Part shown: positions 1-64,000 of the stretch, piece by piece | Numbering within the stretch: the first letter of the stretch is position 1 | Layout of the letters: every line of letters starts with the position of its first letter | NCBI RefSeq assembly: GCF_000737325.1 | Contig: NZ_CP011125.1 | Coordinates: 8,432,001 to 8,496,000, forward strand | From: Sandaracinus amylolyticus | Lineage (GTDB): Bacteria > Myxococcota_A > Polyangia > Polyangiales > Sandaracinaceae | DNA: 64,000 nucleotides | Reading direction: 5' to 3' | Notes under the pieces: model-generated | Databases searched by the model: none | What the model saw: only the letters and a program-made list of their open reading frames with translations | What the model was told of the DNA's origin: nothing | Translations under genes and position numbers: made by a program

Positions 1-1031
1 TCGCCGAGCAGCTCGGCGCGGCCCCAGCACGACACGCGTCCGTCGGCGCGCAGCGCGCACGTCGCGTGATCGCCCGCGTCGAGATCGACGACGTCCTCGA
101 GGCCCGCGACGACGACCGGCGTCGCGCTGCACGGCGCCCCCGCCTCGCACGCCGCGTGATCGGTCGCGTCGCCGAGCTGTCCCGCGTCGTCGCTCCCCCA
201 GCACTCGATCGCGCCCGACGCGCGACGCACGCACGCGTGGTGCGCGCCCACGGCGATCTCGTCGATCACCGACGCGTCCTCGGTCGGCGCCGCGATCGCG
301 ATCATCGGCGCGTCGACGCTGCCCGCTATCGCCGTCTGCCCGCGGTCGCCGCGGCCCCAGCAGCGCACCTCGCTCGTGTCCATCACGACGCACGCGTGCT
401 GCGCGCCGACGCCCAGCATCATCGCCGGCTCGTCGAGCACGATCGGCAGCAGGAGCCCGCGCAGGCCGCCCTCTTCGGGCTCGGTCGGTCCGTCGCCGAG
501 CATCCCGTCGGCGTCGCTGCCGGCGCAGTCGACGTCGCCCGAGACGCGCAGCGCGCACGTGGTGATCGCGCTGGGCGCGATCGCGAGATCGTCGTCGCAC
601 ACGTCGAAGTCGCAGACGCCCGAGCCGCAGTACGCGAGATCCTCGCAGTAGATGCGCGAGACCGCGGGGTCCTCGCACGTGCCCGCGACGCACTCGGTCC
701 CACCACACGTCGCCGAGCTCGTGCACGACGCGACGCACGCTCCGTTCGTGCACGCCGTGTCGTCGGGGCACGCGCCCTCGGTGCACTCGTTCTCCTCGGG
801 GAGCCGGCAGCCGCGCGCGCCGTCGTCGCCCTCGAGGCACGCGGAGCCGATCGGACAGTCACCGTACCCCGTGCACTCCTCGCGACACGCGCCGAGCACA
901 CAGAGCAGTCCGTCCGCGCACTGCTCCGACGTCTCGCAGCCTCCGCCTTCGCCGGGCGGGTCGTCGTCGCCGCCACACGCGACCAGCGCGATCACGAGCA
1001 CTGAGATGATCGATGTCCTCATGGTCTCCAT
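1..1031 (-). CDS. RCC1-repeat lipoprotein (3' end outside window)
   Basis: This is the N-terminal part of a lipoprotein; its C-terminus lies beyond base 1. The sequence starts METMRTSIISVLVIALVAC, a short signal peptide with a lipobox (LVAC), so the protein should be lipid-anchored after export. An alternative Met three codons in (1022) gives the same lipobox. About 100 residues of Cys-rich repeats follow (C..G..C..G.C patterns). After these come at least four RCC1-type blade motifs, seen as G.HACVRR.SG.IECWG and GDHATCALRADGRVSCWG. RCC1 blades fold into a beta-propeller. Exported RCC1 lipoproteins are frequent in myxobacteria, usually with no known partner. It lies 78 bp downstream of the amidase gene on the same strand. 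Confidence 0.85.
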   Translation of the reverse strand, partial: METMRTSIISVLVIALVACGGDDDPPGEGGGCETSEQCADGLLCVLGACREECTGYGDCPIGSACLEGDDGARGCRLPEENECTEGACPDDTACTNGACVASCTSSATCGGTECVAGTCEDPAVSRIYCEDLAYCGSGVCDFDVCDDDLAIAPSAITTCALRVSGDVDCAGSDADGMLGDGPTEPEEGGLRGLLLPIVLDEPAMMLGVGAQHACVVMDTSEVRCWGRGDRGQTAIAGSVDAPMIAIAAPTEDASVIDEIAVGAHHACVRRASGAIECWGSDDAGQLGDATDHAACEAGAPCSATPVVVAGLEDVVDLDAGDHATCALRADGRVSCWGRAELLG

Positions 1032-1109
1032 CACGAGCGCGCGTGCGCCATCCACGGCGGCGTGCCCTGCCATGAATGGCGCGCGCGAGCGATCCCTTCG
1101 CGATGTCGC

Positions 1110-2759
1110 TCAACGAAGCGTGAACGTGCGGCGCTCGGTCCTCACCACGCGGCCGCTGCCGTCGAGCATGCGGATCTCGAAGGGCCGGGTGCGCAGGCCG
1201 AGGAACTGGTAGCGCACCGCGAGGCGCGTGCTGCGGGTGTCGCCGCTCACGCTGTCGCGCAGGAGGTAGCCGTCGTCGACGCGGACCTCGATGCTGCGCA
1301 CGCCGCTCGGCGCGCGCTCGACGCTGAACTCGTACGTCGCGTGGCCGGTCTGCCGGATCGCGACCGCCGTCGCCGGCACCGGCTCGATCAGGCCGTAGGC
1401 GCGCGCGACGATCGCGCCGCTCGAGTTGTAGCCGCGCGCCTCGAAGCGGCGGTTGCGGGTCTCGCTGCTGAAGCGATAGCGGATCCGCAGATCGCTGCTC
1501 GCGCTGCGACGCACGGTGCCGATGCGCCAGCCGTCGACGTAGTAGTCGACGCGCACGACCGCGGCGGGCGCGCTCGAGGTGAACGTGTACGTGCGATCCG
1601 AGCCGCGCGACCAGCGCACCGCGACCGTCGACGGCGTCGCGAGCGGAGGCGGACGCGTGTCGCCGCCGGACGAGCCACCACCGCCCGAGCGCGCGAGCGA
1701 GCGGATCGTGTCGAGCCGCGCGAGCAGCTGCGAGCCCGGGCACGACGTGCTCTGCCCGCTGTGCTGGCGATGACCGAGCACGTTCCGCGAGGAGACCGAG
1801 ATGCCGTAGATGCGCGAGAGCTTGTGGATGAGACGGCCCGCGGCGCGCACCGCCGCGTCGCTCGGGGTGCGCGAGCCGTAGCTGCGCGGGCACACGCCGT
1901 CGAAGCAGCCGACGAACGCGATGCCGATGTTGCCGCTGTTGTGACCGCCGACGTGCGCGCCGAGCTGCTCGAGCGGGCGCCCCTCGTAGATCGTGCCGTC
2001 GCCGCCGATCAGGAAGTGGTACCCGATGTCGCACCAGCCGTTGCTGTCCATGTGGTAGCGCTGGAAGCCGCGCACCATCGCCGCGACGTTGCCGGTCTGC
2101 GGCGAGACGGTGTGGTGGATCGCGAAGCGATAACGACGACCGTCGCGACCGCTGCAGCGACCACGACGCGCGCCCCACTGCGCGCGCGAGCGGACGCCGA
2201 TGCTCGCGAGATCGCTGCGCAGATCCTCGGTCGTGAGACCGACCGCGGGCTCCTCGCCGGTGAGCGCGGGCGCCTCGTCCTCGGGGCCGAGCTCGTCGTC
2301 GGGCGCGACGTTCGCGTCGACGGGGACCACCGCGTTGAACGCGATGCTCGCGATCGCGTCGACGAGCGCGGCCTCGATGCGCACCTGCACCGCGGTCGCG
2401 CCGCCCGGGAGATCGGCGGTGCCGACGTGCACGCCCTCTTCGCTCCACGTGTTCTGGATCGCGACCCACTCGCCCTCGCCGCGCGCCTCGAGCTCGGGCA
2501 TCTCGGCCGCGACGTCGATCGTCGAGAGCATTACGCCGACGCGCGTCGCGCCGAGCGGCGCCTCGAGCTGCGGCGAGACGTAGTGATCGCCCTCGAGCGA
2601 CCACGTCTCCATGATCTCGTCGTGCCCGAACGCGAGCTCGGGGTAGTCGTCGGCGGACTCCTCGTCGTGCGCGGCTGGCTGCTCGCACGCGGTCGTGGCG
2701 AAGAGCAGAGAGCAGACGAGGGCGAGCCCGCGCAGCGCGCGAGAGAAGGAACGGTCCAT
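1110..2759 (-). CDS. PGRP-family N-acetylmuramoyl-L-alanine amidase lipoprotein
   Basis: A 549-residue exported protein likely to cleave the lactyl-amide bond of peptidoglycan. The ATG at 2759 is chosen because AGGAGG lies 5 nt upstream. A signal peptide follows, ending at Cys25 (weak lipobox TTAC). Residues 35-150 look like a beta-rich domain. Residues 185-355 are a peptidoglycan-recognition/Amidase_2 domain. The zinc-ligand pattern is intact: IHHT (His215/216), GYHFLIGGDG (Tyr/His 247-248), LGHRQH (His330) and Cys340 in TSCPG. A Gly/Ser-Pro linker leads to a C-terminal beta domain of about 170 residues with no catalytic motifs. The intact ligands suggest an active hydrolase rather than a pure receptor. 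Its role in wall turnover or prey lysis is inference. Confidence 0.9.
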   Translation of the reverse strand: MDRSFSRALRGLALVCSLLFATTACEQPAAHDEESADDYPELAFGHDEIMETWSLEGDHYVSPQLEAPLGATRVGVMLSTIDVAAEMPELEARGEGEWVAIQNTWSEEGVHVGTADLPGGATAVQVRIEAALVDAIASIAFNAVVPVDANVAPDDELGPEDEAPALTGEEPAVGLTTEDLRSDLASIGVRSRAQWGARRGRCSGRDGRRYRFAIHHTVSPQTGNVAAMVRGFQRYHMDSNGWCDIGYHFLIGGDGTIYEGRPLEQLGAHVGGHNSGNIGIAFVGCFDGVCPRSYGSRTPSDAAVRAAGRLIHKLSRIYGISVSSRNVLGHRQHSGQSTSCPGSQLLARLDTIRSLARSGGGGSSGGDTRPPPLATPSTVAVRWSRGSDRTYTFTSSAPAAVVRVDYYVDGWRIGTVRRSASSDLRIRYRFSSETRNRRFEARGYNSSGAIVARAYGLIEPVPATAVAIRQTGHATYEFSVERAPSGVRSIEVRVDDGYLLRDSVSGDTRSTRLAVRYQFLGLRTRPFEIRMLDGSGRVVRTERRTFTLR

Positions 2760-3063
2760 GACGCCTCCTGGCGAGCGGGTCGCGCGTCCCGAGCGAGCCG
2801 CTTTCCGGCGTGTGCTTTTGCACCCGTCGTGCCGCTCCGAATGAGGTGTAGGTGCGCGTCGCCACTGGGTTTTCGGGTCCGCACGACCGCGACCATCCGG
2901 CACGATCTCGGCTATCCGGAGCGGCCACGCCGTACGCGATCTGGACAATGCTCACTCGAGGCAGCAGTCGCGCCGAGGCCTCGCGTTCCGGGCCGCGGGG
3001 ACGCCGGTCCCCACCGCGACGAGCGTTGCGTTCGCGGCGACGCTTTGAGACGTTCGCTGTCTC
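2760..3063. other. intergenic region between divergent amidase and MFS genes
   Basis: This 304-bp gap lies between the starts of two divergent genes and must hold both promoters. Apart from the amidase ribosome-binding site (AGGAGG at its left edge) I see no convincing palindrome, hairpin or sigma-70 consensus. The G+C-rich open frames that cross it look like shadows. Confidence 0.4.
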
Positions 3064-4335
3064 ATGTCCGCTCCCATCACGGTCCCGGGCACGCTCGACG
3101 ATCAGACGATGTCGCGCAGCGCGAAGCTCGCGGTGGTCGTCGCCGCGCTCGGTTACCTCGTCGACATCTACGATCTGATCCTCTTCGGCGTGGTGCGCCG
3201 GCCGAGCCTCCAGGCGATCGGCGTCACCGAGGACCAGCTCGCGAACGTCGGGCACCTGCTGCTCGACGTGCAGATGGCCGGGATGCTGCTCGGCGGCGTG
3301 GTGTGGGGCGTGATCGGCGACAAGCGCGGTCGCCTCTCGGTGCTCTTCGGATCGATCCTGATGTACTCGGTCGCGAACATCGCGAACGGGTTCGTGACCG
3401 ACGTGACGACCTACGCGATCCTGCGCTTCGTCGCGGGCATCGGCCTCGCGGGCGAGCTCGGCGCGGGCGTGACGCTGGTGACCGAGCTGCTGCCCGCGAA
3501 GACGCGCGGCTGGGCGACGACGCTCATCGCGGGCATCGGGATCTGCGGCGCGCTGCTGGCGGTCGGCGTGTCGAAGATCGCGACGTGGTACGTCGCGTAC
3601 TGGATCGGCGGCGTGCTCGGGCTCGCGCTGCTCGCGCTGCGGGTCGGCGTGTTCGAGTCGGGCATGTTCGCGCGCATCAAGGCGAAGAGCGACGTGTCGC
3701 GCGGCAACTTCCTCGCGCTCTTCACGAGCCGCGATCGCGCGCGGCGCTACGTCGGGATCGTGCTGGTCGGCGTGCCGATCTGGTACGCGATCGCGATCCT
3801 CGTGATGTTCGGCGACTCGATCGGTCGCGCGATGGGCATGGAGCGCCTGCCCGACCCCGCGTGGGGCCTCTTCTGGTGTTACCTCGGGCTCGCGCTGGGC
3901 GACTTCGCGAGCGGGTTCGCGAGCCAGGTGATGCGCAGCCGCAAGCGCGCGCTGCTCGCGTTCTGCGGGCTGAACGTCGTCGCGCTCGCGTACTACTTCA
4001 CGTTCGGCTCGCGCTCGACCGACGCGTTCTACGTCGGCTGCTTCGTGCTCGGGATCGCGAACGGCTACTGGGCGGTGTTCGTGACGGTCGCCGCGGAGCA
4101 GTTCGGGACGAACCTGCGCGCGACGGCGGCGACGACCGCGCCGAACTTCGTGCGCGGCTCGGTGGTGCCGGTGTCGTTCGTGTACCTCGGGCTGCGCGAC
4201 GCGCTCGGCGGCGAGGGAGTCGGCGAGGCCACGGCGGCGCTGATCGTCGGCGTGGTGGTGATCGTCGTGTCGATGATGTCGCTGAGAGCGATCGAAGAGA
4301 CGTACGGGAAAGAGCTGGACTTCGTGGAGCGGTGA
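3064..4335 (+). CDS. MFS transporter
   Basis: A 423-residue integral membrane protein of the major facilitator superfamily with about 12 predicted TM segments. The loop after TM2 carries GVIGDKRGRLSVLFGS, the classic MFS motif A (G.L.DR.GRR-like). After TM4 comes GIGLAGELGAGVTLVTELLPAKTRG, split here by the typical PAKTRG loop seen in sugar/metabolite:H+ symporters. That places it near the metabolite:H+ symporter group. The substrate cannot be deduced. It stands alone: the upstream amidase is divergent and the downstream kinase is convergent. It ends with a short G-rich repeat element just after the stop codon (4343-4366). Confidence 0.88.
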   Translation: MSAPITVPGTLDDQTMSRSAKLAVVVAALGYLVDIYDLILFGVVRRPSLQAIGVTEDQLANVGHLLLDVQMAGMLLGGVVWGVIGDKRGRLSVLFGSILMYSVANIANGFVTDVTTYAILRFVAGIGLAGELGAGVTLVTELLPAKTRGWATTLIAGIGICGALLAVGVSKIATWYVAYWIGGVLGLALLALRVGVFESGMFARIKAKSDVSRGNFLALFTSRDRARRYVGIVLVGVPIWYAIAILVMFGDSIGRAMGMERLPDPAWGLFWCYLGLALGDFASGFASQVMRSRKRALLAFCGLNVVALAYYFTFGSRSTDAFYVGCFVLGIANGYWAVFVTVAAEQFGTNLRATAATTAPNFVRGSVVPVSFVYLGLRDALGGEGVGEATAALIVGVVVIVVSMMSLRAIEETYGKELDFVER

Positions 4336-4342
4336 GGCCGCC

Positions 4343-4366
4343 GTGGGAGGCGCGGGGTGGTGGGTC
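4343..4366 (+). repeat. copy 1 (diverged) of a G-rich dispersed element
   Basis: GTGGGAGGCGCGGGG followed by TGGTGGGTC lies 8 bp after the MFS stop codon. The same first 15 bases and a very similar tail occur just after the stop of the beta-barrel gene (21171-21202). An inverted, partly matching copy is at 23085-23110. The recurring position right after stop codons suggests a dispersed small repeat, possibly linked to transcription termination. Confidence 0.45.
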
Positions 4367-4389
4367 CGTCGCCCGCGCCGCCGCGCGCC

Positions 4390-6945
4390 TCAGCCCGTGC
4401 CCGCCTGGTCGTCGGCTGCGTCGATCTCCGTCTTCGTCACCTCGTGCTCGCTGCGCACCGGGACGCGCTCTCCGCGCCGCCGGCCGTCGAGCACCTCGCG
4501 CACGACGCGTGCGGTCTCCTCGGGATCGAACGGCTTGCGCAGCACCGCCGCGAACCCCTCGAGGCCGCGGTGCGCCTCGGCGTCGTGCCCCGTCGCGAGG
4601 ATCACCTCGATGTCGATGCCGCGACGGCGCATCGCGGTGAGCAGGTCGCGGCCGCCCATGCGGCGCATCATCGCGTCGGTGATCACGACGTCGATCAGGC
4701 CGCGACGGCGCTCGATCTCCGCGAGCGCCTCGACGCCGTTCGCCGCGGTCGCGACCGTGTAGCCGAGCTCGCCGAGGATCGTGTCGAGGGCGAAGAGCGC
4801 CGCCTCGCGATCGTCGACCGCGAGGATCGTCTCGCGACCGCGCGGGAGCTCACGCGCACGCTCGGGCTCGGGCGCGATCACGCCGCCCTCGGTCGCCGGC
4901 AGACGGAGCGTGAAGGTCGTGCCGCGCCCGACCTCCGAGTCGAGCTCGACGCTGCCCGCGTGGTCCTGCACGAACGCGTACACCATCGCGAGCCCGAGGC
5001 CCGTGCCCTCGCCGGGGTCCTTCGTCGTGAAGAAGGGCTCGAAGATGCGCTCGCGCAGCTCGACCGGGATGCCGCTCCCGCCGTCGGTCACGCGGATCGC
5101 CGCGACGCGGCTGTCGCCGCTCTGCTCGACGCCCAGCGTATAGACGAGATCGCCACCACGCGGCCGCATCGCGTCGCGCGCGTTGATGCCGAGGTTGAGC
5201 AGCGCCTGCTCGAGCTGTCCGCCGTCGCCGTGGAACGTCACGCGCGACGAGGGCAGCTGCACGCGCACCGCGATCGTCTCGTCGACGCTGCGCGAGAGCA
5301 GCGCGACCACGCGTTCGATCACCGCGCCCACGTCGACGAGCGAGCGCACCGGGTCGCGACGCCGCGAGAGCGCGAGCAAGCGCTGCGTGAGCTCGGCGCC
5401 GCGCCACATCGACTGCTCCATGTGCTCGAGCAGCGACGCGTCGTTGCCCGTCGCGCGGCGCTTGAGCAGCGTGACGCTCGCGATCATGCCCGAGAGCAGG
5501 TTGTTGAAGTCGTGCGCGATCCCGCCCGCGAGCGTGCCGACGGCCTGCATCTTCTGCGACTGGAGCAGCTCGCTCTGCAGGCGCTGGGACTCGGTCACGT
5601 CTTCGATGAGCACGAGCGCGCCGCGGTCTCCGTCGTGGTCGGGCGACACCGAGACGCGCAGCGATGCACCGCCGAGCGCGAGCGGCGCATCGGTCACCAC
5701 GCGCGATCGCGTCTCGAGCGCGCGGCGCACCAGCGGCGCGATCCCGATGCCCTCCCAGTCGCTGCTGCCGAGCAAGCGGCTGCGCTCGCCGAGCAGCGCG
5801 TCGAAGCGCGCGTTCGACTCCAACACGCGCCCCGTCGCGTCGACCCGCCCGATGCCGAGCGGCGCGCTGTCGACGAGGCGCCGGTGGCGGTCCGCTTCGG
5901 CGCGCGCGTCGTCGCGCAGCGCGCGCTCGATGCGGTGCGCGCCCCACTCGCGCATCGCGATCGCGATCGCGAAGCACACGCCGCCGATCAGGTAGACCGG
6001 CGCGAGCTCGGGCCTCCATCGATCGCGGAAGATCCCGATCGCGAGCGCGATCGTGAGCACGGCGATCGGCACGACCACGAGATCCTCGGCGCGCACGCGC
6101 TCGTCGACGCGCTCCTCGCCGAGCGTGCGCCACTCGTCCTCCGAGGCGGCCCACACCACGAGCGCGAACGCGCCGAGCCAGAACACGTCGAGCGCGTCGC
6201 CCGTCTCGTAGCTGCGCGTCAGCAGCGAGACCGCGTAGAACGTGGTGACGCCCGAGAGCATCGCGACCGCCGCGAGCACGAGCGCGTAGATGCGGCGGCG
6301 CGCGCCGCTCGGCTGGCGCGAGAGCCCGATCAGCCCGAAGCCCAGCGCGCCGAGGTGCAACACCGGATACGCGAGCGCGGTCGCGAGGAAGAGCGGCCCC
6401 GCCTCGTGGTCCGCGGCGGGCGCGTAGAGCACGAGCGAGCTCGTGATCGTGAGCGTCGCGAGCACGACGCCGAGCTCGCCGAGCTGCTTCCACGTGAAGT
6501 GCTCGCTCGGCGCGGCGCCGCGCATCGAGAAGAGCGCCGCGGACCAGCAGATCGGGGTCGCGAGGAATCCGACCTCGGCGAGCGTGGGGAACGGCGTGAC
6601 GACGCGCTGGACGAGCTCGTACCAGTCCCACACGAGCATGCCCGCGAACCACGCGCCGGTGCCCGCGGCGAGCCACCACCACGGTCGCGCCTCGTGCGCG
6701 CGCCGCTTGCTGCGCGCGGTGCGCGCCGCGCGGTACGTCGTGTAGAGCGCGGCGAGCGTCCACGAGACGTCGACGAACGCGTGCAGCGCGAACGTGTGAG
6801 GCAGGAGCGCGACCTCGCCCGCGACGAACGCAGCGAGCGCGGCGCCGGTGATCACGAGCAGGCGTGCACGACGCGCGCTCCGCTCCTCGCGCGACGGATC
6901 GTCTCGCGCGGGATCGCGCTTCGCGTCGTGAGCCCCCGTACCCAC
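4390..6945 (-). CDS. hybrid sensor histidine kinase with multi-TM sensor, PAS and receiver domains
   Basis: An 851-residue membrane-bound hybrid kinase. Residues 27-335 hold about eight hydrophobic helices forming an intramembrane sensor of unknown ligand. Residues 350-455 are PAS-like. The HisKA box GGIAHDFNNLLSG has the phospho-acceptor His478, and the HDFNN signature is typical of NtrB-like kinases. The HATPase_c motifs are complete: N box NLGINARDAM (585-593), G1 DGGSGIP, F box FEPFFTTK and G2 GTGLGLAM. A C-terminal receiver (706-830) has DD at 711-712, phospho-Asp757 (ITDAMM) and Lys804 (RKPF). No response regulator is adjacent, so the output partner is probably elsewhere in the genome. 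It could pass phosphate through a phosphorelay. Confidence 0.92.
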   Translation of the reverse strand: MGTGAHDAKRDPARDDPSREERSARRARLLVITGAALAAFVAGEVALLPHTFALHAFVDVSWTLAALYTTYRAARTARSKRRAHEARPWWWLAAGTGAWFAGMLVWDWYELVQRVVTPFPTLAEVGFLATPICWSAALFSMRGAAPSEHFTWKQLGELGVVLATLTITSSLVLYAPAADHEAGPLFLATALAYPVLHLGALGFGLIGLSRQPSGARRRIYALVLAAVAMLSGVTTFYAVSLLTRSYETGDALDVFWLGAFALVVWAASEDEWRTLGEERVDERVRAEDLVVVPIAVLTIALAIGIFRDRWRPELAPVYLIGGVCFAIAIAMREWGAHRIERALRDDARAEADRHRRLVDSAPLGIGRVDATGRVLESNARFDALLGERSRLLGSSDWEGIGIAPLVRRALETRSRVVTDAPLALGGASLRVSVSPDHDGDRGALVLIEDVTESQRLQSELLQSQKMQAVGTLAGGIAHDFNNLLSGMIASVTLLKRRATGNDASLLEHMEQSMWRGAELTQRLLALSRRRDPVRSLVDVGAVIERVVALLSRSVDETIAVRVQLPSSRVTFHGDGGQLEQALLNLGINARDAMRPRGGDLVYTLGVEQSGDSRVAAIRVTDGGSGIPVELRERIFEPFFTTKDPGEGTGLGLAMVYAFVQDHAGSVELDSEVGRGTTFTLRLPATEGGVIAPEPERARELPRGRETILAVDDREAALFALDTILGELGYTVATAANGVEALAEIERRRGLIDVVITDAMMRRMGGRDLLTAMRRRGIDIEVILATGHDAEAHRGLEGFAAVLRKPFDPEETARVVREVLDGRRRGERVPVRSEHEVTKTEIDAADDQAGTG

Positions 6946-7020
6946 AGTCCGAGATCAGTCTCTCGCACGAGGTCGGCGGTGTCGATACCGGGTCCGACGA
7001 CCCACGCGTCGAGCGGAAGC

Positions 7021-8790
7021 TCAGTGCGGGAGCTCGATCGTCGGCTCGGCGCCGAGATCGCCGGGAGCCTGCATCGCTTCCTCCTGGGCCTCGCCGCCGC
7101 CGGCGCCCGCCGCCGCGCGCTCGGCGCGACGCAGGCGCGCCTCGAGATCCGCGATGCGCGCGTCGAGCTCGTTGGCGCGTGCTTCCGCCTGCTGTGCGCG
7201 CGCCTGCGCCTGGTTCGCGAGCGCTTCGGCTTGCTGGGTGCGGTGCTCGAGCTCGCGGCCGCGCACCTCGCTCTCCGTGATCGCGACCAGCGCGCGATCG
7301 CGCTGATCGGTCAGCTCGCGACGCTCGCGCTCGAAGCCCTCGCGCGCCGCGCGCAGCGCACGCTCCGACTCCGCGCGCTCGGTCTCTCGCGCGCGGCGCT
7401 CCGACTCGCGCGCCGCTTCCGCGGCGTTCAGCGCGCGCTGCATCTCCTCGATCGCGTCGCCGAGCCGATCGCGATCGCCCTGCGCGCGATCCAGCGCGCG
7501 CTGTGCCGCGCGCACCCTCGCCATCGCCGCGCGCGCCTGGCGCTCGCGATCGTCCGCCTCTTCCTCGCTCGACGCAGCGCGCTCGAGCGCGTCGCGCGCC
7601 GCGTCGCGCGCGAGCTCCGCCTCTTCCGACGCGCGATGCGCGCGCAGCTCGGCCTCGCGCTCTTCCTCCTCGGCGCGCGCCGCGGCCTTCTCGTGCGCGA
7701 GCAGCTCGCCGTGGCCCCACCACGCGAACCACCCGATCGTCAGCACGAGCCCCGCGGCCCACGGCGCGATGCGACGGAGCGTGCGCGCGCGCTCCGCGGC
7801 GCGATCCTCGGGCGCGGTGAGCACCGCGAGCTCGCGCAGCAGCGCGGCGGCGGTCGGACGGCGCTCGGGCTCGATCGCGAGCCAGCGCTCGAAGCACGGC
7901 TTCAGGTACGCGAGGTCACGCCCCGAAGGCGGCGCGACCGGCTCCTTCGCGCGCTGATCGAGGGACTCGCGCGAGAACGCATCGAGCGTCGGCGCGGAGT
8001 CGGGATCGAGCGCGTTGCGCAGCGCGAGCGCGAGCGCGTACACGTCCGCCTCGGGACCGATCACCGCGTCGCCGCCGGTCGGCCACATCGCCGCGACCTC
8101 GGGCGCGAAGTAGTCGGGCGAGCCCGCGATCGGCGCGTCGTCGCCGCGCGCCGCGACGCCGAGATCGAGCAGCACCGGCATCGCGTCCTCGAAGCCGTCG
8201 ACGCGCGCGAGGAAGATGTTGCTCGGCTTGATGTCCTGGTGCCGCATCCCCTTCGCGTGCAGCGCCGCGACGCCCGCCGCGACGCTCTCGAACACGCGAC
8301 GCGCCTCGGCGCGCGAGATGCGGCCCGCCTGCTCGAGCGTGCGACCCTCGAGCCACGGCATCACGAACCACAGCCGCGCGCCGTACCAGCCCGAGTCCTT
8401 GAACTGCACGATCGTCGGGTGGCTCACCGCCGCGAGCATGCGCAGCTCGCGCATCGCGCTCGCCTTCTCGTCGTCGCTGCGCGCCGCGTGGTGCATCAGC
8501 TTGAGCGCGACGACGTGCCCTTCGACCTCGAGGTCGTCCGCGCGATAGACGTCGCCCTGCCCTCCGCGCCCGACGAGCTCGACGATGCGATACCGCGCGC
8601 CGAGGATCTCGCCGGGCGGGAGCGTGTCGTCGGGCGCGATGCTCGGGCGCGACACCGAGGCCGGCGTCGGCGTGGGCGCCGCGAGCGTCGGCGCGAGCGC
8701 CTCGCGCGATCGTGCGCCATCCGCGTCCTGCGCGTCGGCAGGAGTCACACGTTCCTCTTCTCCGGAACGAGGCTCTTCGGTCCGCTGCAT
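7021..8790 (-). CDS. Ser/Thr protein kinase with C-terminal TM and coiled coil
   Basis: A 589-residue eukaryotic-like kinase. The ATG at 8790 is preferred because upstream codons encode only low-complexity basic sequence. The catalytic domain (about 67-330) has the glycine loop GRGGQGDVY, Lys97 in VVALK, the catalytic loop HQDIKPSN (Asp186) and DLG in place of DFG (Asp209), with APE as FAPE. The loop Arg of HRD is Gln, so activation-loop control may differ from classical RD kinases. After a juxtamembrane stretch comes one TM segment (AAGLVLTIGWFAWWG). It is followed by about 200 residues of Ala/Glu/Arg-rich coiled coil, which is the predicted extracytoplasmic or scaffolding part. It is divergent from the DUF1206 gene. 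Confidence 0.9.
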   Translation of the reverse strand: MQRTEEPRSGEEERVTPADAQDADGARSREALAPTLAAPTPTPASVSRPSIAPDDTLPPGEILGARYRIVELVGRGGQGDVYRADDLEVEGHVVALKLMHHAARSDDEKASAMRELRMLAAVSHPTIVQFKDSGWYGARLWFVMPWLEGRTLEQAGRISRAEARRVFESVAAGVAALHAKGMRHQDIKPSNIFLARVDGFEDAMPVLLDLGVAARGDDAPIAGSPDYFAPEVAAMWPTGGDAVIGPEADVYALALALRNALDPDSAPTLDAFSRESLDQRAKEPVAPPSGRDLAYLKPCFERWLAIEPERRPTAAALLRELAVLTAPEDRAAERARTLRRIAPWAAGLVLTIGWFAWWGHGELLAHEKAAARAEEEEREAELRAHRASEEAELARDAARDALERAASSEEEADDRERQARAAMARVRAAQRALDRAQGDRDRLGDAIEEMQRALNAAEAARESERRARETERAESERALRAAREGFERERRELTDQRDRALVAITESEVRGRELEHRTQQAEALANQAQARAQQAEARANELDARIADLEARLRRAERAAAGAGGGEAQEEAMQAPGDLGAEPTIELPH

Positions 8791-8892
8791 ACGCGAGAGT
8801 CCCCGGCCGTGTTGTAGCAGCGTGTCGATGCCGATGGTGACGGTGCATCGCGCCCGTGCATTTCCTCGATCGCGAGATCGTGGCGCGATGCG

Positions 8893-8912
8893 ACGCACGG
8901 CGCGCCGTGCGT
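8893..8912. promoter_or_regulatory. perfect 20-bp palindrome in divergent promoter region
   Basis: ACGCACGGCGCGCCGTGCGT is a perfect 10+10 palindrome without a spacer. It lies 91 bp upstream of the DUF1206 start and 103 bp upstream of the kinase start, so it is well placed to bind a dimeric regulator controlling one or both. No regulator gene is adjacent. High GC makes short palindromes common, but 20 perfect bases is unusual. Confidence 0.55.
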
Positions 8913-9002
8913 GACGTTTCGCGACGTACGAACGAGCAGGATGCACCGTCGCCGCTCGAGCGGAACGCGGTGTGCTCTCCATCGGAGCAGGAGGAGAGCT
9001 CA

Positions 9003-9845
9003 ATGGCGATCACGCATACCGACGCCCGCGGGGCCGTCGCGCGGCGCGGCTGGGTCGAGCCGATGGCGCGCGCGGGGTACCTCACGAAAGGCGTCGTCTA
9101 CGTGCTGATCGGGGTCCTCGCGATCCTGGCGGTGACGGGCGCCGGCAGCGGCGCCGGAGAGATCGGCGGTCCCGAGACCGCGGTGCGCACCATCGGCGAG
9201 CAGCCGTTCGGTCAAGTGCTCTTGACCATCGTCGGCATCGGCCTGTTCGCGTACGCGGCGTGGCGCCTCGTGCAGGCGATCATGGACCCCGAGCGCGCGG
9301 CCTTCGACGGCGCGAAGGGCGTCGCGAAGCGCATCGGGTGGGGCGTCAGTGGCGTCCTGCACGCGGCGCTCGGTGTGGCGGCGCTGCAGATGGCGTTCGA
9401 GGGACGCACGCCGCGAGAGGGTGGCTCGCAGTCCTGGGTGAGCGAAGTGCTCTCGTGGAGCGCCGGCCCGGTGCTGGTCGTGATCGCGGGCGCGGCGGTG
9501 ATCTTGTTCGCGCTCTACGAGATCTACCGCGCGTGGACGATCGACTTCACGCGGCACCTCAAGATCACGCAGATGACGCCGACCGAGCGGCGCTGGTCGA
9601 TCCGCGCGGGTCGCATCGGGCTCTTCGCGCGCGGCGTGGTGTTCGTGATCGTCGGCGCGGGGATCGTCGAGGCGGGCCTGAACGCGCGCCCCGGCGAGGC
9701 CCAGGGTGTCGGCGGCGCGCTCCGCGACATCGCCCAGCAGCCGTACGGCGCGATCCTGCTGATCGTGGTCGCGATCGGGCTCGTCGCGTACGGCGTGTTC
9801 CAGGCCGTCGAGTCGCGGTACCGCCGCATCCCGACGCGCGCCTGA
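9003..9845 (+). CDS. DUF1206 integral membrane protein
   Basis: A 280-residue membrane protein of the DUF1206 family (Pfam name), function unknown. The start is fixed by GGAGGAG 6 nt upstream of the ATG at 9003. It contains three internal repeats of a two-helix unit. Each begins with a conserved ARAGYLTKGVVY / GWGVSGVLHA / GRIGLFARGVVF motif, and a second helix ends near the repeated phrase QPFGQVLL...AYAAWRLVQA / QPYGAILL...AYGVFQAVES. This repeat layout, about six TM helices in three pairs, is the family hallmark. It is divergent from the Ser/Thr kinase and followed by a strong hairpin terminator. Confidence 0.9.
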   Translation: MAITHTDARGAVARRGWVEPMARAGYLTKGVVYVLIGVLAILAVTGAGSGAGEIGGPETAVRTIGEQPFGQVLLTIVGIGLFAYAAWRLVQAIMDPERAAFDGAKGVAKRIGWGVSGVLHAALGVAALQMAFEGRTPREGGSQSWVSEVLSWSAGPVLVVIAGAAVILFALYEIYRAWTIDFTRHLKITQMTPTERRWSIRAGRIGLFARGVVFVIVGAGIVEAGLNARPGEAQGVGGALRDIAQQPYGAILLIVVAIGLVAYGVFQAVESRYRRIPTRA

Positions 9846-9863
9846 TCCGATCGGGCGCACGAG

Positions 9864-9894
9864 CGGGCGCGATCCTCGTCGGGGATCGCGCCCG
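9864..9894. terminator. bidirectional hairpin terminator
   Basis: CGGGCGCGATCC and its exact complement GGATCGCGCCCG form a 12-bp stem with a 7-nt loop. It lies between the convergent ends of the DUF1206 gene and the Cys-rich lipoprotein gene. There is no clear T-tract on either side, so efficiency is uncertain. Confidence 0.65.
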
Positions 9895-9919
9895 TCGTCG
9901 TCTCACGGGCACTGCGTCG

Positions 9920-10906
9920 TCACGGACACTGCGCGGTTCCGTCGACCATCTCCGACCTGCCGCTCGCTTCGCAGCGCAGCCAACACGAGGTCGCGCCGCG
10001 GCAGTCGACGTTGCAGGTGTCGCGGCACGTGATGTCGCACGCCGCGCGATCGATGCAGGTCACGCTCGAGCTCGAGCCCACGTCGATGTCGCAGGTGGCG
10101 CGATCGCAATGCGCGCTGCTGCTGGCGCCGAGCGTGACCGCGCACTGCGTGGTCCGATCGCAGCGCACGCTGGTCGAGTCGCCCGCGTCGGCGATGCAGC
10201 GCGACCGCTGACCGCACTCGAGCGTGCCGCGCTCGCCCGTCCACGCGCAGGTCGCGTCGGCGGCGCACTGGCATGTGCTCGCGCAGACGCACGTCTCGCT
10301 CGGGCACGTCGACGTGGGGCGCGCATCGATCGGGGTCGGTGCGTCGATCGGGGCGGCGTCGTTCGGCATCGACGCGTCCATGTCCATGCCGCCGTCGAGC
10401 TGCGAGCACGAAGGGAACGACGCGTCGAGCACGAGCTCGCCCCCGCGCGTGTCGTCGTCGAGCGGCAGCGACTCGACGTCCTCCGGCAGGCATTGCCCAC
10501 CGATGCACGTGCTCTCGCCGGTGCAGCCGCTGCCGGTGCAACATCCCTCGAGCAGCACGTGCACCACGCGCGTCGTCCCGCGCGGCACCGTCGTGCGCGC
10601 TCGACGCACGACGATCGCCTCACCGCGCGCGTCGCGCCCTTCGATCTCGACGCGCACCGGTGCGTCGGGGCTCGCAGGGACGACGACGAAGGAGAGCGGC
10701 AGCGCGAAGCCACCGGCGTCCGGCTCGACCGGGAGCGTCGCCTCGTCGAGCGGCGTCCCGTCCGCGTCGAGCGTGCGCGCGACGATCCGCGCGATCGGAG
10801 GCGCGCCGAGATCGCTCGCGACGACCACGAAGAGGCGTGTCTCCGCCTCGCTCGGGCCACACCCGAGCGCCAGCACGACGCACGCGGACCACCACCCTGC
10901 ACGCAC
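9920..10906 (-). CDS. Cys-rich lipoprotein with possible beta-helical C-terminus
   Basis: A 328-residue predicted lipoprotein read from a GTG at 10906. The start VRAGWWSACVVLALGC gives a basic n-region, a hydrophobic core and the lipobox ALGC. No in-frame ATG exists close by, which supports the GTG. Residues 20-130 are a beta-rich domain. A Cys cluster follows (EGCCTGSGCTGESTC) and then a linker rich in Asp/Ala/Pro. The last 110 residues contain regularly spaced Cys with short recurring phrases such as LGASSSAHC, VGSSSSVTC and CDIT. This periodicity suggests a small disulfide-stabilised parallel beta-helix. No enzymatic motif is visible. It diverges from the methyltransferase gene. Confidence 0.75.
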   Translation of the reverse strand: MRAGWWSACVVLALGCGPSEAETRLFVVVASDLGAPPIARIVARTLDADGTPLDEATLPVEPDAGGFALPLSFVVVPASPDAPVRVEIEGRDARGEAIVVRRARTTVPRGTTRVVHVLLEGCCTGSGCTGESTCIGGQCLPEDVESLPLDDDTRGGELVLDASFPSCSQLDGGMDMDASMPNDAAPIDAPTPIDARPTSTCPSETCVCASTCQCAADATCAWTGERGTLECGQRSRCIADAGDSTSVRCDRTTQCAVTLGASSSAHCDRATCDIDVGSSSSVTCIDRAACDITCRDTCNVDCRGATSCWLRCEASGRSEMVDGTAQCP

Positions 10907-10972
10907 GCGACGACGAGCATAACGCCGATGCGACGGCTCGCGCGCCTCCCGACCTGGAACATCATGCTCGCC

Positions 10973-11701
10973 ATGAACGACGTCGAAGAGCACTACGAGG
11001 AGCACCTCGCCGCGATCTACGCGTGGAGCGTCGGCGGCGCGGAGACCGCGATCGCCGCGGCGGACGCGTGGCTCGCCGCGATCGCGCTGCCGGCCGCGCC
11101 CGCGCTCGTGATCGATCTCGGCGCGGGGTTCGGCGCGACCGCGATCCCCTTGGCGCGTCGCGGCCACCGCGTCATCGCGGTCGACACGTCGCAGGCGCTC
11201 CTCGACGAGCTCGCGACGCTCGCGGGCTCGCTGCCGATCGCGACCGAGCGCGCCGAGCTCGTCGCGTTCCTGCGCGCACGGCGCGAGCCGTGCGACGTCG
11301 TGCTCTGCCTCGGCGACACCCTCGCGCACCTCGGCACGCCGGACGAGGTCGACGCGCTCCTCGCTGGGATCGCGCAGACGCTCGCGCCGAGCGGGATCGC
11401 GCTGCTCTCGTACCGGCCGCGCCGCGAATTCGCGCGACCCGAGGATCGCTTCGTCCTGGTGCGCGCCGACGCCCGTCGGACGCTCACCTGCGTGCTCGAG
11501 CCGATCGACGAGACCTACCAGCGCGTGTGGGACGTGCTGCACGAGCACGAGGGCGAGCGCACCACGATGCGGGTGAGCGGATATCGCAAGCTGCGTCTCG
11601 ATCCCGCGTGGATCGCGGAGCGGGCGCGCGCCCACGGCCTCGTCGCCGACGAGCTCGCCTCCTGGCGCGGCATGACGGTGCAGCGGCTCTCCGAGCGCTG
11701 A
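10973..11701 (+). CDS. SAM-dependent class I methyltransferase
   Basis: A 242-residue Rossmann-fold methyltransferase. Motif I is VIDLGAGFGATAIPLARRG, followed by the acidic end of strand 2 (VIAVDTSQ). Strand 4 is CDVVLCLGDTLAHL, a form seen in methyltransferase type 11/25-like proteins. The strand 5 region is APSGIALLSYRP. The substrate is unknown; the lack of a DNA- or RNA-recognition motif suggests a small molecule or a protein. The ATG at 10973 gives the best family-like N-terminus (MNDVEEHYEEHL). In-frame ATGs at 10964 and 10928 are alternatives, and no ribosome-binding site separates them. Its stop touches the convergent Gre-like gene with no gap. Confidence 0.85.
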   Translation: MNDVEEHYEEHLAAIYAWSVGGAETAIAAADAWLAAIALPAAPALVIDLGAGFGATAIPLARRGHRVIAVDTSQALLDELATLAGSLPIATERAELVAFLRARREPCDVVLCLGDTLAHLGTPDEVDALLAGIAQTLAPSGIALLSYRPRREFARPEDRFVLVRADARRTLTCVLEPIDETYQRVWDVLHEHEGERTTMRVSGYRKLRLDPAWIAERARAHGLVADELASWRGMTVQRLSER

Positions 11702-12148
11702 TCACGCGCCGACGCGCACCGCGATCACCTCGAGCTCCTCGCTCTTCCCGCCGCGCTCGTTCTCGATCACGTCCCCCGCCTTCGCGCGGAGCAAGCGCCG
11801 CCCGATCGGCGACTCCGCCGTGATGCGCCCGGCCGCGGGATCGACCTCGTCCGGCCCCACCAGCACGTACGTGCGGCGCGCGCCGCGCTCGTCGCGCACG
11901 TCGATCGCGCACCCGAAGCCCGCGCCTCCGTCGAGCAGCGCAGGGGGCACCACGTCGACGCTCGCGAGGATGCGATCGAGCACCAGCGCGCGCGTCTTGG
12001 TCGCCTCGTCGCCCGGCGTCAGGGCCGCGCGCTCCTCGACGAGCCGGCGATGCCCCTCGGGCGTGATCGGCAGCGGCGTCGCGGGGCGCGGCGGCAACAC
12101 CGGCCCCGCGTCCACCGCGGTGTCCTCGGGCAAGAAGGCCTTCGACAT
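11702..12148 (-). CDS. GreA/GreB-like transcription elongation factor homologue
   Basis: A 148-residue protein. Its N-terminal ITPEGHRRLVEERAAL matches the start of the Gre coiled coil. Its C-terminal half (about 75-148: GCAIDVRDERG, VLVGPDEVDP, SPIGRRLLRAKAGDVIE) matches the Gre FKBP-like domain, including the SPIGRALLGK-type signature. The coiled coil is clearly shorter than in GreA (about 158 aa in total), and I do not see the paired acidic tip residues. It may bind RNA polymerase at the secondary channel without stimulating cleavage. This is family knowledge plus inference. It is the last gene of a minus-strand run that includes the 156-residue protein upstream. Confidence 0.8.
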   Translation of the reverse strand: MSKAFLPEDTAVDAGPVLPPRPATPLPITPEGHRRLVEERAALTPGDEATKTRALVLDRILASVDVVPPALLDGGAGFGCAIDVRDERGARRTYVLVGPDEVDPAAGRITAESPIGRRLLRAKAGDVIENERGGKSEELEVIAVRVGA

Positions 12149-12177
12149 CGTCCGATCATGAGGCCGCGGCGCGGCGA

Positions 12178-12648
12178 TCACACCTCGTCCGCGATCTCCA
12201 CGAGCCACTTGCGCGCGCTCTCGGCCGTCAGCTTGAACGACGCGGCGACGCGCTTCTTCGACAGGACCTCGTCCGCGTCGCCGAACACCGTCACGAACGC
12301 GTGGGGATCGTCCTCGTCCGGCACGACGTCGAGATCGACGCGGCGCAGCTGCCCGTCGGGCGCGACCGCGCGCACGCTGCGATGCAGGAGCGCGCGCCGC
12401 TGCTGCTCGTGGCGCATCAGCACCTCGCTCGCCGTCTTCACCAGCGTCGCGAACGCGTTCGCGTCGAGCGGCTTCGGGTTCTTCTTGTCGCGCCCCATCG
12501 TCCACGGCCCGACGAGCGCGGGCTCGCTCTGCCCGTCGCAGGTCATCGCCACCGCCCAGCCGTCGTCGTCTTCGTTCTTGATGACCCGCGCCGTCCAGCC
12601 GTCGCCCTTCCACAGCGTCGGCGTGCGCTCGTTGCGCTCGTCTTCCAT
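12178..12648 (-). CDS. hypothetical protein, 156 aa
   Basis: I do not recognise this family. The protein is acidic and soluble with no signal peptide or TM helix. It opens with MEDERNERTPTLWKGDGWTA and has an aromatic-rich beta-like N-terminal half (GWTARVIKNEDDDGWAVAM). The C-terminal half is helical and ends SARKWLVEIADEV. The start is supported by GGAGG a few bases upstream. It lies 29 bp upstream of the Gre-like gene and 53 bp downstream of the DUF924 gene on the same strand, so co-transcription is likely. Confidence 0.75.
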   Translation of the reverse strand: MEDERNERTPTLWKGDGWTARVIKNEDDDGWAVAMTCDGQSEPALVGPWTMGRDKKNPKPLDANAFATLVKTASEVLMRHEQQRRALLHRSVRAVAPDGQLRRVDLDVVPDEDDPHAFVTVFGDADEVLSKKRVAASFKLTAESARKWLVEIADEV

Positions 12649-12701
12649 TCACCCTCCGAGGCGCGCCCCGTCGTGGCGCGCGCCCATCGACTGACGCGGC
12701 G

Positions 12702-13304
12702 CTAGCCGCGCTTCGGCTCGATCGGCAGCGCGCCCTGCGCCGCCCACTCGCGCACCAGCGCCTCTTCCTCCGGCGTCGACACGCGACCGAGGATCGCGTT
12801 GCGATGCGGGAAGCGCCCGAAGCGCCGGATCACCTCGATGTACTTCGCGCCCTGCTCCGCGTGCGCGGCCTGCATCGCGCGCTGATCGCTCGGGCACTCG
12901 GCGTCGAGCGCCGCGAGGATCGCGGCGAGCCGCTCGTGCATCGCGAGGTCCTCCGAGTGCATCAGCGGCATCGAGAGGAACACGCGCTCGATCCACGCGA
13001 GCTCGCGATCCAGCCCACGATCGAACGCGTCGAGCGCGAGCGCCTGCGCCTTGCGATCCCCCGCGTACATGCGCGCGTCGCCGCGATGCACGTTGCGCGC
13101 GAGCTGATCGAGCAGGATCACGAGCGCGAGGCGCTCCCGCGGTGTGCGCGCCCACGCGTCGAGCTCACCGCGGATCGCGGAGTCGACCAGCGCGCCGAAG
13201 CGCGACTGCACCAAGCGATCGAATTCCGGTCCTCCGTCGAACCACCGGCGCTCCTGCTCCGGCGCGAACCAGAAGTCGACGATCTCTCTCGCACGCTCGT
13301 CCAT
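12702..13304 (-). CDS. DUF924 family protein
   Basis: A 200-residue soluble all-helical protein of the DUF924 family (YPO4-like, TPR-related fold), function unknown. Family marks include the N-terminal IVDFWFAPEQERRWF with D..F...V..RF, the central ALVILLDQLARNVHRG with DARMYAGDRKAQALA, and SMPLMHSEDLAMHE, plus FPHRNAILGR near the C-terminus. The length matches the family. It begins 11 bp after the LysR gene stop on the same strand, so the two are probably co-transcribed. Confidence 0.88.
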   Translation of the reverse strand: MDERAREIVDFWFAPEQERRWFDGGPEFDRLVQSRFGALVDSAIRGELDAWARTPRERLALVILLDQLARNVHRGDARMYAGDRKAQALALDAFDRGLDRELAWIERVFLSMPLMHSEDLAMHERLAAILAALDAECPSDQRAMQAAHAEQGAKYIEVIRRFGRFPHRNAILGRVSTPEEEALVREWAAQGALPIEPKRG

Positions 13305-13315
13305 CACAGCACGGC

Positions 13316-14353
13316 TCACTCGGGCGGATCGTGCTCTTGCCTCCTTCCGGGAGATCTGTCCACAGGCTCCGGATCGCTCTGCTTCGATCGGCGCGAGCGA
13401 GGCCGCGCGCTGCCGGCGGCGCGCGCTCGCGCGCCTCCGCGCTCGACGCTCCACGGCGGCTCCGCGAACGCGCGCGCCAGGTGATCGACCAGCGCCCTCG
13501 TGCGCGCCGGCAGCTGTCGTCCCGCGGTGATCGCGAACACGCCGATCTCGGCGCGACGACGGCCTTCGAGCACCAGCTCGAGCCGTCCCTCGGCGACGTC
13601 GCGCGCGACCATGAACGACGGCAGCACCACGAGCCCGAGGCCCGCGAGCGCGGCCTCGCGGAGCACGCTGCCCGACGTCGTCGTGAGGTTCCCGCGCACC
13701 GGGATCGTCAGCGCGCCCCCGTCGTCGCCGCGGAAGCGCCACTCGCCGCGCTGCGAGACCAGCGCGTAGTGCAGGCAGTTGTGGTGCACGAGCTCGGCGG
13801 GCGAGCTCGGCCGTCCGACGCGCTCGAGGTACGGCGGCGAGCCGCACACGACGAGGCGATCCGACGCGAGCCGACGCGCGACGAGCCCGCTCGGCTCGAG
13901 CCGTCCGATGCGCACGACGACGTCGAACCCGCCCTCGACGACGTCGACGAAGCGATCGTCGGCGCTCAGCTCGACGTCGAGCTCGGGATGGCGTGCGAGG
14001 AAGTCCGTGAGCACGCCCGCGAGGTGCATCTGCGCGAACGCGATCGGCGCGCTCACGCGCAGCGTGCCGCGCAGATCCGCGCTGGCCGCGGCGACCGCCG
14101 CCTCCGCGGCCTCGGCGGACTCGAGCACGCGCGCGCAGTGCTCGTAGAAGCGCACGCCCTCGTCGGTGAGCGCGAGCTTGCGCGTCGAGCGCCGCAGGAG
14201 CTGCACGCCGAGCCGTCGCTCGAGCTCGGTGATGCGCGCGCTGACCGCGGACTTCGCGATGCCCGACTGCTGCGCCGCGGCGGTGAACGAGCGGAGCTGC
14301 ACCACGCGCGCGAAGAGCGCGAGCGTGCCGAGACGGTCGAGATCGAACGACAC
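13316..14353 (-). CDS. LysR-family transcriptional regulator
   Basis: A 345-residue LysR-type regulator. The winged helix-turn-helix spans residues 1-65 (FTAAAQQSGIAKSAVSARITELERRLGVQLL). The periplasmic-binding-protein-like effector domain spans about 90-300 (GTLRVSAPIAFAQMHLAGVL, FDVVVRIG). It belongs to the DsdA/AaeR-like subgroup with 'RLGTLALFARVV' at the start. About 40 basic residues beyond the family's usual end (ARAAGSARPRSRR...) form a low-complexity tail. The gene diverges from a DoxX gene across a 107-bp region with a perfect inverted repeat (14368-14386), which is its likely operator. Effector unknown; regulation of a redox or quinone stress pathway is inference from the neighbours. 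Confidence 0.9.
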   Translation of the reverse strand: MSFDLDRLGTLALFARVVQLRSFTAAAQQSGIAKSAVSARITELERRLGVQLLRRSTRKLALTDEGVRFYEHCARVLESAEAAEAAVAAASADLRGTLRVSAPIAFAQMHLAGVLTDFLARHPELDVELSADDRFVDVVEGGFDVVVRIGRLEPSGLVARRLASDRLVVCGSPPYLERVGRPSSPAELVHHNCLHYALVSQRGEWRFRGDDGGALTIPVRGNLTTTSGSVLREAALAGLGLVVLPSFMVARDVAEGRLELVLEGRRRAEIGVFAITAGRQLPARTRALVDHLARAFAEPPWSVERGGARARAAGSARPRSRRSKQSDPEPVDRSPGRRQEHDPPE

Positions 14354-14367
14354 GGGTCCTCCTCGAT

Positions 14368-14386
14368 TGTTCTCCTGGGGAGAACA
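14368..14386. promoter_or_regulatory. perfect inverted repeat, probable LysR operator
   Basis: TGTTCTCC-TGG-GGAGAACA has two perfect 8-bp arms with a 3-bp spacer. It sits 14 bp upstream of the lysR start, in the divergent lysR-doxX region. A second copy with a perfect right arm and a 6/8 left arm lies before the rhodanese gene. The position suits autorepression plus control of doxX. Confidence 0.65.
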
Positions 14387-14460
14387 CAGATTGCGCCGCG
14401 CTCGGTCTAACCCGGCGTCGTCCCGAGGGCCATGACTCGGTCCGTACCGAGGAGGTCACG

Positions 14461-14940
14461 ATGGAACGACTGCTCAAGACCGACACGAACGACACGACTC
14501 TCTTCGCGCAGCGCGTGCTGCTCGGCGCCGTGATGCTCCCGCACGGCGCGCAGAAGCTGCTCGGATGGTTCGGAGGCGGCGGCTTCTCGCCGACGATGGT
14601 GCACCTGACCGACATGGGGATCCCCACGCCGATCGCGGCGCTGGTGATCCTGATCGAGTCGTTCGGCGCGCTCTTCCTGGTGCTCGGGCTGCTCAGCCGC
14701 GCGAGCGCGCTCGGCATCGCGGCGGTGATGATCGGCGCCGCGCTCACCGCGCACCTCTCGCACGGCTTCTTCATGAACTGGTTCGGGAGCCAGGGCGGTG
14801 AGGGCTTCGAGTACCACCTGCTCGCGCTCGGCCTCGCGCTCCCGATCGTGATCGCGGGCGGGGGTCGCCACGCGCTCGACACCTGGCTGCTGCGCCGCCT
14901 CGGCGCGCGTCGCGAGGACGCGGTCCACGCCGTCGCCTGA
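14461..14940 (+). CDS. DoxX family membrane protein
   Basis: A 159-residue membrane protein with four TM helices. The first helix carries the DoxX signature RVLLGAVMLPHGAQKLLGWFGGGG; the loop F.PTM..L..MGIP follows; then VILIESFGALFLVLGLLSR. DoxX-like proteins are linked to redox stress, quinone handling or thiosulfate oxidation, but biochemical roles differ among members. The start at 14461 has AGGAGG 6 nt upstream. It is followed after 31 bp by a rhodanese gene. That pairing is consistent with sulfur or thiol redox chemistry, though this is inference. Confidence 0.88.
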   Translation: MERLLKTDTNDTTLFAQRVLLGAVMLPHGAQKLLGWFGGGGFSPTMVHLTDMGIPTPIAALVILIESFGALFLVLGLLSRASALGIAAVMIGAALTAHLSHGFFMNWFGSQGGEGFEYHLLALGLALPIVIAGGGRHALDTWLLRRLGARREDAVHAVA

Positions 14941-14951
14941 AACGTCCGGAT

Positions 14952-14970
14952 CGTTCACCTCAGGAGAACA
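14952..14970. promoter_or_regulatory. second copy of the lysR/doxX operator, before the rhodanese gene
   Basis: CGTTCACC-TCA-GGAGAACA aligns without gaps to the perfect operator at 14368-14386. Its right arm is identical (8/8), its left arm matches 6/8, and the spacer is again 3 bp. It overlaps the ribosome-binding site (AGGAG) of the rhodanese gene, so part of the match could reflect the Shine-Dalgarno sequence alone. Confidence 0.45.
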
Positions 14971-14971
14971 G

Positions 14972-15295
14972 ATGACCCACATCGATCGACAGCAGCTCAC
15001 CACCCTGATCGCGCGGGGCACGCCCGTGGTCCTGCTCGAGGCACTGCCCGAGCGCTACTTCGCCGCGGGCCATCTGCCGGGCGCGCGCCACTTCCCGCAC
15101 GATCGCGCGGCCGAGCTCGCGGCGAGCGTGGTGCCGGAGCGCGAGGCGACGATCGTCGTCTACTGCGCGAGCGAGACCTGCCGCAATTCGCACGTCGCCG
15201 CGGCGGCGCTGACGCAGCTCGGGTACCCGGACGTGCGCGTGTACGCGGGCGGGAAGAAGGACTGGCAGGAAGCCGGGCTCGTGCTCGAGCGCTGA
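14972..15295 (+). CDS. rhodanese-like domain protein
   Basis: A 107-residue single-domain rhodanese. It has the substrate-entry motif GHLPGARHFPHD and the active-site loop VVYCASETCRNS, in which the first Cys is the expected persulfide carrier. It ends with the YAGGKKDWQEAGL helix found in most family members. There is no signal peptide, so it should act in the cytoplasm as a sulfurtransferase or as a thiol-redox sensor. AGGAG lies 5 nt upstream of the ATG. It follows doxX after 31 bp, probably as one operon under the LysR regulator. Confidence 0.9.
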   Translation: MTHIDRQQLTTLIARGTPVVLLEALPERYFAAGHLPGARHFPHDRAAELAASVVPEREATIVVYCASETCRNSHVAAAALTQLGYPDVRVYAGGKKDWQEAGLVLER

Positions 15296-15406
15296 GCCCT
15301 CGCGGAGTGCTCGTCCCGCAGGTCCCGGACGGGAGCGCGCGACGCGCGCGGACGGGAGGGAACGGCGGGCGAGCCGATTTATCGACAGTCTCCCCGCGAC
15401 CGAGAG

Positions 15407-15424
15407 CCTCGTCGATCGACGAGG
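15407..15424. promoter_or_regulatory. perfect 18-bp palindrome upstream of the EF-hand gene
   Basis: CCTCGTCGATCGACGAGG is a perfect 9+9 palindrome ending 38 bp before the ATG at 15463. Its position suits an operator for a dimeric regulator of the EF-hand membrane protein. No candidate regulator is adjacent. Confidence 0.45.
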
Positions 15425-15462
15425 TTGGTCGCGCCGCGTGAGTAGGGCACCCTTCGTCCCGC

Positions 15463-17700
15463 ATGGCGTCCAGTCTCGTCTTTCGCCGCTACGGCGGCTC
15501 GCTCCAGGTGGAGATCCGCTCGTTCGCGGATCTCCTCGAAGCGATCCAGCTCCACGACGCGCTCTGGGTCGCGACGGCGTGCCCGCGCAAGGGCCTCGCG
15601 TGCGACGCGGCGTTCCTCGATGCGCTCGATCGCGACGGCAACGGTCGCATCGTGAGCGACGACCTGCGCTACGCCGTGAAGTGGACCGCGGAGATGCTCG
15701 ACGAGCACCGCGGCATCGACGAGGCGAGCGAGGTGCTCGAGCTCTCCGCGCTGTCGAAGCAAGCAACGTCGCTGCGGCGCGCGGCGGAGACGATCCTCGA
15801 GGCGACCTCGGCGGAGAAGAAGAAGTCGATCTCGCTCGCGCAGGTGCGCGAGAGCGCGAAGGCGCTGCGCGCGAGCGGCATCAACGGCGACGGCATCGTC
15901 GCGCCCGAGACGATCACCGATGCGGGCGTCGCCGACGCGGTGCGCACGATCCTGTCGGTGCTCGACGCGAAGGAGAACCTCGCCGGCAAGAAGGGCATCG
16001 ACGCGGCGATGCTCGAGGCGTTCCGGAAGCGACGCGACGCGGGCCTCGCGCGGCTCGACGCGGAGAGCGCGCTGATGGTGTGGGGCGACGCGAGCATCGC
16101 GCGCGCGAAGGCGACGCGCGCCGCGCGCGACGTGCTCGACGAGTACTTCGTGCAGTGCCGTCTCGTCGCGGCGCAGCCCGAGGCCGGCGAGCAGCTGCGC
16201 CTCCCCGCCGATCACGTGCGCGGTGCGATGGGGGATCGCGAGGCGCTCGCGAAGGCGGCGCGCGCGCTGCCGATCGCGCCGCCGCGCGCCGATGGAACGC
16301 TGCGCTTCGCCGAGGTGGTGCGCGGTCCGGCGTACGAGGCGATCGAGACGTTCCGCCGCGAGGTCGTCGTGCCGGTGCTCGGAGAGGGCGACGTGTTGCC
16401 CGAGAGCGCGTGGCGCGATCTGCGCGCGAAGTCGGACGCGATCCTCGCGTGGATCGAAGAGGGCGAGAAGGACCGCGTGATCGGGCTCGGCGCGAAGCTG
16501 CGCCAGCTCACGGGCGCGCAGCTCGACGCGATCGGCGAGGCGATCGCGAAGGACGTGGCGCACAAGCCGACGCTCGACGCGATCGCGTCGCTGGAGAAGC
16601 TGATCCTCCACCAGCGCTGGCTGCTGCGGTTCGCGAACAACTTCATCGCGATGCCCGAGCTCTTCGATCACAAACGCTCGGCGCTCTTCCAGCGCGGCAC
16701 GCTCACGCTCGGCGGACGTCACTTCGCGCTCGCGGTCGAGGTGCCCGATCGCGCGGCGCACGCGGCGCTCGCCGAGAGCTCGAACACGTTCGTCGCGTAC
16801 GTGAAGATCGAGCCCGCGGGCAAGCCGCCCTTCGAGGTCGCGGTGCCGGTCACGGCGGGCACGTCGGCGGGGATCACGGTGGGCAAGCGCGGCGTGTTCC
16901 GCGATCCCTCGGACGTCGAGCTCGACGCGAGCGTCGTGCAGATCGTCCCGCAGCCGGTGTCGCTGTGGGAGGCGGCGATCGCGCCGTTCGCGCGCGTCGG
17001 TCGCTTCGTGTCGAGCAAGCTCGAGGAGCTCGGCAAGACCGGCGACGCCGCGATGGAGTCGACGATCACGAGCACCGAGGCGCGGGTGCGCGAAGAGCGC
17101 GCGCGTCACGACGCGGCCGCCGCGGCACCGACGCCCGCCGCGGCACCGGCCGCCGCCGCGCCCGCGAGCGCAGCGCCCGGTGCGAGCGCGGGCGCGCTCG
17201 GCGGGGTGATCGCATCGGGCGGCCTCGCGCTGGCCGCGGTGGGCTCGTCGGCTGCGTTCATGATGAACCAGCTGCAGGGCATGAGCCTGATCGACGTCGT
17301 GCGCGCGGCGGTCGCGATCGCCGCGATCGTGATGGTGCCCTCGGCGTTCCTCGGGTGGCTCAAGCTGCGCAAGCGCAACCTCGCGATCCTCCTCGAGGGC
17401 GCGGGCTGGGCGCTCAACGATCGGCTGATGCTCACGCGCCGGCTCGGGCTCTTCTTCACGCGCCGTCCGCCGCGGCCCGAGGGCTCGCGCATCGATCGCA
17501 GCGATCTCGTGCCGGTGATCGCGCGCTCCGACGACGAGGCGAGCAGCACGCGCGGACGGATCACGGTCGCGGTGATCGCGGGGCTCATCCTCGCGGCGTA
17601 CTGGACGCACGCGTGGTGGTGGCCGCACCTGCGCCACGCGCTGCCGCTGCTGGATCACGCCGAGCAGCCGGCGAGCGAGACGACGACGCCCGCGCCGTGA
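15463..17700 (+). CDS. large EF-hand-containing membrane protein
   Basis: A 745-residue protein of unknown function. EF-hand loops occur at about 50-61 (DRDGNGRIVSDDL, all ligand positions present) and about 143-155 (GINGDGIVAPETI, a weaker loop). They predict Ca2+ binding near the N-terminus. Residues 80-480 are helical and soluble, followed by a beta segment. An Ala/Pro linker at about 545-575 leads to a C-terminal membrane part with at least three hydrophobic segments (GGLALAAVGSSAAFMMN, VAIAAIVMVPSAFLGWLKL, ITVAVIAGLILAAYW). Similar proteins are common in Planctomycetes and Myxococcota without an assigned function. There is no signal peptide, so the EF-hands may face the cytoplasm. Confidence 0.8.
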   Translation: MASSLVFRRYGGSLQVEIRSFADLLEAIQLHDALWVATACPRKGLACDAAFLDALDRDGNGRIVSDDLRYAVKWTAEMLDEHRGIDEASEVLELSALSKQATSLRRAAETILEATSAEKKKSISLAQVRESAKALRASGINGDGIVAPETITDAGVADAVRTILSVLDAKENLAGKKGIDAAMLEAFRKRRDAGLARLDAESALMVWGDASIARAKATRAARDVLDEYFVQCRLVAAQPEAGEQLRLPADHVRGAMGDREALAKAARALPIAPPRADGTLRFAEVVRGPAYEAIETFRREVVVPVLGEGDVLPESAWRDLRAKSDAILAWIEEGEKDRVIGLGAKLRQLTGAQLDAIGEAIAKDVAHKPTLDAIASLEKLILHQRWLLRFANNFIAMPELFDHKRSALFQRGTLTLGGRHFALAVEVPDRAAHAALAESSNTFVAYVKIEPAGKPPFEVAVPVTAGTSAGITVGKRGVFRDPSDVELDASVVQIVPQPVSLWEAAIAPFARVGRFVSSKLEELGKTGDAAMESTITSTEARVREERARHDAAAAAPTPAAAPAAAAPASAAPGASAGALGGVIASGGLALAAVGSSAAFMMNQLQGMSLIDVVRAAVAIAAIVMVPSAFLGWLKLRKRNLAILLEGAGWALNDRLMLTRRLGLFFTRRPPRPEGSRIDRSDLVPVIARSDDEASSTRGRITVAVIAGLILAAYWTHAWWWPHLRHALPLLDHAEQPASETTTPAP

Positions 17701-17724
17701 GCGACGCGAGGTAGACTGCGGGTC

Positions 17725-19113
17725 ATGTCCCGCGGTCGTCTCCCGCTGCTCTTCGTGCTCGGGCTCGCACTCTTCGCCGGCTGCCCGGCGAGCTCCGAGC
17801 GACCACCGCCACCCGAGCCCGCCGCCGTCTTGGACGTGGCGCGCGAGATCGGAGAGTGGCGCTGTCGCCGGCGCGAGGCGTGCGGCTGCGGTGTCCTCTC
17901 GAGCACCGGGACGATCGACGTCGCGCGCTGCACGCAGCGCTTCGTCGACGACGTGGCGCGGACCAGCCGTGCGTTCCTCGACGCCGGCGTGATCGCGGAC
18001 CGACGCGCGGCACGCGACCTCCTCGCGGAGCTGGATCGCGCGCCGCGCTGCGATCGCGTCGACGTCCGACTCTCGCGCGTCGTGTATCTCCCCGTCGAGA
18101 TCGGCGATCGCTGCGCGGCGGAGCTCGCGACGTGCGCCGCGGGATACGGCGTCTGCCTCGGTGGCCTGTGCGATGCGCTGCCGAGCGAGGGGCGCTCGTG
18201 TGCGGGCACCTGCGCGCCGGGGCTGGTCTGCGACGAGGAGACGTCGCGCTGCCAGACGCCGCGGCTCGAGGGCGAGCCCTGCGACGAGACGCCGTTCGAC
18301 GACCGGAGCGATTGCGCTCCGGGTCTGCGCTGTGTCGGCGTGTGCGTCGCCCCGCGCGCCGAGGGCGCGAGCTGCGAGCGCACGAACGAGTGCGACGCGG
18401 ACCTCGCGTGCGTCGACGGTCGATGCGCGCCGGCGCGGCACGAGGGCTGCGCGGAGTGCGCCTCCGGCGAGCAGTGTGGGCTCTCGATCGGCCGCTGCCG
18501 CCCGCGACTCGACGAGGGCGAGGCGTGCGCCGAGAACGATGAGTGCGCGCGCGAGCTGGCGTGCGTGCGAGGGCGCTGCGCGCCGCGCGGGCTCGTGGGC
18601 GAGCCCGGCACGTGCGAGTGGACGGAGACCACGTGCGCCGCAGGGCTGTGGTGCGAAGGCGGCACCTGCCAGCCGTTTCCCGGCGAAGGCGAAGCGTGCA
18701 GCGAGCTGCTGCGTCTCTGCGCGGAAGGGCTCGAGTGCGTGAGCTCGCGATGCACCGCGTTGCCCGGCGCCGGCGAGCCGTGTGTCGAGGGCGCGTGCAC
18801 GTCGGGGCTGGTGTGCGGCGCGGACGGAACGTGCAGGGCCGCGCGGCTCGGCGAGGCGTGCGCCCTCGACGAGTGCGAGCCCGGCACGCACTGCGACCGC
18901 GACGTGTGCGTCGCCGATCTCGCGACCGGAGCCTCGTGCCGTGATGCGGACGAGTGTGGCGCGCCGTGCGTGCCCGACGACACCGGCGAAGAGAGCTGCG
19001 CGCCCGCGGCTCGCGCCGAAGGCGACGCGTGCGAGACCCACGACGAGTGCCCGAGCGATCAGCGCTGCGTGAACGAGCGCGCCTGCGTCGCCGACACCTG
19101 CCTCGGCTTCTGA
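17725..19113 (+). CDS. Cys-rich repeat lipoprotein
   Basis: A 462-residue exported protein. MSRGRLPLLFVLGLALFAGC gives a clear lipobox (FAGC). Residues 40-140 are a small helical domain with paired Cys. From about 145 to the end there are around ten repeats of a Cys-rich unit of the form EGE.C....C..GL.C..G.C.P (for example CASGEQCGLSIGRC and CARELACVRGRC). These resemble Dickkopf/EGF-like disulfide modules common in myxobacterial surface proteins. No catalytic motif is visible. Its 3' end overlaps the convergent small membrane-protein gene by 55 bp. Confidence 0.85.
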   Translation: MSRGRLPLLFVLGLALFAGCPASSERPPPPEPAAVLDVAREIGEWRCRRREACGCGVLSSTGTIDVARCTQRFVDDVARTSRAFLDAGVIADRRAARDLLAELDRAPRCDRVDVRLSRVVYLPVEIGDRCAAELATCAAGYGVCLGGLCDALPSEGRSCAGTCAPGLVCDEETSRCQTPRLEGEPCDETPFDDRSDCAPGLRCVGVCVAPRAEGASCERTNECDADLACVDGRCAPARHEGCAECASGEQCGLSIGRCRPRLDEGEACAENDECARELACVRGRCAPRGLVGEPGTCEWTETTCAAGLWCEGGTCQPFPGEGEACSELLRLCAEGLECVSSRCTALPGAGEPCVEGACTSGLVCGADGTCRAARLGEACALDECEPGTHCDRDVCVADLATGASCRDADECGAPCVPDDTGEESCAPAARAEGDACETHDECPSDQRCVNERACVADTCLGF

Positions 19114-19325
19114 GCCGACGCGGCGAGCGCGATCACCACGAGCCCCGGCGCGACGAAGAAGAGCACGAGGCGCATCGCGTAGAGCGCGAGCGCGAACGGG
19201 ATCGCGATCAGCGCGTCGACGCTCGGCGAGAGCAAGCGCTCGATCAGGTCCGCGCGATCGAGCGCGATCGCCAGCACCTCGTGCGCGATCGCCAGCACCA
19301 CGACCGCGACGAGCACGCGCTTCAC
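19059..19325 (-). CDS. small membrane protein, 88 aa, coupled to upstream gene
   Basis: This small protein has two clear hydrophobic helices (VLVAVVVLAIAHEVLAIAL and FALALYAMRLVLFFVAPGLV). Its GTG start at 19325 overlaps the TGA stop of the upstream gene as GTGA, a strong sign of translational coupling. I do not recognise the family. The final 18 codons overlap the end of the convergent Cys-rich lipoprotein gene, which is unusual and may mean that one of the two ends shortly before the predicted stop. Confidence 0.65.
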   Translation of the reverse strand: MKRVLVAVVVLAIAHEVLAIALDRADLIERLLSPSVDALIAIPFALALYAMRLVLFFVAPGLVVIALAASAQKPRQVSATQARSFTQR

Positions 19326-20422
19326 GACGCCCTCGCGGTGAGCATCGCGAGCAGGAGCGCGTTGCCGAGCGGACCCCCCGCGACGAAGCGTCGTCCTCCT
19401 CCTTCGCGATCGACCGGCACGCCGAAGAGCCACGCGGTGCGCGCGAGCTCGACGTAGCGATCGCGATCGCCGTGGATGCGCGCCGAGGCGAGCGCGAAGC
19501 CCGTCGCCGACACGCCGACGCCGAGCAGCACCGGGCCCGAGTCGATGTCGCCCTCCGCGCCCTCGCGCACGCCGCCGAAGCCGAGGAACGTCGCGTGCCC
19601 GCGCCGAGCGAGCCCTTCGTCGAGCGTGCGCGCCATGTCGCGATCGACGAACGACGCGAAGTAGGCGCCGATCGCGGTGCCCGATCCGCGCGGCGCGTCG
19701 CGCGCCTCTCCGGTGCGCGCGTCGCCCGCTTGCACGAGGTAGCCCGACGCGTCGATCCATCGCGCACGGAAGGTGCGCGACCACGCGTCCAGCAGCGCGC
19801 GATGATCGGCGCCGGTCACGCGCTGGTGCAGACCGAGCGAGCCCGCGACCGCGAGCACGTCGGGCGGATAGCTCTCGCCCGGATAGGTCTCGATCAGCGC
19901 GTGCGGCGCGCGCGCGAGGCGACGCGCGAGCGCGGCCTCGATGCGATCGTGGAGCGCTGCGTGCGGCGTCTCGGGATCGACCGCGCGCAACATGCCGAGC
20001 GCGAGCGCGGCGTAGCCGAGGTACGCGTGGCCGTGATCTCCGTCGAGCGCGGCGATCGGATCTTCGCCCCAGCGCGACGCCGCGAAGCGCAGCGTGCCCG
20101 CGTCGACCAGACGATCCGCAGCGCGCCGCATCGCGGGCACGTATGCGTCGCGCAGCTCGGGGTGCTCGAGCACGATCTGCCCGAGCGCGAGCAGCGTCAT
20201 CTGATGCGTGCCGAACGCCCACTCGCCGTCGAAGAGCGCGCTGCCGGTGTGGAACGCGCCCTCGTCCACGTCGCGCTCGGCGTACGCGATCACCTCGCGC
20301 GCGAGCGCGTCCTGGGTCGCGCGATCTCCGTCGAAGAGACGCGCCGGCTCGCGACCGAGCCACACGCGCGGGACGATCGCGGCGAGCACGACGATCACCA
20401 GAAGCAGGAAGGCGTTGCGCAT
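19322..20422 (-). CDS. hypothetical exported/membrane-anchored protein with toroid-like repeats
   Basis: A 366-residue protein beginning with one hydrophobic anchor (MRNAFLLLVIVVLAAIVP). The rest is helical with recurring Trp/Gly turns such as FGTHQMTLLALGQI, DHGHAYLGYAALALG and GSGTAIGAYFASFVD. The pattern suggests an (alpha/alpha)6 toroid, like that of linalool dehydratase/isomerase-type or glycoside-processing proteins, but I cannot identify catalytic residues with confidence. It is translationally coupled to the small membrane protein downstream and diverges from the beta-barrel gene at 20543. Confidence 0.7.
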   Translation of the reverse strand: MRNAFLLLVIVVLAAIVPRVWLGREPARLFDGDRATQDALAREVIAYAERDVDEGAFHTGSALFDGEWAFGTHQMTLLALGQIVLEHPELRDAYVPAMRRAADRLVDAGTLRFAASRWGEDPIAALDGDHGHAYLGYAALALGMLRAVDPETPHAALHDRIEAALARRLARAPHALIETYPGESYPPDVLAVAGSLGLHQRVTGADHRALLDAWSRTFRARWIDASGYLVQAGDARTGEARDAPRGSGTAIGAYFASFVDRDMARTLDEGLARRGHATFLGFGGVREGAEGDIDSGPVLLGVGVSATGFALASARIHGDRDRYVELARTAWLFGVPVDREGGGRRFVAGGPLGNALLLAMLTARAS

Positions 20423-20542
20423 CGACGTGCTCTACGGCGCGCCCCGTACCGCGATTCCGTCGCGCGCGTGATCTCCTCCGGCTCGCCACGAATCCGCCAA
20501 ATCCGCTGGTCGCGTCGTCCACCTTCGGACAGGCTCGCGCCC

Positions 20543-21151
20543 ATGATTGCCGGACGGATCGTCGTCCCAGCCCTCCTCTTCGCGGTGATCGCGTCGCGCC
20601 CCGCGCTCGTGCGCGCGCAGGACGACGACGCCGAGGTCTTGCCCTCGCCGACCGCCGGCGCGCCCGAGCCCGAGCCCTCGATCGAAGAGCTCGAAGAGCA
20701 GATGATCCCGACGCTCGTGCTCCCGGAGCTCCGCATCCGTGTGGGCGGCGGCGTGGGCCTGCAGACGTCGGGCCCGGTCGCGGGCGCAGAGCCGGTCTAC
20801 GGGCGCGTGACCGAAGAGGTCGAGTGGATGCCGCCGGCGCTCGAGTTCGTGTCGTTCGGCATCGGCGGCGCGCAGATGTTCACGACGGGCGGGCAGATCT
20901 ACCAGGTCGGCGCGCGCGTCGGCGGCCACGCGTGGTTCTGCGAGGACGTGGTGGTGCGCTGTCAGGGCGCGATCACGCTGCAGCTCGGCGCGGTGTTCGG
21001 CTCGCTCGGCGAGTGGTTCGACTTCTCGGCGGACGCGGACCTGCGGTTCTTGTTCGTCGAGCGCTTCGAGCTGTTCGTGCGCGGGAGCTTCCTGTCGTTC
21101 GGGAGCAACTCGTGGATCAACATCGTGGGGGGGGCCGCGATCGCGTTCTGA
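20543..21151 (+). CDS. putative outer-membrane beta-barrel protein, 202 aa
   Basis: An exported protein. MIAGRIVVPALLFAVIASRPALVRAQ is a signal peptide with an ARAQ-type cleavage site. An acidic Pro-rich linker (about 30-55) is followed by about 150 residues of alternating hydrophobic/polar strands with Gly-rich turns, ending in IVGGAAIAF, whose terminal Phe suits recognition by the BAM machinery. One disulfide pair (CEDVVVRC) may join a loop. No enzymatic motif. A G-rich repeat element begins 19 bp after the stop. Confidence 0.65.
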   Translation: MIAGRIVVPALLFAVIASRPALVRAQDDDAEVLPSPTAGAPEPEPSIEELEEQMIPTLVLPELRIRVGGGVGLQTSGPVAGAEPVYGRVTEEVEWMPPALEFVSFGIGGAQMFTTGGQIYQVGARVGGHAWFCEDVVVRCQGAITLQLGAVFGSLGEWFDFSADADLRFLFVERFELFVRGSFLSFGSNSWINIVGGAAIAF

Positions 21152-21176
21152 TGTGGACGGCAGCGCTTCGGTGGGA

Positions 21177-21202
21177 GGCGCGGGGGTGTGGGTCTGGCGG
21201 CC
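21177..21202 (+). repeat. 26-bp dispersed/inverted element, copy 2
   Basis: These 26 bases match the reverse complement of 23085-23110 at 25 of 26 positions. The core reads GTGTGGGTCTGGCGGCC. The preceding GTGGGAGGCGCGGG is shared with the element after the MFS gene at 4343. Together with 23085-23110 it brackets the IS110 transposase, but because a related copy exists elsewhere it may not be an IS end. Confidence 0.5.
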
Positions 21203-21569
21203 GGGGTGCTGTCGTAGTCAAGTGCGGACGCGTGTGATCGCCGGATCGGGCGCGTCTCGCACCCGCTGATCCGCACACCGGGCCCTTCTTGCGCGAGGTG
21301 GCTCGCCGCGAACGAGGGTTGGTGTGCGGTGGCTTCAGGCGGTCGGATCGGAGAGCGACGGGACGGATAGGCCCGAACTGTCTTGTCGGACGTCCGCGTG
21401 AGCGGCGTCGGGTCGGCCTCGTTGGGCATTTCGCCCGCCGCGTCGATCTCGAGGGTGCGCTGGGACTCGCGGTGCAGCCTCGCGGGCTCGAGCACCCCAG
21501 GTGAGCGTCACCCGCTCGATCTTCGCGCCTTGGAGCGGAAGCGAAGAGAAGAGAGCGCGAAGCTCGCCG
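21203..21569. other. non-coding flank downstream of the IS110 transposase
   Basis: No credible gene lies in these 367 bases. They contain short complementary segments, such as GTGCGGA near 21220 and TCCGCAC near 21272, that could pair in an RNA. This is one of two places where an IS110/IS1111 bridge RNA might be encoded; I cannot fold it here. Confidence 0.3.
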
Positions 21570-21585
21570 TCAGGAGCCGGCGAGC
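21562..21585. other. hairpin across the transposase stop codon
   Basis: GCTCGCCG and CGGCGAGC form an 8-bp perfect stem with an 8-nt loop containing the stop codon of the transposase (21570-21572). It could act as a weak terminator or be part of a structured RNA at the element end. It has no T-tract. Confidence 0.35.
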
Positions 21586-22889
21586 GAAGATTGTCCGGCG
21601 TCGCGCGAGGGCGACGCGGTCACAGCGGTCATCGAGCGCGTGTCGAAGAGCTTGGTCGCATCGAAGGGCGCTCCTCGCGCGACGTGCACCATCGCGCGCG
21701 CGAGCTTTCGCATCAGCGCGACGACGGCCTTGAGCTTGATGTCGGCGCGGTAGCCCTTTCGCGCTCGGTACCACTCACGCGCGACGGGGTCGCTCTGCAC
21801 GAAGCGCAGCGCTGCGAGGAAGAGGTACCGACGCGCGCGTCCGGGACCTCGCTTCGTGATGTGGATCGTGTGCTGCCCGGCGTTGTTGCCGCTGCTCTGG
21901 ACCCTGAGGTTGAGGCCCATCGCCTTCTCGAAGGACGCGGACGATTCGTAGTCGGCGGGATTGCCGAGGTCGGCGACGAGCGCAGCGGTCGTGACGGCGC
22001 CGAACGCGGCGCGGATCGAGTGGAGCTCGCGATGATTGGCGAGCTCGGCCTCGATGCGCTTGTCGACATCGCGGATGTGCTCGCGCAACGCGAGCATGTG
22101 ACGCGCGAGCGAGCGCAGGAACGAGCGCTCCTGATCGTGCATCGACTCGCCGAGCGAGCTGACGGCGCAGCCGACGATCTGCTCGATGCGCTCGAAGGAG
22201 AGCGCCGCGCGCGAGACGCGTCGGAGCAGCGCGACTGCATCGCCGCGTCTGGCGCGGACCTCGGCAGGGCCGGGCATCTCGCAGAGCAAGTGCAGGTGCC
22301 ACGCGGCGTCCATGTCGAGGTGCTGGGAGAGCTCGGGCCAGTGACGCGCGACGAGCGCTTCGAGCCGTCCGTACGCGGTCTCGAAAGGTCGAGCGTAGAG
22401 GTCGCGCTCGTCGATCAGACTGCGCATCGCCCTCTGGACTGCGCTCCGCTCTTTCCAGCGCTTCGAGATGCCTTGCGCGTGAAGATGCGCGAGCAGCGTG
22501 CACGCCTTGGCGTCGTGCAGGCTCGGCACTCCGTCGAGCAGCGCGGCCGCATCGTGGACCTTCTTGGCGTCGACGCGGAACACGGGGATGTCGCGCAGAG
22601 TCAGCTGATAGCGGAGCGCGTCGCCGTAGACGCCCGTCGGCTCCATCGCGACCTCGAGCGCGACGCCGAGCTCACGAAGACGGCAGAGCAGCTCGAGGAA
22701 CAGGCGCGTCTGCTTCGGGTGCTCGAAGCGGACGATCTCGATACAGCGACCCGCTGCGCTCGCGAAGCCGGCGAACATCTTCGTCTTCGCGAGGTCGATC
22801 GCGACGATGCAGCACGCTCCGAGCGCAGTGGCGAGCTTGCTCGCGTCGACGTGTTGGATCTCGACGGTCCGATAGGTACGCTTGGCCAC
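21570..22889 (-). CDS. IS110-family transposase
   Basis: A 439-residue recombinase. The N-terminal DEDD/RuvC-like domain (DEDD_Tnp_IS110) shows AIDLAKTKMFAGF, then AMEPTGVYG and later LHDAKACTLLAHL, the expected acidic positions. The C-terminal Transposase_20 domain has FGAVTTAALVADLGNPADY and MGLNLRVQSSGNNAGQ, where the Ser of SSG is the proposed catalytic nucleophile, followed by ITKRGPGRARRYLFLAAL. All main motifs are present and no stop interrupts it, so it may be active. The GTG at 22889 is chosen because AGGAGG lies 8 nt upstream; another in-frame GTG at 22907 has none. Two copies of its flanking repeat surround it. Confidence 0.92.
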   Translation of the reverse strand: MAKRTYRTVEIQHVDASKLATALGACCIVAIDLAKTKMFAGFASAAGRCIEIVRFEHPKQTRLFLELLCRLRELGVALEVAMEPTGVYGDALRYQLTLRDIPVFRVDAKKVHDAAALLDGVPSLHDAKACTLLAHLHAQGISKRWKERSAVQRAMRSLIDERDLYARPFETAYGRLEALVARHWPELSQHLDMDAAWHLHLLCEMPGPAEVRARRGDAVALLRRVSRAALSFERIEQIVGCAVSSLGESMHDQERSFLRSLARHMLALREHIRDVDKRIEAELANHRELHSIRAAFGAVTTAALVADLGNPADYESSASFEKAMGLNLRVQSSGNNAGQHTIHITKRGPGRARRYLFLAALRFVQSDPVAREWYRARKGYRADIKLKAVVALMRKLARAMVHVARGAPFDATKLFDTRSMTAVTASPSRDAGQSSLAGS

Positions 22890-23275
22890 GGGGACGACCT
22901 CCTGCACGGCAGTTTCGACTGTCTCTTCGAGGCGTCCCCAACTCTCCTACAGCCGACTCGCGGGCTGCTGGACGAGAGGGCGCGAGCGTCGGGACGCGGT
23001 GGGCGCATCGCGGCGCGCGCTTCGCGCTCTGCCGCGATGCTGTCGTCAGTCCGTGGTCGACGTCTGCGAGCCCCCGTCGCACGAGGCCGCCAGACCCACA
23101 CCCCCACGCCCGGTACCGCGGTTCTGCCGCCTCGCTGGCTTTGGTGGTCGATGGCTCGCGACCGGTCCGCGCTCCGCCGCGGCCCGGACGCTCGCGTGTA
23201 GCACCGCGCTTCGCGCGTGTGCGCGCTTCGCGCGGTGATCACCGAGCGACGAGCACGCACGCGCGCACGGCGCGC
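22890..23275. other. non-coding flank upstream of the IS110 transposase
   Basis: I see no credible gene in these 386 bases. They contain the transposase ribosome-binding site (AGGAGG near 22898), the inverted repeat at 23085-23110 and then GC-rich sequence that grades into the tandem repeats. In the IS110 subgroup the bridge RNA lies upstream of the transposase, so 22890-23085 is the prime candidate. Confidence 0.35.
23085..23110 (-). repeat. 26-bp dispersed/inverted element, copy 3
   Basis: This is the inverse of 21177-21202 with one mismatch. It reads GGCCGCCAGACCCACACCCC on the plus strand, followed by CACGCC. It lies about 195 bp upstream of the transposase start. Confidence 0.5.
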
Positions 23276-23397
23276 GGGCGGGTGAGGAGCGGGCGCAGTG
23301 ACGAGCGCGCGCGGGCGGGTGAGGAGCGGGCGCAGTGACGAGCGCGCGCGGGCGGGTGAGGAGCGGGCGCAGTGACGAGCGCGCGCGGGCGGGAGGG
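23276..23397. repeat. 37-bp tandem repeat, three full copies plus partial
   Basis: Copies start at 23276, 23313, 23350 and 23387 (partial), exactly 37 bp apart. The unit begins GGGCGGGTGAGGAGCGGGCG and continues with CAGTGACGAGCGCGCGC. The three full copies are identical by eye. There are no spacers, so it is a minisatellite, not a CRISPR array. Confidence 0.9.
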
Positions 23398-23462
23398 AGC
23401 GGCCCCTACTCGTTCTCGTGCGACGTGCACGTGCTCGGCGGTTCGTGCGGCGCCCGCCTGAT

Positions 23463-23481
23463 CCATCGATCGCTTCGATGG
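23463..23481. promoter_or_regulatory. inverted repeat and ATCCATC boxes upstream of the pirin gene
   Basis: CCATCGA-TCGCT-TCGATGG is a perfect 7-bp inverted repeat 59 bp before the pirin ATG. TCCATC recurs at about 23462, 23484, 23494 and 23503, so several half-sites are stacked in this AT-richer island. It is the likely operator/promoter of the pirin gene. Confidence 0.5.
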
Positions 23482-23539
23482 TATCCATCGCGGATCCATC
23501 ACTTCCATCGATGCGATCGCGTGGCTAGCGTGGCTCGTC

Positions 23540-24439
23540 ATGACGACGCAGACGCTCCGCTCCGTAGCGAACATCGTGACCGCGCAACGCACCGTCGAGG
23601 GCGCCGGGTTCGTGGTGCATCGGCCCTTCCCCACCGAGGCGCTCGAGACGCTCGATCCGTTCCTCATGATCGACGAGATGGGCCCGGTCGACTACGCGCC
23701 CGGCGACGCCGTCGGCGCGCCCGATCATCCGCACCGCGGGTTCGAGACCATCTCGTACATCCTCGAGGGCGAGGTCGAGCACGAGGACTCGGCGGGCTTC
23801 TCCGGGACGCTCGGCGCGGGCTCGGTGCAGTGGATGACCGCGGGCTCCGGCGTGGTGCACTCCGAGATGCCGTCGCGCGCGATCCGCGAGCGAGGCGGGC
23901 GCGTCCACGCGTTCCAGATTTGGGTGAACCTGCCGCGTCGCTTGAAGATGACGACGCCGCGCTACCAGGACATCGCCGCGCATCGCATCCCCGAGGCGAC
24001 GAGCGAGGACGGCAAGGTGAAGGTGCGCGTCGTCGCGGGCCGCGCGCTCGGCGCGAGCGCGGTGATCGAGACGCACGTCCCGATCACGTACCTGCACTTC
24101 ACGATCGCGCCCGGTGGTCGCGTGGTGCAGCCGATCGACGCGACGCACGCGGCGGGCGCGTACGTGTTCCGCGGCGCGGGCACGATCGGCGGCACGTCGA
24201 TCGAGGCGCGACGTCTCGCGGTGCTCGACGCCAGCGGTGACGCCGTGGAGCTCGCGGTGCCGAGCGATGCGAGCGAGCCGATGGAGCTGCTGCTGCTCAG
24301 CGGCGTTCCGATCCGCGAGCCGGTCGCGTGGTACGGGCCGTTCGTGATGAACGCGCCGGGCGAGATCAAGCAGGCGATCCTCGACTACCAGTCGGGCCGC
24401 ATGGGCTCGATCAAGCCCGAGACCCGCATCGTCGAGTGA
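23540..24439 (+). CDS. pirin family protein (putative quercetin 2,3-dioxygenase-like)
   Basis: A 299-residue bicupin of the pirin family. The N-terminal cupin carries the metal site: DHPHRGFETISYILEGEVEHED, given here as two His in DHPHRG, then Glu/His in the EHED segment, with HSEM further on. The pattern matches iron-binding pirins such as E. coli YhhW, which has quercetinase activity in vitro. The C-terminal pirin_C domain (about 175-285) shows PGGRVVQPI and GVPIREPVAWYGPFVMN. Cellular role in bacteria is poorly defined, mostly redox-linked. It stands alone behind its own AT-richer promoter region and is followed by a strong hairpin (24548-24583). Confidence 0.92.
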   Translation: MTTQTLRSVANIVTAQRTVEGAGFVVHRPFPTEALETLDPFLMIDEMGPVDYAPGDAVGAPDHPHRGFETISYILEGEVEHEDSAGFSGTLGAGSVQWMTAGSGVVHSEMPSRAIRERGGRVHAFQIWVNLPRRLKMTTPRYQDIAAHRIPEATSEDGKVKVRVVAGRALGASAVIETHVPITYLHFTIAPGGRVVQPIDATHAAGAYVFRGAGTIGGTSIEARRLAVLDASGDAVELAVPSDASEPMELLLLSGVPIREPVAWYGPFVMNAPGEIKQAILDYQSGRMGSIKPETRIVE

Positions 24440-24547
24440 CACGCGGAGCGCGTGGAGCGGAGCGAGTCGGTGGGCGCCGTCGGACGATCACGCTCGCTCC
24501 GACATCGCCGCGCGTCCGAGCGCGACGCGTGCGGCGTCGATTCGTCG

Positions 24548-24583
24548 AACGGCGGCCCCGCGAGCGATCGCGGGGCCGCCGTT
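24548..24583 (+). terminator. strong hairpin terminator after the pirin gene
   Basis: AACGGCGGCCCCGCGA and TCGCGGGGCCGCCGTT form a perfect 16-bp stem with a GCGA loop, followed by T-rich TCGTTCG. It lies 109 bp after the pirin stop codon and looks like an intrinsic terminator for that transcript. Confidence 0.75.
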
Positions 24584-24680
24584 TCGTTCGTGCAGTGGCC
24601 CGATCGCGCGCGCAGCGGCCCCGATTCCTCGAGCGCCGGCCCCGATTCTCCAGGACCATTCCCCGAATGCCCCGATCGGC

Positions 24681-24743
24681 GGCCTCGAGAACGTGATCGG
24701 GGGGCCCGAGAAAGTGATCGGCGGCCCCGAGAAAGTGATCGGC
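24681..24743. repeat. three 21-bp direct repeats
   Basis: Units GGCCTCGAGAACGTGATCGG (diverged), GGCCCGAGAAAGTGATCGGC and GGCCCCGAGAAAGTGATCGG follow each other with a 21-bp period. Flanking bases also contain several GGCCCCGAT words. It is non-coding as far as I can tell. Confidence 0.75.
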
Positions 24744-24943
24744 GGCCTCCAGACACCGCGCCGAGGGCACGAAATCGGCCGCGCCGGGCACGATCTCGAG
24801 CTTCGACTCTCTCCTGATACATCGCGGACGATCCGACCCTCGGTCGAGGAGCGTGATGAGGCACGGACGGCCGCTCGTGAAGCGATCGGCGACGCCGGTC
24901 ATCCACCCCCCGACCGGCTGCAAGACCGGCCGGTGGAGGTGGC

Positions 24944-26359
24944 ATGTCCGATCGCTGCTCGTCCCTTCTCTCCATCCTCACGATCGCGCTCGCGCTGACG
25001 ACGGTCGCGGGCTGCGGCGACGACGAGCCCGAGGCGTGCACGCCCGGGAGCTCCGAGGGCTGCGACGAAGGCTTCGTGTGCGAAGAGGTGCTGGACGGTG
25101 AGCCCGCGTGCTTCGCGCCGGTGATCGTGCGCGGCCGCGTGCTCGACATGAGCACCGAAGAGGGCATCGCGGGCGCGCGCGTCGTCGCGTTCGACGCGAA
25201 CGGCGCCGCGCGCTCGACGGTCGTCGAGAGCGCGACCGACGGCATGTACTCGCTGCCCGTGCCCGCGCGGCGTGATGCGGACGGCGTGCCCGTCGCCGAC
25301 GCGATCACGCTGCGCGCCGACGCGGCGGGCTATCAGTCGTACCCGACCGCGCCGCGCACCGCGATCCCGGTCGATCTCGGGACCGCGGCCCCGGCGGCGG
25401 ACGACGACCTCGTCGTGATGAACGCCGCGACCGACATCGCGCTGATCGCGCGCGACGACGTCGGGTCGGGCGTCGCGGACGTGATCGGCACGATCGATCA
25501 CGAGCTCTCGGCGGGCGTGCTCGTCGTGGCGGAGCAGAGCGGTCGCGCGGTCGCGAGCGCGATCACCGACGAAGAAGGCGACTTCGTGCTCTTCGACGTG
25601 CCCACGAGCACGACGACGATCGCGGGATATCGCCAGGGGCTCGCGGTCACGCCGGTCGAGATCTCGGTGGTCGGACCGGAGACGACCGACGTCGTGCTGA
25701 GCGCGTCGACCGAGGGTCTCTCGGAGGTCACGGGCTCGGTGCAGATCGTCAACGCGCCGGGCGGATCGCAGACGAGCGTCATCCTCGTCCCCGAGTCGAC
25801 GTTCGTGGAGAACACCGCGCGCGGCGAGGCGCCTCCGGGCCTGCGCGTCGCGCCGGTGAGCGGCACGTTCCGCATCGAGGGTGTCGCGCCCGGGCGCTAC
25901 GTCGCGCTCGCGGCGTTCGAGAACGACGCGCTGGTGCGCGACCCCGACACCAGCATCGGCGGCACCGAGATCGTGCACTTCGAGGTGCCGGCGACCGCGG
26001 GCACCGTCGATCTCGGCGAGGGCTTCAAGGTGACCGAGGCGCTTGCGGTGGTGTCGCCGGGCGCCGAGACGATCGACGTCGTGACGAGCGCGCAGCCGAC
26101 GTTCACGTGGGCCGACGACTCGTCGGAGGCGGGCTACGAGGTGCGCGTGTACGACGCGTTCGGCAACCTCGTGCACGAGAACGTCGACGTGCCGCGCGTC
26201 ACCGGCAGCGCGACCGTGAGCTACACGTGGAGCGGCGCGGAGCTCGAGCCCGGGACGATCTATCAGTTCCGCGCGTGGAGCTGGGCGGACGATCGCGGCG
26301 AGCGCGTGCTGATCAGCGCGACCGAGGACCTGCGCGGCGTGTTCCTCTACCAGCCTTGA
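24944..26359 (+). CDS. lipoprotein with carboxypeptidase-regulatory-like and FnIII-like domains
   Basis: A 471-residue exported lipoprotein. The signal MSDRCSSLLSILTIALALTTVAGC ends in lipobox VAGC. A short Cys-rich segment (25-57) is followed by three Ig-like folds of the carboxypeptidase-regulatory type: VRGRVLDMSTEEGIAGARVVAF, then a domain with SAITDEEGDFVLFDVP, then one with FRIEGVAPGRYVALA. The last 100 residues resemble a fibronectin type III module (PTFTWADDSSEAGYEVRVY ... GTIYQFRAWSW). Such proteins bind carbohydrate or protein at the cell surface; no catalytic site is visible. GGAGG lies upstream of the ATG. A small lipoprotein gene follows after 28 bp. Confidence 0.85.
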   Translation: MSDRCSSLLSILTIALALTTVAGCGDDEPEACTPGSSEGCDEGFVCEEVLDGEPACFAPVIVRGRVLDMSTEEGIAGARVVAFDANGAARSTVVESATDGMYSLPVPARRDADGVPVADAITLRADAAGYQSYPTAPRTAIPVDLGTAAPAADDDLVVMNAATDIALIARDDVGSGVADVIGTIDHELSAGVLVVAEQSGRAVASAITDEEGDFVLFDVPTSTTTIAGYRQGLAVTPVEISVVGPETTDVVLSASTEGLSEVTGSVQIVNAPGGSQTSVILVPESTFVENTARGEAPPGLRVAPVSGTFRIEGVAPGRYVALAAFENDALVRDPDTSIGGTEIVHFEVPATAGTVDLGEGFKVTEALAVVSPGAETIDVVTSAQPTFTWADDSSEAGYEVRVYDAFGNLVHENVDVPRVTGSATVSYTWSGAELEPGTIYQFRAWSWADDRGERVLISATEDLRGVFLYQP

Positions 26360-26387
26360 GAGCGGGACGCGCGGTATCCTCCGCGCG

Positions 26388-27017
26388 ATGCGTGCGTCGG
26401 TCCTGATCGCGATCCTCGTCTTCGTCCCGGGCTGCGAGTGCGGCCACGACGAAGAGGAGGATCGCGATCGCGCTTCGAGGGCCGAGAGCGCGGGCGGCGA
26501 CGTGATGGAAGATCCTGCGCGCGGGGTCGCCGAGCGCATGGGCGAAGGCGGAGGCGACGTGCCCGCGCCGTCGCGCTTCGAGCTCGTCGACGCGGAGCTC
26601 GGACGAGGCACGACGCGCGCGCGCGGATGGGCGAGCCTCGAGGATCTGCGCGCGGGGCGCGGCGCGGCGCGCATGTCGCTCGGCAATTGGCTGTGCCGGC
26701 TGTGGACCCACTACGGGCCGCCGCCCGAGGTGCAGCGCGACGGGTTCGTGTACGTGCTGCGCGATCGCGAGACCGGCGACGTGCTGAGCGCGTACAGCGC
26801 GGGCAGCGGACCGGCGATGGGCGCGCGACTGACGGACGAGCAGGGCGCGCCGCTCGCGAGCGAGCAGCAGGCGCGCGTGGCGGCGAGCGTCAACGCGTTC
26901 GTCGCGATGATCGACGCGACCGAGCCGCAGCCGTGCGAGCTCGAGCTGGAGACGGACCTCGGGCGCATCCGCGTCGGGGTGCGAGACGGAGAGTGGTTCG
27001 AGGACGAGCTCGAGTGA
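26388..27017 (+). CDS. small lipoprotein, 209 aa
   Basis: The start MRASVLIAILVFVPGC is a signal peptide with lipobox VPGC. The next 45 residues are acidic and charged, probably a flexible tether. Residues 60-209 form a compact domain with WASLEDLRAGRGAARMSLG, LCRLWTHYGPPPEVQRDGFVY and a single later Cys in PQPCELELETDLG, which could pair with the Cys in LCRL. I do not recognise the family. It follows the FnIII-type lipoprotein after 28 bp, so the two are likely co-transcribed. Confidence 0.75.
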   Translation: MRASVLIAILVFVPGCECGHDEEEDRDRASRAESAGGDVMEDPARGVAERMGEGGGDVPAPSRFELVDAELGRGTTRARGWASLEDLRAGRGAARMSLGNWLCRLWTHYGPPPEVQRDGFVYVLRDRETGDVLSAYSAGSGPAMGARLTDEQGAPLASEQQARVAASVNAFVAMIDATEPQPCELELETDLGRIRVGVRDGEWFEDELE

Positions 27018-27049
27018 CGAGCGCAGTCGCGGGAGAGAGAAGACGAATC

Positions 27050-27126
27050 GAACCGCAGAGAACGCAGAGCGCCGCAGAGATTTCGAGCGACTCTTGTCTG
27101 TGGTTCTCTGCGGCCCTCCGTGGTGA
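27050..27126. repeat. imperfect inverted repeat of the GCAGAG/CTCTGCGG interspersed type
   Basis: The left arm contains ACCGCAGAGAACGCAGAG with CGCCGCAGAG. The right arm contains TCTGTGGTTCTCTGCGGCC with CTCCGTGG. The composition is clearly less GC-rich than the surroundings. Elements of this wording recur in intergenic regions of many unrelated high-GC bacteria. Here it lies between two same-strand genes. Confidence 0.6.
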
Positions 27127-27186
27127 ATCCTCTCTCCTCCGCGCAGTGCTCGCGGGCCGTGGCCGGAGCGATCTACGCTGTTCGTC

Positions 27187-27741
27187 ATGCGTGCTTGTCC
27201 GAAGTGTCAGGTGCCGTTCCAGGCGATGCGGCGCACGTTCGCGGAGATCGACGTGTGCCCGCAGTGCGCGGGCGTGTTCTTCGATCCAGGCGAGGGCGTC
27301 TCGACGCACGGCGCGGATGGCGAGGCCGCGTTCCTCGTGCGCGACGGACGCGCGCGCATCGTGCGGAACTCTCCGTACACGTGCCCCGCGGGGACGCACG
27401 AGCCGATCGGCATGCAGGTCTACGCCGTCGGGTTCGGCGAGAGCGCGATCGAGATCGACTACTGCCCGCGCTGCACCGGGTTCTTCCTCGATTGCGGCGA
27501 AGGCGCGGCGCTCGCCGCGCTCGAGCGCGGCGACGACACGGTCGAGACCTCGTCGGGCGCGCGCTTCTCCGCGCCGCCGAAGGTCGATCGACAGGCGGAG
27601 GCGATCGCGCAGGCGCAGCGCGAGAGCTCGCGCGGGCTCTTCGACGTGTTCGTCGTCGACGTGCTCGAGGCCGCGCAGCAAGGCGCGCGCGCGATGGAAG
27701 AAGCGGAGCGACGTCGGCGCTGGCGACGCTGGGGCCTCTGA
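27187..27741 (+). CDS. zf-TFIIB-type zinc ribbon protein
   Basis: A 184-residue soluble protein. Residues 1-40 hold a TFIIB-like zinc ribbon (MRACPKC ... VCPQCAGVFFDPGE). A second partial ribbon sits at about 60-110 (YTCPAGTHEPIG ... DYCPRCTGFFLDCGEG). Each ends with the diagnostic Gly-x-x-x-Asp-x-Gly-Glu motif, although the first CxxC of the second is reduced to CPAGTH. The C-terminal 50 residues form a charged helix ending in RRRRWRRWGL. Function of this prokaryotic family is unknown; nucleic-acid or protein binding is likely. Confidence 0.85.
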   Translation: MRACPKCQVPFQAMRRTFAEIDVCPQCAGVFFDPGEGVSTHGADGEAAFLVRDGRARIVRNSPYTCPAGTHEPIGMQVYAVGFGESAIEIDYCPRCTGFFLDCGEGAALAALERGDDTVETSSGARFSAPPKVDRQAEAIAQAQRESSRGLFDVFVVDVLEAAQQGARAMEEAERRRRWRRWGL

Positions 27742-27755
27742 CTCCGCACGCCCCC

Positions 27756-28427
27756 ATGCGGGCCCTCCGGCTGGACCGGGCGCGGCGCGCGGCGCTGCTC
27801 GTCGCGCTCTTCGCGGTGGCGTCGACGACCGAGGCGCAGCGTGGCGCGCGGCTCTTCCCGGTGCGCGCGGACGTCGCGGGGCTCGGCGCGGGCACCATCG
27901 CGATCGACGTCGGGGGGTTCCGCGCCCCGCGCCTCGGAGAGCGCTGTGCGGTGATCGACGTCGACGGGCTCGTCGGCACCGGGCGCGTCGATCGGGTCCA
28001 GCGGGTCGCGGACGACTGCGACTGGTGCGGCGCGCCGACCGCGTACGCGCTCGTGCGCTTCGATGCGCCGCCCTCGCGCGAGCCGCGCCACGACTTCGAG
28101 CGCCACGTCGCGCCGGTCGCGGTGTGCGGGCTCGGCGACGGCGCGCCGGCGCCGGGGATCGTCACGAGCGAGATCGATCACGCCTCGGGGCGGCGCACGT
28201 CGGTCGATCTCGATGCGGACGGCCGCGGTGACCTCGCGCTGCTCTCGAGCACCGGCGCGTGCGCGCGGCCCGTGCGAGTGATGCCGCATGGCGCGAGCCC
28301 GTGCGACCTCGTGCAGCGCGCGGTGTGCGAGTCGCAGGCGCGACGGAGCGGCGACGGCTGGCGCGCGACGGAGCGCGTCGAGCACGCGTCGTGTCGGATG
28401 GACGGACGACGCGAGCACGAGCTCTGA
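27756..28427 (+). CDS. secreted hypothetical protein, 223 aa
   Basis: I do not recognise this family. MRALRLDRARRAALLVALFAVASTTEAQ is a signal peptide with predicted cleavage after TEA. The mature protein is beta-rich with paired Cys (CDWCGAP, AVCGLGDG, GACARP, SPCDL, AVCES). One stretch (VDLDADGRGDLALL) looks like an FG-GAP / EF-type DxDxDG Ca2+ loop. It starts 14 bp after the zinc-ribbon gene. Its stop codon is directly adjacent to the stop of the convergent vWA lipoprotein gene, with no terminator between them. Confidence 0.7.
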   Translation: MRALRLDRARRAALLVALFAVASTTEAQRGARLFPVRADVAGLGAGTIAIDVGGFRAPRLGERCAVIDVDGLVGTGRVDRVQRVADDCDWCGAPTAYALVRFDAPPSREPRHDFERHVAPVAVCGLGDGAPAPGIVTSEIDHASGRRTSVDLDADGRGDLALLSSTGACARPVRVMPHGASPCDLVQRAVCESQARRSGDGWRATERVEHASCRMDGRREHEL

Positions 28428-30194
28428 TCACTCGAGCCCGGGGTCGGGGATCTCCGGCGGCACGAGGAAGAACACGCGGCGCGTGTCGAGCTCGGCGTAC
28501 GCGTCGCCGAGCACCCGCACCGTCGCGCCGTAGAGCTGCGGCTCGCGCGTGGCGCGCACCGTCGTGTTCGCGCGCGCGACCAGATCGAAGCACACGCGGC
28601 GGCGGCTGCCGACGCGCGGGAACATGTCGGCGAAGCCGTCCGCGTCGGTGTCGACCGCCGCGAGCGCCACGCAGCCGCGCGCCTCGTCGCCCGCGGTGCG
28701 CGCCTCGAGGCGATCCACGAAGATGCGCGCGTCGACCGCATCGGCGGGGTCGTCGCGGAGCTCGGCGGAGATGTCGAAGCGCGACGCCTCGGCGAGCGTG
28801 TCGACCTGCTCCACCACGACGCCGTCGACGTTGCCGTCGAACGCGCGGCTCACGAGCGGCACGCTCGCCGCGTCGACCGCGCCCGAGTCCAGCGCGATCG
28901 CCTCGAGGTGATCGATCGCGTCGTCCGCGATCGCGACGCCGATCACGCGGATGCGGCGGCGGACGATCGCGTCGCGCATCTGCGGGTAGCGCGTGTAGCT
29001 GGGATATCCGAACGAGCCGTCGGGGCCGTTGTGGAACGGTGCGTCGGTCACGAGCACGACGATCGGCACCGCGTCCTCGCGGAAGCACGGCCAGCCGTAC
29101 GTGCGCGCCGGGCAGTCGGTGCGCGCCGGCGTCAGCAGGATCTCGCTGCCGCTCGCGACCGCGTAGAGCGACGGGACCTGCCCCTCGGGGCCGTCGCCGC
29201 CGCCGCTCGGAGACAGCGCGTTGACGCCGAGCTGCGCGCGCGCCGCGTCCGACGTGATGTCGGTCTCGTTCCGGAACACGAACGGGTCGTCGAAGTCCTT
29301 CACCTGACCGACGCCGAACCACGCCTCGGGGATCGTCGCGCGCACGCGATCGATGATGCCGACCACCGGCGTCGAGAGGCTGGTGCGCACGTTGTCGATC
29401 GGCACGCCCATCGAGCCGGTCGTGTCGATCAGGAAGTACACGTCCGCCTTGCGGATGTCCGTCGCGAAGTCGAGCGTGCGCTGCGCGGGCACGGGATCGT
29501 CGACGAAGGGGACGACGAACACGAAGTCGCCGCGCGCCTCGGGGTTGTCGGTGTCGTCGCGCGGATCGGTGCCGGCCGCGTGCTCGACGAGGTCGCTCGC
29601 TCCGTCGTCGTCGCTGTCGGCGTCGACGGGATCCGAGCCCGCGTCGGGCTCGGCGGCGTCGGCGAGGCCGTCGCCGTCGCTGTCGGCGTCGCGCACGTCG
29701 GGCGGGCCGTCGCGATCCGTGTCGATCGGAGGGGTCGCGAGATCGGCGTCGCCGGCCTCGTCGCGATCGCTGCGGCCGTCGCCGTCGGAGTCGAGGTCGT
29801 GGCGATCGAGCTCGTCGTCTCCGTCGGTGTCGACCGAGCCCTCGTGGCGATCGGCGATCGTGTCGTCGTCGGAGTCCACGTCGAGGAAGTCGGGGACGCC
29901 GTCGTCGTCGTGATCGACGGGCCACATCGGCGAAGGACCGGCCTCGTCGGCGTCGGAGACACCGTCGTCGTCGCTGTCGTCGTCGCGTGCGTTGGGCGAC
30001 CCGTCGCCGTCGAGATCGTCCTCGCCCTCGACGATGTCGGGGATGCCGTCGCCGTCGGCGTCACCCGGCGCGGCGGGGCGCGCGTCGACGGGCACCATCG
30101 GGCCGGCGTCGCCGTCGTCGGTCTGGCGCGTGGTGCACGCGCTCGCGCCGAGCAGCGCGAGCGCGACGAGCAGAGTGCGGCAGAGGGTGCGCAT
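28428..30194 (-). CDS. TSP3-repeat + vWA lipoprotein (paralogue B, last gene of operon)
   Basis: A 588-residue surface lipoprotein. The lipobox is GASAC (Cys20). Residues about 40-205 are thrombospondin type 3 Ca2+-binding repeats of the form DSDGDGxxDxxD and DTDxDGPPD. A von Willebrand A domain follows, with the MIDAS motif DTTGSM, VITDAPFHNGP-type strand (VVLVTDAPF) and later supporting acidic residues. C-terminal to it is a beta domain containing DTDADGFADMFP, another Ca2+ loop. It resembles the adjacent 660-residue protein throughout. Its ATG overlaps the stop of that gene as TGATG, so the two are translationally coupled. Likely role: Ca2+-stiffened stalk carrying an adhesive vWA head (inference). 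Confidence 0.9.
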   Translation of the reverse strand: MRTLCRTLLVALALLGASACTTRQTDDGDAGPMVPVDARPAAPGDADGDGIPDIVEGEDDLDGDGSPNARDDDSDDDGVSDADEAGPSPMWPVDHDDDGVPDFLDVDSDDDTIADRHEGSVDTDGDDELDRHDLDSDGDGRSDRDEAGDADLATPPIDTDRDGPPDVRDADSDGDGLADAAEPDAGSDPVDADSDDDGASDLVEHAAGTDPRDDTDNPEARGDFVFVVPFVDDPVPAQRTLDFATDIRKADVYFLIDTTGSMGVPIDNVRTSLSTPVVGIIDRVRATIPEAWFGVGQVKDFDDPFVFRNETDITSDAARAQLGVNALSPSGGGDGPEGQVPSLYAVASGSEILLTPARTDCPARTYGWPCFREDAVPIVVLVTDAPFHNGPDGSFGYPSYTRYPQMRDAIVRRRIRVIGVAIADDAIDHLEAIALDSGAVDAASVPLVSRAFDGNVDGVVVEQVDTLAEASRFDISAELRDDPADAVDARIFVDRLEARTAGDEARGCVALAAVDTDADGFADMFPRVGSRRRVCFDLVARANTTVRATREPQLYGATVRVLGDAYAELDTRRVFFLVPPEIPDPGLE

Positions 30195-32176
30195 CAGATG
30201 GGCCGATCCACGACGGGGGGAACGATGAAGTAGATGTTGCGCGCGTCGAGCACCGCGTCGTCGCCGCGCACCACGGCGCGCGCGCGGAACACCTGCGGGC
30301 GCTCGGTCGGGCGCTGCGTGACGTTGTCGCGCACGACGACGTCCCAGCACAGCTCGCGGCCGGGGATCACGGTCGGGTACGAGTCGTGGAACCCGTCGCC
30401 GTTGCTGTCGGCCGTCGAGAGCGTGTTCGCGCAGGTGCCGGTGCCCGCGTTGTTCACCTCGAGGCGGTCGATGAACTGGTGCGCGTCGCCGTCGTCGTCG
30501 GGCTGATCCTCGGCGTCGATCGTGACGAAGATCGGGCGCGCGAACGCGATGTCCCGGATCGTCCCGGTGACCGCGCTCGCGACCGCGGCCGCGGTGCCGC
30601 GCGCGTAGTAGGGCCGACCGGCGGAGTCGAGCGAGTTCGCGGCGCGGCCGATCGCCTTGAGGTCGAGCTCGGGCGACGCGACCGCGTCGGCGTCGATCGC
30701 GACGAAGAGGATCCCGTTGTCGCGCAGGAGCTGCCCCGCGCCCATCGCGGTGTTCACCGTGCACCCGGTGGTGCACTGGTTCGTCTCGTCGGTGATCGTG
30801 ACGAGCACGCGGATCGCGTCGCCGCGGAAGCCCGGGCAACCGATGCCGCTCGCCGCGCACATCGCGTTGAGGCACACGCTCGGGTCGGCGACGCACGCGA
30901 CGCTCTCGAAGAGCGACTCCGCGCCGCCGTTGCCGCCCGCCTCGGGCGGGATGCCGCGCTCGGTCGTCGCCGAATTCCCCTGGAGAGACACGATGTTGCG
31001 ATAGCTGCTCGCGGTGCCGGCGTAGACGCCGACGCCGCTGTACAGGCTCGCGATGCACCCGCTGACGCGCGGGTCGCTCACGCACGTGCCGTCGACGCTG
31101 CACACCTGGCCCTCGCCGCACTCGGGATCGCCGGAGCACGGCGTGCCGCTGTCGATGCACGTGAGCGCGTCGAGCACGTCGACCGTCGCCGCGTTCATCG
31201 CCTCGAGCTCTTCGACCATCGAGCCCGTCGTGTCGAAGAGGAAGTAGACGTCGGCGTACTGGAAGCTCGTGCGCAGCTCGAGCGTGTCGCGGCGCGGCTC
31301 GGCCGCTTCGCGATAGGGCACGACGAACACGAAGTCGCCGCGCGTGAGCGGGCTGACGCCGGCGTCGTTGGGATCGGTGCCCGCGGCGGACTCGACGAGA
31401 TCGCCGACGCCATCGTCGTCGCTGTCGGCGTCGAGCGGGTCGCTGCCTTCGGAGACCTCGTGCCCGTCGGGCAGGCCGTCGCCGTCGGCGTCGCGATCGC
31501 GGACGTCGGGGACGCCGTCCTCGTCGGTGTCGATCGGGCGCGTCGCGAGATCGGCGTCGCCGGCCTCGAGCGTGTCGGGCCGTCCGTCGGCGTCGGAGTC
31601 GTCGTCGAAGCGATCGAGCGTGCCGTCGGCGTCGGTGTCGCCGGTGCCCTCGTCGCCGTCGCGGATCGTGTCGTCGTCGCTGTCGGGATCGCGGAAGTCG
31701 GGCGCGCCGTCACCGTCGGTGTCGCTCGGGAACGCGGCGCTCGAGCCGAGCTCGACGCCGTCGGCGAGGCCGTCGTCGTCGTCGTCGGGATCGGCGAAGT
31801 CGGCGCGCCCGTCGCCGTCGGTGTCCTCGGTTCCGTCGGCGCCGTCGGAGCGACCGTTCCCGTCGGAGTCGGTGTCGCGCACGTCGGCGAGACCGTCGCT
31901 GTCGGAGTCGACCGGGGCCGACGCGAGCTCGTCGTCGCCGGCCTCGTCGCGATCGAGCACTCCGTCGCCGTCGGAGTCGGGATCGCGCGCGTCGAGGACG
32001 CCGTCGTGATCGGTGTCGACGCGCTCCGCCGCGAGCTCGTCCGCGTCGGAGATCGTGTCGCCGTCGGAGTCGATCTCGCCGAGCGGACCGGACGGGCCGG
32101 GATCGCCGGTGCACCCGGCGAGCGCGAGCAGCAGCGCGAGCAGCGTGGCGCGGAAGGGCTTGTTGCGCGTGTTCAT
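30194..32176 (-). CDS. TSP3-repeat + vWA lipoprotein (paralogue A)
   Basis: A 660-residue surface lipoprotein. MNTRNKPFRATLLALLLALAGC gives lipobox LAGC. About 230 residues of Asp-rich thrombospondin type 3 repeats follow (for example DSDGDGVLDRDEAGDDELAS and DTDGDGAPDFRDPD). They predict many bound Ca2+ ions. The vWA domain has the MIDAS motif FLFDTTGSM and an inserted Cys-rich segment (CIDSGTPCSGDPECGEGQVC) absent from paralogue B. It lies 9 bp after the MopE-type gene and overlaps the next gene by one base. Probably an adhesin or ligand-binding surface protein. Confidence 0.9.
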   Translation of the reverse strand: MNTRNKPFRATLLALLLALAGCTGDPGPSGPLGEIDSDGDTISDADELAAERVDTDHDGVLDARDPDSDGDGVLDRDEAGDDELASAPVDSDSDGLADVRDTDSDGNGRSDGADGTEDTDGDGRADFADPDDDDDGLADGVELGSSAAFPSDTDGDGAPDFRDPDSDDDTIRDGDEGTGDTDADGTLDRFDDDSDADGRPDTLEAGDADLATRPIDTDEDGVPDVRDRDADGDGLPDGHEVSEGSDPLDADSDDDGVGDLVESAAGTDPNDAGVSPLTRGDFVFVVPYREAAEPRRDTLELRTSFQYADVYFLFDTTGSMVEELEAMNAATVDVLDALTCIDSGTPCSGDPECGEGQVCSVDGTCVSDPRVSGCIASLYSGVGVYAGTASSYRNIVSLQGNSATTERGIPPEAGGNGGAESLFESVACVADPSVCLNAMCAASGIGCPGFRGDAIRVLVTITDETNQCTTGCTVNTAMGAGQLLRDNGILFVAIDADAVASPELDLKAIGRAANSLDSAGRPYYARGTAAAVASAVTGTIRDIAFARPIFVTIDAEDQPDDDGDAHQFIDRLEVNNAGTGTCANTLSTADSNGDGFHDSYPTVIPGRELCWDVVVRDNVTQRPTERPQVFRARAVVRGDDAVLDARNIYFIVPPVVDRPI

Positions 32177-32185
32177 GTCGGCTCT

Positions 32186-34348
32186 TCAGGGCTCGGCGAG
32201 GTAGGCCACGAGCGAGTACGGCCCGGGCGCGGTCGGCGCCTCGACGACGACGAAGTACGTGCCGGCGCGCAGCGTCGTGCTGATCACCGCGGGCATTCCG
32301 AAGCCGCACGACGCGTCCGAGGAGCGCACGGTGCACGTGCCCGCCTCGCGCACGCCGATCGCGAGCGGCTCGGTGCTCCCGCCGGTGCGGCGCGCGACGA
32401 ACGTCACGGCGCGCTCCTGCGTGAGCACGAGGCGGTGCACGGTGTCGACCGCGCCGTTGCCGCCGCACGAGAGCACGTCGTCCGACGCGGCGGTGAGGTC
32501 GGCGCGCGAGAGCACGGAGTCGGTGAGATCGATCGCGCCGCCGCACTCGTCGTTCGCGGGCGGGAACGTCGCGGGCGCGAGCATCGCCGAGACGGTCACG
32601 TCGCCGGTGAGCTGCGTCGTCGCGACGGTGACGTAGTGCGTGCCCGCGGGGACGCGCAGCAGGCGCTGGGTGACGCGCGGCGAGCCGCTCGAGCAGAAGG
32701 TCTCGGCCGCGCGATCGCCGCAGAGCGGCGAGACCGACGCGTAGTGCGGGCCACCGGTGTCCGTGGTGAGGATGACGTCCTGCACCTCGCTCGTGGTGAA
32801 CGCGAACGTCGCGTCGCGGAACGCCGCGGTGTCACCGCCGCAGCCGGTGCCGGTGTCGAGCGAGAGCTCCGAGATCGGCACGGTCGCGCTGCGGTTCGTC
32901 ACGTCGAGCGGCGCGACGCACGCGTCGCCGGGCTCGCGCACCGCGGCGGGCGTGATCGTCGCTTCGAGGCGCCAGGTGAGCGCGGTCGCGCTCGCCGACT
33001 CGATCAGCACGTAGTACGTGCCGGCCGCGAGCGACTGGCGGAAGAGCTGCGGCGAGCCGCTGGTCGCGCAGCCGATCGCGCCGAGCTCGTTGTCGCAGTC
33101 GCGCGTCAGCGCGAGGTACGTCGTCACGGGCGCGCCGGTGCTGGTCTCGGCGCTCAGCCGCACGTCGGACGTCTCGGTGAGCACGAGCCGGTACGCGACG
33201 TCGCGCGTCGGCGCGCCGCCGTTGCACGCGATCTCGTAGTCGTCCTCGACGTCGGCGAAGAGCCCGGTGAACACGCCGCCGCCCGAGATGTCGGTGGTGC
33301 CGGGGCCGCACACGTCGGTGTTCTCCTCGGCGCTCGGCGCGTCGAACGAGAGCGAGAGCGTGAAGGTCACCGCCGCGCTCGTGCGCACGACGAGCACGTG
33401 ATCGCCGGCGGGGAGCGCGCGCGTCGCGACCGCGTTGCCGCACGCGACGTCGGGGCCGTCGGCGCAACGATCGGCGGCGCGGATCGCGAGCGCGCCGGTG
33501 CCGGTCGACTCGAGGCGCAGCGACGCGGAGACGTCGCGCGGCTCGTCGAGGTGGAAGCGGAAGACGGTGTCGATGCCACCCGCGAAGCAGCTGAGCGGAT
33601 AGTGGTTGGTCGCGCCGCGCGTGGTGCGGACGTAGGTGCCCGGGCCCGGGAGCAGCTCGGCGCGCGCGCAGTCGTCGTTCGTCGCGCGGCACGCGAGCTC
33701 GTAGTAGTCGGTGACGCGGTTGCAGTCGTCGTCGAGGCCGTTGTCGCAGACCTCGGTCCCGCCGGGATGCACCGACGCGCCGACCGACGGATCGTCGTTG
33801 CAGTCGTCGCCGCCGCAGCGGTCGTCGCTGTGGCCGTCGCCGTCGAGATCGCGCGCGACGTACGCGCAGCCCGTGACCGGATCGCAGGTGCCGATGGTGC
33901 ACGGGTCGTCGTCGTTGCAGACGAGGCGCGGGCCCGGGACGCAGCCCACGCCGGGCACGCAGACCTCCGCGCCGTTGCACATGTTCGTGTCGGCGCACGC
34001 GGCGTCGTCGGGCGCGGGGTCGCAGGTGTCGGTGGCCTCGTCGCAGAGGTCGCCGGTGCAGTCGAGCTCGTCGACGCACGGCGGATCGCGCCGCACGCAC
34101 GCGCCGGAGACGCACTGCTCGACGCCGTTGCAGAAGCAGCCGTCGTCGCACTCGGTCGACGAGCCGCACGCCTCGCCGACGGTGTCGCCGCGCGAGCCGC
34201 ACTCGATCGAGCCCGCGTCGGGCGCTCCGGAGTCGGCGCTCGTCGCGTCGGCCTGAGAGCCGGCGTCGGATTCGCTCGGCTCACCGACGGTGCAGCCGCC
34301 GATCAGCGCGAGCAGGAGAGTGAGGACTGCGGTGTGAGTGCTGCGCAT
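32186..34348 (-). CDS. lipoprotein with MopE-type metal-binding motif and PPC-like domains
   Basis: A 720-residue lipoprotein (lipobox IGGC, Cys19). A low-complexity DAGSQADATSADSG tether and a Cys-rich region lead to a MopE-like putative metal-binding motif at about 165-215: DLDGDGHSDDRCGGDDCNDD, then VHPGGTEVCDNGLDDDCN. MopE of Methylococcus binds copper; whether this one does is unknown. The remaining 500 residues form four repeats of a beta-sandwich (PPC-like), each starting near a Cys with phrases like DTVFRFHLDEPRDV or HRLVLTQERAVTF and including AGTYYVLIES / AGTHYVTVAT / AGTYFVVVEA. The start at 34348 gives the only credible signal peptide. Confidence 0.85.
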   Translation of the reverse strand: MRSTHTAVLTLLLALIGGCTVGEPSESDAGSQADATSADSGAPDAGSIECGSRGDTVGEACGSSTECDDGCFCNGVEQCVSGACVRRDPPCVDELDCTGDLCDEATDTCDPAPDDAACADTNMCNGAEVCVPGVGCVPGPRLVCNDDDPCTIGTCDPVTGCAYVARDLDGDGHSDDRCGGDDCNDDPSVGASVHPGGTEVCDNGLDDDCNRVTDYYELACRATNDDCARAELLPGPGTYVRTTRGATNHYPLSCFAGGIDTVFRFHLDEPRDVSASLRLESTGTGALAIRAADRCADGPDVACGNAVATRALPAGDHVLVVRTSAAVTFTLSLSFDAPSAEENTDVCGPGTTDISGGGVFTGLFADVEDDYEIACNGGAPTRDVAYRLVLTETSDVRLSAETSTGAPVTTYLALTRDCDNELGAIGCATSGSPQLFRQSLAAGTYYVLIESASATALTWRLEATITPAAVREPGDACVAPLDVTNRSATVPISELSLDTGTGCGGDTAAFRDATFAFTTSEVQDVILTTDTGGPHYASVSPLCGDRAAETFCSSGSPRVTQRLLRVPAGTHYVTVATTQLTGDVTVSAMLAPATFPPANDECGGAIDLTDSVLSRADLTAASDDVLSCGGNGAVDTVHRLVLTQERAVTFVARRTGGSTEPLAIGVREAGTCTVRSSDASCGFGMPAVISTTLRAGTYFVVVEAPTAPGPYSLVAYLAEP

Positions 34349-34376
34349 GTGTAGCCGTCGGATCGAGGTCGGGCGT

Positions 34377-37300
34377 TCAGTCGAGGCGGAGCCAGCGCGA
34401 GGTCTCGTTGCGTCCGCTCGAGACGTCGATGACGAAGAGCGAAGGCCCGGCAGGGTCGAAGCCCATTCCCTGGCCCGCGGTGGAGCGCCAGATCGGTCCG
34501 GCGAAGCGCGGACCGGCGGCGCCGTCGGGATCGAGCACGAGCCAGACGTGCGCGGTGCTCGGACCGATGAACGCGAATTCGGTCGCGCGGAAGTAGAGCG
34601 CGTCGTTCGCGGGGTCGAGGAACACCGGCGACGCGAGCGCGTCGATCCGCGCGGCGACGAGCAGCTCGGGCGGCGACGCCGGGTTCGCGAGCGCGTCACG
34701 GCGCAGGCGATAGAGGCCGCCATCGGGGCCGACCTGCGACGTGAGATAGAAGTACGTCGCGTCGACGGCGAGGCCGCCCGCGCCGTTGAGCACGGTGTTG
34801 TGCCCGAGGCGCGTCGCAGGGCCGCCCGCGAGCGGGATCGAATAGAACGTGAGGGCCGGCGTCTCGGACCAGCTGCGCGTCGTCGCGACGATCACGTTCG
34901 CGCCGTCACGCGCGATCGCGGAAATCTCCTCTTCGACGTAGCCCGAGGGCGTCGGCGGGGTGTCGAGGAACGCCGGCACCGCGGCCGCGACGCCCGCTGC
35001 ATCGGCGACGCGCGCGAGGCGCGGCTCCATCGCGCCGCTCCCCGTCACGGTGCCGAGGATGCGCGCGCCGTCGAGGATCGCGCCGAACGAGAGCGTGCGC
35101 GGGGAGAGGCCCGCGACGCTCACCGAGAAGTCGGCGCCACCCGCGCGCGGCGCGGTCGCGATCTGCTCTCCGTCGAGACCGAGCACGAGGTGGCTCGGCG
35201 TCGTGACCATCCAGTGCACGTTGTAGAGACCGACGTTCTCCGCGCCGGTCGCCGGGAAGCGCACGCCGAGGTCGGTCTCGACGCCGCGCACGCCGCCGAA
35301 GTCGAGCTCCTCGATGGCGAGCGACGTGATCGCGGCGCTCGACTGCATCGCGATGCACACGTCCTGGCCCGCCGTGGTCGCGGCGAGGAGGCCCTCGCCG
35401 AGATCGGCGCCGCACCCGAGCTCCGTGCCGTCGGCGGCGACGACCGCGCCCCCGGTGGCCGCGTTGGTGCGGACGATCGCGAGGTTGCGCGTCGGCGTGT
35501 AGCGGTACCAGGTGAGCCCGCCCTCGCGCAGGCACGACGGCGCGTACGCGCGGTGGGTGCGATCGGGCATGACGTTGTTCGTGCCGGGGCTCAGCCGGAT
35601 CGCGTTCGCGCACGTGTCGCCGAGGCCCGGAGTGAACTCCGAGACGCGCACCGTCGCGCCGGGGAACGGCACGAAGCCCTCGATGAGCCCGCCGGGTCCC
35701 GACGCCTGCTGCGGCGCGACGAGCCAGGTGTCGAGGCGACCCGCGGGACCGTCGAGCGTGATCGTCGTGCCGCCCGACTCGGGCGAGAGGCGCGTCTCGC
35801 ACGCCGCGACGGTGCGCCCGGCGGTCGTGGGATCACACCCGCCGCGCGCGACCTCGACGTCGATGTGCGCGGTCGGTCCGAAGGGCGACGGATTGCCGAA
35901 GGGCACGACGTCGATCGTCACGAGGCTGTCGGCGCGCGTCTTGTCGAACGCGACGACCATGTCGTGGCCGAGGGGCGTCGTCGGATCGCACGACAGCGCG
36001 CCGCTCGGCGTGACCGTGCGGTCCATGCCGGTGATCAGGCCCTCGGGGACGACCCACACGTGCTCGCCGTCGGCGCTCGCCGGCGCGGTGTAGATCGTCG
36101 CGTCGGTCGCGCCGTCGTAGGGCGCGAGGCAGCTCTCGCCGTCGCGCGGATCGGCGTCCTCGGCGATGCGGACCATCGTCTCGCCGAACGTCTCGTAGTT
36201 GTTGATCCAGACGTAGTAGTCGCCGGGACCGACATCGAGCCACGTGTCGCTCTCGCCCGCGGGGCCCGCGCTCATGTACGAGCAGCGCAGCGGGCCCGCG
36301 GAAGCGGGCAGCTCGCACGTGCCCGCGGTCACCTCGAAGCTCGCGTAGCCGCCCACCGTGACGTGGAGCGCGGTGCCGCCCGCCGAGAGGCTCGGCGTGG
36401 TCTTGCGATAGCGGATCACGCCGTCGGGCAGCGTGAGCTCGCTGGTCATGCACGTGATCGCGCCGTCGTCGGCGATCACGCCCTCGTTCGCGACGAGCCA
36501 CTCGAGCGCGCCGTCGATCGACACGCCCTGCGCGTTGGTGAGCGCGTCGCCGCAGCGCTCGCCGGTCGGCGCGCGCAGCGCGAAGTCGAGCGCTCCGTCG
36601 GCGAGCCCTTCGTGCGACGCGTCGAGCAGCGTGCCGGTCGCGTCGCGGAACGCGGTGAGATCGATCGAGTAGCTCGCGCCCGCGTTGAGGCGCGCGCCGA
36701 CGGGGACCGTGAGCGACGTGCCCGCGATCGACCACGTGCCGCTCGCGGTGATCGACGCGCCGTCTCCGACGATCGTGACGTCGGAGGTCGACGTGTCCAT
36801 GGCCTCGCTGAACGTGATCGTGATCTCGAGCGGCGACGCGGACGTCGACGGCGCGACGTCGGTCGCGCCCTCGGCAGGCGTGCTCGAGACGACGTACGGC
36901 GCGTAGAGATCGCCCGTCGTGAAGTCGATCGCGCCGTCGACGAGGCGCACCGTTCCGTCGAGCGCGTTGCCCGCGACGTCGCGATACCCCTCGAGCGCGA
37001 CGCGGTGCGCGGTGAGGTTCTCGAGGCGTCCGGTGACGTCGAGCAGCAGGCGGCGGCCGCCCATGTCCCAGCTGCCCGTGAGCGTCGTCGCCGCGCCCGA
37101 GACGGTGAGCGCCGCGCTGCCCGCGGTCGGATCCATCGGCTCGGAGAAGAGGACGACGACCTGCGTGAGCGCGTCCCACGCGACGTCGATCTGGCCTTCG
37201 GAAGGGCTCGAGTCGGTCACGACCGGCGCGACGTCGTCGATGGCGGTGAAGTCGAGCGCGCCCTCCTCGCCCAGCGCGCTCGCATCGAGCGCGTTGCCCG

Positions 37301-37958
37301 CGAGGTCGCGCACGCCCGCGATCGTCACGCGGTACGCGCCCTCGTGCACGAGGCCGCTCACCGGGACGCGCAGCGTGCGCGCGTCGCTCCACGACGGCGT
37401 GCCGAGCGTCGGCGCGCCGTCTCCGGTGATCGTCATCGACGGCAGATCCCCGCGCACGCTCTCGCTCAGCTCGAAGACGATCTCCGTCGTGCCCACCGAG
37501 CTCGTCTCGCCCTCGGCCGGGGTGCTCGAGACGATGCGAGGCGGATCGAGATCGACCACCGCGAACGCGACCTCCACCGACATCGCGAGCGGGTTGCCCG
37601 CGACGTCGGTGAAGTCGTCGTCGACGATCACCGACACCGCGCCGCTCGGCAGCTGCGCCGCGGGGCGCACCGAGAGCTCGGTGCCCGACGCGTTCCACGA
37701 GGGCGCGCCGAGCGGGAGGTTGGTGTCCCCGCTGCGCACGACGAGCGCGCCGGCCTCGCGGTCCATCGGCTCCGAGAAGCGCACGCGGAGCGTCGCGTCG
37801 GGCGCGACGCCGGTCGCCCCGTCGGGCGGCGAGACCTCGACCACCGACGGCGGGGTCGTGTCACCGGAGGGCGGCTCGTCGTCGCCGCTGCATGCAGATG
37901 CCACGAGCGCGACCGCGAGCGAGCACGGGATGATCGACGAGCGTGCGTTCCTTGCCAT
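34377..37958 (-). CDS. Big_5 multidomain lipoprotein (paralogue C)
   Basis: A 1193-residue lipoprotein (lipobox VASAC, Cys23). Four Big_5-type Ig-like domains cover about 33-470. Each opens with the pattern PP.VV.SSPAEGATDV and carries RFSEPMD or a variant. A PPC-like pair follows (GERCGDALTNAQG ... WLDVGPGDYYVWINNYE), then a propeller-like C-terminal part with YFYLTSQVGPDGGLYRLRR and ending in RWLRLD. GGAGGAGG precedes the ATG. It is most similar to the preceding paralogue at 37989-41609; the two share a long ungapped nucleotide match. The role is probably cell-surface binding. Confidence 0.88.
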   Translation of the reverse strand: MARNARSSIIPCSLAVALVASACSGDDEPPSGDTTPPSVVEVSPPDGATGVAPDATLRVRFSEPMDREAGALVVRSGDTNLPLGAPSWNASGTELSVRPAAQLPSGAVSVIVDDDFTDVAGNPLAMSVEVAFAVVDLDPPRIVSSTPAEGETSSVGTTEIVFELSESVRGDLPSMTITGDGAPTLGTPSWSDARTLRVPVSGLVHEGAYRVTIAGVRDLAGNALDASALGEEGALDFTAIDDVAPVVTDSSPSEGQIDVAWDALTQVVVLFSEPMDPTAGSAALTVSGAATTLTGSWDMGGRRLLLDVTGRLENLTAHRVALEGYRDVAGNALDGTVRLVDGAIDFTTGDLYAPYVVSSTPAEGATDVAPSTSASPLEITITFSEAMDTSTSDVTIVGDGASITASGTWSIAGTSLTVPVGARLNAGASYSIDLTAFRDATGTLLDASHEGLADGALDFALRAPTGERCGDALTNAQGVSIDGALEWLVANEGVIADDGAITCMTSELTLPDGVIRYRKTTPSLSAGGTALHVTVGGYASFEVTAGTCELPASAGPLRCSYMSAGPAGESDTWLDVGPGDYYVWINNYETFGETMVRIAEDADPRDGESCLAPYDGATDATIYTAPASADGEHVWVVPEGLITGMDRTVTPSGALSCDPTTPLGHDMVVAFDKTRADSLVTIDVVPFGNPSPFGPTAHIDVEVARGGCDPTTAGRTVAACETRLSPESGGTTITLDGPAGRLDTWLVAPQQASGPGGLIEGFVPFPGATVRVSEFTPGLGDTCANAIRLSPGTNNVMPDRTHRAYAPSCLREGGLTWYRYTPTRNLAIVRTNAATGGAVVAADGTELGCGADLGEGLLAATTAGQDVCIAMQSSAAITSLAIEELDFGGVRGVETDLGVRFPATGAENVGLYNVHWMVTTPSHLVLGLDGEQIATAPRAGGADFSVSVAGLSPRTLSFGAILDGARILGTVTGSGAMEPRLARVADAAGVAAAVPAFLDTPPTPSGYVEEEISAIARDGANVIVATTRSWSETPALTFYSIPLAGGPATRLGHNTVLNGAGGLAVDATYFYLTSQVGPDGGLYRLRRDALANPASPPELLVAARIDALASPVFLDPANDALYFRATEFAFIGPSTAHVWLVLDPDGAAGPRFAGPIWRSTAGQGMGFDPAGPSLFVIDVSSGRNETSRWLRLD
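36520..37330 (-). repeat. long direct repeat, copy in paralogue C
   Basis: This stretch aligns without gaps, at a constant offset of 3630 bp, with 40150-40960 in the neighbouring paralogue, and most bases are identical. It covers Big_5 domains 2-4. Flanking parts of the two genes match less well, which suggests recent duplication or local gene conversion. Confidence 0.8.
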
Positions 37959-37988
37959 CGGGCGCCTCCTCCGGTGACCGAGATCGGA

Positions 37989-40900
37989 TCAGTCGAGCCG
38001 CAACCAGCGCGCGGCGCTCTGCACGCCCGCGGACGCGTCGATCACGAAGAGCGAGGGCCCGCTCGGATCGAACCCCAGCCCGCTGCCCACGGTGGTGCGC
38101 CAGATCGGCCCGGCGAACGCGGGGGTCACGCCGTCGGGATCGATGACGAGCCAGACCTCCGAGCTCGAGCTCGTGATCGAGATCGCCGTCGCGCGGAAGT
38201 AGAGCGCGTCGTTCGCGGCGTCGAGATAGACCGGCTGGTTGTTGAGGTCGACGGTCACCGCGACGAGGAGCTCGGGCGGCGTCGAGGGGCTCGCGAGCGC
38301 GCCGCGCGGCAGGCGGAAGAGCCCGCGCGTCGTGCCGACCATCGTCGTGAAGTAGAAGTACGTGGCGTCCGCCGCGAGGCCTGCGACGCCATCGAACGTG
38401 GTGTTCTCTCCGAGAAGCGTCGCCGCGCCACCGGCGATCGGGATCGAATAGAACTGCGTCGACGGAGGCGAGGAGAACGAGCGCGCCGTCGCGACGATCA
38501 CGTTGTCACCGTCGCGCGCGATCGCGTTGGTCTGCTTGGCGGCATAGCCGGTGGGCGCCGGCGGCGTGTCGACGAACGTCGCGGGGTCGGTGGTGAACGC
38601 GGCGCCCATCGCGTCGGTGACGCGCGCGACGCGCGGATCGGTGGCGACGCCGCTCGACATCGTCCCGATGATCGACGTGCCGTCGAAGAGCGCTCCGAGG
38701 CCGAGCTGACGCGTCGTGCCGCCCAGCGTCGAGAGCGAGAAGTCCGCGCCGCCCGCGATGGGCGCGCTCGCGACGATCCGCTGGTTGAGCCCGACCGCGA
38801 TGTGCGTCGGCGTCGTCGCGATCCAGCGCGGGCTCGAGAACCCGACGGTCTCGGGCGCGGTCGCGGGGAACGTGATCCCGAGATCGGTCGGCACGCCGCG
38901 CACGCCGCCGAAGTCGAGCTCCTGGATCGTCAGCGTCGTCGCGCCCGAGCCGGACGCGACCGCGATGCACACGTCCTCGCCGACCGTGGTGGGCGCGCTG
39001 ACGCCCGTGGTGAGATCGGCGCCGCAGTTGATCGTGCTCGCGCTCGCCGCGCCCACGAGGGCGCCGCGCGTCGCGACGTCGGTGCGGACGATCCCGAAGT
39101 TGCGCGTCGGCGTGTAGCGGTACCAGGTGAGGCCGCCCGACGGCAGGCACGACGGGGCGTACGCGCGGTGCGTGCGATCGGGCGCGATGGTGTTCGCGCC
39201 GGGGCTCAGCGGGATCGCGTTCGCGCAGGTGTCGCCGAGGCCCGGCGTGAACTCCGAGATGCGCACGGTCGCGCCGGGGAACGGCACGAACGCGGTGATC
39301 AGGCCGTTCGGCGGCGCGGGCTGCTGCGGCGCGGTGAGCCAGGTGTCGAGGCGACCCGCGGGACCGTCGATCGTGAAGCTCGCGCCGCCGCCGGGGCCGG
39401 TGAGACGCGTCGCGCACACCTCGATGTCCCGCCCCGCGGTCGTCGGGTCACATCCGCCGCGCGAGATCTCCACGTCGATGTGCGGGGCGGGCGCTCCGAA
39501 CGGCGACGCGCGGCCGAAGGGCACGACGCTGACGGTCACGAGGCTCGCGTCGCTGGTCTTGTCGAACGCGATCACCGCGTCGTGGCCGAGCGGCACGGTC
39601 GGATCGCACGAGAGCGGGCCCGGCCCGGCAGGCGTGACCGTGCGCTCCATGCCGTGGATCGTGCCGGTCGTGATCGCCCAGACGTGCTCGCCGTCGGCGC
39701 TCGCCGGCGCGGTGTAGATCGTCGCGTCGGTCGTGCTGTCGTAGGGCGCGATGCAGCTCTCGCCGTCGCGCGGCATCGCCTCTTCGGCGATGCGCACCGT
39801 CGTCTGCGCGAAGTCGTCGAAGTTGCTGACCCAGACGTAGTAGTCGCCGGGACCGACATCGAGCCACGTCTCGACGAGGCCGGTGTTGTCGGCGTTCATG
39901 TACGAGCAGCGCAGCTGGTCGGACGGATCGGCGGCGGGGAGCTCGCAGGTGTCCGAGGTCACCTCGAAGTTGAACCCGTTGCGCAGCGTGATGTGGAGCG
40001 CGGTGCCGCCCGCCGAGAGGCTCGGCGTGGTCTTGCGGTAGCGCACCACGCCGTCGGGCAGGACGGGGTTCGTGGGCGTGCAGGTGACCGCGCCGTCGTC
40101 GGCGGTCACGCCGCTCGCCGCGAGCTGCCACTCGAGCGCGCCGTCGACCGTCACGGCCTGCGCGTTGGTGAGCGCGTCACCGCAGCGCTCGCCGGTCGGC
40201 GCGCGCAGCGTGAAGTCCAGCCGGCCGTCGACGAGCCCTTCGTGCGCCGCGTCGAGCAGCGTGCCCGTCGCGTCGCGGAACGCGGTGAGATCGATCGAGT
40301 AGCTCGCGCCCGCGTTGAGACGCGCGCCGACGGGCACCGTGAGCGACGTGCCCGCGATCGACCACGTGCCGCTCGCGGTGATCGACGCGCCGTCGCCGGC
40401 GATCGTCACCTCGGTGCGCGAGGTGTCCATCGCCTCGCTGAACGTGATCGTGAGCTCGAGCGGCGTCGTCGGGGTCGACGGCTCGACGTCGGTCGCGCCC
40501 TCGGCAGGCGTGCTCGAGACGACGTACGGCTCGTAGAGATCGCCGGTGGTGAAGTCGATCGCGCCGTCGACGAGCAGCACGGTTCCGTCGAGCGCGTTCC
40601 CCGCGACGTCGCGGTAGCCCTCGAGCGCGACCCGGTGCGCGGTGATGTTCTCGAGGCGATCGGTGACGTCGAGCAGCAGGCGGCGTCCGCCCATGTCCCA
40701 GCTGCCCGTGAGCGTCGTCGACGCGCCGGAGACCGTCAGCGTCGCGGTGCCCGCCGTCGCGTCCATCGGCTCCGAGAAGAGCACCACGACCTGCGTGAGC
40801 GCGGCCCACGCGACGTCGACCTGGCCCTCGCTCGGGCTCGAGTCGGTCACGACCGGCGCGATGTCGTCGTCCGCCGTGAAGTCGAGCGCGCCTTCGTCGC

Positions 40901-41609
40901 CCAGCGCGCTCGCGTCGAGCGCGTTGCCCGCGAGGTCGCGAACACCGGCGATCGTCACGCGGTACTCGCCGTCGTGCGCGAGGCCGCTCACCGGGACGCG
41001 CAGCGTGCGCGCGTCGCTCCACGCGGGCGCGCCGAGCGCGGGCGTGCCCGCGCCGGTGATCGTCATCGTGGGCAGATCACCGCGCACGTCCTCGCTGATC
41101 ACGAAGACGAGCTCGGTGATGCCGGTCGACACCGTCGCGCCCTCGGTGGGCGTGGTCGACACGATCTGCGGCGCGACGAGGTCGAGCACCTCGAACTCGA
41201 CCTCGCCGCCCATCTCGAGCGCGTTGCCCGCGAGGTCCTCGAAGTCCGCGTCCACCGCGAGCGTCGTCGCGCCCTGCGGCATCGGCATCGCGGTGCGGAT
41301 CGAGAGCTCGGTGCCTTCGTCGTTCCACGAGGGCGCGCCGAGCGTCAGCGTCGTGTCTCCGCTGCGCACCACGAGCGTGCCCGCAGCGGGATCCATCGGC
41401 TCCGAGAACGTCACGCGCAGCGTCGTGTCCGGCGCCACCCCCGTGGCCCCGTCGGTGGGCGAGATCGAGATCACGCTCGGCGCGACGGTGTCGCCCGGGA
41501 CCGACGCGTCGTCGCCTCCCGTGCTCGAGTCGTCGTCGCCGCAGCCCGGCGCCGCGATCACGAGGACCGCCGTGCACCACCCCACCCATGAGCGAACGTG
41601 TCTGTACAT
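37989..41609 (-). CDS. Big_5 multidomain lipoprotein (paralogue D)
   Basis: A 1206-residue paralogue of its two neighbours. The signal MYRHVRSWVGWCTAVLVIAAPGC ends in lipobox AAPGC. A short GDDDSSTGGDDAS tether is followed by four Big_5 domains (PSVISISPTDGATGVAPD; FSEPMDPAAG; SSPSEGQVDVAW; SSTPAEGATDVEPS). After these come PPC-like modules (YVWVSNFDDFAQTT) and a propeller-like C-terminus ending RWLRLD. GGGGAG lies 3 nt before the ATG. It starts 9 bp after the stop of paralogue E and ends 30 bp before paralogue C starts, so all three are one transcript. Confidence 0.88.
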   Translation of the reverse strand: MYRHVRSWVGWCTAVLVIAAPGCGDDDSSTGGDDASVPGDTVAPSVISISPTDGATGVAPDTTLRVTFSEPMDPAAGTLVVRSGDTTLTLGAPSWNDEGTELSIRTAMPMPQGATTLAVDADFEDLAGNALEMGGEVEFEVLDLVAPQIVSTTPTEGATVSTGITELVFVISEDVRGDLPTMTITGAGTPALGAPAWSDARTLRVPVSGLAHDGEYRVTIAGVRDLAGNALDASALGDEGALDFTADDDIAPVVTDSSPSEGQVDVAWAALTQVVVLFSEPMDATAGTATLTVSGASTTLTGSWDMGGRRLLLDVTDRLENITAHRVALEGYRDVAGNALDGTVLLVDGAIDFTTGDLYEPYVVSSTPAEGATDVEPSTPTTPLELTITFSEAMDTSRTEVTIAGDGASITASGTWSIAGTSLTVPVGARLNAGASYSIDLTAFRDATGTLLDAAHEGLVDGRLDFTLRAPTGERCGDALTNAQAVTVDGALEWQLAASGVTADDGAVTCTPTNPVLPDGVVRYRKTTPSLSAGGTALHITLRNGFNFEVTSDTCELPAADPSDQLRCSYMNADNTGLVETWLDVGPGDYYVWVSNFDDFAQTTVRIAEEAMPRDGESCIAPYDSTTDATIYTAPASADGEHVWAITTGTIHGMERTVTPAGPGPLSCDPTVPLGHDAVIAFDKTSDASLVTVSVVPFGRASPFGAPAPHIDVEISRGGCDPTTAGRDIEVCATRLTGPGGGASFTIDGPAGRLDTWLTAPQQPAPPNGLITAFVPFPGATVRISEFTPGLGDTCANAIPLSPGANTIAPDRTHRAYAPSCLPSGGLTWYRYTPTRNFGIVRTDVATRGALVGAASASTINCGADLTTGVSAPTTVGEDVCIAVASGSGATTLTIQELDFGGVRGVPTDLGITFPATAPETVGFSSPRWIATTPTHIAVGLNQRIVASAPIAGGADFSLSTLGGTTRQLGLGALFDGTSIIGTMSSGVATDPRVARVTDAMGAAFTTDPATFVDTPPAPTGYAAKQTNAIARDGDNVIVATARSFSSPPSTQFYSIPIAGGAATLLGENTTFDGVAGLAADATYFYFTTMVGTTRGLFRLPRGALASPSTPPELLVAVTVDLNNQPVYLDAANDALYFRATAISITSSSSEVWLVIDPDGVTPAFAGPIWRTTVGSGLGFDPSGPSLFVIDASAGVQSAARWLRLD
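40150..40960 (-). repeat. long direct repeat, copy in paralogue D
   Basis: Partner of 36520-37330 (offset 3630 bp, no indels). Shared coding phrases include DMGGRRLLLDVT and GTSLTVPVGARLNAGASYSI. Confidence 0.8.
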
Positions 41610-41618
41610 CTGCTCCCC

Positions 41619-44600
41619 TCAGTCCAAACGGACGAAATTCCCGCGCGCGTCGGTCTCGGACTCGAAGAGGAAGATCGAGCGACCGAGCGCGTCGTACGTG
41701 AGCTGGTGGTCGTCGGCGTCGCCCAGCGGGCTCAGCACGCCGAGGTCGATCGGCGTGCTCGTGCCGAGACCGGTCACGACGCGCAGATCGCCCTGCGCAT
41801 CGCGGAAGTAGAGCGTCTGCGCCGCGACGACCGAGTCGAGCTCGATCGAGCCGCGCGGCATCGTCTCCGGCACGTTCGCCGGCGCGACGAGCTCGGGGAT
41901 CGGATCGTCGCCGAGCGCGTCGCGGCGCACGCGATAGACGCCGCCCGCGCCTCCGACACGACCGAGCAGATACACGTACGTCGCGTCGACGGCGGTCGCG
42001 ATCGCGCGCTGCATCGTCGAGAGCACGCCCGCGACGCGCACCACGCCGGGCGCGCTGGGGCTCGCGCGGTAGAGCGTGATCGGGCCCGCCGAGCCGCCGC
42101 CGCCGAGCGCCGCCGGCGAGTCGACGAGCAGCCACAGCTCGGCCCCGTCGTACGCGACCGAGCGGTACACCTGGCTCCCGAGCCGCGCGGGCCCGTCCCA
42201 GTCGAACGGCTCGCGCGTCGTGAACGTGCCGCCCGGCGTCACGACGCGATAGAGCCGCGTCTGATCGGCCGGCCCGACGATCGTACCGAGACCGAGGTCG
42301 TAGAAGCCCGCGTCGTCGAGGCTGAAGAGCGCCTCGCCGACCGCGACGCCCGAGTAGCCCAGCTCGAACTCCTCGAGCTCGTGCGAGTCGGCGCGCACGT
42401 GGCCCGCGCGCGGCACCGAGAGGATGCGCGCCGGCCACTGCACCGCGGCGTGGATCGTCGTCGGCGTGACCGCGATCCAGACCTCGGACTCCATCGACTC
42501 GAGGCCGCCGGTCGCGCGCGCGGGCGGTGCGATCCCGAGCGGCGTGACGCGCCCCATCACGCCGTCGTAGGGGACGGGCGTGAGCGTGAGCGAGCCGATG
42601 CCCGCGCTGCTCGAGATCGCGATGCACACGTCGCTGCCGGGCGTCGCGAACGCGCCGAGCGCGGGCCCCGACGTGTCGGTCGTGCACGAGCGCGCCTCGA
42701 GCGCGCCGGGCGCGACCACCGCGATCGCGCCGGGGCCGCTCGCGTCGATCACCGTCGCGGCCTCGGCCGCGGTGAAGCGGTACCAGGTGATCCCGCCGGT
42801 CGTCGGGAAACAGCCGGGCACGTCGAGGCGCTCGGGGCGCGTCGCGCTGATCGTCGTGGTCCCGCTCGGCGCGATGCGGATCGCGTGCGCGCAGTCGTCG
42901 CCCGCCTGCGGCTCGATCTCGCGCACCCGCAGCGTCGCGCCGGCCATGCCGAGGTACGGCTTCGTGGCGGCCATCCACGCGTAGTGCGTGCCCGCGGGGC
43001 CGCGCGTCGTGAGCTCGGCGCGCAGCCTCCCGCTGATGTCGGCCGCGGCGCACGCGAGCGAGCGCGCGCCGGTCGCGCGCGCGTCGCAGCGATCGAGCAG
43101 CTCGACGTCGACCTCGCCCTGCACGACCGCGGAGAGCACGCTCGTCGACGACGCCTTCGGGAGCGCGATCACGACGTCGCCGCCCTGCACGCGCTCGGGA
43201 TCGCACTGCATCGTCCCCGCGCCGTCGTAGGCGACGACGGTGCGATCCGACGCGCGCCCGGCGCTCGCGGGGATCGTGTAGACGTGCTCACCGCCCGCGC
43301 CCACCGTGTGGATCACGGAGCTCGCGTCGTACGGATCGGCGCACGACTCGCCCTCGGGGACCGCCGCGACCTCGTCGACGCGGATCGTCGCGCCCTCGAA
43401 CGCAGCGAGCGTCCCCGCGGCCGCGGTCGCGACCCACACGAAGTACTCGCCGGGCCCGACGTCGAGCCACGACTCCCACGTCGCGCGCTCGCCCGGGCAG
43501 TCGAGCCGCGCCGGATCGATCGGCTCGCGCGAGGGCGCGCACGACGAGCGCACCTCGAGCACGACGAGCCGGGACGCCGCGCTCGTCGCGGTCACGTGCA
43601 GATAGGTCCCGCCCTGCGACGCGGCGGGCGTCGTCTTCACCACGCGCACCACCGCGTCGGGCGAGATCCAGTCGGGCCTCGTCGCGCACTGCGCGCCCGC
43701 GCCTTCTCCCTCGCGCGAGGTCACCGCGCGCGCCGCGAGCCGCCACTCGTGCCCGCCGCCCGCGACCGGCGTCGCCGACGCGATCGAGAGCGCGTCGGTG
43801 CACGACTCGCCGCTGCCGTTCGCGGTCGTGAAGTCGAGCTCGCCGTCGCCGCCGAGATAGACGCCCGCGACGTCGAGCGCGGTGCCGAACAGATCGCGCT
43901 GGGCGCGCAGATCGACGCGGTGCGCGCGCTCCGCGTAGAGCCGCGCGCGCACGTCGAGGTGCAGCTCGGTGCCCGCGAGGTTCCAGCGCGCGGGCACGTC
44001 GATCGGCGCCACTCCGTCGTCGACGCGCACGGTCGCGGTCGCGTCGCGATCCATCGCGCGATCGAAGCGCACGACGATCTCCTCGATGGACGCGCGCACG
44101 TTGCGCGCGCCCTCGACCGGCGTGGACGACACGACGGTCGGCGGACGCCCGTCCGCGCCGGTCGCGAAGTCGAGCGCGCCGTCCTCGAGGTACGTGACGG
44201 GGTCGAGCGCGTTGCCCGCGACGTCGCGCAGCGCGGTGAGATCGAGCGCGTGCGCGCCCGAGGGCGCGAGGTGCCCCGCGGCGCCGAACGTGATCGTGCG
44301 CGAGTCCTCGGACCACGTGCCGGTGAGCCACATCTCGGTGCCCGGCACGTCGAGGCGCGCCGCGCGCCGCGTCACGTCCATCGGCTCGTCGAACGCGACG
44401 ACGATCTCGCGGGTGAGCGTCGCTACGTTGACCTGCCCTTCGGCCGGGCTCGCATCGACCACGCGCGGCGCGTCGGCGTCGGGCCCGGTCGTGAACGTGA
44501 TCGCGCCCTCGTCGAGGTACGCGGTCGTGTCGAGCGCGCGGCCCGCGGCATCGGTGAAGCCATCGAGCACGAGGCGATACGCGCTCTCGTGCGAGAGCCC

Positions 44601-45224
44601 TTCGATCGTCACGCGCAGGAGCGCGCCCTCGGCCCAGCGCTGCTCGATCACGCGCGCGGTGCCGGGGCCCTCGAGGCGCGCGGTGCCTGCGCGCGCGTCC
44701 ATCGGCTCGTCGAACCGCACCTCGATCGCGCCGAGCCGCGCCGACACGCCGGTGTCGCCGACGACGGGCTCGCTCGCGATCACGCGAGGCGCTGCGGCGT
44801 CGCCCACCTCGAACACGACGAGCACCGGCTCGCGCAGCGGGTTGCCCGCGCGGTCCTCGAAGTCGTCGGCGATGCGCACCTGCACGCGCGCGCGAGAAGG
44901 AAGAGCCTCGACCGGCTCGATCGAGAGGACGCGGCGCGCGTCGTCCCAGTGCAGCGGCTCGAGCGCCACCGCGGTTCCGTCGGCGGTCACGGTCACGCCG
45001 CCGCCCTCGGCGATCGGCTCGCTGAACGTGACGTCGATCCACTCGTCGGGCGGCACGTCGGCGCTGCCGCTCGCGGGTGACGTGCTCACGACGTACGGGC
45101 GCAGCTCGTCGGGTGGCGCGTCGCCTCCCGCGTCCACCCGAAGGACGGGCTCGCGCGTGCCGTCGCACGCGGCGAGCGCCAGCGCGAGCAGGACGATGAG
45201 CCCCGTACCGGATCGGGATCGCAT
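41619..45224 (-). CDS. Big_5 multidomain lipoprotein (paralogue E, first gene of operon)
   Basis: A 1201-residue lipoprotein. MRSRSGTGLIVLLALALAAC gives lipobox LAAC. The same plan as paralogues C and D applies: four Big_5 domains (STSPASGSADVPPDEW; SEPVVGDTGVSARL; ASPAEGQVNVATLT; STPVEGARNVRASI), PPC-like modules (WLDVGPGEYFVWVATAAAG) and a propeller-like C-terminus ending GNFVRLD. It is the most diverged of the three. GAGGAG lies upstream of the ATG. Immediately upstream is the 40-bp element shared, in inverse orientation, with the ECF sigma gene. Confidence 0.88.
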   Translation of the reverse strand: MRSRSGTGLIVLLALALAACDGTREPVLRVDAGGDAPPDELRPYVVSTSPASGSADVPPDEWIDVTFSEPIAEGGGVTVTADGTAVALEPLHWDDARRVLSIEPVEALPSRARVQVRIADDFEDRAGNPLREPVLVVFEVGDAAAPRVIASEPVVGDTGVSARLGAIEVRFDEPMDARAGTARLEGPGTARVIEQRWAEGALLRVTIEGLSHESAYRLVLDGFTDAAGRALDTTAYLDEGAITFTTGPDADAPRVVDASPAEGQVNVATLTREIVVAFDEPMDVTRRAARLDVPGTEMWLTGTWSEDSRTITFGAAGHLAPSGAHALDLTALRDVAGNALDPVTYLEDGALDFATGADGRPPTVVSSTPVEGARNVRASIEEIVVRFDRAMDRDATATVRVDDGVAPIDVPARWNLAGTELHLDVRARLYAERAHRVDLRAQRDLFGTALDVAGVYLGGDGELDFTTANGSGESCTDALSIASATPVAGGGHEWRLAARAVTSREGEGAGAQCATRPDWISPDAVVRVVKTTPAASQGGTYLHVTATSAASRLVVLEVRSSCAPSREPIDPARLDCPGERATWESWLDVGPGEYFVWVATAAAGTLAAFEGATIRVDEVAAVPEGESCADPYDASSVIHTVGAGGEHVYTIPASAGRASDRTVVAYDGAGTMQCDPERVQGGDVVIALPKASSTSVLSAVVQGEVDVELLDRCDARATGARSLACAAADISGRLRAELTTRGPAGTHYAWMAATKPYLGMAGATLRVREIEPQAGDDCAHAIRIAPSGTTTISATRPERLDVPGCFPTTGGITWYRFTAAEAATVIDASGPGAIAVVAPGALEARSCTTDTSGPALGAFATPGSDVCIAISSSAGIGSLTLTPVPYDGVMGRVTPLGIAPPARATGGLESMESEVWIAVTPTTIHAAVQWPARILSVPRAGHVRADSHELEEFELGYSGVAVGEALFSLDDAGFYDLGLGTIVGPADQTRLYRVVTPGGTFTTREPFDWDGPARLGSQVYRSVAYDGAELWLLVDSPAALGGGGSAGPITLYRASPSAPGVVRVAGVLSTMQRAIATAVDATYVYLLGRVGGAGGVYRVRRDALGDDPIPELVAPANVPETMPRGSIELDSVVAAQTLYFRDAQGDLRVVTGLGTSTPIDLGVLSPLGDADDHQLTYDALGRSIFLFESETDARGNFVRLD

Positions 45225-45241
45225 GAAGCGGTCGTCTCCTC

Positions 45242-45281
45242 GGCCGGGGTTGTGTGAAAACGATCATCGAATGGCTCACGC
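45242..45281 (-). promoter_or_regulatory. 40-bp promoter-like element of the lipoprotein operon
   Basis: Read on the minus strand it starts GCGTGAGCCATTCG and later has TCACACA and CCCGGC. It matches the plus-strand element at 45401-45440 at 30 of 40 positions without a gap. The first 14 bases are identical. It lies 17 bp upstream of the first lipoprotein ATG. It is either an ECF-type promoter or a regulator site. Confidence 0.7.
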
Positions 45282-45342
45282 GCTCGTCGCTTTTCGATCG
45301 CGCGCATCGGGGCGAGTGCGCGCGAGTGCCGTCCAGGGCGCG

Positions 45343-45364
45343 GTGTGCATCCGATTCCGCACAC
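45343..45364. promoter_or_regulatory. inverted repeat between divergent promoter elements
   Basis: GTGTGC and GCACAC are perfect 6-bp arms separated by 10 bp, near the centre of the divergent region. It may be a regulator site acting on both units, but short arms make chance possible. Confidence 0.35.
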
Positions 45365-45400
45365 TGCCGACACCGTCGTTCGGTCAGGAAATGCGATCGG

Positions 45401-45440
45401 GCGTGAGCCATTCGCCCTTCGCCATCACACACACCCGGCA
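45401..45440 (+). promoter_or_regulatory. 40-bp promoter-like element of the ECF sigma operon
   Basis: GCGTGAGCCATTCG, then TCG, TCACACA and CCCGGC at the same spacing as in the element at 45242-45281 (30/40 identities). It runs right up to the A of the ATG of the sigma gene, leaving no room for a ribosome-binding site. The transcript may therefore be leaderless, or the true start may be further in. Confidence 0.7.
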
Positions 45441-46033
45441 TGAGCTCCGACGCGCGGGCGCACCTGCGATTGATCGGCTCGCCTCCCGACGACGAGGGGG
45501 ACGAGCCGCACGGCGACGACGCCGATCCGTCGCAGCTCCGCGCGCCGATCGATCTCGACTCGGCGTTCCGTCTCCACGGGGGCTACGTGCTCCGGGTCGC
45601 CATGCGGATCCTCGGTCGCAGCTCGGAGCTCGACGACATCGTGCAGGACGTCTTCCTCGACGCGGTGCGCGGCATCGATCGCCTGCGCGATCCCGACGCC
45701 GCGCGCGCGTGGCTCGCGACGCTCACGGTGCGCAAGGCGCGCCTGGTGCTGCGCAAGCGCTACGCGCTCACGATCTTCGGGCTCAACGAGGAGCTCGATC
45801 AGGCGGCGCTCGCCGACGAGCGCGCGTCGCCGGAGCAGCGCACGCGCATCGCGGATCTCTACCGCGTGCTCGGGTCGCTGCCGACGGAAGAACGCCTCGC
45901 GTGGACCCTGCGCCACCTCGAAGGCGAGCCCCTCGAGCGCGTCGCGCTCGCGTGCGAGTGCTCGCTCGCGACGGTGAAGAGACGCATCGCCGCCGCCCAC
46001 GCGGTCCTGGAAGCGGAGCTCGCCGATGAGTAA
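45440..46033 (+). CDS. ECF-type RNA polymerase sigma factor
   Basis: A 197-residue sigma-70 family protein with regions 2 and 4 only. Region 2 (about 40-110) includes YVLRVAMRILGRSSELDDIVQDVFLDAVRGI, the core-binding and -10 recognition helices. Region 4 (about 138-190) has SLPTEERLAWTLRHLEG and the helix-turn-helix ERVALACECSLATVKRRIAAA for -35 recognition. The 40-residue acidic N-terminus precedes region 2 and is not conserved in ECF factors. It overlaps the FecR gene by 8 bp. Two copies of a 40-bp element, one before this gene and one before the lipoprotein operon, suggest autoregulation and control of that operon. Confidence 0.93.
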   Translation: MSSDARAHLRLIGSPPDDEGDEPHGDDADPSQLRAPIDLDSAFRLHGGYVLRVAMRILGRSSELDDIVQDVFLDAVRGIDRLRDPDAARAWLATLTVRKARLVLRKRYALTIFGLNEELDQAALADERASPEQRTRIADLYRVLGSLPTEERLAWTLRHLEGEPLERVALACECSLATVKRRIAAAHAVLEAELADE

Positions 46034-47351
46034 AGGCCACCGTCTCCGAGATGCGATCGCCGACGTGCGCGAGCACGTCGCGCCGGAGTGGGATCGCGCG
46101 CGCGCGAGCCGCGCCGCCCAGCGCGCGGCCGCGCGTGGCCGCCGTCGCGTGGTGCGGCGCACGATCGGATCGGCGATCGCGATCGCCGCGATGATCGCGA
46201 TCGGCTTCGTCGCGCGCCCGACGGCGACGACGCCCGCGACGGGCACGCCCGACCCCGAGGTCTCGACGATCGCGACGCCGAGCGTCCTGCGCCTCGCCGA
46301 CGGATCGATCGTGACGCCGCTCGATGCCGACAGCGAGGTCTTCGTCGGGCGCATGACGCCCGGCGAGATCGAGCTCGTGCTGGTGCGCGGCGCGGCGCGC
46401 TTCGAGGTCACGCCGGGCCTGCCGCGCGTGTTCCGCGTGCGCGCAGGCACCGTCGCGGTGTCGGTGATCGGCACGGTGTTCACGGTGCGGCGCGAGGGCA
46501 GCGGCGCCGCGGTCGAGGTCGATCAGGGGCGCGTACGCGTCGAGTGGGAGCCCGGCGCGCGCATCGAGCTCGGCGCGGGCGAGCGCGGCGCGTTCCCGAC
46601 CGCAGCGGCCGCAGAGCTCGAGCCGAGCCCGACGATCGTGCCCGCAGCGGTCGCGCGACAGACGGTCGCGCCGCGCTCGGTCGCGGAGGAAACCGTCGCG
46701 CCCGAGACGATCGCGCCCGAGACGGTCGTGCCCGAGACGATCGCGCGCCAGACGATCGCGAGCGATTCGATCGCGCGCGAGACGATCGACCGCGTGCGCG
46801 ATCGACGCGACGCCCCGGCGCGCGCCGCCGAGCCCGCGGCGGTCGCGCCGCCCGAGGTGGTCGAGCCCGCCACGCCCGAGCCCGACGCGCGTCCCGCGTG
46901 GCGCGCCCACGCCGAGCAGGGTCGCTACGACGAGGGCTACGCGCTGCTGCTCCTCGATCCCACGGTGCTGCGTGGCGATGACGTCGACACCCTCATCGTC
47001 GCCGCAGACTGCGCGCGGCTCTCGGGCCATCCCGCCGAAGCGCTCGCGTACCTGCGACGGGCCCTCGACGTCGGTCGCGACGATGCGCGCGCCCCGGTCG
47101 TCGCCTTCACGCTCGGTCGCGTGCTGCTCCAGCAGCTCGGCCGACCCGCCGACGCCGCGGACGCGTTCGAGCAGACGCGCAGTCTCGCCCCCGAGGGGAC
47201 CCTCGCGCAGGACGCGCTCGCGCGCGAGGTCGAGGCTTGTCACCGCGCCGGGCTGCACGATCGAGCACGCGCGCGCGCTCTCGACTATCTTCGCCTCTAT
47301 CCCGAGGATCTCCGCACCGACGCCGTCCGCCGGCTCGGCGGTCTCGAGTGA
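46026..47351 (+). CDS. FecR-domain TPR protein, putative anti-sigma factor/sensor
   Basis: A 441-residue protein with one TM helix (47-63, SAIAIAAMIAIGFVA). Residues 1-45 are the cytoplasmic basic segment that would hold the sigma factor. Residues 85-190 form a FecR domain (LRLADGSIVTPLDADSEV, GAARFEVTPG, VIGTVFTVRR). Residues 208-256 are ten pentads of the type T-I/V-A-x-x. The C-terminal 150 residues hold TPR-like helices (AEQGRYDEGYALL; GHPAEALAYLRRAL; RPADAADAFEQTR). It overlaps sigma by 8 bp, the usual sigma/FecR layout, but the periplasmic TPR region is typical of Myxococcota versions. Confidence 0.9.
   Translation: MSKGHRLRDAIADVREHVAPEWDRARASRAAQRAAARGRRRVVRRTIGSAIAIAAMIAIGFVARPTATTPATGTPDPEVSTIATPSVLRLADGSIVTPLDADSEVFVGRMTPGEIELVLVRGAARFEVTPGLPRVFRVRAGTVAVSVIGTVFTVRREGSGAAVEVDQGRVRVEWEPGARIELGAGERGAFPTAAAAELEPSPTIVPAAVARQTVAPRSVAEETVAPETIAPETVVPETIARQTIASDSIARETIDRVRDRRDAPARAAEPAAVAPPEVVEPATPEPDARPAWRAHAEQGRYDEGYALLLLDPTVLRGDDVDTLIVAADCARLSGHPAEALAYLRRALDVGRDDARAPVVAFTLGRVLLQQLGRPADAADAFEQTRSLAPEGTLAQDALAREVEACHRAGLHDRARARALDYLRLYPEDLRTDAVRRLGGLE
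46647..46793 (+). repeat. 15-bp coding repeats (pentapeptides) in the FecR gene
   Basis: About ten units of 15 bp encode TVAPR, SVAEE, TVAPE, TIAPE, TVVPE, TIARQ, TIASD, SIARE, TIDRV and the preceding AVARQ. The repeating [TS][VI]Axx pattern recalls pentapeptide-repeat folds but lacks the central Leu. It forms a rod or linker between the FecR and TPR domains. Confidence 0.75.
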
Positions 47352-48402
47352 TCGCGCGCGGCGCGTCGTCGCCGCGCTGCTGCTGAGCATCGCGCCGTGC
47401 GTGGCGCGCGCGCAGGACGGCGCGGTCGAGCACCCACGGGTCGCGATCGCGATCGATCCCTCGTGCGCGGAGCTCGACGCCGAGCTCGTCGCGCACGTGC
47501 TCCAGATCGAGCTCGGCGCGGACGCGGAGCTCGCGCGCTCGGACGTCGAGGCGACGAGCCGCGCGCGCGTGTCGTGCGAGGGCACGTCGGTCGCGGTCGA
47601 CGTCGACGACGGGCTCACGCGCAAGCGCCTGCAGCGCACCTTCGATCTCGCGAGCGCGCCTCCGGCGGTGCGCGCGCGCCTCGTCGCGCTCGCGATCGCC
47701 GAGCTGCTCGGTGCGGCGTGGGTCGAGCTCGGCATGCGCCACGACGCCGAGCTCGATGCGGTGCGACCCGCGCCCGAAGGAAGCGAAGAAGCGCGCGCCG
47801 CCGCGCTCGACGCCGCGCGCGATCGCCTGGTCGAAGAGACCGCGCCCGGCGACCTCGAGGCCCCGACGACCGAGCCCATCGGCGCGCGTCCGCTCGGCAT
47901 CCACGTGCTCGGCGCGCTACGCGTCTCGGGCGAGCCACTGCACGTCGCAGGCGGCGCCGGGCTCGGGCTCGACGTCGAGCTCTACGCGCCGCTCGCCATC
48001 GTGCTCGACGCGCGCGCGGAGCACGGCCGTGTCGAAGCCGGCGCGCTCGGCTCGGTCGGCGTGACGACGGCGTGGCTCGGCGCGCTCCTCGCGCTGCGCC
48101 TGCCGTTCGGCCTCGACCACGCGGACTTCGGCGTGGGCGCGCGCGGCGGCGTCGCGATCCTCGAAGGGCGCGCATCGTCGGGCGCAAGCGCGGACACGAT
48201 CGTCGGCGGCACGCTCGCGGTGATCAGCGCAGCGCACCTCTCGCTGCACGTCGTCGGCTCCGCGTACCTGCACGTCGGCGTCGAGCTCGGATGGATCGCG
48301 GTGCCGGTGCGCGGGACGCTCGCGCCGACCGGCGAGACCATCGCGGGCATCGCGGGCGCGCTCGGCGTGCTGACGCTCGGCGTCGAGATCAGGCCCGAGT
48401 GA
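47348..48402 (+). CDS. putative outer-membrane beta-barrel protein with frame-start problem
   Basis: From about 47377 on, the reading frame (codons beginning at 47377, 47380...) encodes a signal peptide core (RRVVAALLLSIAPCVARAQ), then a domain about 140 long and a C-terminal beta-barrel-like part with alternating strands (LAVISAAHLSLHVVGSAYL, VELGWIAVPVRG) ending LGVEIRPE. It follows the FecR gene, as OMPs often do. However, this frame has no ATG, GTG or TTG in its upstream 300 bases. A GTG at 47348 overlapping the FecR stop (GTGA) is in a different frame that stops after 12 codons. One missing base between 47352 and 47376 would join them. Confidence 0.65.
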
Positions 48403-48405
48403 TGC

Positions 48406-48987
48406 TCACGCGCGCTCGAGCGCGAAGAGCGTCGCTTCGCTCTTGCGCAGCCAGAGCCCGCCGCCCGCGTGCACGAAGCGCGTCGACAGTGCGCGCTTGT
48501 AGACCTCGGCCGATCGCAGCGCGACGTGGTGATCGCTGCGCGCTCGATCGACCGTCTTGCTCCAGTCCTCGCGCGTGACCGCCTCGAGGTAGATCGCCTT
48601 CGTCGCGTGGCGCTTCAGGTTCGCGAGCGCGCGCGTCGCCGCGCCATCGTCGAGGTACTGCAGCACGCCCTGACAGACCACGAGGTCGGCGGGCTCACCG
48701 CGCCAGTCGACGACGGAGCCGCGGCTCCAACCGAGCGTGTCGCAGAGGTGCTCGCTCACCTCGACGCCCGTCCAGGTCGCTCCAGGAAAACAGCGCAGCA
48801 CGGGCTCTCTCCACCACCCGAGCCCGCACCCGAGATCGAGCACCGTGCGCACACGCACGTCCAGCATGCGCAGGTACGCAGCGACGAATTCGACGAGCTT
48901 TTCCGTGTCTTCGCGCGACGCGACGCGCCTTTTGCGATCGAGATAGAAACGCCGGTAATAACCCTCGTCGAACGTGCGTCGTGTCAT
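48406..48987 (-). CDS. class I SAM-dependent methyltransferase
   Basis: A 193-residue methyltransferase. Motif I is VLDLGCGLGWWREPV, strand 2 ends TGVEVSEHLC, and strand 4 is ADLVVCQGVLQYLDD. It has a helical N-terminus (RTFDEGYYRRFYLDRKRRV). The VCQGVLQYLDD segment is typical of small-molecule or lipid methyltransferases of type 11. There is no membrane segment. It stands convergent to the sigma-operon OMP gene with 3 bp between stops and divergent from the OPT transporter gene. Confidence 0.88.
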   Translation of the reverse strand: MTRRTFDEGYYRRFYLDRKRRVASREDTEKLVEFVAAYLRMLDVRVRTVLDLGCGLGWWREPVLRCFPGATWTGVEVSEHLCDTLGWSRGSVVDWRGEPADLVVCQGVLQYLDDGAATRALANLKRHATKAIYLEAVTREDWSKTVDRARSDHHVALRSAEVYKRALSTRFVHAGGGLWLRKSEATLFALERA

Positions 48988-49071
48988 CGAGTCGATCCGC
49001 TTGAAGCTCGCTGGGCGGTAGTGCGATGGTGCCCGCGCCCGCCGCGATTCCGGGCCAGAAGGTACCAGCGC

Positions 49072-51306
49072 ATGTCCGCACCCGCCGTCTCCGAGAGCAC
49101 TGCCGCGTCCGCCACGCCCGAGGGTCTCCCTGACCTCTCGAAGCTCCCCGAGGAAGAGCGCGACGCCGCGTGGGTGAAGCACTACTACCGCGGTGACGAC
49201 GTCCCGCAGCTCACGATCCGCGCGGTCGTGATGGGCGGCCTGCTCGGCGCGGCGATGAGCGTCTCGAACCTCTACACGACGCTCAAGCTCGGGTGGGCGT
49301 TCGGCGTCGCGATCACCGCGTGCGTGCTGAGCTACGCGATCTGGAACGCCTTCGTCTCGCTGCGCATCGCGAAGACGAAGATGACGCTCCTCGAGAACAA
49401 TTGCATGCAGTCGACCGCATCGGCGGCGGGCTACTCGACCGGCGGCACGCTCGCCACCGCGGTCGGCGCGCTCCTGCTGATCACCGGTCAGCAGATGCAC
49501 TGGTTCCCGGTCGCGATCTGGGTGCTGCTCACCGCGCTGCTCGGCGTCTTCCTCGCGATCCCGATGAAGCGGCAGATGATCAACAGCGAGCAGCTGCCCT
49601 TCCCGAGCGGCATCGCGGCCGCGGAGACGCTGCGCTCGCTCTACGCCGCAGGGCGCGAGTCGGTGCTCAAGGCGCGCGCGCTGATCGCCGCGCTCGCGAC
49701 CGGCATCGTCGTCGCGCTGGTGCGCTCGTTCGGGTACATGCCCGAGCAGATCTTCCTCAACTTCCCGGTCGTCAGCGCGCGCAGCACGGTGCTCACCGGC
49801 AAGACGCTCGGCATGTGGTTCGAGCCGAGCCTGCTGCTGATCGCGGCGGGCATGATCGTCGGTCTGCGCGTCTCGACGTGGATGCTCGTCGGCTCGCTGA
49901 TCAACTACGTCGCGCTCGCGCCGGCGGCGATGGGCGTCGAGGACTGGGTCGAGGCGCCGAAGCGCTTCTTCGGTCACATGGAGGTCGCGAGCAATCCCGG
50001 CGTCGAGTTCGGGCCCGGCTCGACCGAGCTCGATGGCGCGCAGTACGACGAGGCCGCGGCGACGGTGCGCGAGGCGCTCGCGTCGAGCGGCGCGATCGAG
50101 GCGATCCAGCTGACCGGCATGGCGAACCAGTCGACCGGTGGCACCGCGGCGATCGCGACCGCGCGCGCCGAGCACCTGCGCGATGCGCTCGTCGAGCGCG
50201 GCGTGCCCGCGGATCGCATCCGCGTCGGCGAGCCCACGGTGGCCGCCGACGGTGCACCGATGGTCGGCTGGACCGTGATCGCGCCGAGCGCGAGCGAGCT
50301 CCACGAGCGCCCGATCATCGCGATGATCCGTGTCACGCGGTGGTCGCTGTGGCTCGGCACCGCGCTGCTCGTCGCGTCGGGCCTCACGTCGTTCGCGCTC
50401 GGATACCGCACGATCCTCCGCGCGATCCGCAACGTCGGGAAGAAGAAGGACGGCGCGAACGCCGATCCCGTCGAGCGCCTCGAGGTGCCGGCGAGCTGGC
50501 TCCTGATCGGCGGCGTGCCGGTGACGATCGGGCTGACGCTGCTGTGCTGGCTGTCGTTCGGGATCGCGCCGTGGCTCGGGCTCGTGAGCGTCGTGCTCTC
50601 GTTCGTGCTCGCGCTCGTCGCGTGCCGCGCGACGGGTGAGACCGACACCACGCCGATCGGCGCGATGGGCAAGATCACGCAGTTCACCTACGCGGTGCTC
50701 GCGCCCGCGAACACGACGGTGAACCTGATGACCGCGGGCATCACCGCGGGCGCCGCGGGCTCGAGCGCGGATCTGCTCACCGATCTGAAGAGCGGCTATC
50801 TGCTCGGTGCGAACCCGCGCAAGCAGTTCCTCGCGCAGTTCTTCGGTGTCTTCTTCGGCGTGATCGCGGTGGTGCCCGCGTGGTTCGTGCTGGTGCCGGA
50901 TCGCGAGCACCTCGAGGCGTTCAACTCGCCCGCGACGACGATGTGGTACGCGGTGGCGCAGGCGCTCTCGCGCGGCGTCGAGACGATCCCCGAGAGCGCG
51001 CGCCTCGCGATCGTGATCGGCGGCCTCGTCGGCATCGTGCTCGCGCTCGCGGAAGGCCTCGCCCCGAAGAGCATCAAGAAGTGGATGCCGTCGTCGATGG
51101 GCCTCGGGCTCGCGTTCGTCGTGCCCTTCGCGAACGCGCTCTCGTTCTTCATCGGCGCGGTGATCGCGGAGCTGTGGATGCGCTTCGGCAAGGAGACCGG
51201 CGAGCGCTACATCATCCCGCTCGCCTCGGGCGCGGTGGCCGGCGAGTCGCTCGCGGCGGCGCTCTTCGCGATGCTCGCGGCGACCGGCCTCGTCGGTGGT
51301 CACTGA
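49072..51306 (+). CDS. OPT-family oligopeptide/metal-chelate transporter with OmpA-like insertion
   Basis: A 744-residue polytopic membrane protein of the OPT family. Family features include the N-terminal PQLTIRAVVMGGLLGAAMSVSN with SLYTTLKLG, the NNCMQSTASAAGYSTGG signature, EQLPFPSG, and late helices GAMGKITQFTYAVLAPANTTVNLM and GAAGSSADLLTDLKSGYLLGANPRKQ. Unusually, residues about 303-400 form a soluble domain with the look of OmpA-C: VEFGPGSTELDGAQYDEAA, a beta strand IQLTGMANQSTGG and RAEHLRDALVERGVPADRIRV. Its location in the periplasm or cytoplasm is not determined. The family moves peptides or metal-siderophore complexes. The ATG at 49072 follows the divergent methyltransferase. Confidence 0.9.
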   Translation: MSAPAVSESTAASATPEGLPDLSKLPEEERDAAWVKHYYRGDDVPQLTIRAVVMGGLLGAAMSVSNLYTTLKLGWAFGVAITACVLSYAIWNAFVSLRIAKTKMTLLENNCMQSTASAAGYSTGGTLATAVGALLLITGQQMHWFPVAIWVLLTALLGVFLAIPMKRQMINSEQLPFPSGIAAAETLRSLYAAGRESVLKARALIAALATGIVVALVRSFGYMPEQIFLNFPVVSARSTVLTGKTLGMWFEPSLLLIAAGMIVGLRVSTWMLVGSLINYVALAPAAMGVEDWVEAPKRFFGHMEVASNPGVEFGPGSTELDGAQYDEAAATVREALASSGAIEAIQLTGMANQSTGGTAAIATARAEHLRDALVERGVPADRIRVGEPTVAADGAPMVGWTVIAPSASELHERPIIAMIRVTRWSLWLGTALLVASGLTSFALGYRTILRAIRNVGKKKDGANADPVERLEVPASWLLIGGVPVTIGLTLLCWLSFGIAPWLGLVSVVLSFVLALVACRATGETDTTPIGAMGKITQFTYAVLAPANTTVNLMTAGITAGAAGSSADLLTDLKSGYLLGANPRKQFLAQFFGVFFGVIAVVPAWFVLVPDREHLEAFNSPATTMWYAVAQALSRGVETIPESARLAIVIGGLVGIVLALAEGLAPKSIKKWMPSSMGLGLAFVVPFANALSFFIGAVIAELWMRFGKETGERYIIPLASGAVAGESLAAALFAMLAATGLVGGH

Positions 51307-51320
51307 GAAGCTTCCGCTGA

Positions 51321-51347
51321 GGAGAGCAGGAGCTCCTCCTGCTCTCC
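51321..51347. terminator. bidirectional hairpin terminator
   Basis: GGAGAGCAGGAG and CTCCTGCTCTCC form a perfect 12-bp stem with a 3-nt loop (CTC), between the convergent OPT and beta-barrel genes. No strong T-tract is present, but the position is ideal for terminating both transcripts. Confidence 0.7.
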
Positions 51348-51359
51348 CAGAGGCTCGGA

Positions 51360-51983
51360 TCACCGCCACGCGTACGCGCCGCCGACGGTCACGCTCCAGC
51401 GCGCGACGTCGCCGAAGTCGATCGGCACGTCGATCATCGGACGCGCGGTGACGTACCAGCCCGGCGCGACGCGGATGCGGCCTTCCGCGTAGAAGCTCCA
51501 CTCGGGGCGCAGCACTTCGTAGACACGCTCGCCGAGGTCGAACGGGATCGGCTGCGCGTCGCGCCCGTACGAGAGCCCGATGCGCCCGCCGAGCGAGATC
51601 TGGACGAGGCGCTCCGCGTCGACCTCGCGGCGCGTGTAGAACGCCGTCTCGATCACGTGCGTGATGTCGAGCTCCGCGGCGAATCCCGTCGTCCACACCA
51701 GTGCCGACGGATTCACGTACAGCGTGCTCGACACCGTCACGATCAGGCCGCCGAGCATCGGGCGTCCGCCCGCATCGACGTGCACGATCGCGCCGACCTC
51801 GCCGGCCACCGGCTGTCCGCCGATCCCGAAGCCCACGCGCACGATGCCCGGGCGCTCGACCTCGTGCTCGTCGAGCACGTGATCGCCGCGTGCAAACTCC
51901 GCTTCGACGTCCTGGGCTCGCGCTGGGCGCGCGTGCAGCAGAGTCGTCAGCACGATTGGAGCGAGCGTTATTTTCGAGCGCAC
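51360..51983 (-). CDS. exported putative beta-barrel protein, 207 aa
   Basis: A small protein with a GTG start at 51983 (VRSKITLAPIVLTTLLHARPARAQ). This gives a normal signal peptide with cleavage after ARA. The mature part alternates strands and Gly/Asp turns (VRVGFGIGGQPVAGEVGAIVHVDAGG; LVQISLGGRIGLSYG; GWYVTARPMIDVPIDFGD) and ends in AYAWR, which is compatible with an outer-membrane barrel or a lipid-binding beta protein. No family identified. A longer ATG start at 52163 would overlap the divergent dipeptidase gene and disrupt the signal peptide. Confidence 0.65.
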   Translation of the reverse strand: MRSKITLAPIVLTTLLHARPARAQDVEAEFARGDHVLDEHEVERPGIVRVGFGIGGQPVAGEVGAIVHVDAGGRPMLGGLIVTVSSTLYVNPSALVWTTGFAAELDITHVIETAFYTRREVDAERLVQISLGGRIGLSYGRDAQPIPFDLGERVYEVLRPEWSFYAEGRIRVAPGWYVTARPMIDVPIDFGDVARWSVTVGGAYAWR

Positions 51984-52008
51984 GGTCGCGCATCGTACAG
52001 TCGCGCTC

Positions 52009-54708
52009 GTGCATTGGCAGATTCGCGACATGCTCGTCGTCGGCCTCGCGGCGATGGCGGGATGCTCGAGCGCTCCACCCGAAGCGCCACCGCTTCCACC
52101 GTGCACGCCGACGGTGACGATCGACGGAGCGCCGGCGTTGTGGGGCTTTGCCGATCTCCACACCCATCCGGGGATCGAAGAGGCATTCGAGGGACAGCTC
52201 GTCTGGGGACGTGCGCAGTCGAGCGCGCGAGTCTCGGCGACGTCGATTCCCTCACTGCCACCCTGCCCCGTCGAGACTCACGTCGTCCGCACGGGATCTC
52301 CCATCGAGCGGACTGCCCACTCGCAGATCCTGCCGCTGCTCAATCTGCAGTCCGATTTTCCCCATCCGCCGATCGCCGGCGAGGGTGGCCCACCGATCGA
52401 AGGTTGGCCCAACGGCAGCGACGTGCTGCACCAGCAGATGCCGGTGAACGCGATCCGGCGCGCGTACGAGGGTGGGCTGCGCGTGCTCTTCGCGAGCGTG
52501 ACCGACTCCCAGGTGCTGACGCAGCTGCTCGCGGGCCCCGCATTTCCCGAGGTGATCGTGCCCAATCGCGCGCGCGAGCGGGACAGCGCGACGCGTCAGC
52601 TCGAGCGCATCGAGAGCATCGTCGACGAGCAGTCGGACTGGATGGAGATCGCGCGTTCGCCCGAGGACGCGCGGCGGATCATCGGCGAAGGGAAGCTCGC
52701 GGTCGTCCTCTCGCTCGAGATGGACGCGCTGACGATCGAGGACGTCGACGCGCTGATCGATCGATTCGGCGTCGCGCACGTCATTCCGATCCACCTGATC
52801 GACAACGATCACGGGGGCACCGCGGCGAACGGCGACATCTTCAATTCCGCGACGGCGCTGATGAGCACGATGTTCGGCAGACCGGCGCTCTCGTTCATCG
52901 AGGTCGAGCACACGAGTCGATACACGTCGCGCCTCGGATGGCCGCAGCTGCCGGGCACGATGTCGCCACCGCTCTTGTTCGCGCTGGGATCGGTGCCGCT
53001 CCCGTGGGCCGATGCGCTGCAGTACGACAATCAGTGCTTCTGCACCGGTGCGGGCCCGAGCGCGCTCGGATATCGCCTGCTCGGGCACCAGAATCGAATG
53101 GGGCTCACCGAGGTCGGGCGCACGTTCGTCCAGCAGCTCTTCGAGCGTCGATTGATCGTCGACGTCTCGCACATGGGCGTCGCGGCGACCGCCGACGCGA
53201 TCGCGCTCGCGGAGGCCGCACCGGGCGGTCCGTATCCGCTGATCGCGTCGCACGGAGGGATCGCGCCCGACGACGGTCCGACGAGCTCGGAGCGTGATCT
53301 CGCGGCCGATCAGGCGCGGTGGATCGCGCAGGCGGGCGGCGTCGTGGGGCTCGGCAGCGGCGGCGCGCTCGCGCCCGAGACGGTGCTCGCGGTGCGCGGC
53401 GGACCGATCGCGACGTTCACGACCTCGACGCGCACGGCGTGCATCGCGGACGGCGACGCGACGTGCGCGAGCGGCTGGACGACGGTCTCGGGGGCGAGCG
53501 CCGATCCGATCACGCGCGTCGAGGTCGTGGTCGAAGGCGCGGTGGGCGGCGGATCGCACGTGCTGGAGATGCAGCTCGCGGGCGCGACGCTCGACGACGC
53601 GCCGGTGATCGTACGCGCCGAGATGACGTGCACGTCGAGCTCGTGCAGCGCGACGCTCGATCCGCTGCCCGCCGTGCTCGAGGGCGACACGATCACCGAG
53701 TGCGCGGACGGCAGCTCGACGCCGACGTTCACGCGCGCGCAGATCGAGCGCGTCTCGATCCGGCTCGTCGGCGCGTCGTGCGGCGCGCTGCCCGCCGACG
53801 GCACGTGGGCACCGACGCGCGCGACGATCTCGATCGACGGCGCCCCGTGGGCGGTCGCCGAGCGCGAGAACGGCGGCGTGCTCGCGCAGCTCGGCAGCGC
53901 GCGCGGCGGGCTCGACCTCTTTCGGAGCGGCGACGACACGCCGAGCTTCGACGACACCCGGAAGATCGTGCGCATCGGCGTGATCGCGAGCCCGGGCTCG
54001 AGCTCGCTGCTCGGCGCGGCGCTCGATCGGTACGGCAGCGAGCTGTGCGCGCGCCCGCGGCTGCGCGCGAACGATGGGACCTGTGCCGCACCGACGACGA
54101 TCCCGACGAGCGGCTGCGAAGGCGAGTGGATCTCGATGAGCTTCCGCGGCACCTGGAGCGCCGGGAATCGCTTCGATCGGTTCGTCACGCTGCCCGACGA
54201 CGTCGCGCCGAGCGCGCTCTGCGGGCTCGATCTCGCGCTGGTCACCCACGACGCGAGCGCGAGCGTGTCGTTCTCGATCGACGAGGCGCGGATCGAGGTC
54301 GTCCAAGATCCGATCGTCGCGTGGGCCGAGGACTACGCGGGCTTGATGGATCGGATCTTCGAGGGACGGCGCGGCGCGATCGGGTTCGGCACCGACATGA
54401 ACGGCCTCGCGCCGCAGTTCCCGATCACGCGCCGATCACCGAGCACGTTCGAGTACGGCGCGCATGGATGCAGCACGCCTTCGATCGGTCCGCTGACGAT
54501 CGACGGCGGCCCGCGCACGGTGCGCCTCGACGAGCGCGGCCTCGCCTCGTACGGGCAGCTCGCGGACGTGATCGCGACGATCGCGCAGAGCGACGATCTG
54601 CCCGAGGCGCAGCGCACGGCCGTGGTCGACTCGCTGATGCTCTCGGCGGAAGGCGTGCTGCGGGTCTGGGAGCGCACCGACCCGGCGCGCCGAGGAGGGA
54701 CGCCGTGA
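52009..54708 (+). CDS. exported M19-like dipeptidase/amidohydrolase lipoprotein with large insertion
   Basis: An 899-residue exported protein. GTG at 52009 gives MHWQIRDMLVVGLAAMAGC, with lipobox MAGC; ATG at 52030 is the alternative. The metal-site motif FADLHTHPG (HTH at 51-53) and later VAHVIPIHLIDND match the M19 membrane-dipeptidase pattern. So do GLTEVGRTFVQQLFERRLIVDVSHMG, shown here in two parts (GLTEVG and VDVSHMG), YPLIASHGG and, near the C-terminus, GAIGFGTDMNG. Between IASHGG and GFGTDMNG lies an insertion of about 300 residues rich in beta strands and Cys, not found in typical M19 enzymes (about 400 aa in all). It is followed by a coupled beta-barrel gene (GTGA overlap). Confidence 0.82.
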   Translation: MHWQIRDMLVVGLAAMAGCSSAPPEAPPLPPCTPTVTIDGAPALWGFADLHTHPGIEEAFEGQLVWGRAQSSARVSATSIPSLPPCPVETHVVRTGSPIERTAHSQILPLLNLQSDFPHPPIAGEGGPPIEGWPNGSDVLHQQMPVNAIRRAYEGGLRVLFASVTDSQVLTQLLAGPAFPEVIVPNRARERDSATRQLERIESIVDEQSDWMEIARSPEDARRIIGEGKLAVVLSLEMDALTIEDVDALIDRFGVAHVIPIHLIDNDHGGTAANGDIFNSATALMSTMFGRPALSFIEVEHTSRYTSRLGWPQLPGTMSPPLLFALGSVPLPWADALQYDNQCFCTGAGPSALGYRLLGHQNRMGLTEVGRTFVQQLFERRLIVDVSHMGVAATADAIALAEAAPGGPYPLIASHGGIAPDDGPTSSERDLAADQARWIAQAGGVVGLGSGGALAPETVLAVRGGPIATFTTSTRTACIADGDATCASGWTTVSGASADPITRVEVVVEGAVGGGSHVLEMQLAGATLDDAPVIVRAEMTCTSSSCSATLDPLPAVLEGDTITECADGSSTPTFTRAQIERVSIRLVGASCGALPADGTWAPTRATISIDGAPWAVAERENGGVLAQLGSARGGLDLFRSGDDTPSFDDTRKIVRIGVIASPGSSSLLGAALDRYGSELCARPRLRANDGTCAAPTTIPTSGCEGEWISMSFRGTWSAGNRFDRFVTLPDDVAPSALCGLDLALVTHDASASVSFSIDEARIEVVQDPIVAWAEDYAGLMDRIFEGRRGAIGFGTDMNGLAPQFPITRRSPSTFEYGAHGCSTPSIGPLTIDGGPRTVRLDERGLASYGQLADVIATIAQSDDLPEAQRTAVVDSLMLSAEGVLRVWERTDPARRGGTP

Positions 54709-55664
54709 CGCGCGCCTGCATGATCGCGATCGCGCTCTCGCTCGTGGCGGTCACGGCGCGCGCGCAGATCGAGAACGACGACGACGACGCGCTCGCCGTC
54801 GATCGCGGCACGACCCAGGCATCGCACGGCGTGGGCCGCACCTGCGGCGCGACCGGCGCGCGGCCGGGGAGCCCGGTGCCGCCGGGCTACTTCGCGGGGC
54901 TCGGCGATCCGGCGCGCAACCTGTCGATCGAGCTCGAGGGCCGCATCGGCGTCGGTCCGATCGGCGCACTGCGTGCGCAGGCGCGAGGCGCACTGCCGCT
55001 CACGCCGCTCGTCGCGCTCTCGGCGGGCATCGCGGCCGGTGCGTCGTTCGGGCCCGATGCGGACATCGTGCGCGCGCCCGCGATCGACGTCGGCGTGGTG
55101 ATGCACTCGCCGTGCGGCGAGTGGCGCGGCGAAGCATCGCTCGCGTGGATGACGCCGACCGCGGAGAGCGCGACGCCGGCACAGCTCGACCTCTCGATGC
55201 GCACTGCGCTCTTGATGGGCCCGGCGGACGACGCGCTCTGGTTCCCGCGCACCGGAGGTGGTGGTTGGAGGGCGAGCGCGTCGTTCGAGATGCGCAGTGA
55301 TCCGTTCGCCGGTGATGCGATGTTGGTCGTCACCTCCGGGCTCGGGATCCGGCTCGGACAGGCGTGGATCGCGACGTGGCTCGGCAATCAGGAAGGACTG
55401 GTCGGCGGGCTCTCGGCGCAGCTCTTCCTCGGCTCGGCGGCGATCCACATGCGCTGGGGCGTGCGCGGCGACGTCAGCTTCTCGTCGATCTGGCCGGGCG
55501 GAGACGTGTTCCCCGTCTCCGTCGACGGCGTGTGGGGCTGGGAGCCGATTCGCGAGCTCCAGCTCGAGCTCTTCGGCGGCGGCGCGATCCTCGTCGAGCA
55601 GGTCGACTCGATCCGCGGTGGTGGCCGCGGCGGGCTCCGGGTGATCGGCTTCTTCGATCTCTGA
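54705..55664 (+). CDS. exported putative outer-membrane barrel protein, 319 aa
   Basis: GTG at 54705 overlaps the dipeptidase stop as GTGA, with GAGGAGGGA just upstream. The signal peptide MTRACMIAIALSLVAVTARAQ is cleaved after ARA. After a 60-residue acidic/Cys segment the protein is a series of beta strands with Gly turns (GALRAQARGALPLTPLVALSAGI; WRASASFEMRSDPF; GGLSAQLFLGSAAIHM) and ends in LRVIGFFDL, with a hydrophobic C-terminus suited to BAM recognition. Unknown family. Coupling implies a joint role with the dipeptidase lipoprotein. Confidence 0.75.
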   Translation: MTRACMIAIALSLVAVTARAQIENDDDDALAVDRGTTQASHGVGRTCGATGARPGSPVPPGYFAGLGDPARNLSIELEGRIGVGPIGALRAQARGALPLTPLVALSAGIAAGASFGPDADIVRAPAIDVGVVMHSPCGEWRGEASLAWMTPTAESATPAQLDLSMRTALLMGPADDALWFPRTGGGGWRASASFEMRSDPFAGDAMLVVTSGLGIRLGQAWIATWLGNQEGLVGGLSAQLFLGSAAIHMRWGVRGDVSFSSIWPGGDVFPVSVDGVWGWEPIRELQLELFGGGAILVEQVDSIRGGGRGGLRVIGFFDL

Positions 55665-55667
55665 CGC

Positions 55668-57866
55668 TCAGAGCGATCGGAGGAACGCGACCAGCGCGTC
55701 GCGCTGCGCGGCGTCGAGCATCAGCACGCGCTGCTTCACCGCCTCCGCCTCGCCGCCGTGCCAGAGGATCGCTTCGAGGAACGTGCGAGCGCGTCCGTCG
55801 TGCAGCAGGCGCGTGTGACCGCTGACGGTCTCGACGAGCCCGATCCCCCACAGCGGCGGCGTGCGCCACTCGCGCCCTTGCTCGCCGCCGCTCGTGTCGG
55901 CGAGGTCCTCGCCGAGGTCGTGGAGGAGCAGGTCGGAGTACGGGCGGATGTCCTGATCGCGCAGCTCGATGAACGGGTGCGTCGAGCCGGTGTGCGCGGT
56001 CGGCGCGTGACAGCCGACGCACCCGAGATCGCGGAAGAGCGCTTCGCCCTGACGCACCTGAGGATCCGACGCGTCGCGCTGCGCGGGCATCCCGAGCAGC
56101 CGCATGTACGTCGTCATCCGCGCGAGATCCTCGGCGGAGATCTCGAAGTGACCGCCCGCCTCGGGGAAGTACTCGCTCGTGACGCCGAGGTCGGCCTCGA
56201 GCGCGTCGGCGACCTGGTGCTCGACGCTGATCTTTTCCGCGCGCCATCCGATGCGACCGACGTGCGTCTCGCCGGTGCGCGGATCGGTGGCGAGCTGCAC
56301 GCGACCGCTGATGCCGTCGCCGTTGCAGTCGGTCGGGTCGGCGCGCGAGACGATCGTCTCTTCGTCGATCGCCTCGAGCAGGCCCATGCCGAGCAGCTGG
56401 CGCGCGACGCGCACCGACGCGCGCATGCCGTCGGCGGGGAACGCGAACACCGGTCGCTGCAGCGTGACGACGGTGCCGTCGGCGAACGTGACGTCGTGCT
56501 CTTCGTAGCGAGCGATCGTCACCGCGCCTTCGCTCGGCTGGAGCTGATTTCCGAGCGGACCGTCGCCGTAGAGCTTGATCGCGACGCGATCGAGCGGGAC
56601 GCCGATGTCGGGAGGCGCGCTGCGTCCGTTGCGCTCGTGGCACTCCGAGCAGCGGTGCACGTTGAACAGCGGCCCGAGCATGCCGGCCGACGACTCGAGC
56701 ACCGGATTGTCGCCCTCGGAGTGCGCGCCGGTCTCGAAGTCGGTGTGGAACAGGCGGCGCCCTTCGAGCCACGGCTGCACGTGGTCGGGCTGCATGTTGA
56801 GCGCCATCTGAGAGAAGTAGAGCTGCGGCTCCGCGTAGATCCACGGGATCGTCGTGTCGCCCGCGAGGCGCGCGTCGGCGACGGGACCGAGCACGCCGCT
56901 CGCGTCGTGGTTCTCCGAGGTGAGGCGGCCCTCGCCGACGACGTAGCGGAACGTGTCGGTGTAGTACGCGGTGCGGCCCTCGATCGCGCCGGGATCGCCG
57001 GGCTGATTGCCCGCGATGAACACCCCGAACTCGAACTCGAGCACGTCGCCGACCTGCATGGGGCGGTTCTCGCGACCGTTGCCGACGACGTCCTGCTGCC
57101 ACGTCATCGGCGCGACCTCGTCGAGGTCCGTGTTGCGATGGAAGACGTTGCCGTCGCCGTAGACCTTCCAGTAGCGGAAGTTCGTCGTCGGTCCGAGCGT
57201 GGTCGGCTGCGCCTCGGGCAGATACCGGATGCGCACGAGGTCTTCGCCCGCCGCGACGTGATCTTCGATCTCGAACGCGTAGCTGCGGTTCTCGAAGTAG
57301 CGCCCGCCGAATTCGCTGAACGTGCCCTCGAGCTCGTGGCGTCCGCGCACACGACCCGCTCCGCGTGTGACGATCACGCCGTCCGGACGTCGCTCGGAGA
57401 TCGGCGTGGAGGCCGAAGGTGCGTCGAAGAGCCTGCGCACCGCGAGCGCCTCGTCGTCGCAGCCCATCGGGACCGGCACGTCGGGGCCGTTGCACGTCGG
57501 GCGGTTCGAGGGGCCCGCGGCGAAGTACGCGTGCATGGCTTCGAGATCCGGCGTCGACACTTCGGCTTCGGCGAACGCGGGCATCGTGCCGACGCCGTCG
57601 CGCGCCACCTCGACGAAGCTCGCCGCGTCTGCTTCGTAGTCGAAGAGGCTCGGCGTGCCCGGCGTCCCCGCGCCGTTCGCGCCGTGGCATCCGGCGCACG
57701 AGAGCGCGAACGCGCGAGGCAGCGTCGGAGCCGCGGGATCGTCCTGGCACTCGCCGGGCGGCGGTGGACCGCCGTCGGGATCGGGATCGGATCCCATGAT
57801 GAGCCCGTTCGAGCAGGCGCTCGAGCACGTCGCGAGCGCGAGCGCCAGGAGTCGGAGGTGCCGCAT
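55668..57866 (-). CDS. triheme DHOR-type c cytochrome (di-heme oxidoreductase/putative peroxidase, DUF1111)
   Basis: A 732-residue exported multiheme protein. The ATG at 57866 gives MRHLRLLALALATCSSAC, a signal peptide with lipobox SSAC. Three CxxCH heme motifs are present: CAGCH (57-61), CSECH (406-410) and CVGCH (616-620). The second and third are typical of the DHOR (DUF1111) family, while the N-terminal cytochrome c domain (about 45-115) is an addition. Residues 140-370 form an extra beta domain. Between the last hemes is DPTDCNGDGISGRVQ, a Ca2+-like site shared with MauG/CcpA-type peroxidases. Role: probably a periplasmic electron-transfer enzyme; substrate unknown. It lies 59 bp downstream of the kinase gene. 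Confidence 0.85.
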   Translation of the reverse strand: MRHLRLLALALATCSSACSNGLIMGSDPDPDGGPPPPGECQDDPAAPTLPRAFALSCAGCHGANGAGTPGTPSLFDYEADAASFVEVARDGVGTMPAFAEAEVSTPDLEAMHAYFAAGPSNRPTCNGPDVPVPMGCDDEALAVRRLFDAPSASTPISERRPDGVIVTRGAGRVRGRHELEGTFSEFGGRYFENRSYAFEIEDHVAAGEDLVRIRYLPEAQPTTLGPTTNFRYWKVYGDGNVFHRNTDLDEVAPMTWQQDVVGNGRENRPMQVGDVLEFEFGVFIAGNQPGDPGAIEGRTAYYTDTFRYVVGEGRLTSENHDASGVLGPVADARLAGDTTIPWIYAEPQLYFSQMALNMQPDHVQPWLEGRRLFHTDFETGAHSEGDNPVLESSAGMLGPLFNVHRCSECHERNGRSAPPDIGVPLDRVAIKLYGDGPLGNQLQPSEGAVTIARYEEHDVTFADGTVVTLQRPVFAFPADGMRASVRVARQLLGMGLLEAIDEETIVSRADPTDCNGDGISGRVQLATDPRTGETHVGRIGWRAEKISVEHQVADALEADLGVTSEYFPEAGGHFEISAEDLARMTTYMRLLGMPAQRDASDPQVRQGEALFRDLGCVGCHAPTAHTGSTHPFIELRDQDIRPYSDLLLHDLGEDLADTSGGEQGREWRTPPLWGIGLVETVSGHTRLLHDGRARTFLEAILWHGGEAEAVKQRVLMLDAAQRDALVAFLRSL

Positions 57867-57925
57867 CGTCGTTCTCCACCCCGTTGGTGGGACCGACGGC
57901 GGAAGCTGGTTGCGCGAAATTCGAG

Positions 57926-61813
<3,888 letters not shown>

Positions 61814-61842
61814 GAACGTTCGTGTCGGGAGAGCGAACGTTC
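61814..61842. promoter_or_regulatory. doubled GAACGTTC palindrome in divergent promoter region
   Basis: Two copies of the 8-bp palindrome GAACGTTC lie at 61814-61821 and 61835-61842, 21 bp apart centre to centre (two helical turns). They are placed between the kinase and FAD-oxidoreductase genes. This arrangement suits two dimers binding on the same DNA face, or a single tetramer. Confidence 0.55.
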
Positions 61843-61896
61843 AGCGTTGCGGGCGTCGCGAACGCTCTGGTAGTCGACCTGACGGAGGGGCGACGA

Positions 61897-63267
61897 ATGG
61901 CGGACAAGAAGAAGAAGATCGCGATCGTGGGCGGCGGTGGCGCGGGTCTCGGCGCGGCGTACGTGCTGGGGCGTGCCGCGGACGTGACGGTGTACGAAGC
62001 GAAATCGACACTCGGCGGACACGCGCACACGGTGGACGTGAAGGGCGCGGACGGCGTGGTGCGGCCGATCGACATGGGCGTGCTCTTGACCGACCCGTGG
62101 ACCTATCCGGTGCTCTACGCGATCATCGACAAATACAAGATCGAGACGCGCGCGGCGGGCTGGACGATCGGCGCGAGCTTCAAGGACGAGAAGTGGTGGA
62201 CCGGGGGGCCGGACACTGCGCTGTGGCAGCGGCTGCGAGAGCAGTGCTCGCGGTTCGAGGTGGACGCGGCGCGGATCGATCATCTGCCCGTCGAGGAGCA
62301 ACTCCGGTCGGTCGAGTACTGGCTGAACAAGCTCGGATACAATGAGGAATTCGCGGCGAAGGCGCTCTCTCCGGTGCTGACGCTGCTGGTCGTGACGAGG
62401 GCGGGATTGTTGGCGGCGCCCATCGTCAACATACTGGGGCTGTTCTCGGACAAGCAGCTGTCGTTCTTCAATGGGACGACGTGGCGATTGTTCCCGAAGG
62501 GAACGCGGCAGTACGTCGATGCGATGGCGAACGACACGCCCGCGCGATGGCTGCTCGAGCGCCCGGTGCAGAAGGTGCGCCGCAGCGGGAACAGCGTGTT
62601 GATCACGGACTCGATCGGTGAAGAGCAGTATGACGAGGTGATCTTCGCGACTCAGGCGAATCTGACGCTGCAGCTGCTCGCGGACGCAACCACGGAGGAG
62701 AAAGCGATCCTCGGAGCGTTCGATTTCCAGAAGGCGGATGTCTATCTGCACAGCGATACGAGCGTGCTGAGTCAGCACCTGCCGCACGAGCTGTGCTCGC
62801 AGTACTGGTACGACGGCGACGACGTGAAGCCGGACCTGCAGGGCGTGTTCAGCCTCAACGTCGGTGTCGGTCTGGGACTGCCGGCGAGCGCGGGCCCGAC
62901 GATCATCACCGGGTACAATCACGACTCGACGGCGAAGCGGCCGGACCCGTCGAAGGTGTTCGCGTACGAGCAGTGGAAGCACGAGCTCGCGACGCTGAAG
63001 CAGACGGGCGCGCGGTCGGAGTTCCATTCGATCCAGGGAAACATGAACACCTGGCATTGCGGGACTTCGACGGTGTGGGCGAGCGCGGATGCGGTGATCA
63101 CGAGCGGTATGGTCGTGGGCACTCGGCCGGAGCTCGGAGGAACGTTCCCGTTCACGCAGTCGGACGCGCTCGAGGACTATCAGCAGATCCAGAGCGTGAT
63201 GTTCCCGACGCAGGAGAAGAAGAGCGCGAAAGCGCGTCAGTGTCCGGGATATCGGCGGACGAGGTGA
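61897..63267 (+). CDS. FAD-dependent oxidoreductase (NAD(P)/FAD-binding, amine-oxidase-like)
   Basis: A 456-residue flavoprotein. The ATG at 61897 has GGAGGGG 6-7 nt upstream. The N-terminal Rossmann motif KKIAIVGGGGAGLGAAYVLG and the glutamate-bearing TVYEAKSTLGGHAHTVD match FAD-binding amine oxidases (COG2907-like group). Further marks are DMGVLLTDPWTYP and a C-terminal HCGTSTVWASADAVITSGMVVG that closes the FAD site. Relatives are often linked to cyclopropane fatty-acid or lipid modification clusters, but no such gene is in this window. It diverges from the kinase gene across a doubled palindrome. Confidence 0.85.
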   Translation: MADKKKKIAIVGGGGAGLGAAYVLGRAADVTVYEAKSTLGGHAHTVDVKGADGVVRPIDMGVLLTDPWTYPVLYAIIDKYKIETRAAGWTIGASFKDEKWWTGGPDTALWQRLREQCSRFEVDAARIDHLPVEEQLRSVEYWLNKLGYNEEFAAKALSPVLTLLVVTRAGLLAAPIVNILGLFSDKQLSFFNGTTWRLFPKGTRQYVDAMANDTPARWLLERPVQKVRRSGNSVLITDSIGEEQYDEVIFATQANLTLQLLADATTEEKAILGAFDFQKADVYLHSDTSVLSQHLPHELCSQYWYDGDDVKPDLQGVFSLNVGVGLGLPASAGPTIITGYNHDSTAKRPDPSKVFAYEQWKHELATLKQTGARSEFHSIQGNMNTWHCGTSTVWASADAVITSGMVVGTRPELGGTFPFTQSDALEDYQQIQSVMFPTQEKKSAKARQCPGYRRTR

Positions 63268-63274
63268 GCGACCT

Positions 63275-63303
63275 GCGAGGTGGCGGCTCCGCCGCCACCT
63301 CGC
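63275..63303. repeat. REP-like hairpin next to a RAYT-type gene
   Basis: GCGAGGTGGCGGC and GCCGCCACCTCGC form a perfect 13-bp stem with loop TCC, 8 bp after the FAD-oxidoreductase stop and 84 bp before the RAYT start. There is no T-tract. The position between a gene end and a REP-associated transposase fits a REP element, though it may also serve as terminator. Confidence 0.55.
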
Positions 63304-63386
63304 CGCCACTTCGCCGACCCACGTTCGGTTTCCTGTAGGATTCACACAGTGAGAGCCCGGTACGCGACGTGCTCAGTCGCCGACCC

Positions 63387-64000
63387 GTGACTCAGCCACG
63401 CCTCATCGAACCGGGCAGCGTCTACCTCATCACGCGCCGCGTCCTCCGCCGATATCACCTCTTCGCGCCCGACGCGCGCATGAATCGCATCTTCCTTTAC
63501 ACGCTCGCCGTCGCGGCAGCGCGTGCCGGCGTGCTCGTCCACACGGCCGTGCTCATGAGCACTCACGAGCATCTCGTGGTGACTGATCCGGAAGGTAGAC
63601 TCCCCGAGTTCCTTCATTATCTGCACCGTCACGTCGCGCTGGCGACGAAGGCTCTTCGCAAATGGGACGGCGCGGTGTGGGACCACGAAGCGACCAGCGT
63701 CGTCGAGCTGCGCACTCCGGCCGCAGTCGCCGAGAAGATCGCCTATGCGATCGCGAATCCCGTCGCCGCGGCGCTCGTGCGCCGTGCGCGTGATTGGCCG
63801 GGCGTGACCACGCGATCGACTGACATTGGCCAATGCGAGTGGCGCATCGAGCGCCCAGCGGAGTACTTCGCGCCGGACGACGAACGATGGCCGTCGAGCG
63901 TCGTGCTGCGCCTCGAGATGCCGCGCGCTGCCGGCGAGCTCGGCATGGCTGCGGCTGAGTTCCGAGAGCTCATCGCGCACGAGGTCGCCGCGTTCGAGTC
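63387..64000 (+). CDS. REP-associated (Y1/HUH) transposase-like protein, partial (3' end outside window)
   Basis: The visible 204 codons start at GTG 63387 (VTQPRLIEPGSVYLITRRVLRR). This opening and the PR...PG...TRRVLRR phrase are typical of REP-associated tyrosine transposases. VHTAVLMSTHEHLVV is the HUH position, here His-Glu-His instead of the usual His-hydrophobic-His (NHYHLV). IAYAIANPVAAALVRRARDWPG is the conserved central motif. The gene continues beyond the window. A REP-like hairpin lies upstream. No ribosome-binding site is obvious at the GTG. Confidence 0.8.
   Translation, partial: MTQPRLIEPGSVYLITRRVLRRYHLFAPDARMNRIFLYTLAVAAARAGVLVHTAVLMSTHEHLVVTDPEGRLPEFLHYLHRHVALATKALRKWDGAVWDHEATSVVELRTPAAVAEKIAYAIANPVAAALVRRARDWPGVTTRSTDIGQCEWRIERPAEYFAPDDERWPSSVVLRLEMPRAAGELGMAAAEFRELIAHEVAAFE

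Follow-up and report, generated by a model that had tools for sequence, protein, structure and literature searches.

Two matching ECF-type promoters probably join a sigma factor operon and a divergent lipoprotein operon in Sandaracinus amylolyticus

Self-activating units of an ECF sigma factor and an anti-sigma factor are well known, and in the ECF/FecR units with SusC/SusD of the Bacteroidetes an ECF factor, a FecR-type protein, an outer-membrane barrel and a lipoprotein are encoded together, as they are at the locus described here. A review of ECF factors predicts that about 55% of them are autoregulated, gives AAC and CGT as the classical promoter boxes, and names the FecI-like factors as exceptions to autoregulation (PMC8103513). 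In the 64-kb stretch of the Sandaracinus amylolyticus genome that we analysed (the window), an ECF sigma gene resembles the autoregulated units in that a putative promoter of its own type stands before it (45401-45439), although the boxes are TGAGCC and TCACAC instead of AAC and CGT.

The features of the locus are collected in Table 1. In P0001 Pfam reports Sigma70_r2 (residues 43-107) and Sigma70_r4_2 (residues 139-186), with a short linker between them and no region 3; by this domain content the protein belongs to the ECF (group IV) factors, which have regions 2 and 4 without region 3. Its gene overlaps that of P0002 by 8 nt. P0002 has a FecR domain (PF04773, E 8e-12) and no Pfam anti-sigma N-terminal domain, and a reading of its sequence shows a single hydrophobic stretch some 45 residues into the protein; its position and FecR domain make it a plausible anti-sigma factor. 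The third gene (47341-48402) matched no Pfam family. Its predicted structure (mean pLDDT 81) contains an 8-stranded barrel with no plug, similar to OmpW (Z 18.3, rmsd 2.9, 169 residues) and to OmpA, and many related ECF loci have a homolog of this gene after those for the sigma factor and the FecR protein. On the divergent side, P0003 and P0004 each have an N-terminal signal with a lipobox in addition to their four Big_5 stretches. No relatives of P0003 were found in the plasmid collection that was searched.

Table 1. Coordinates of the genes and putative control sites at the divergent locus (window positions)
Feature	Position	Strand	Remarks
Second Big_5 lipoprotein P0004	37989..41609	-	9 nt after P0003; probably one operon
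Target lipoprotein P0003	41619..45224	-	Four Big_5 Ig-like stretches
GAGGAG, ribosome-binding-like sequence	45236..45241	-	11 nt upstream of ATG 45224; read from sequence
Putative lipoprotein-operon promoter element	45243..45281	-	-35 TGAGCC 45278-45273, -10 TCACAC 45257-45252
Putative sigma-operon promoter element	45401..45439	+	-35 TGAGCC 45404-45409, -10 TCACAC 45425-45430
ECF sigma factor P0001	45440..46033	+	Sigma-70 regions 2 and 4
Probable anti-sigma factor P0002	46026..47351	+	One hydrophobic stretch, FecR domain, TPR-like C-terminus
Third sigma-operon gene	47341..48402	+	N-terminal alpha/beta domain and 8-stranded OmpW/OmpA-like outer-membrane barrel; start GTG 47341 inferred

An earlier note on this DNA had drawn attention to two similar 40-bp elements between the divergent genes, with 30 identities and no gap. 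The 30 gapless identities stand, but the elements are 39 nt long, forming an inverted pair (45243-45281 on the minus strand and 45401-45439 on the plus strand) with 119 nt between them. The 14-base block GCGTGAGCCATTCG is present unchanged in both copies, TCG, TCACACA and CCCGGC follow in register, and the two elements have the same orientation relative to their genes, (-) before ATG 45224 and (+) before ATG 45440, all as the earlier note had described. In 150 dinucleotide shuffles of 45225-45439, with non-overlapping arms required, the best pair reached 26/39 and there were no exact 14-mer pairs. The sigma-gene element runs right up to its ATG at 45440, and the lipoprotein-gene element stops 18 nt short of its own at 45224. 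A scan of the full genome, which the earlier note had proposed, finds exact GCGTGAGCCATTCG at only two places in 10.33 Mb, namely the two elements, and in the second genome of the genus exact copies occur at the orthologous pair of sites alone; the perfect combination GTGAGCC-N15-TCACACA is likewise confined to these two sites in each of the two genomes. A wider regulon built from matches with one or two mismatches was considered, but the three one-mismatch matches in the genome each sit within a coding frame or at its beginning, and such a regulon is therefore not claimed. At the orthologous locus of the second species, whose sigma factor is 94% identical, both elements are kept, and the changes between the left element and its ortholog fall mostly in the spacer. 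We note that conservation in the second species is good across the stretch between the elements (45282-45400) too, and that this stretch may hide more control sites.

Evidence that the elements are promoters comes from their relatives. The ECF relatives compared came from the same genome, which has 38 matches to P0001, from a set of 56 related genomes, and from scanning named genomes. TGAGCC is the top enriched 6-mer upstream of the closer myxobacterial relatives, occurring at 57 of 71 loci where 5.4 would be expected, and it is found upstream of 3 of 44 distant ECF genes (<35% identity). When the 57 sites are anchored on TGAGCC, a G follows, then T-rich bases, and then a second block at +22..+26 reaching up to 1.0 bit; since this distance matches the spacing of -35 and -10 boxes, we read the sites as promoters, with the same -35 box and spacing ahead of related ECF sigma genes across the Myxococcota. 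A weight matrix made from 52 TGAGCC sites, none of them from this locus, its ortholog or the two paralogs closest to it, ranks the two elements first and second among all positions on both strands of the window (19.3 and 18.9). The third match, at 34283 (-), lies within the coding start of another lipoprotein (ATG about 34348, -) and is probably due to chance. The comparison is independent of the two elements themselves and supports their being ECF-type promoters, as the earlier note had suspected in proposing a shared sigma-factor promoter. We found no description of a TGAGCC ECF promoter in the searchable literature. The 2021 ECF classification may already hold a group number for these factors, and perhaps a motif. 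Elsewhere in the genome, one ECF locus (L225; 2016724, 2019486 and 2026040, +) apparently has three sites in which the spacer is one base longer (TGAGCCGGTC...GCGCAC/GTCAC/GTCAC).

Both elements are bipartite, with -35 TGAGCC, then 15 nt, then -10 TCACAC. The positions of start codons give a guide to where transcripts may begin: the start codons of target lipoprotein genes are concentrated at +35..+37 (13/27) relative to the T of TGAGCC, and the sigma gene in the window and both of its closest paralogs have theirs at +36. If transcription begins there, TGAGCC would stand at -35, with the second block around -13..-9. Transcription of the sigma operon is accordingly predicted to start at or next to ATG 45440, and its mRNA would then probably be leaderless. 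For the lipoprotein operon, the predicted start at about 45243 would leave a leader of about 20 nt containing GAGGAG. No sigma-70-type promoter was found between 45200 and 45460.

The second half of these promoters varies from locus to locus, and it does so in concert within a locus. Among 23 loci with both a sigma-gene site and a lipoprotein-gene site, the -10 stretches of sites paired in one locus agree at 142 of 207 positions compared with 82 after permutation (z 8.3, 0/20,000), values that overstate the certainty because the loci share ancestry. After removal of near relatives and of divergent pairs set close together, 16 pairs retain 76/96 identities where 45 are expected (z 6.9). The signal in the 23 loci resides in columns +21..+26; little is seen in the bases that follow the -35 box (z 1.2) or in the spacer (z 2.7). 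If anything the statistic is low, as the sigma-gene site entered for locus L044 is a TGAGCC inside the coding start, and the true site fits its partner better. Five loci have a lipoprotein site but a sigma-gene site that falls under the scan threshold. We conclude that the -35 box is common and the -10 box local, although subclade membership, rather than strict one-to-one recognition, could lie behind part of the co-variation. The proteins fit this division: in the region-4.2 helix the residues SLAT and KR are invariant at 27 loci, and region 2.3-2.4 is more variable. The helix was judged solely on these 27 loci, which had not been selected by that motif, because part of the ECF set had been collected with a pattern in the region-4.2 helix.

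Because paired -10 boxes co-vary by locus while the -35 box is common to all, we infer that the two promoters of a locus are both read by the sigma factor encoded there. The adjacent ECF factor, which the earlier note had put forward as the candidate, gains support in this way from the shared, locus-specific -10 boxes of paired sites elsewhere. The ECF-type promoters might instead be read mainly by a paralogous factor, such as the 66%-identical one encoded at genome position 7217770, which would make them part of a shared regulon of several units. The -35 box is common to many paralogous ECF factors in the genome and the -10 of that paralog's own promoter, GGACACAAC, is near TCACACAAC, so cross-recognition is possible; the co-variation of paired -10 boxes by locus and the restriction of the perfect -35/-10 combination to these two sites in the genome nonetheless make this unlikely. 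Still less probable is that a DNA-binding repressor or activator uses the elements as operators, duplicated before two regulated genes. A divergent intergenic region holding two near-identical copies would suit such a layout, but the elements lack symmetry, their two conserved blocks are separate and stand at the spacing of a promoter, the start codon is often at +35..+37, and throughout the clade the motif goes with ECF genes. That the likeness reflects a recent, functionless local duplication, as 14 identical bases in a row might suggest, is scarcely credible, being contradicted by the second species, which keeps both copies while spacer bases have changed, and by the recognition of both elements by a matrix from unrelated loci.

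The pairing of a sigma-gene promoter with a lipoprotein gene recurs at other loci. Scanning of 67 ECF loci located further sites away from the sigma gene, and in some 25 other loci a second site is found almost always right upstream of a lipoprotein gene. Where a plausible ORF lies downstream, the next gene has a lipobox for all 18 second sites scoring at least 15 (Fisher p 4e-13) and for 26 of 29 scoring at least 13 (Fisher p 4e-15), compared with a lipobox signal in 19% of background ORFs of the same ECF loci; the lipobox rule was changed once during the analysis, and the same rule was applied to sites and background. The targeted lipoproteins are varied and include Big_5, DUF1800, RCC1, FG-GAP, Kazal and MopE-like proteins, the DUF1592/1588/1595/1585/1587 set, and others of unknown type. 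At two paralogous loci in the genus the target is also a Big_5 lipoprotein, located downstream of the sigma operon with a site of its own, and L044, from another family of the order, has an ECF gene, a divergent Big_5 lipoprotein gene, and the -10 GCACTACG in both promoters. At L145, L154 and L242 the lipoprotein targets contain domains of unknown function, namely DUF1800 or the DUF1592/1588/1595/1585/1587 set.

Comparison among these genomes shows two apparent promoters of one type that are conserved and have a recurrent lipoprotein partner, and the local ECF factor likely reads both and so activates itself. We consider it very probable that the elements are ECF-type promoters read by P0001, and that release from the anti-sigma factor would fire both its own operon and the Big_5 lipoprotein operon. 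In the mechanism that we propose, in which recognition by P0001, anti-sigma action, the location of the lipoproteins and the envelope signal are all putative, the FecR-domain membrane protein P0002 would keep P0001 inactive until a signal at the envelope frees it. RNA polymerase with P0001 would then fire the right-hand promoter, giving positive autoregulation of sigma factor, anti-sigma factor and outer-membrane barrel, and the left-hand promoter, giving two large Big_5 lipoproteins. TGAGCC would be the -35 box common to a clade of myxobacterial ECF factors, and the -10 TCACAC would be the specific address of this unit.

More broadly, and here we see the case as evenly balanced, the locus may belong to a large and undescribed family of envelope modules in myxobacteria. 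Each module would combine an ECF factor with a FecR/TPR anti-sigma factor, a small outer-membrane barrel, and a lipoprotein of its own whose domains are freely exchanged. A common -35 box and an individual -10 box co-evolving with the sigma factor would insulate the parallel units, and the barrel may have a part in displaying or sensing the lipoprotein. Neither the recurrent lipoprotein target nor the fixed -35 combined with a locus-specific -10 was found described in the searchable literature. Myxobacterial genomes contain dozens of ECF factors without an assigned target, and the common -35, local -10 and neighbouring lipoprotein give many of them, at the same time, a target that can be tested. 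The parallel sigma-promoter pairs also form a natural series from which rules of -10 specificity could be read, and the constant tie to a lipoprotein of varying domains suggests a general control of envelope lipoproteins.

How does this unit relate to those already described? Compared with autoregulated ECF/anti-sigma units, its anti-sigma candidate is of a FecR-TPR type, and its apparent target is a single lipoprotein operon. It is like FecI/FecR/FecA in having a FecR-domain protein beside the ECF factor together with an outer-membrane barrel. However, the barrel is modelled as 8-stranded and OmpW/OmpA-like rather than as a TonB-dependent transducer; because the third gene lacks the features of such a transducer (no plug, 8 strands), we do not regard the locus as a FecI/FecR/FecA system. 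The sigma operon also appears to be autoregulated, whereas FecI-like factors are exceptions in this respect (PMC8103513). The SusC/SusD units of the Bacteroidetes differ in that the barrel and lipoproteins here come from other families, the latter including Big_5, DUF1800, RCC1, FG-GAP, Kazal and others.
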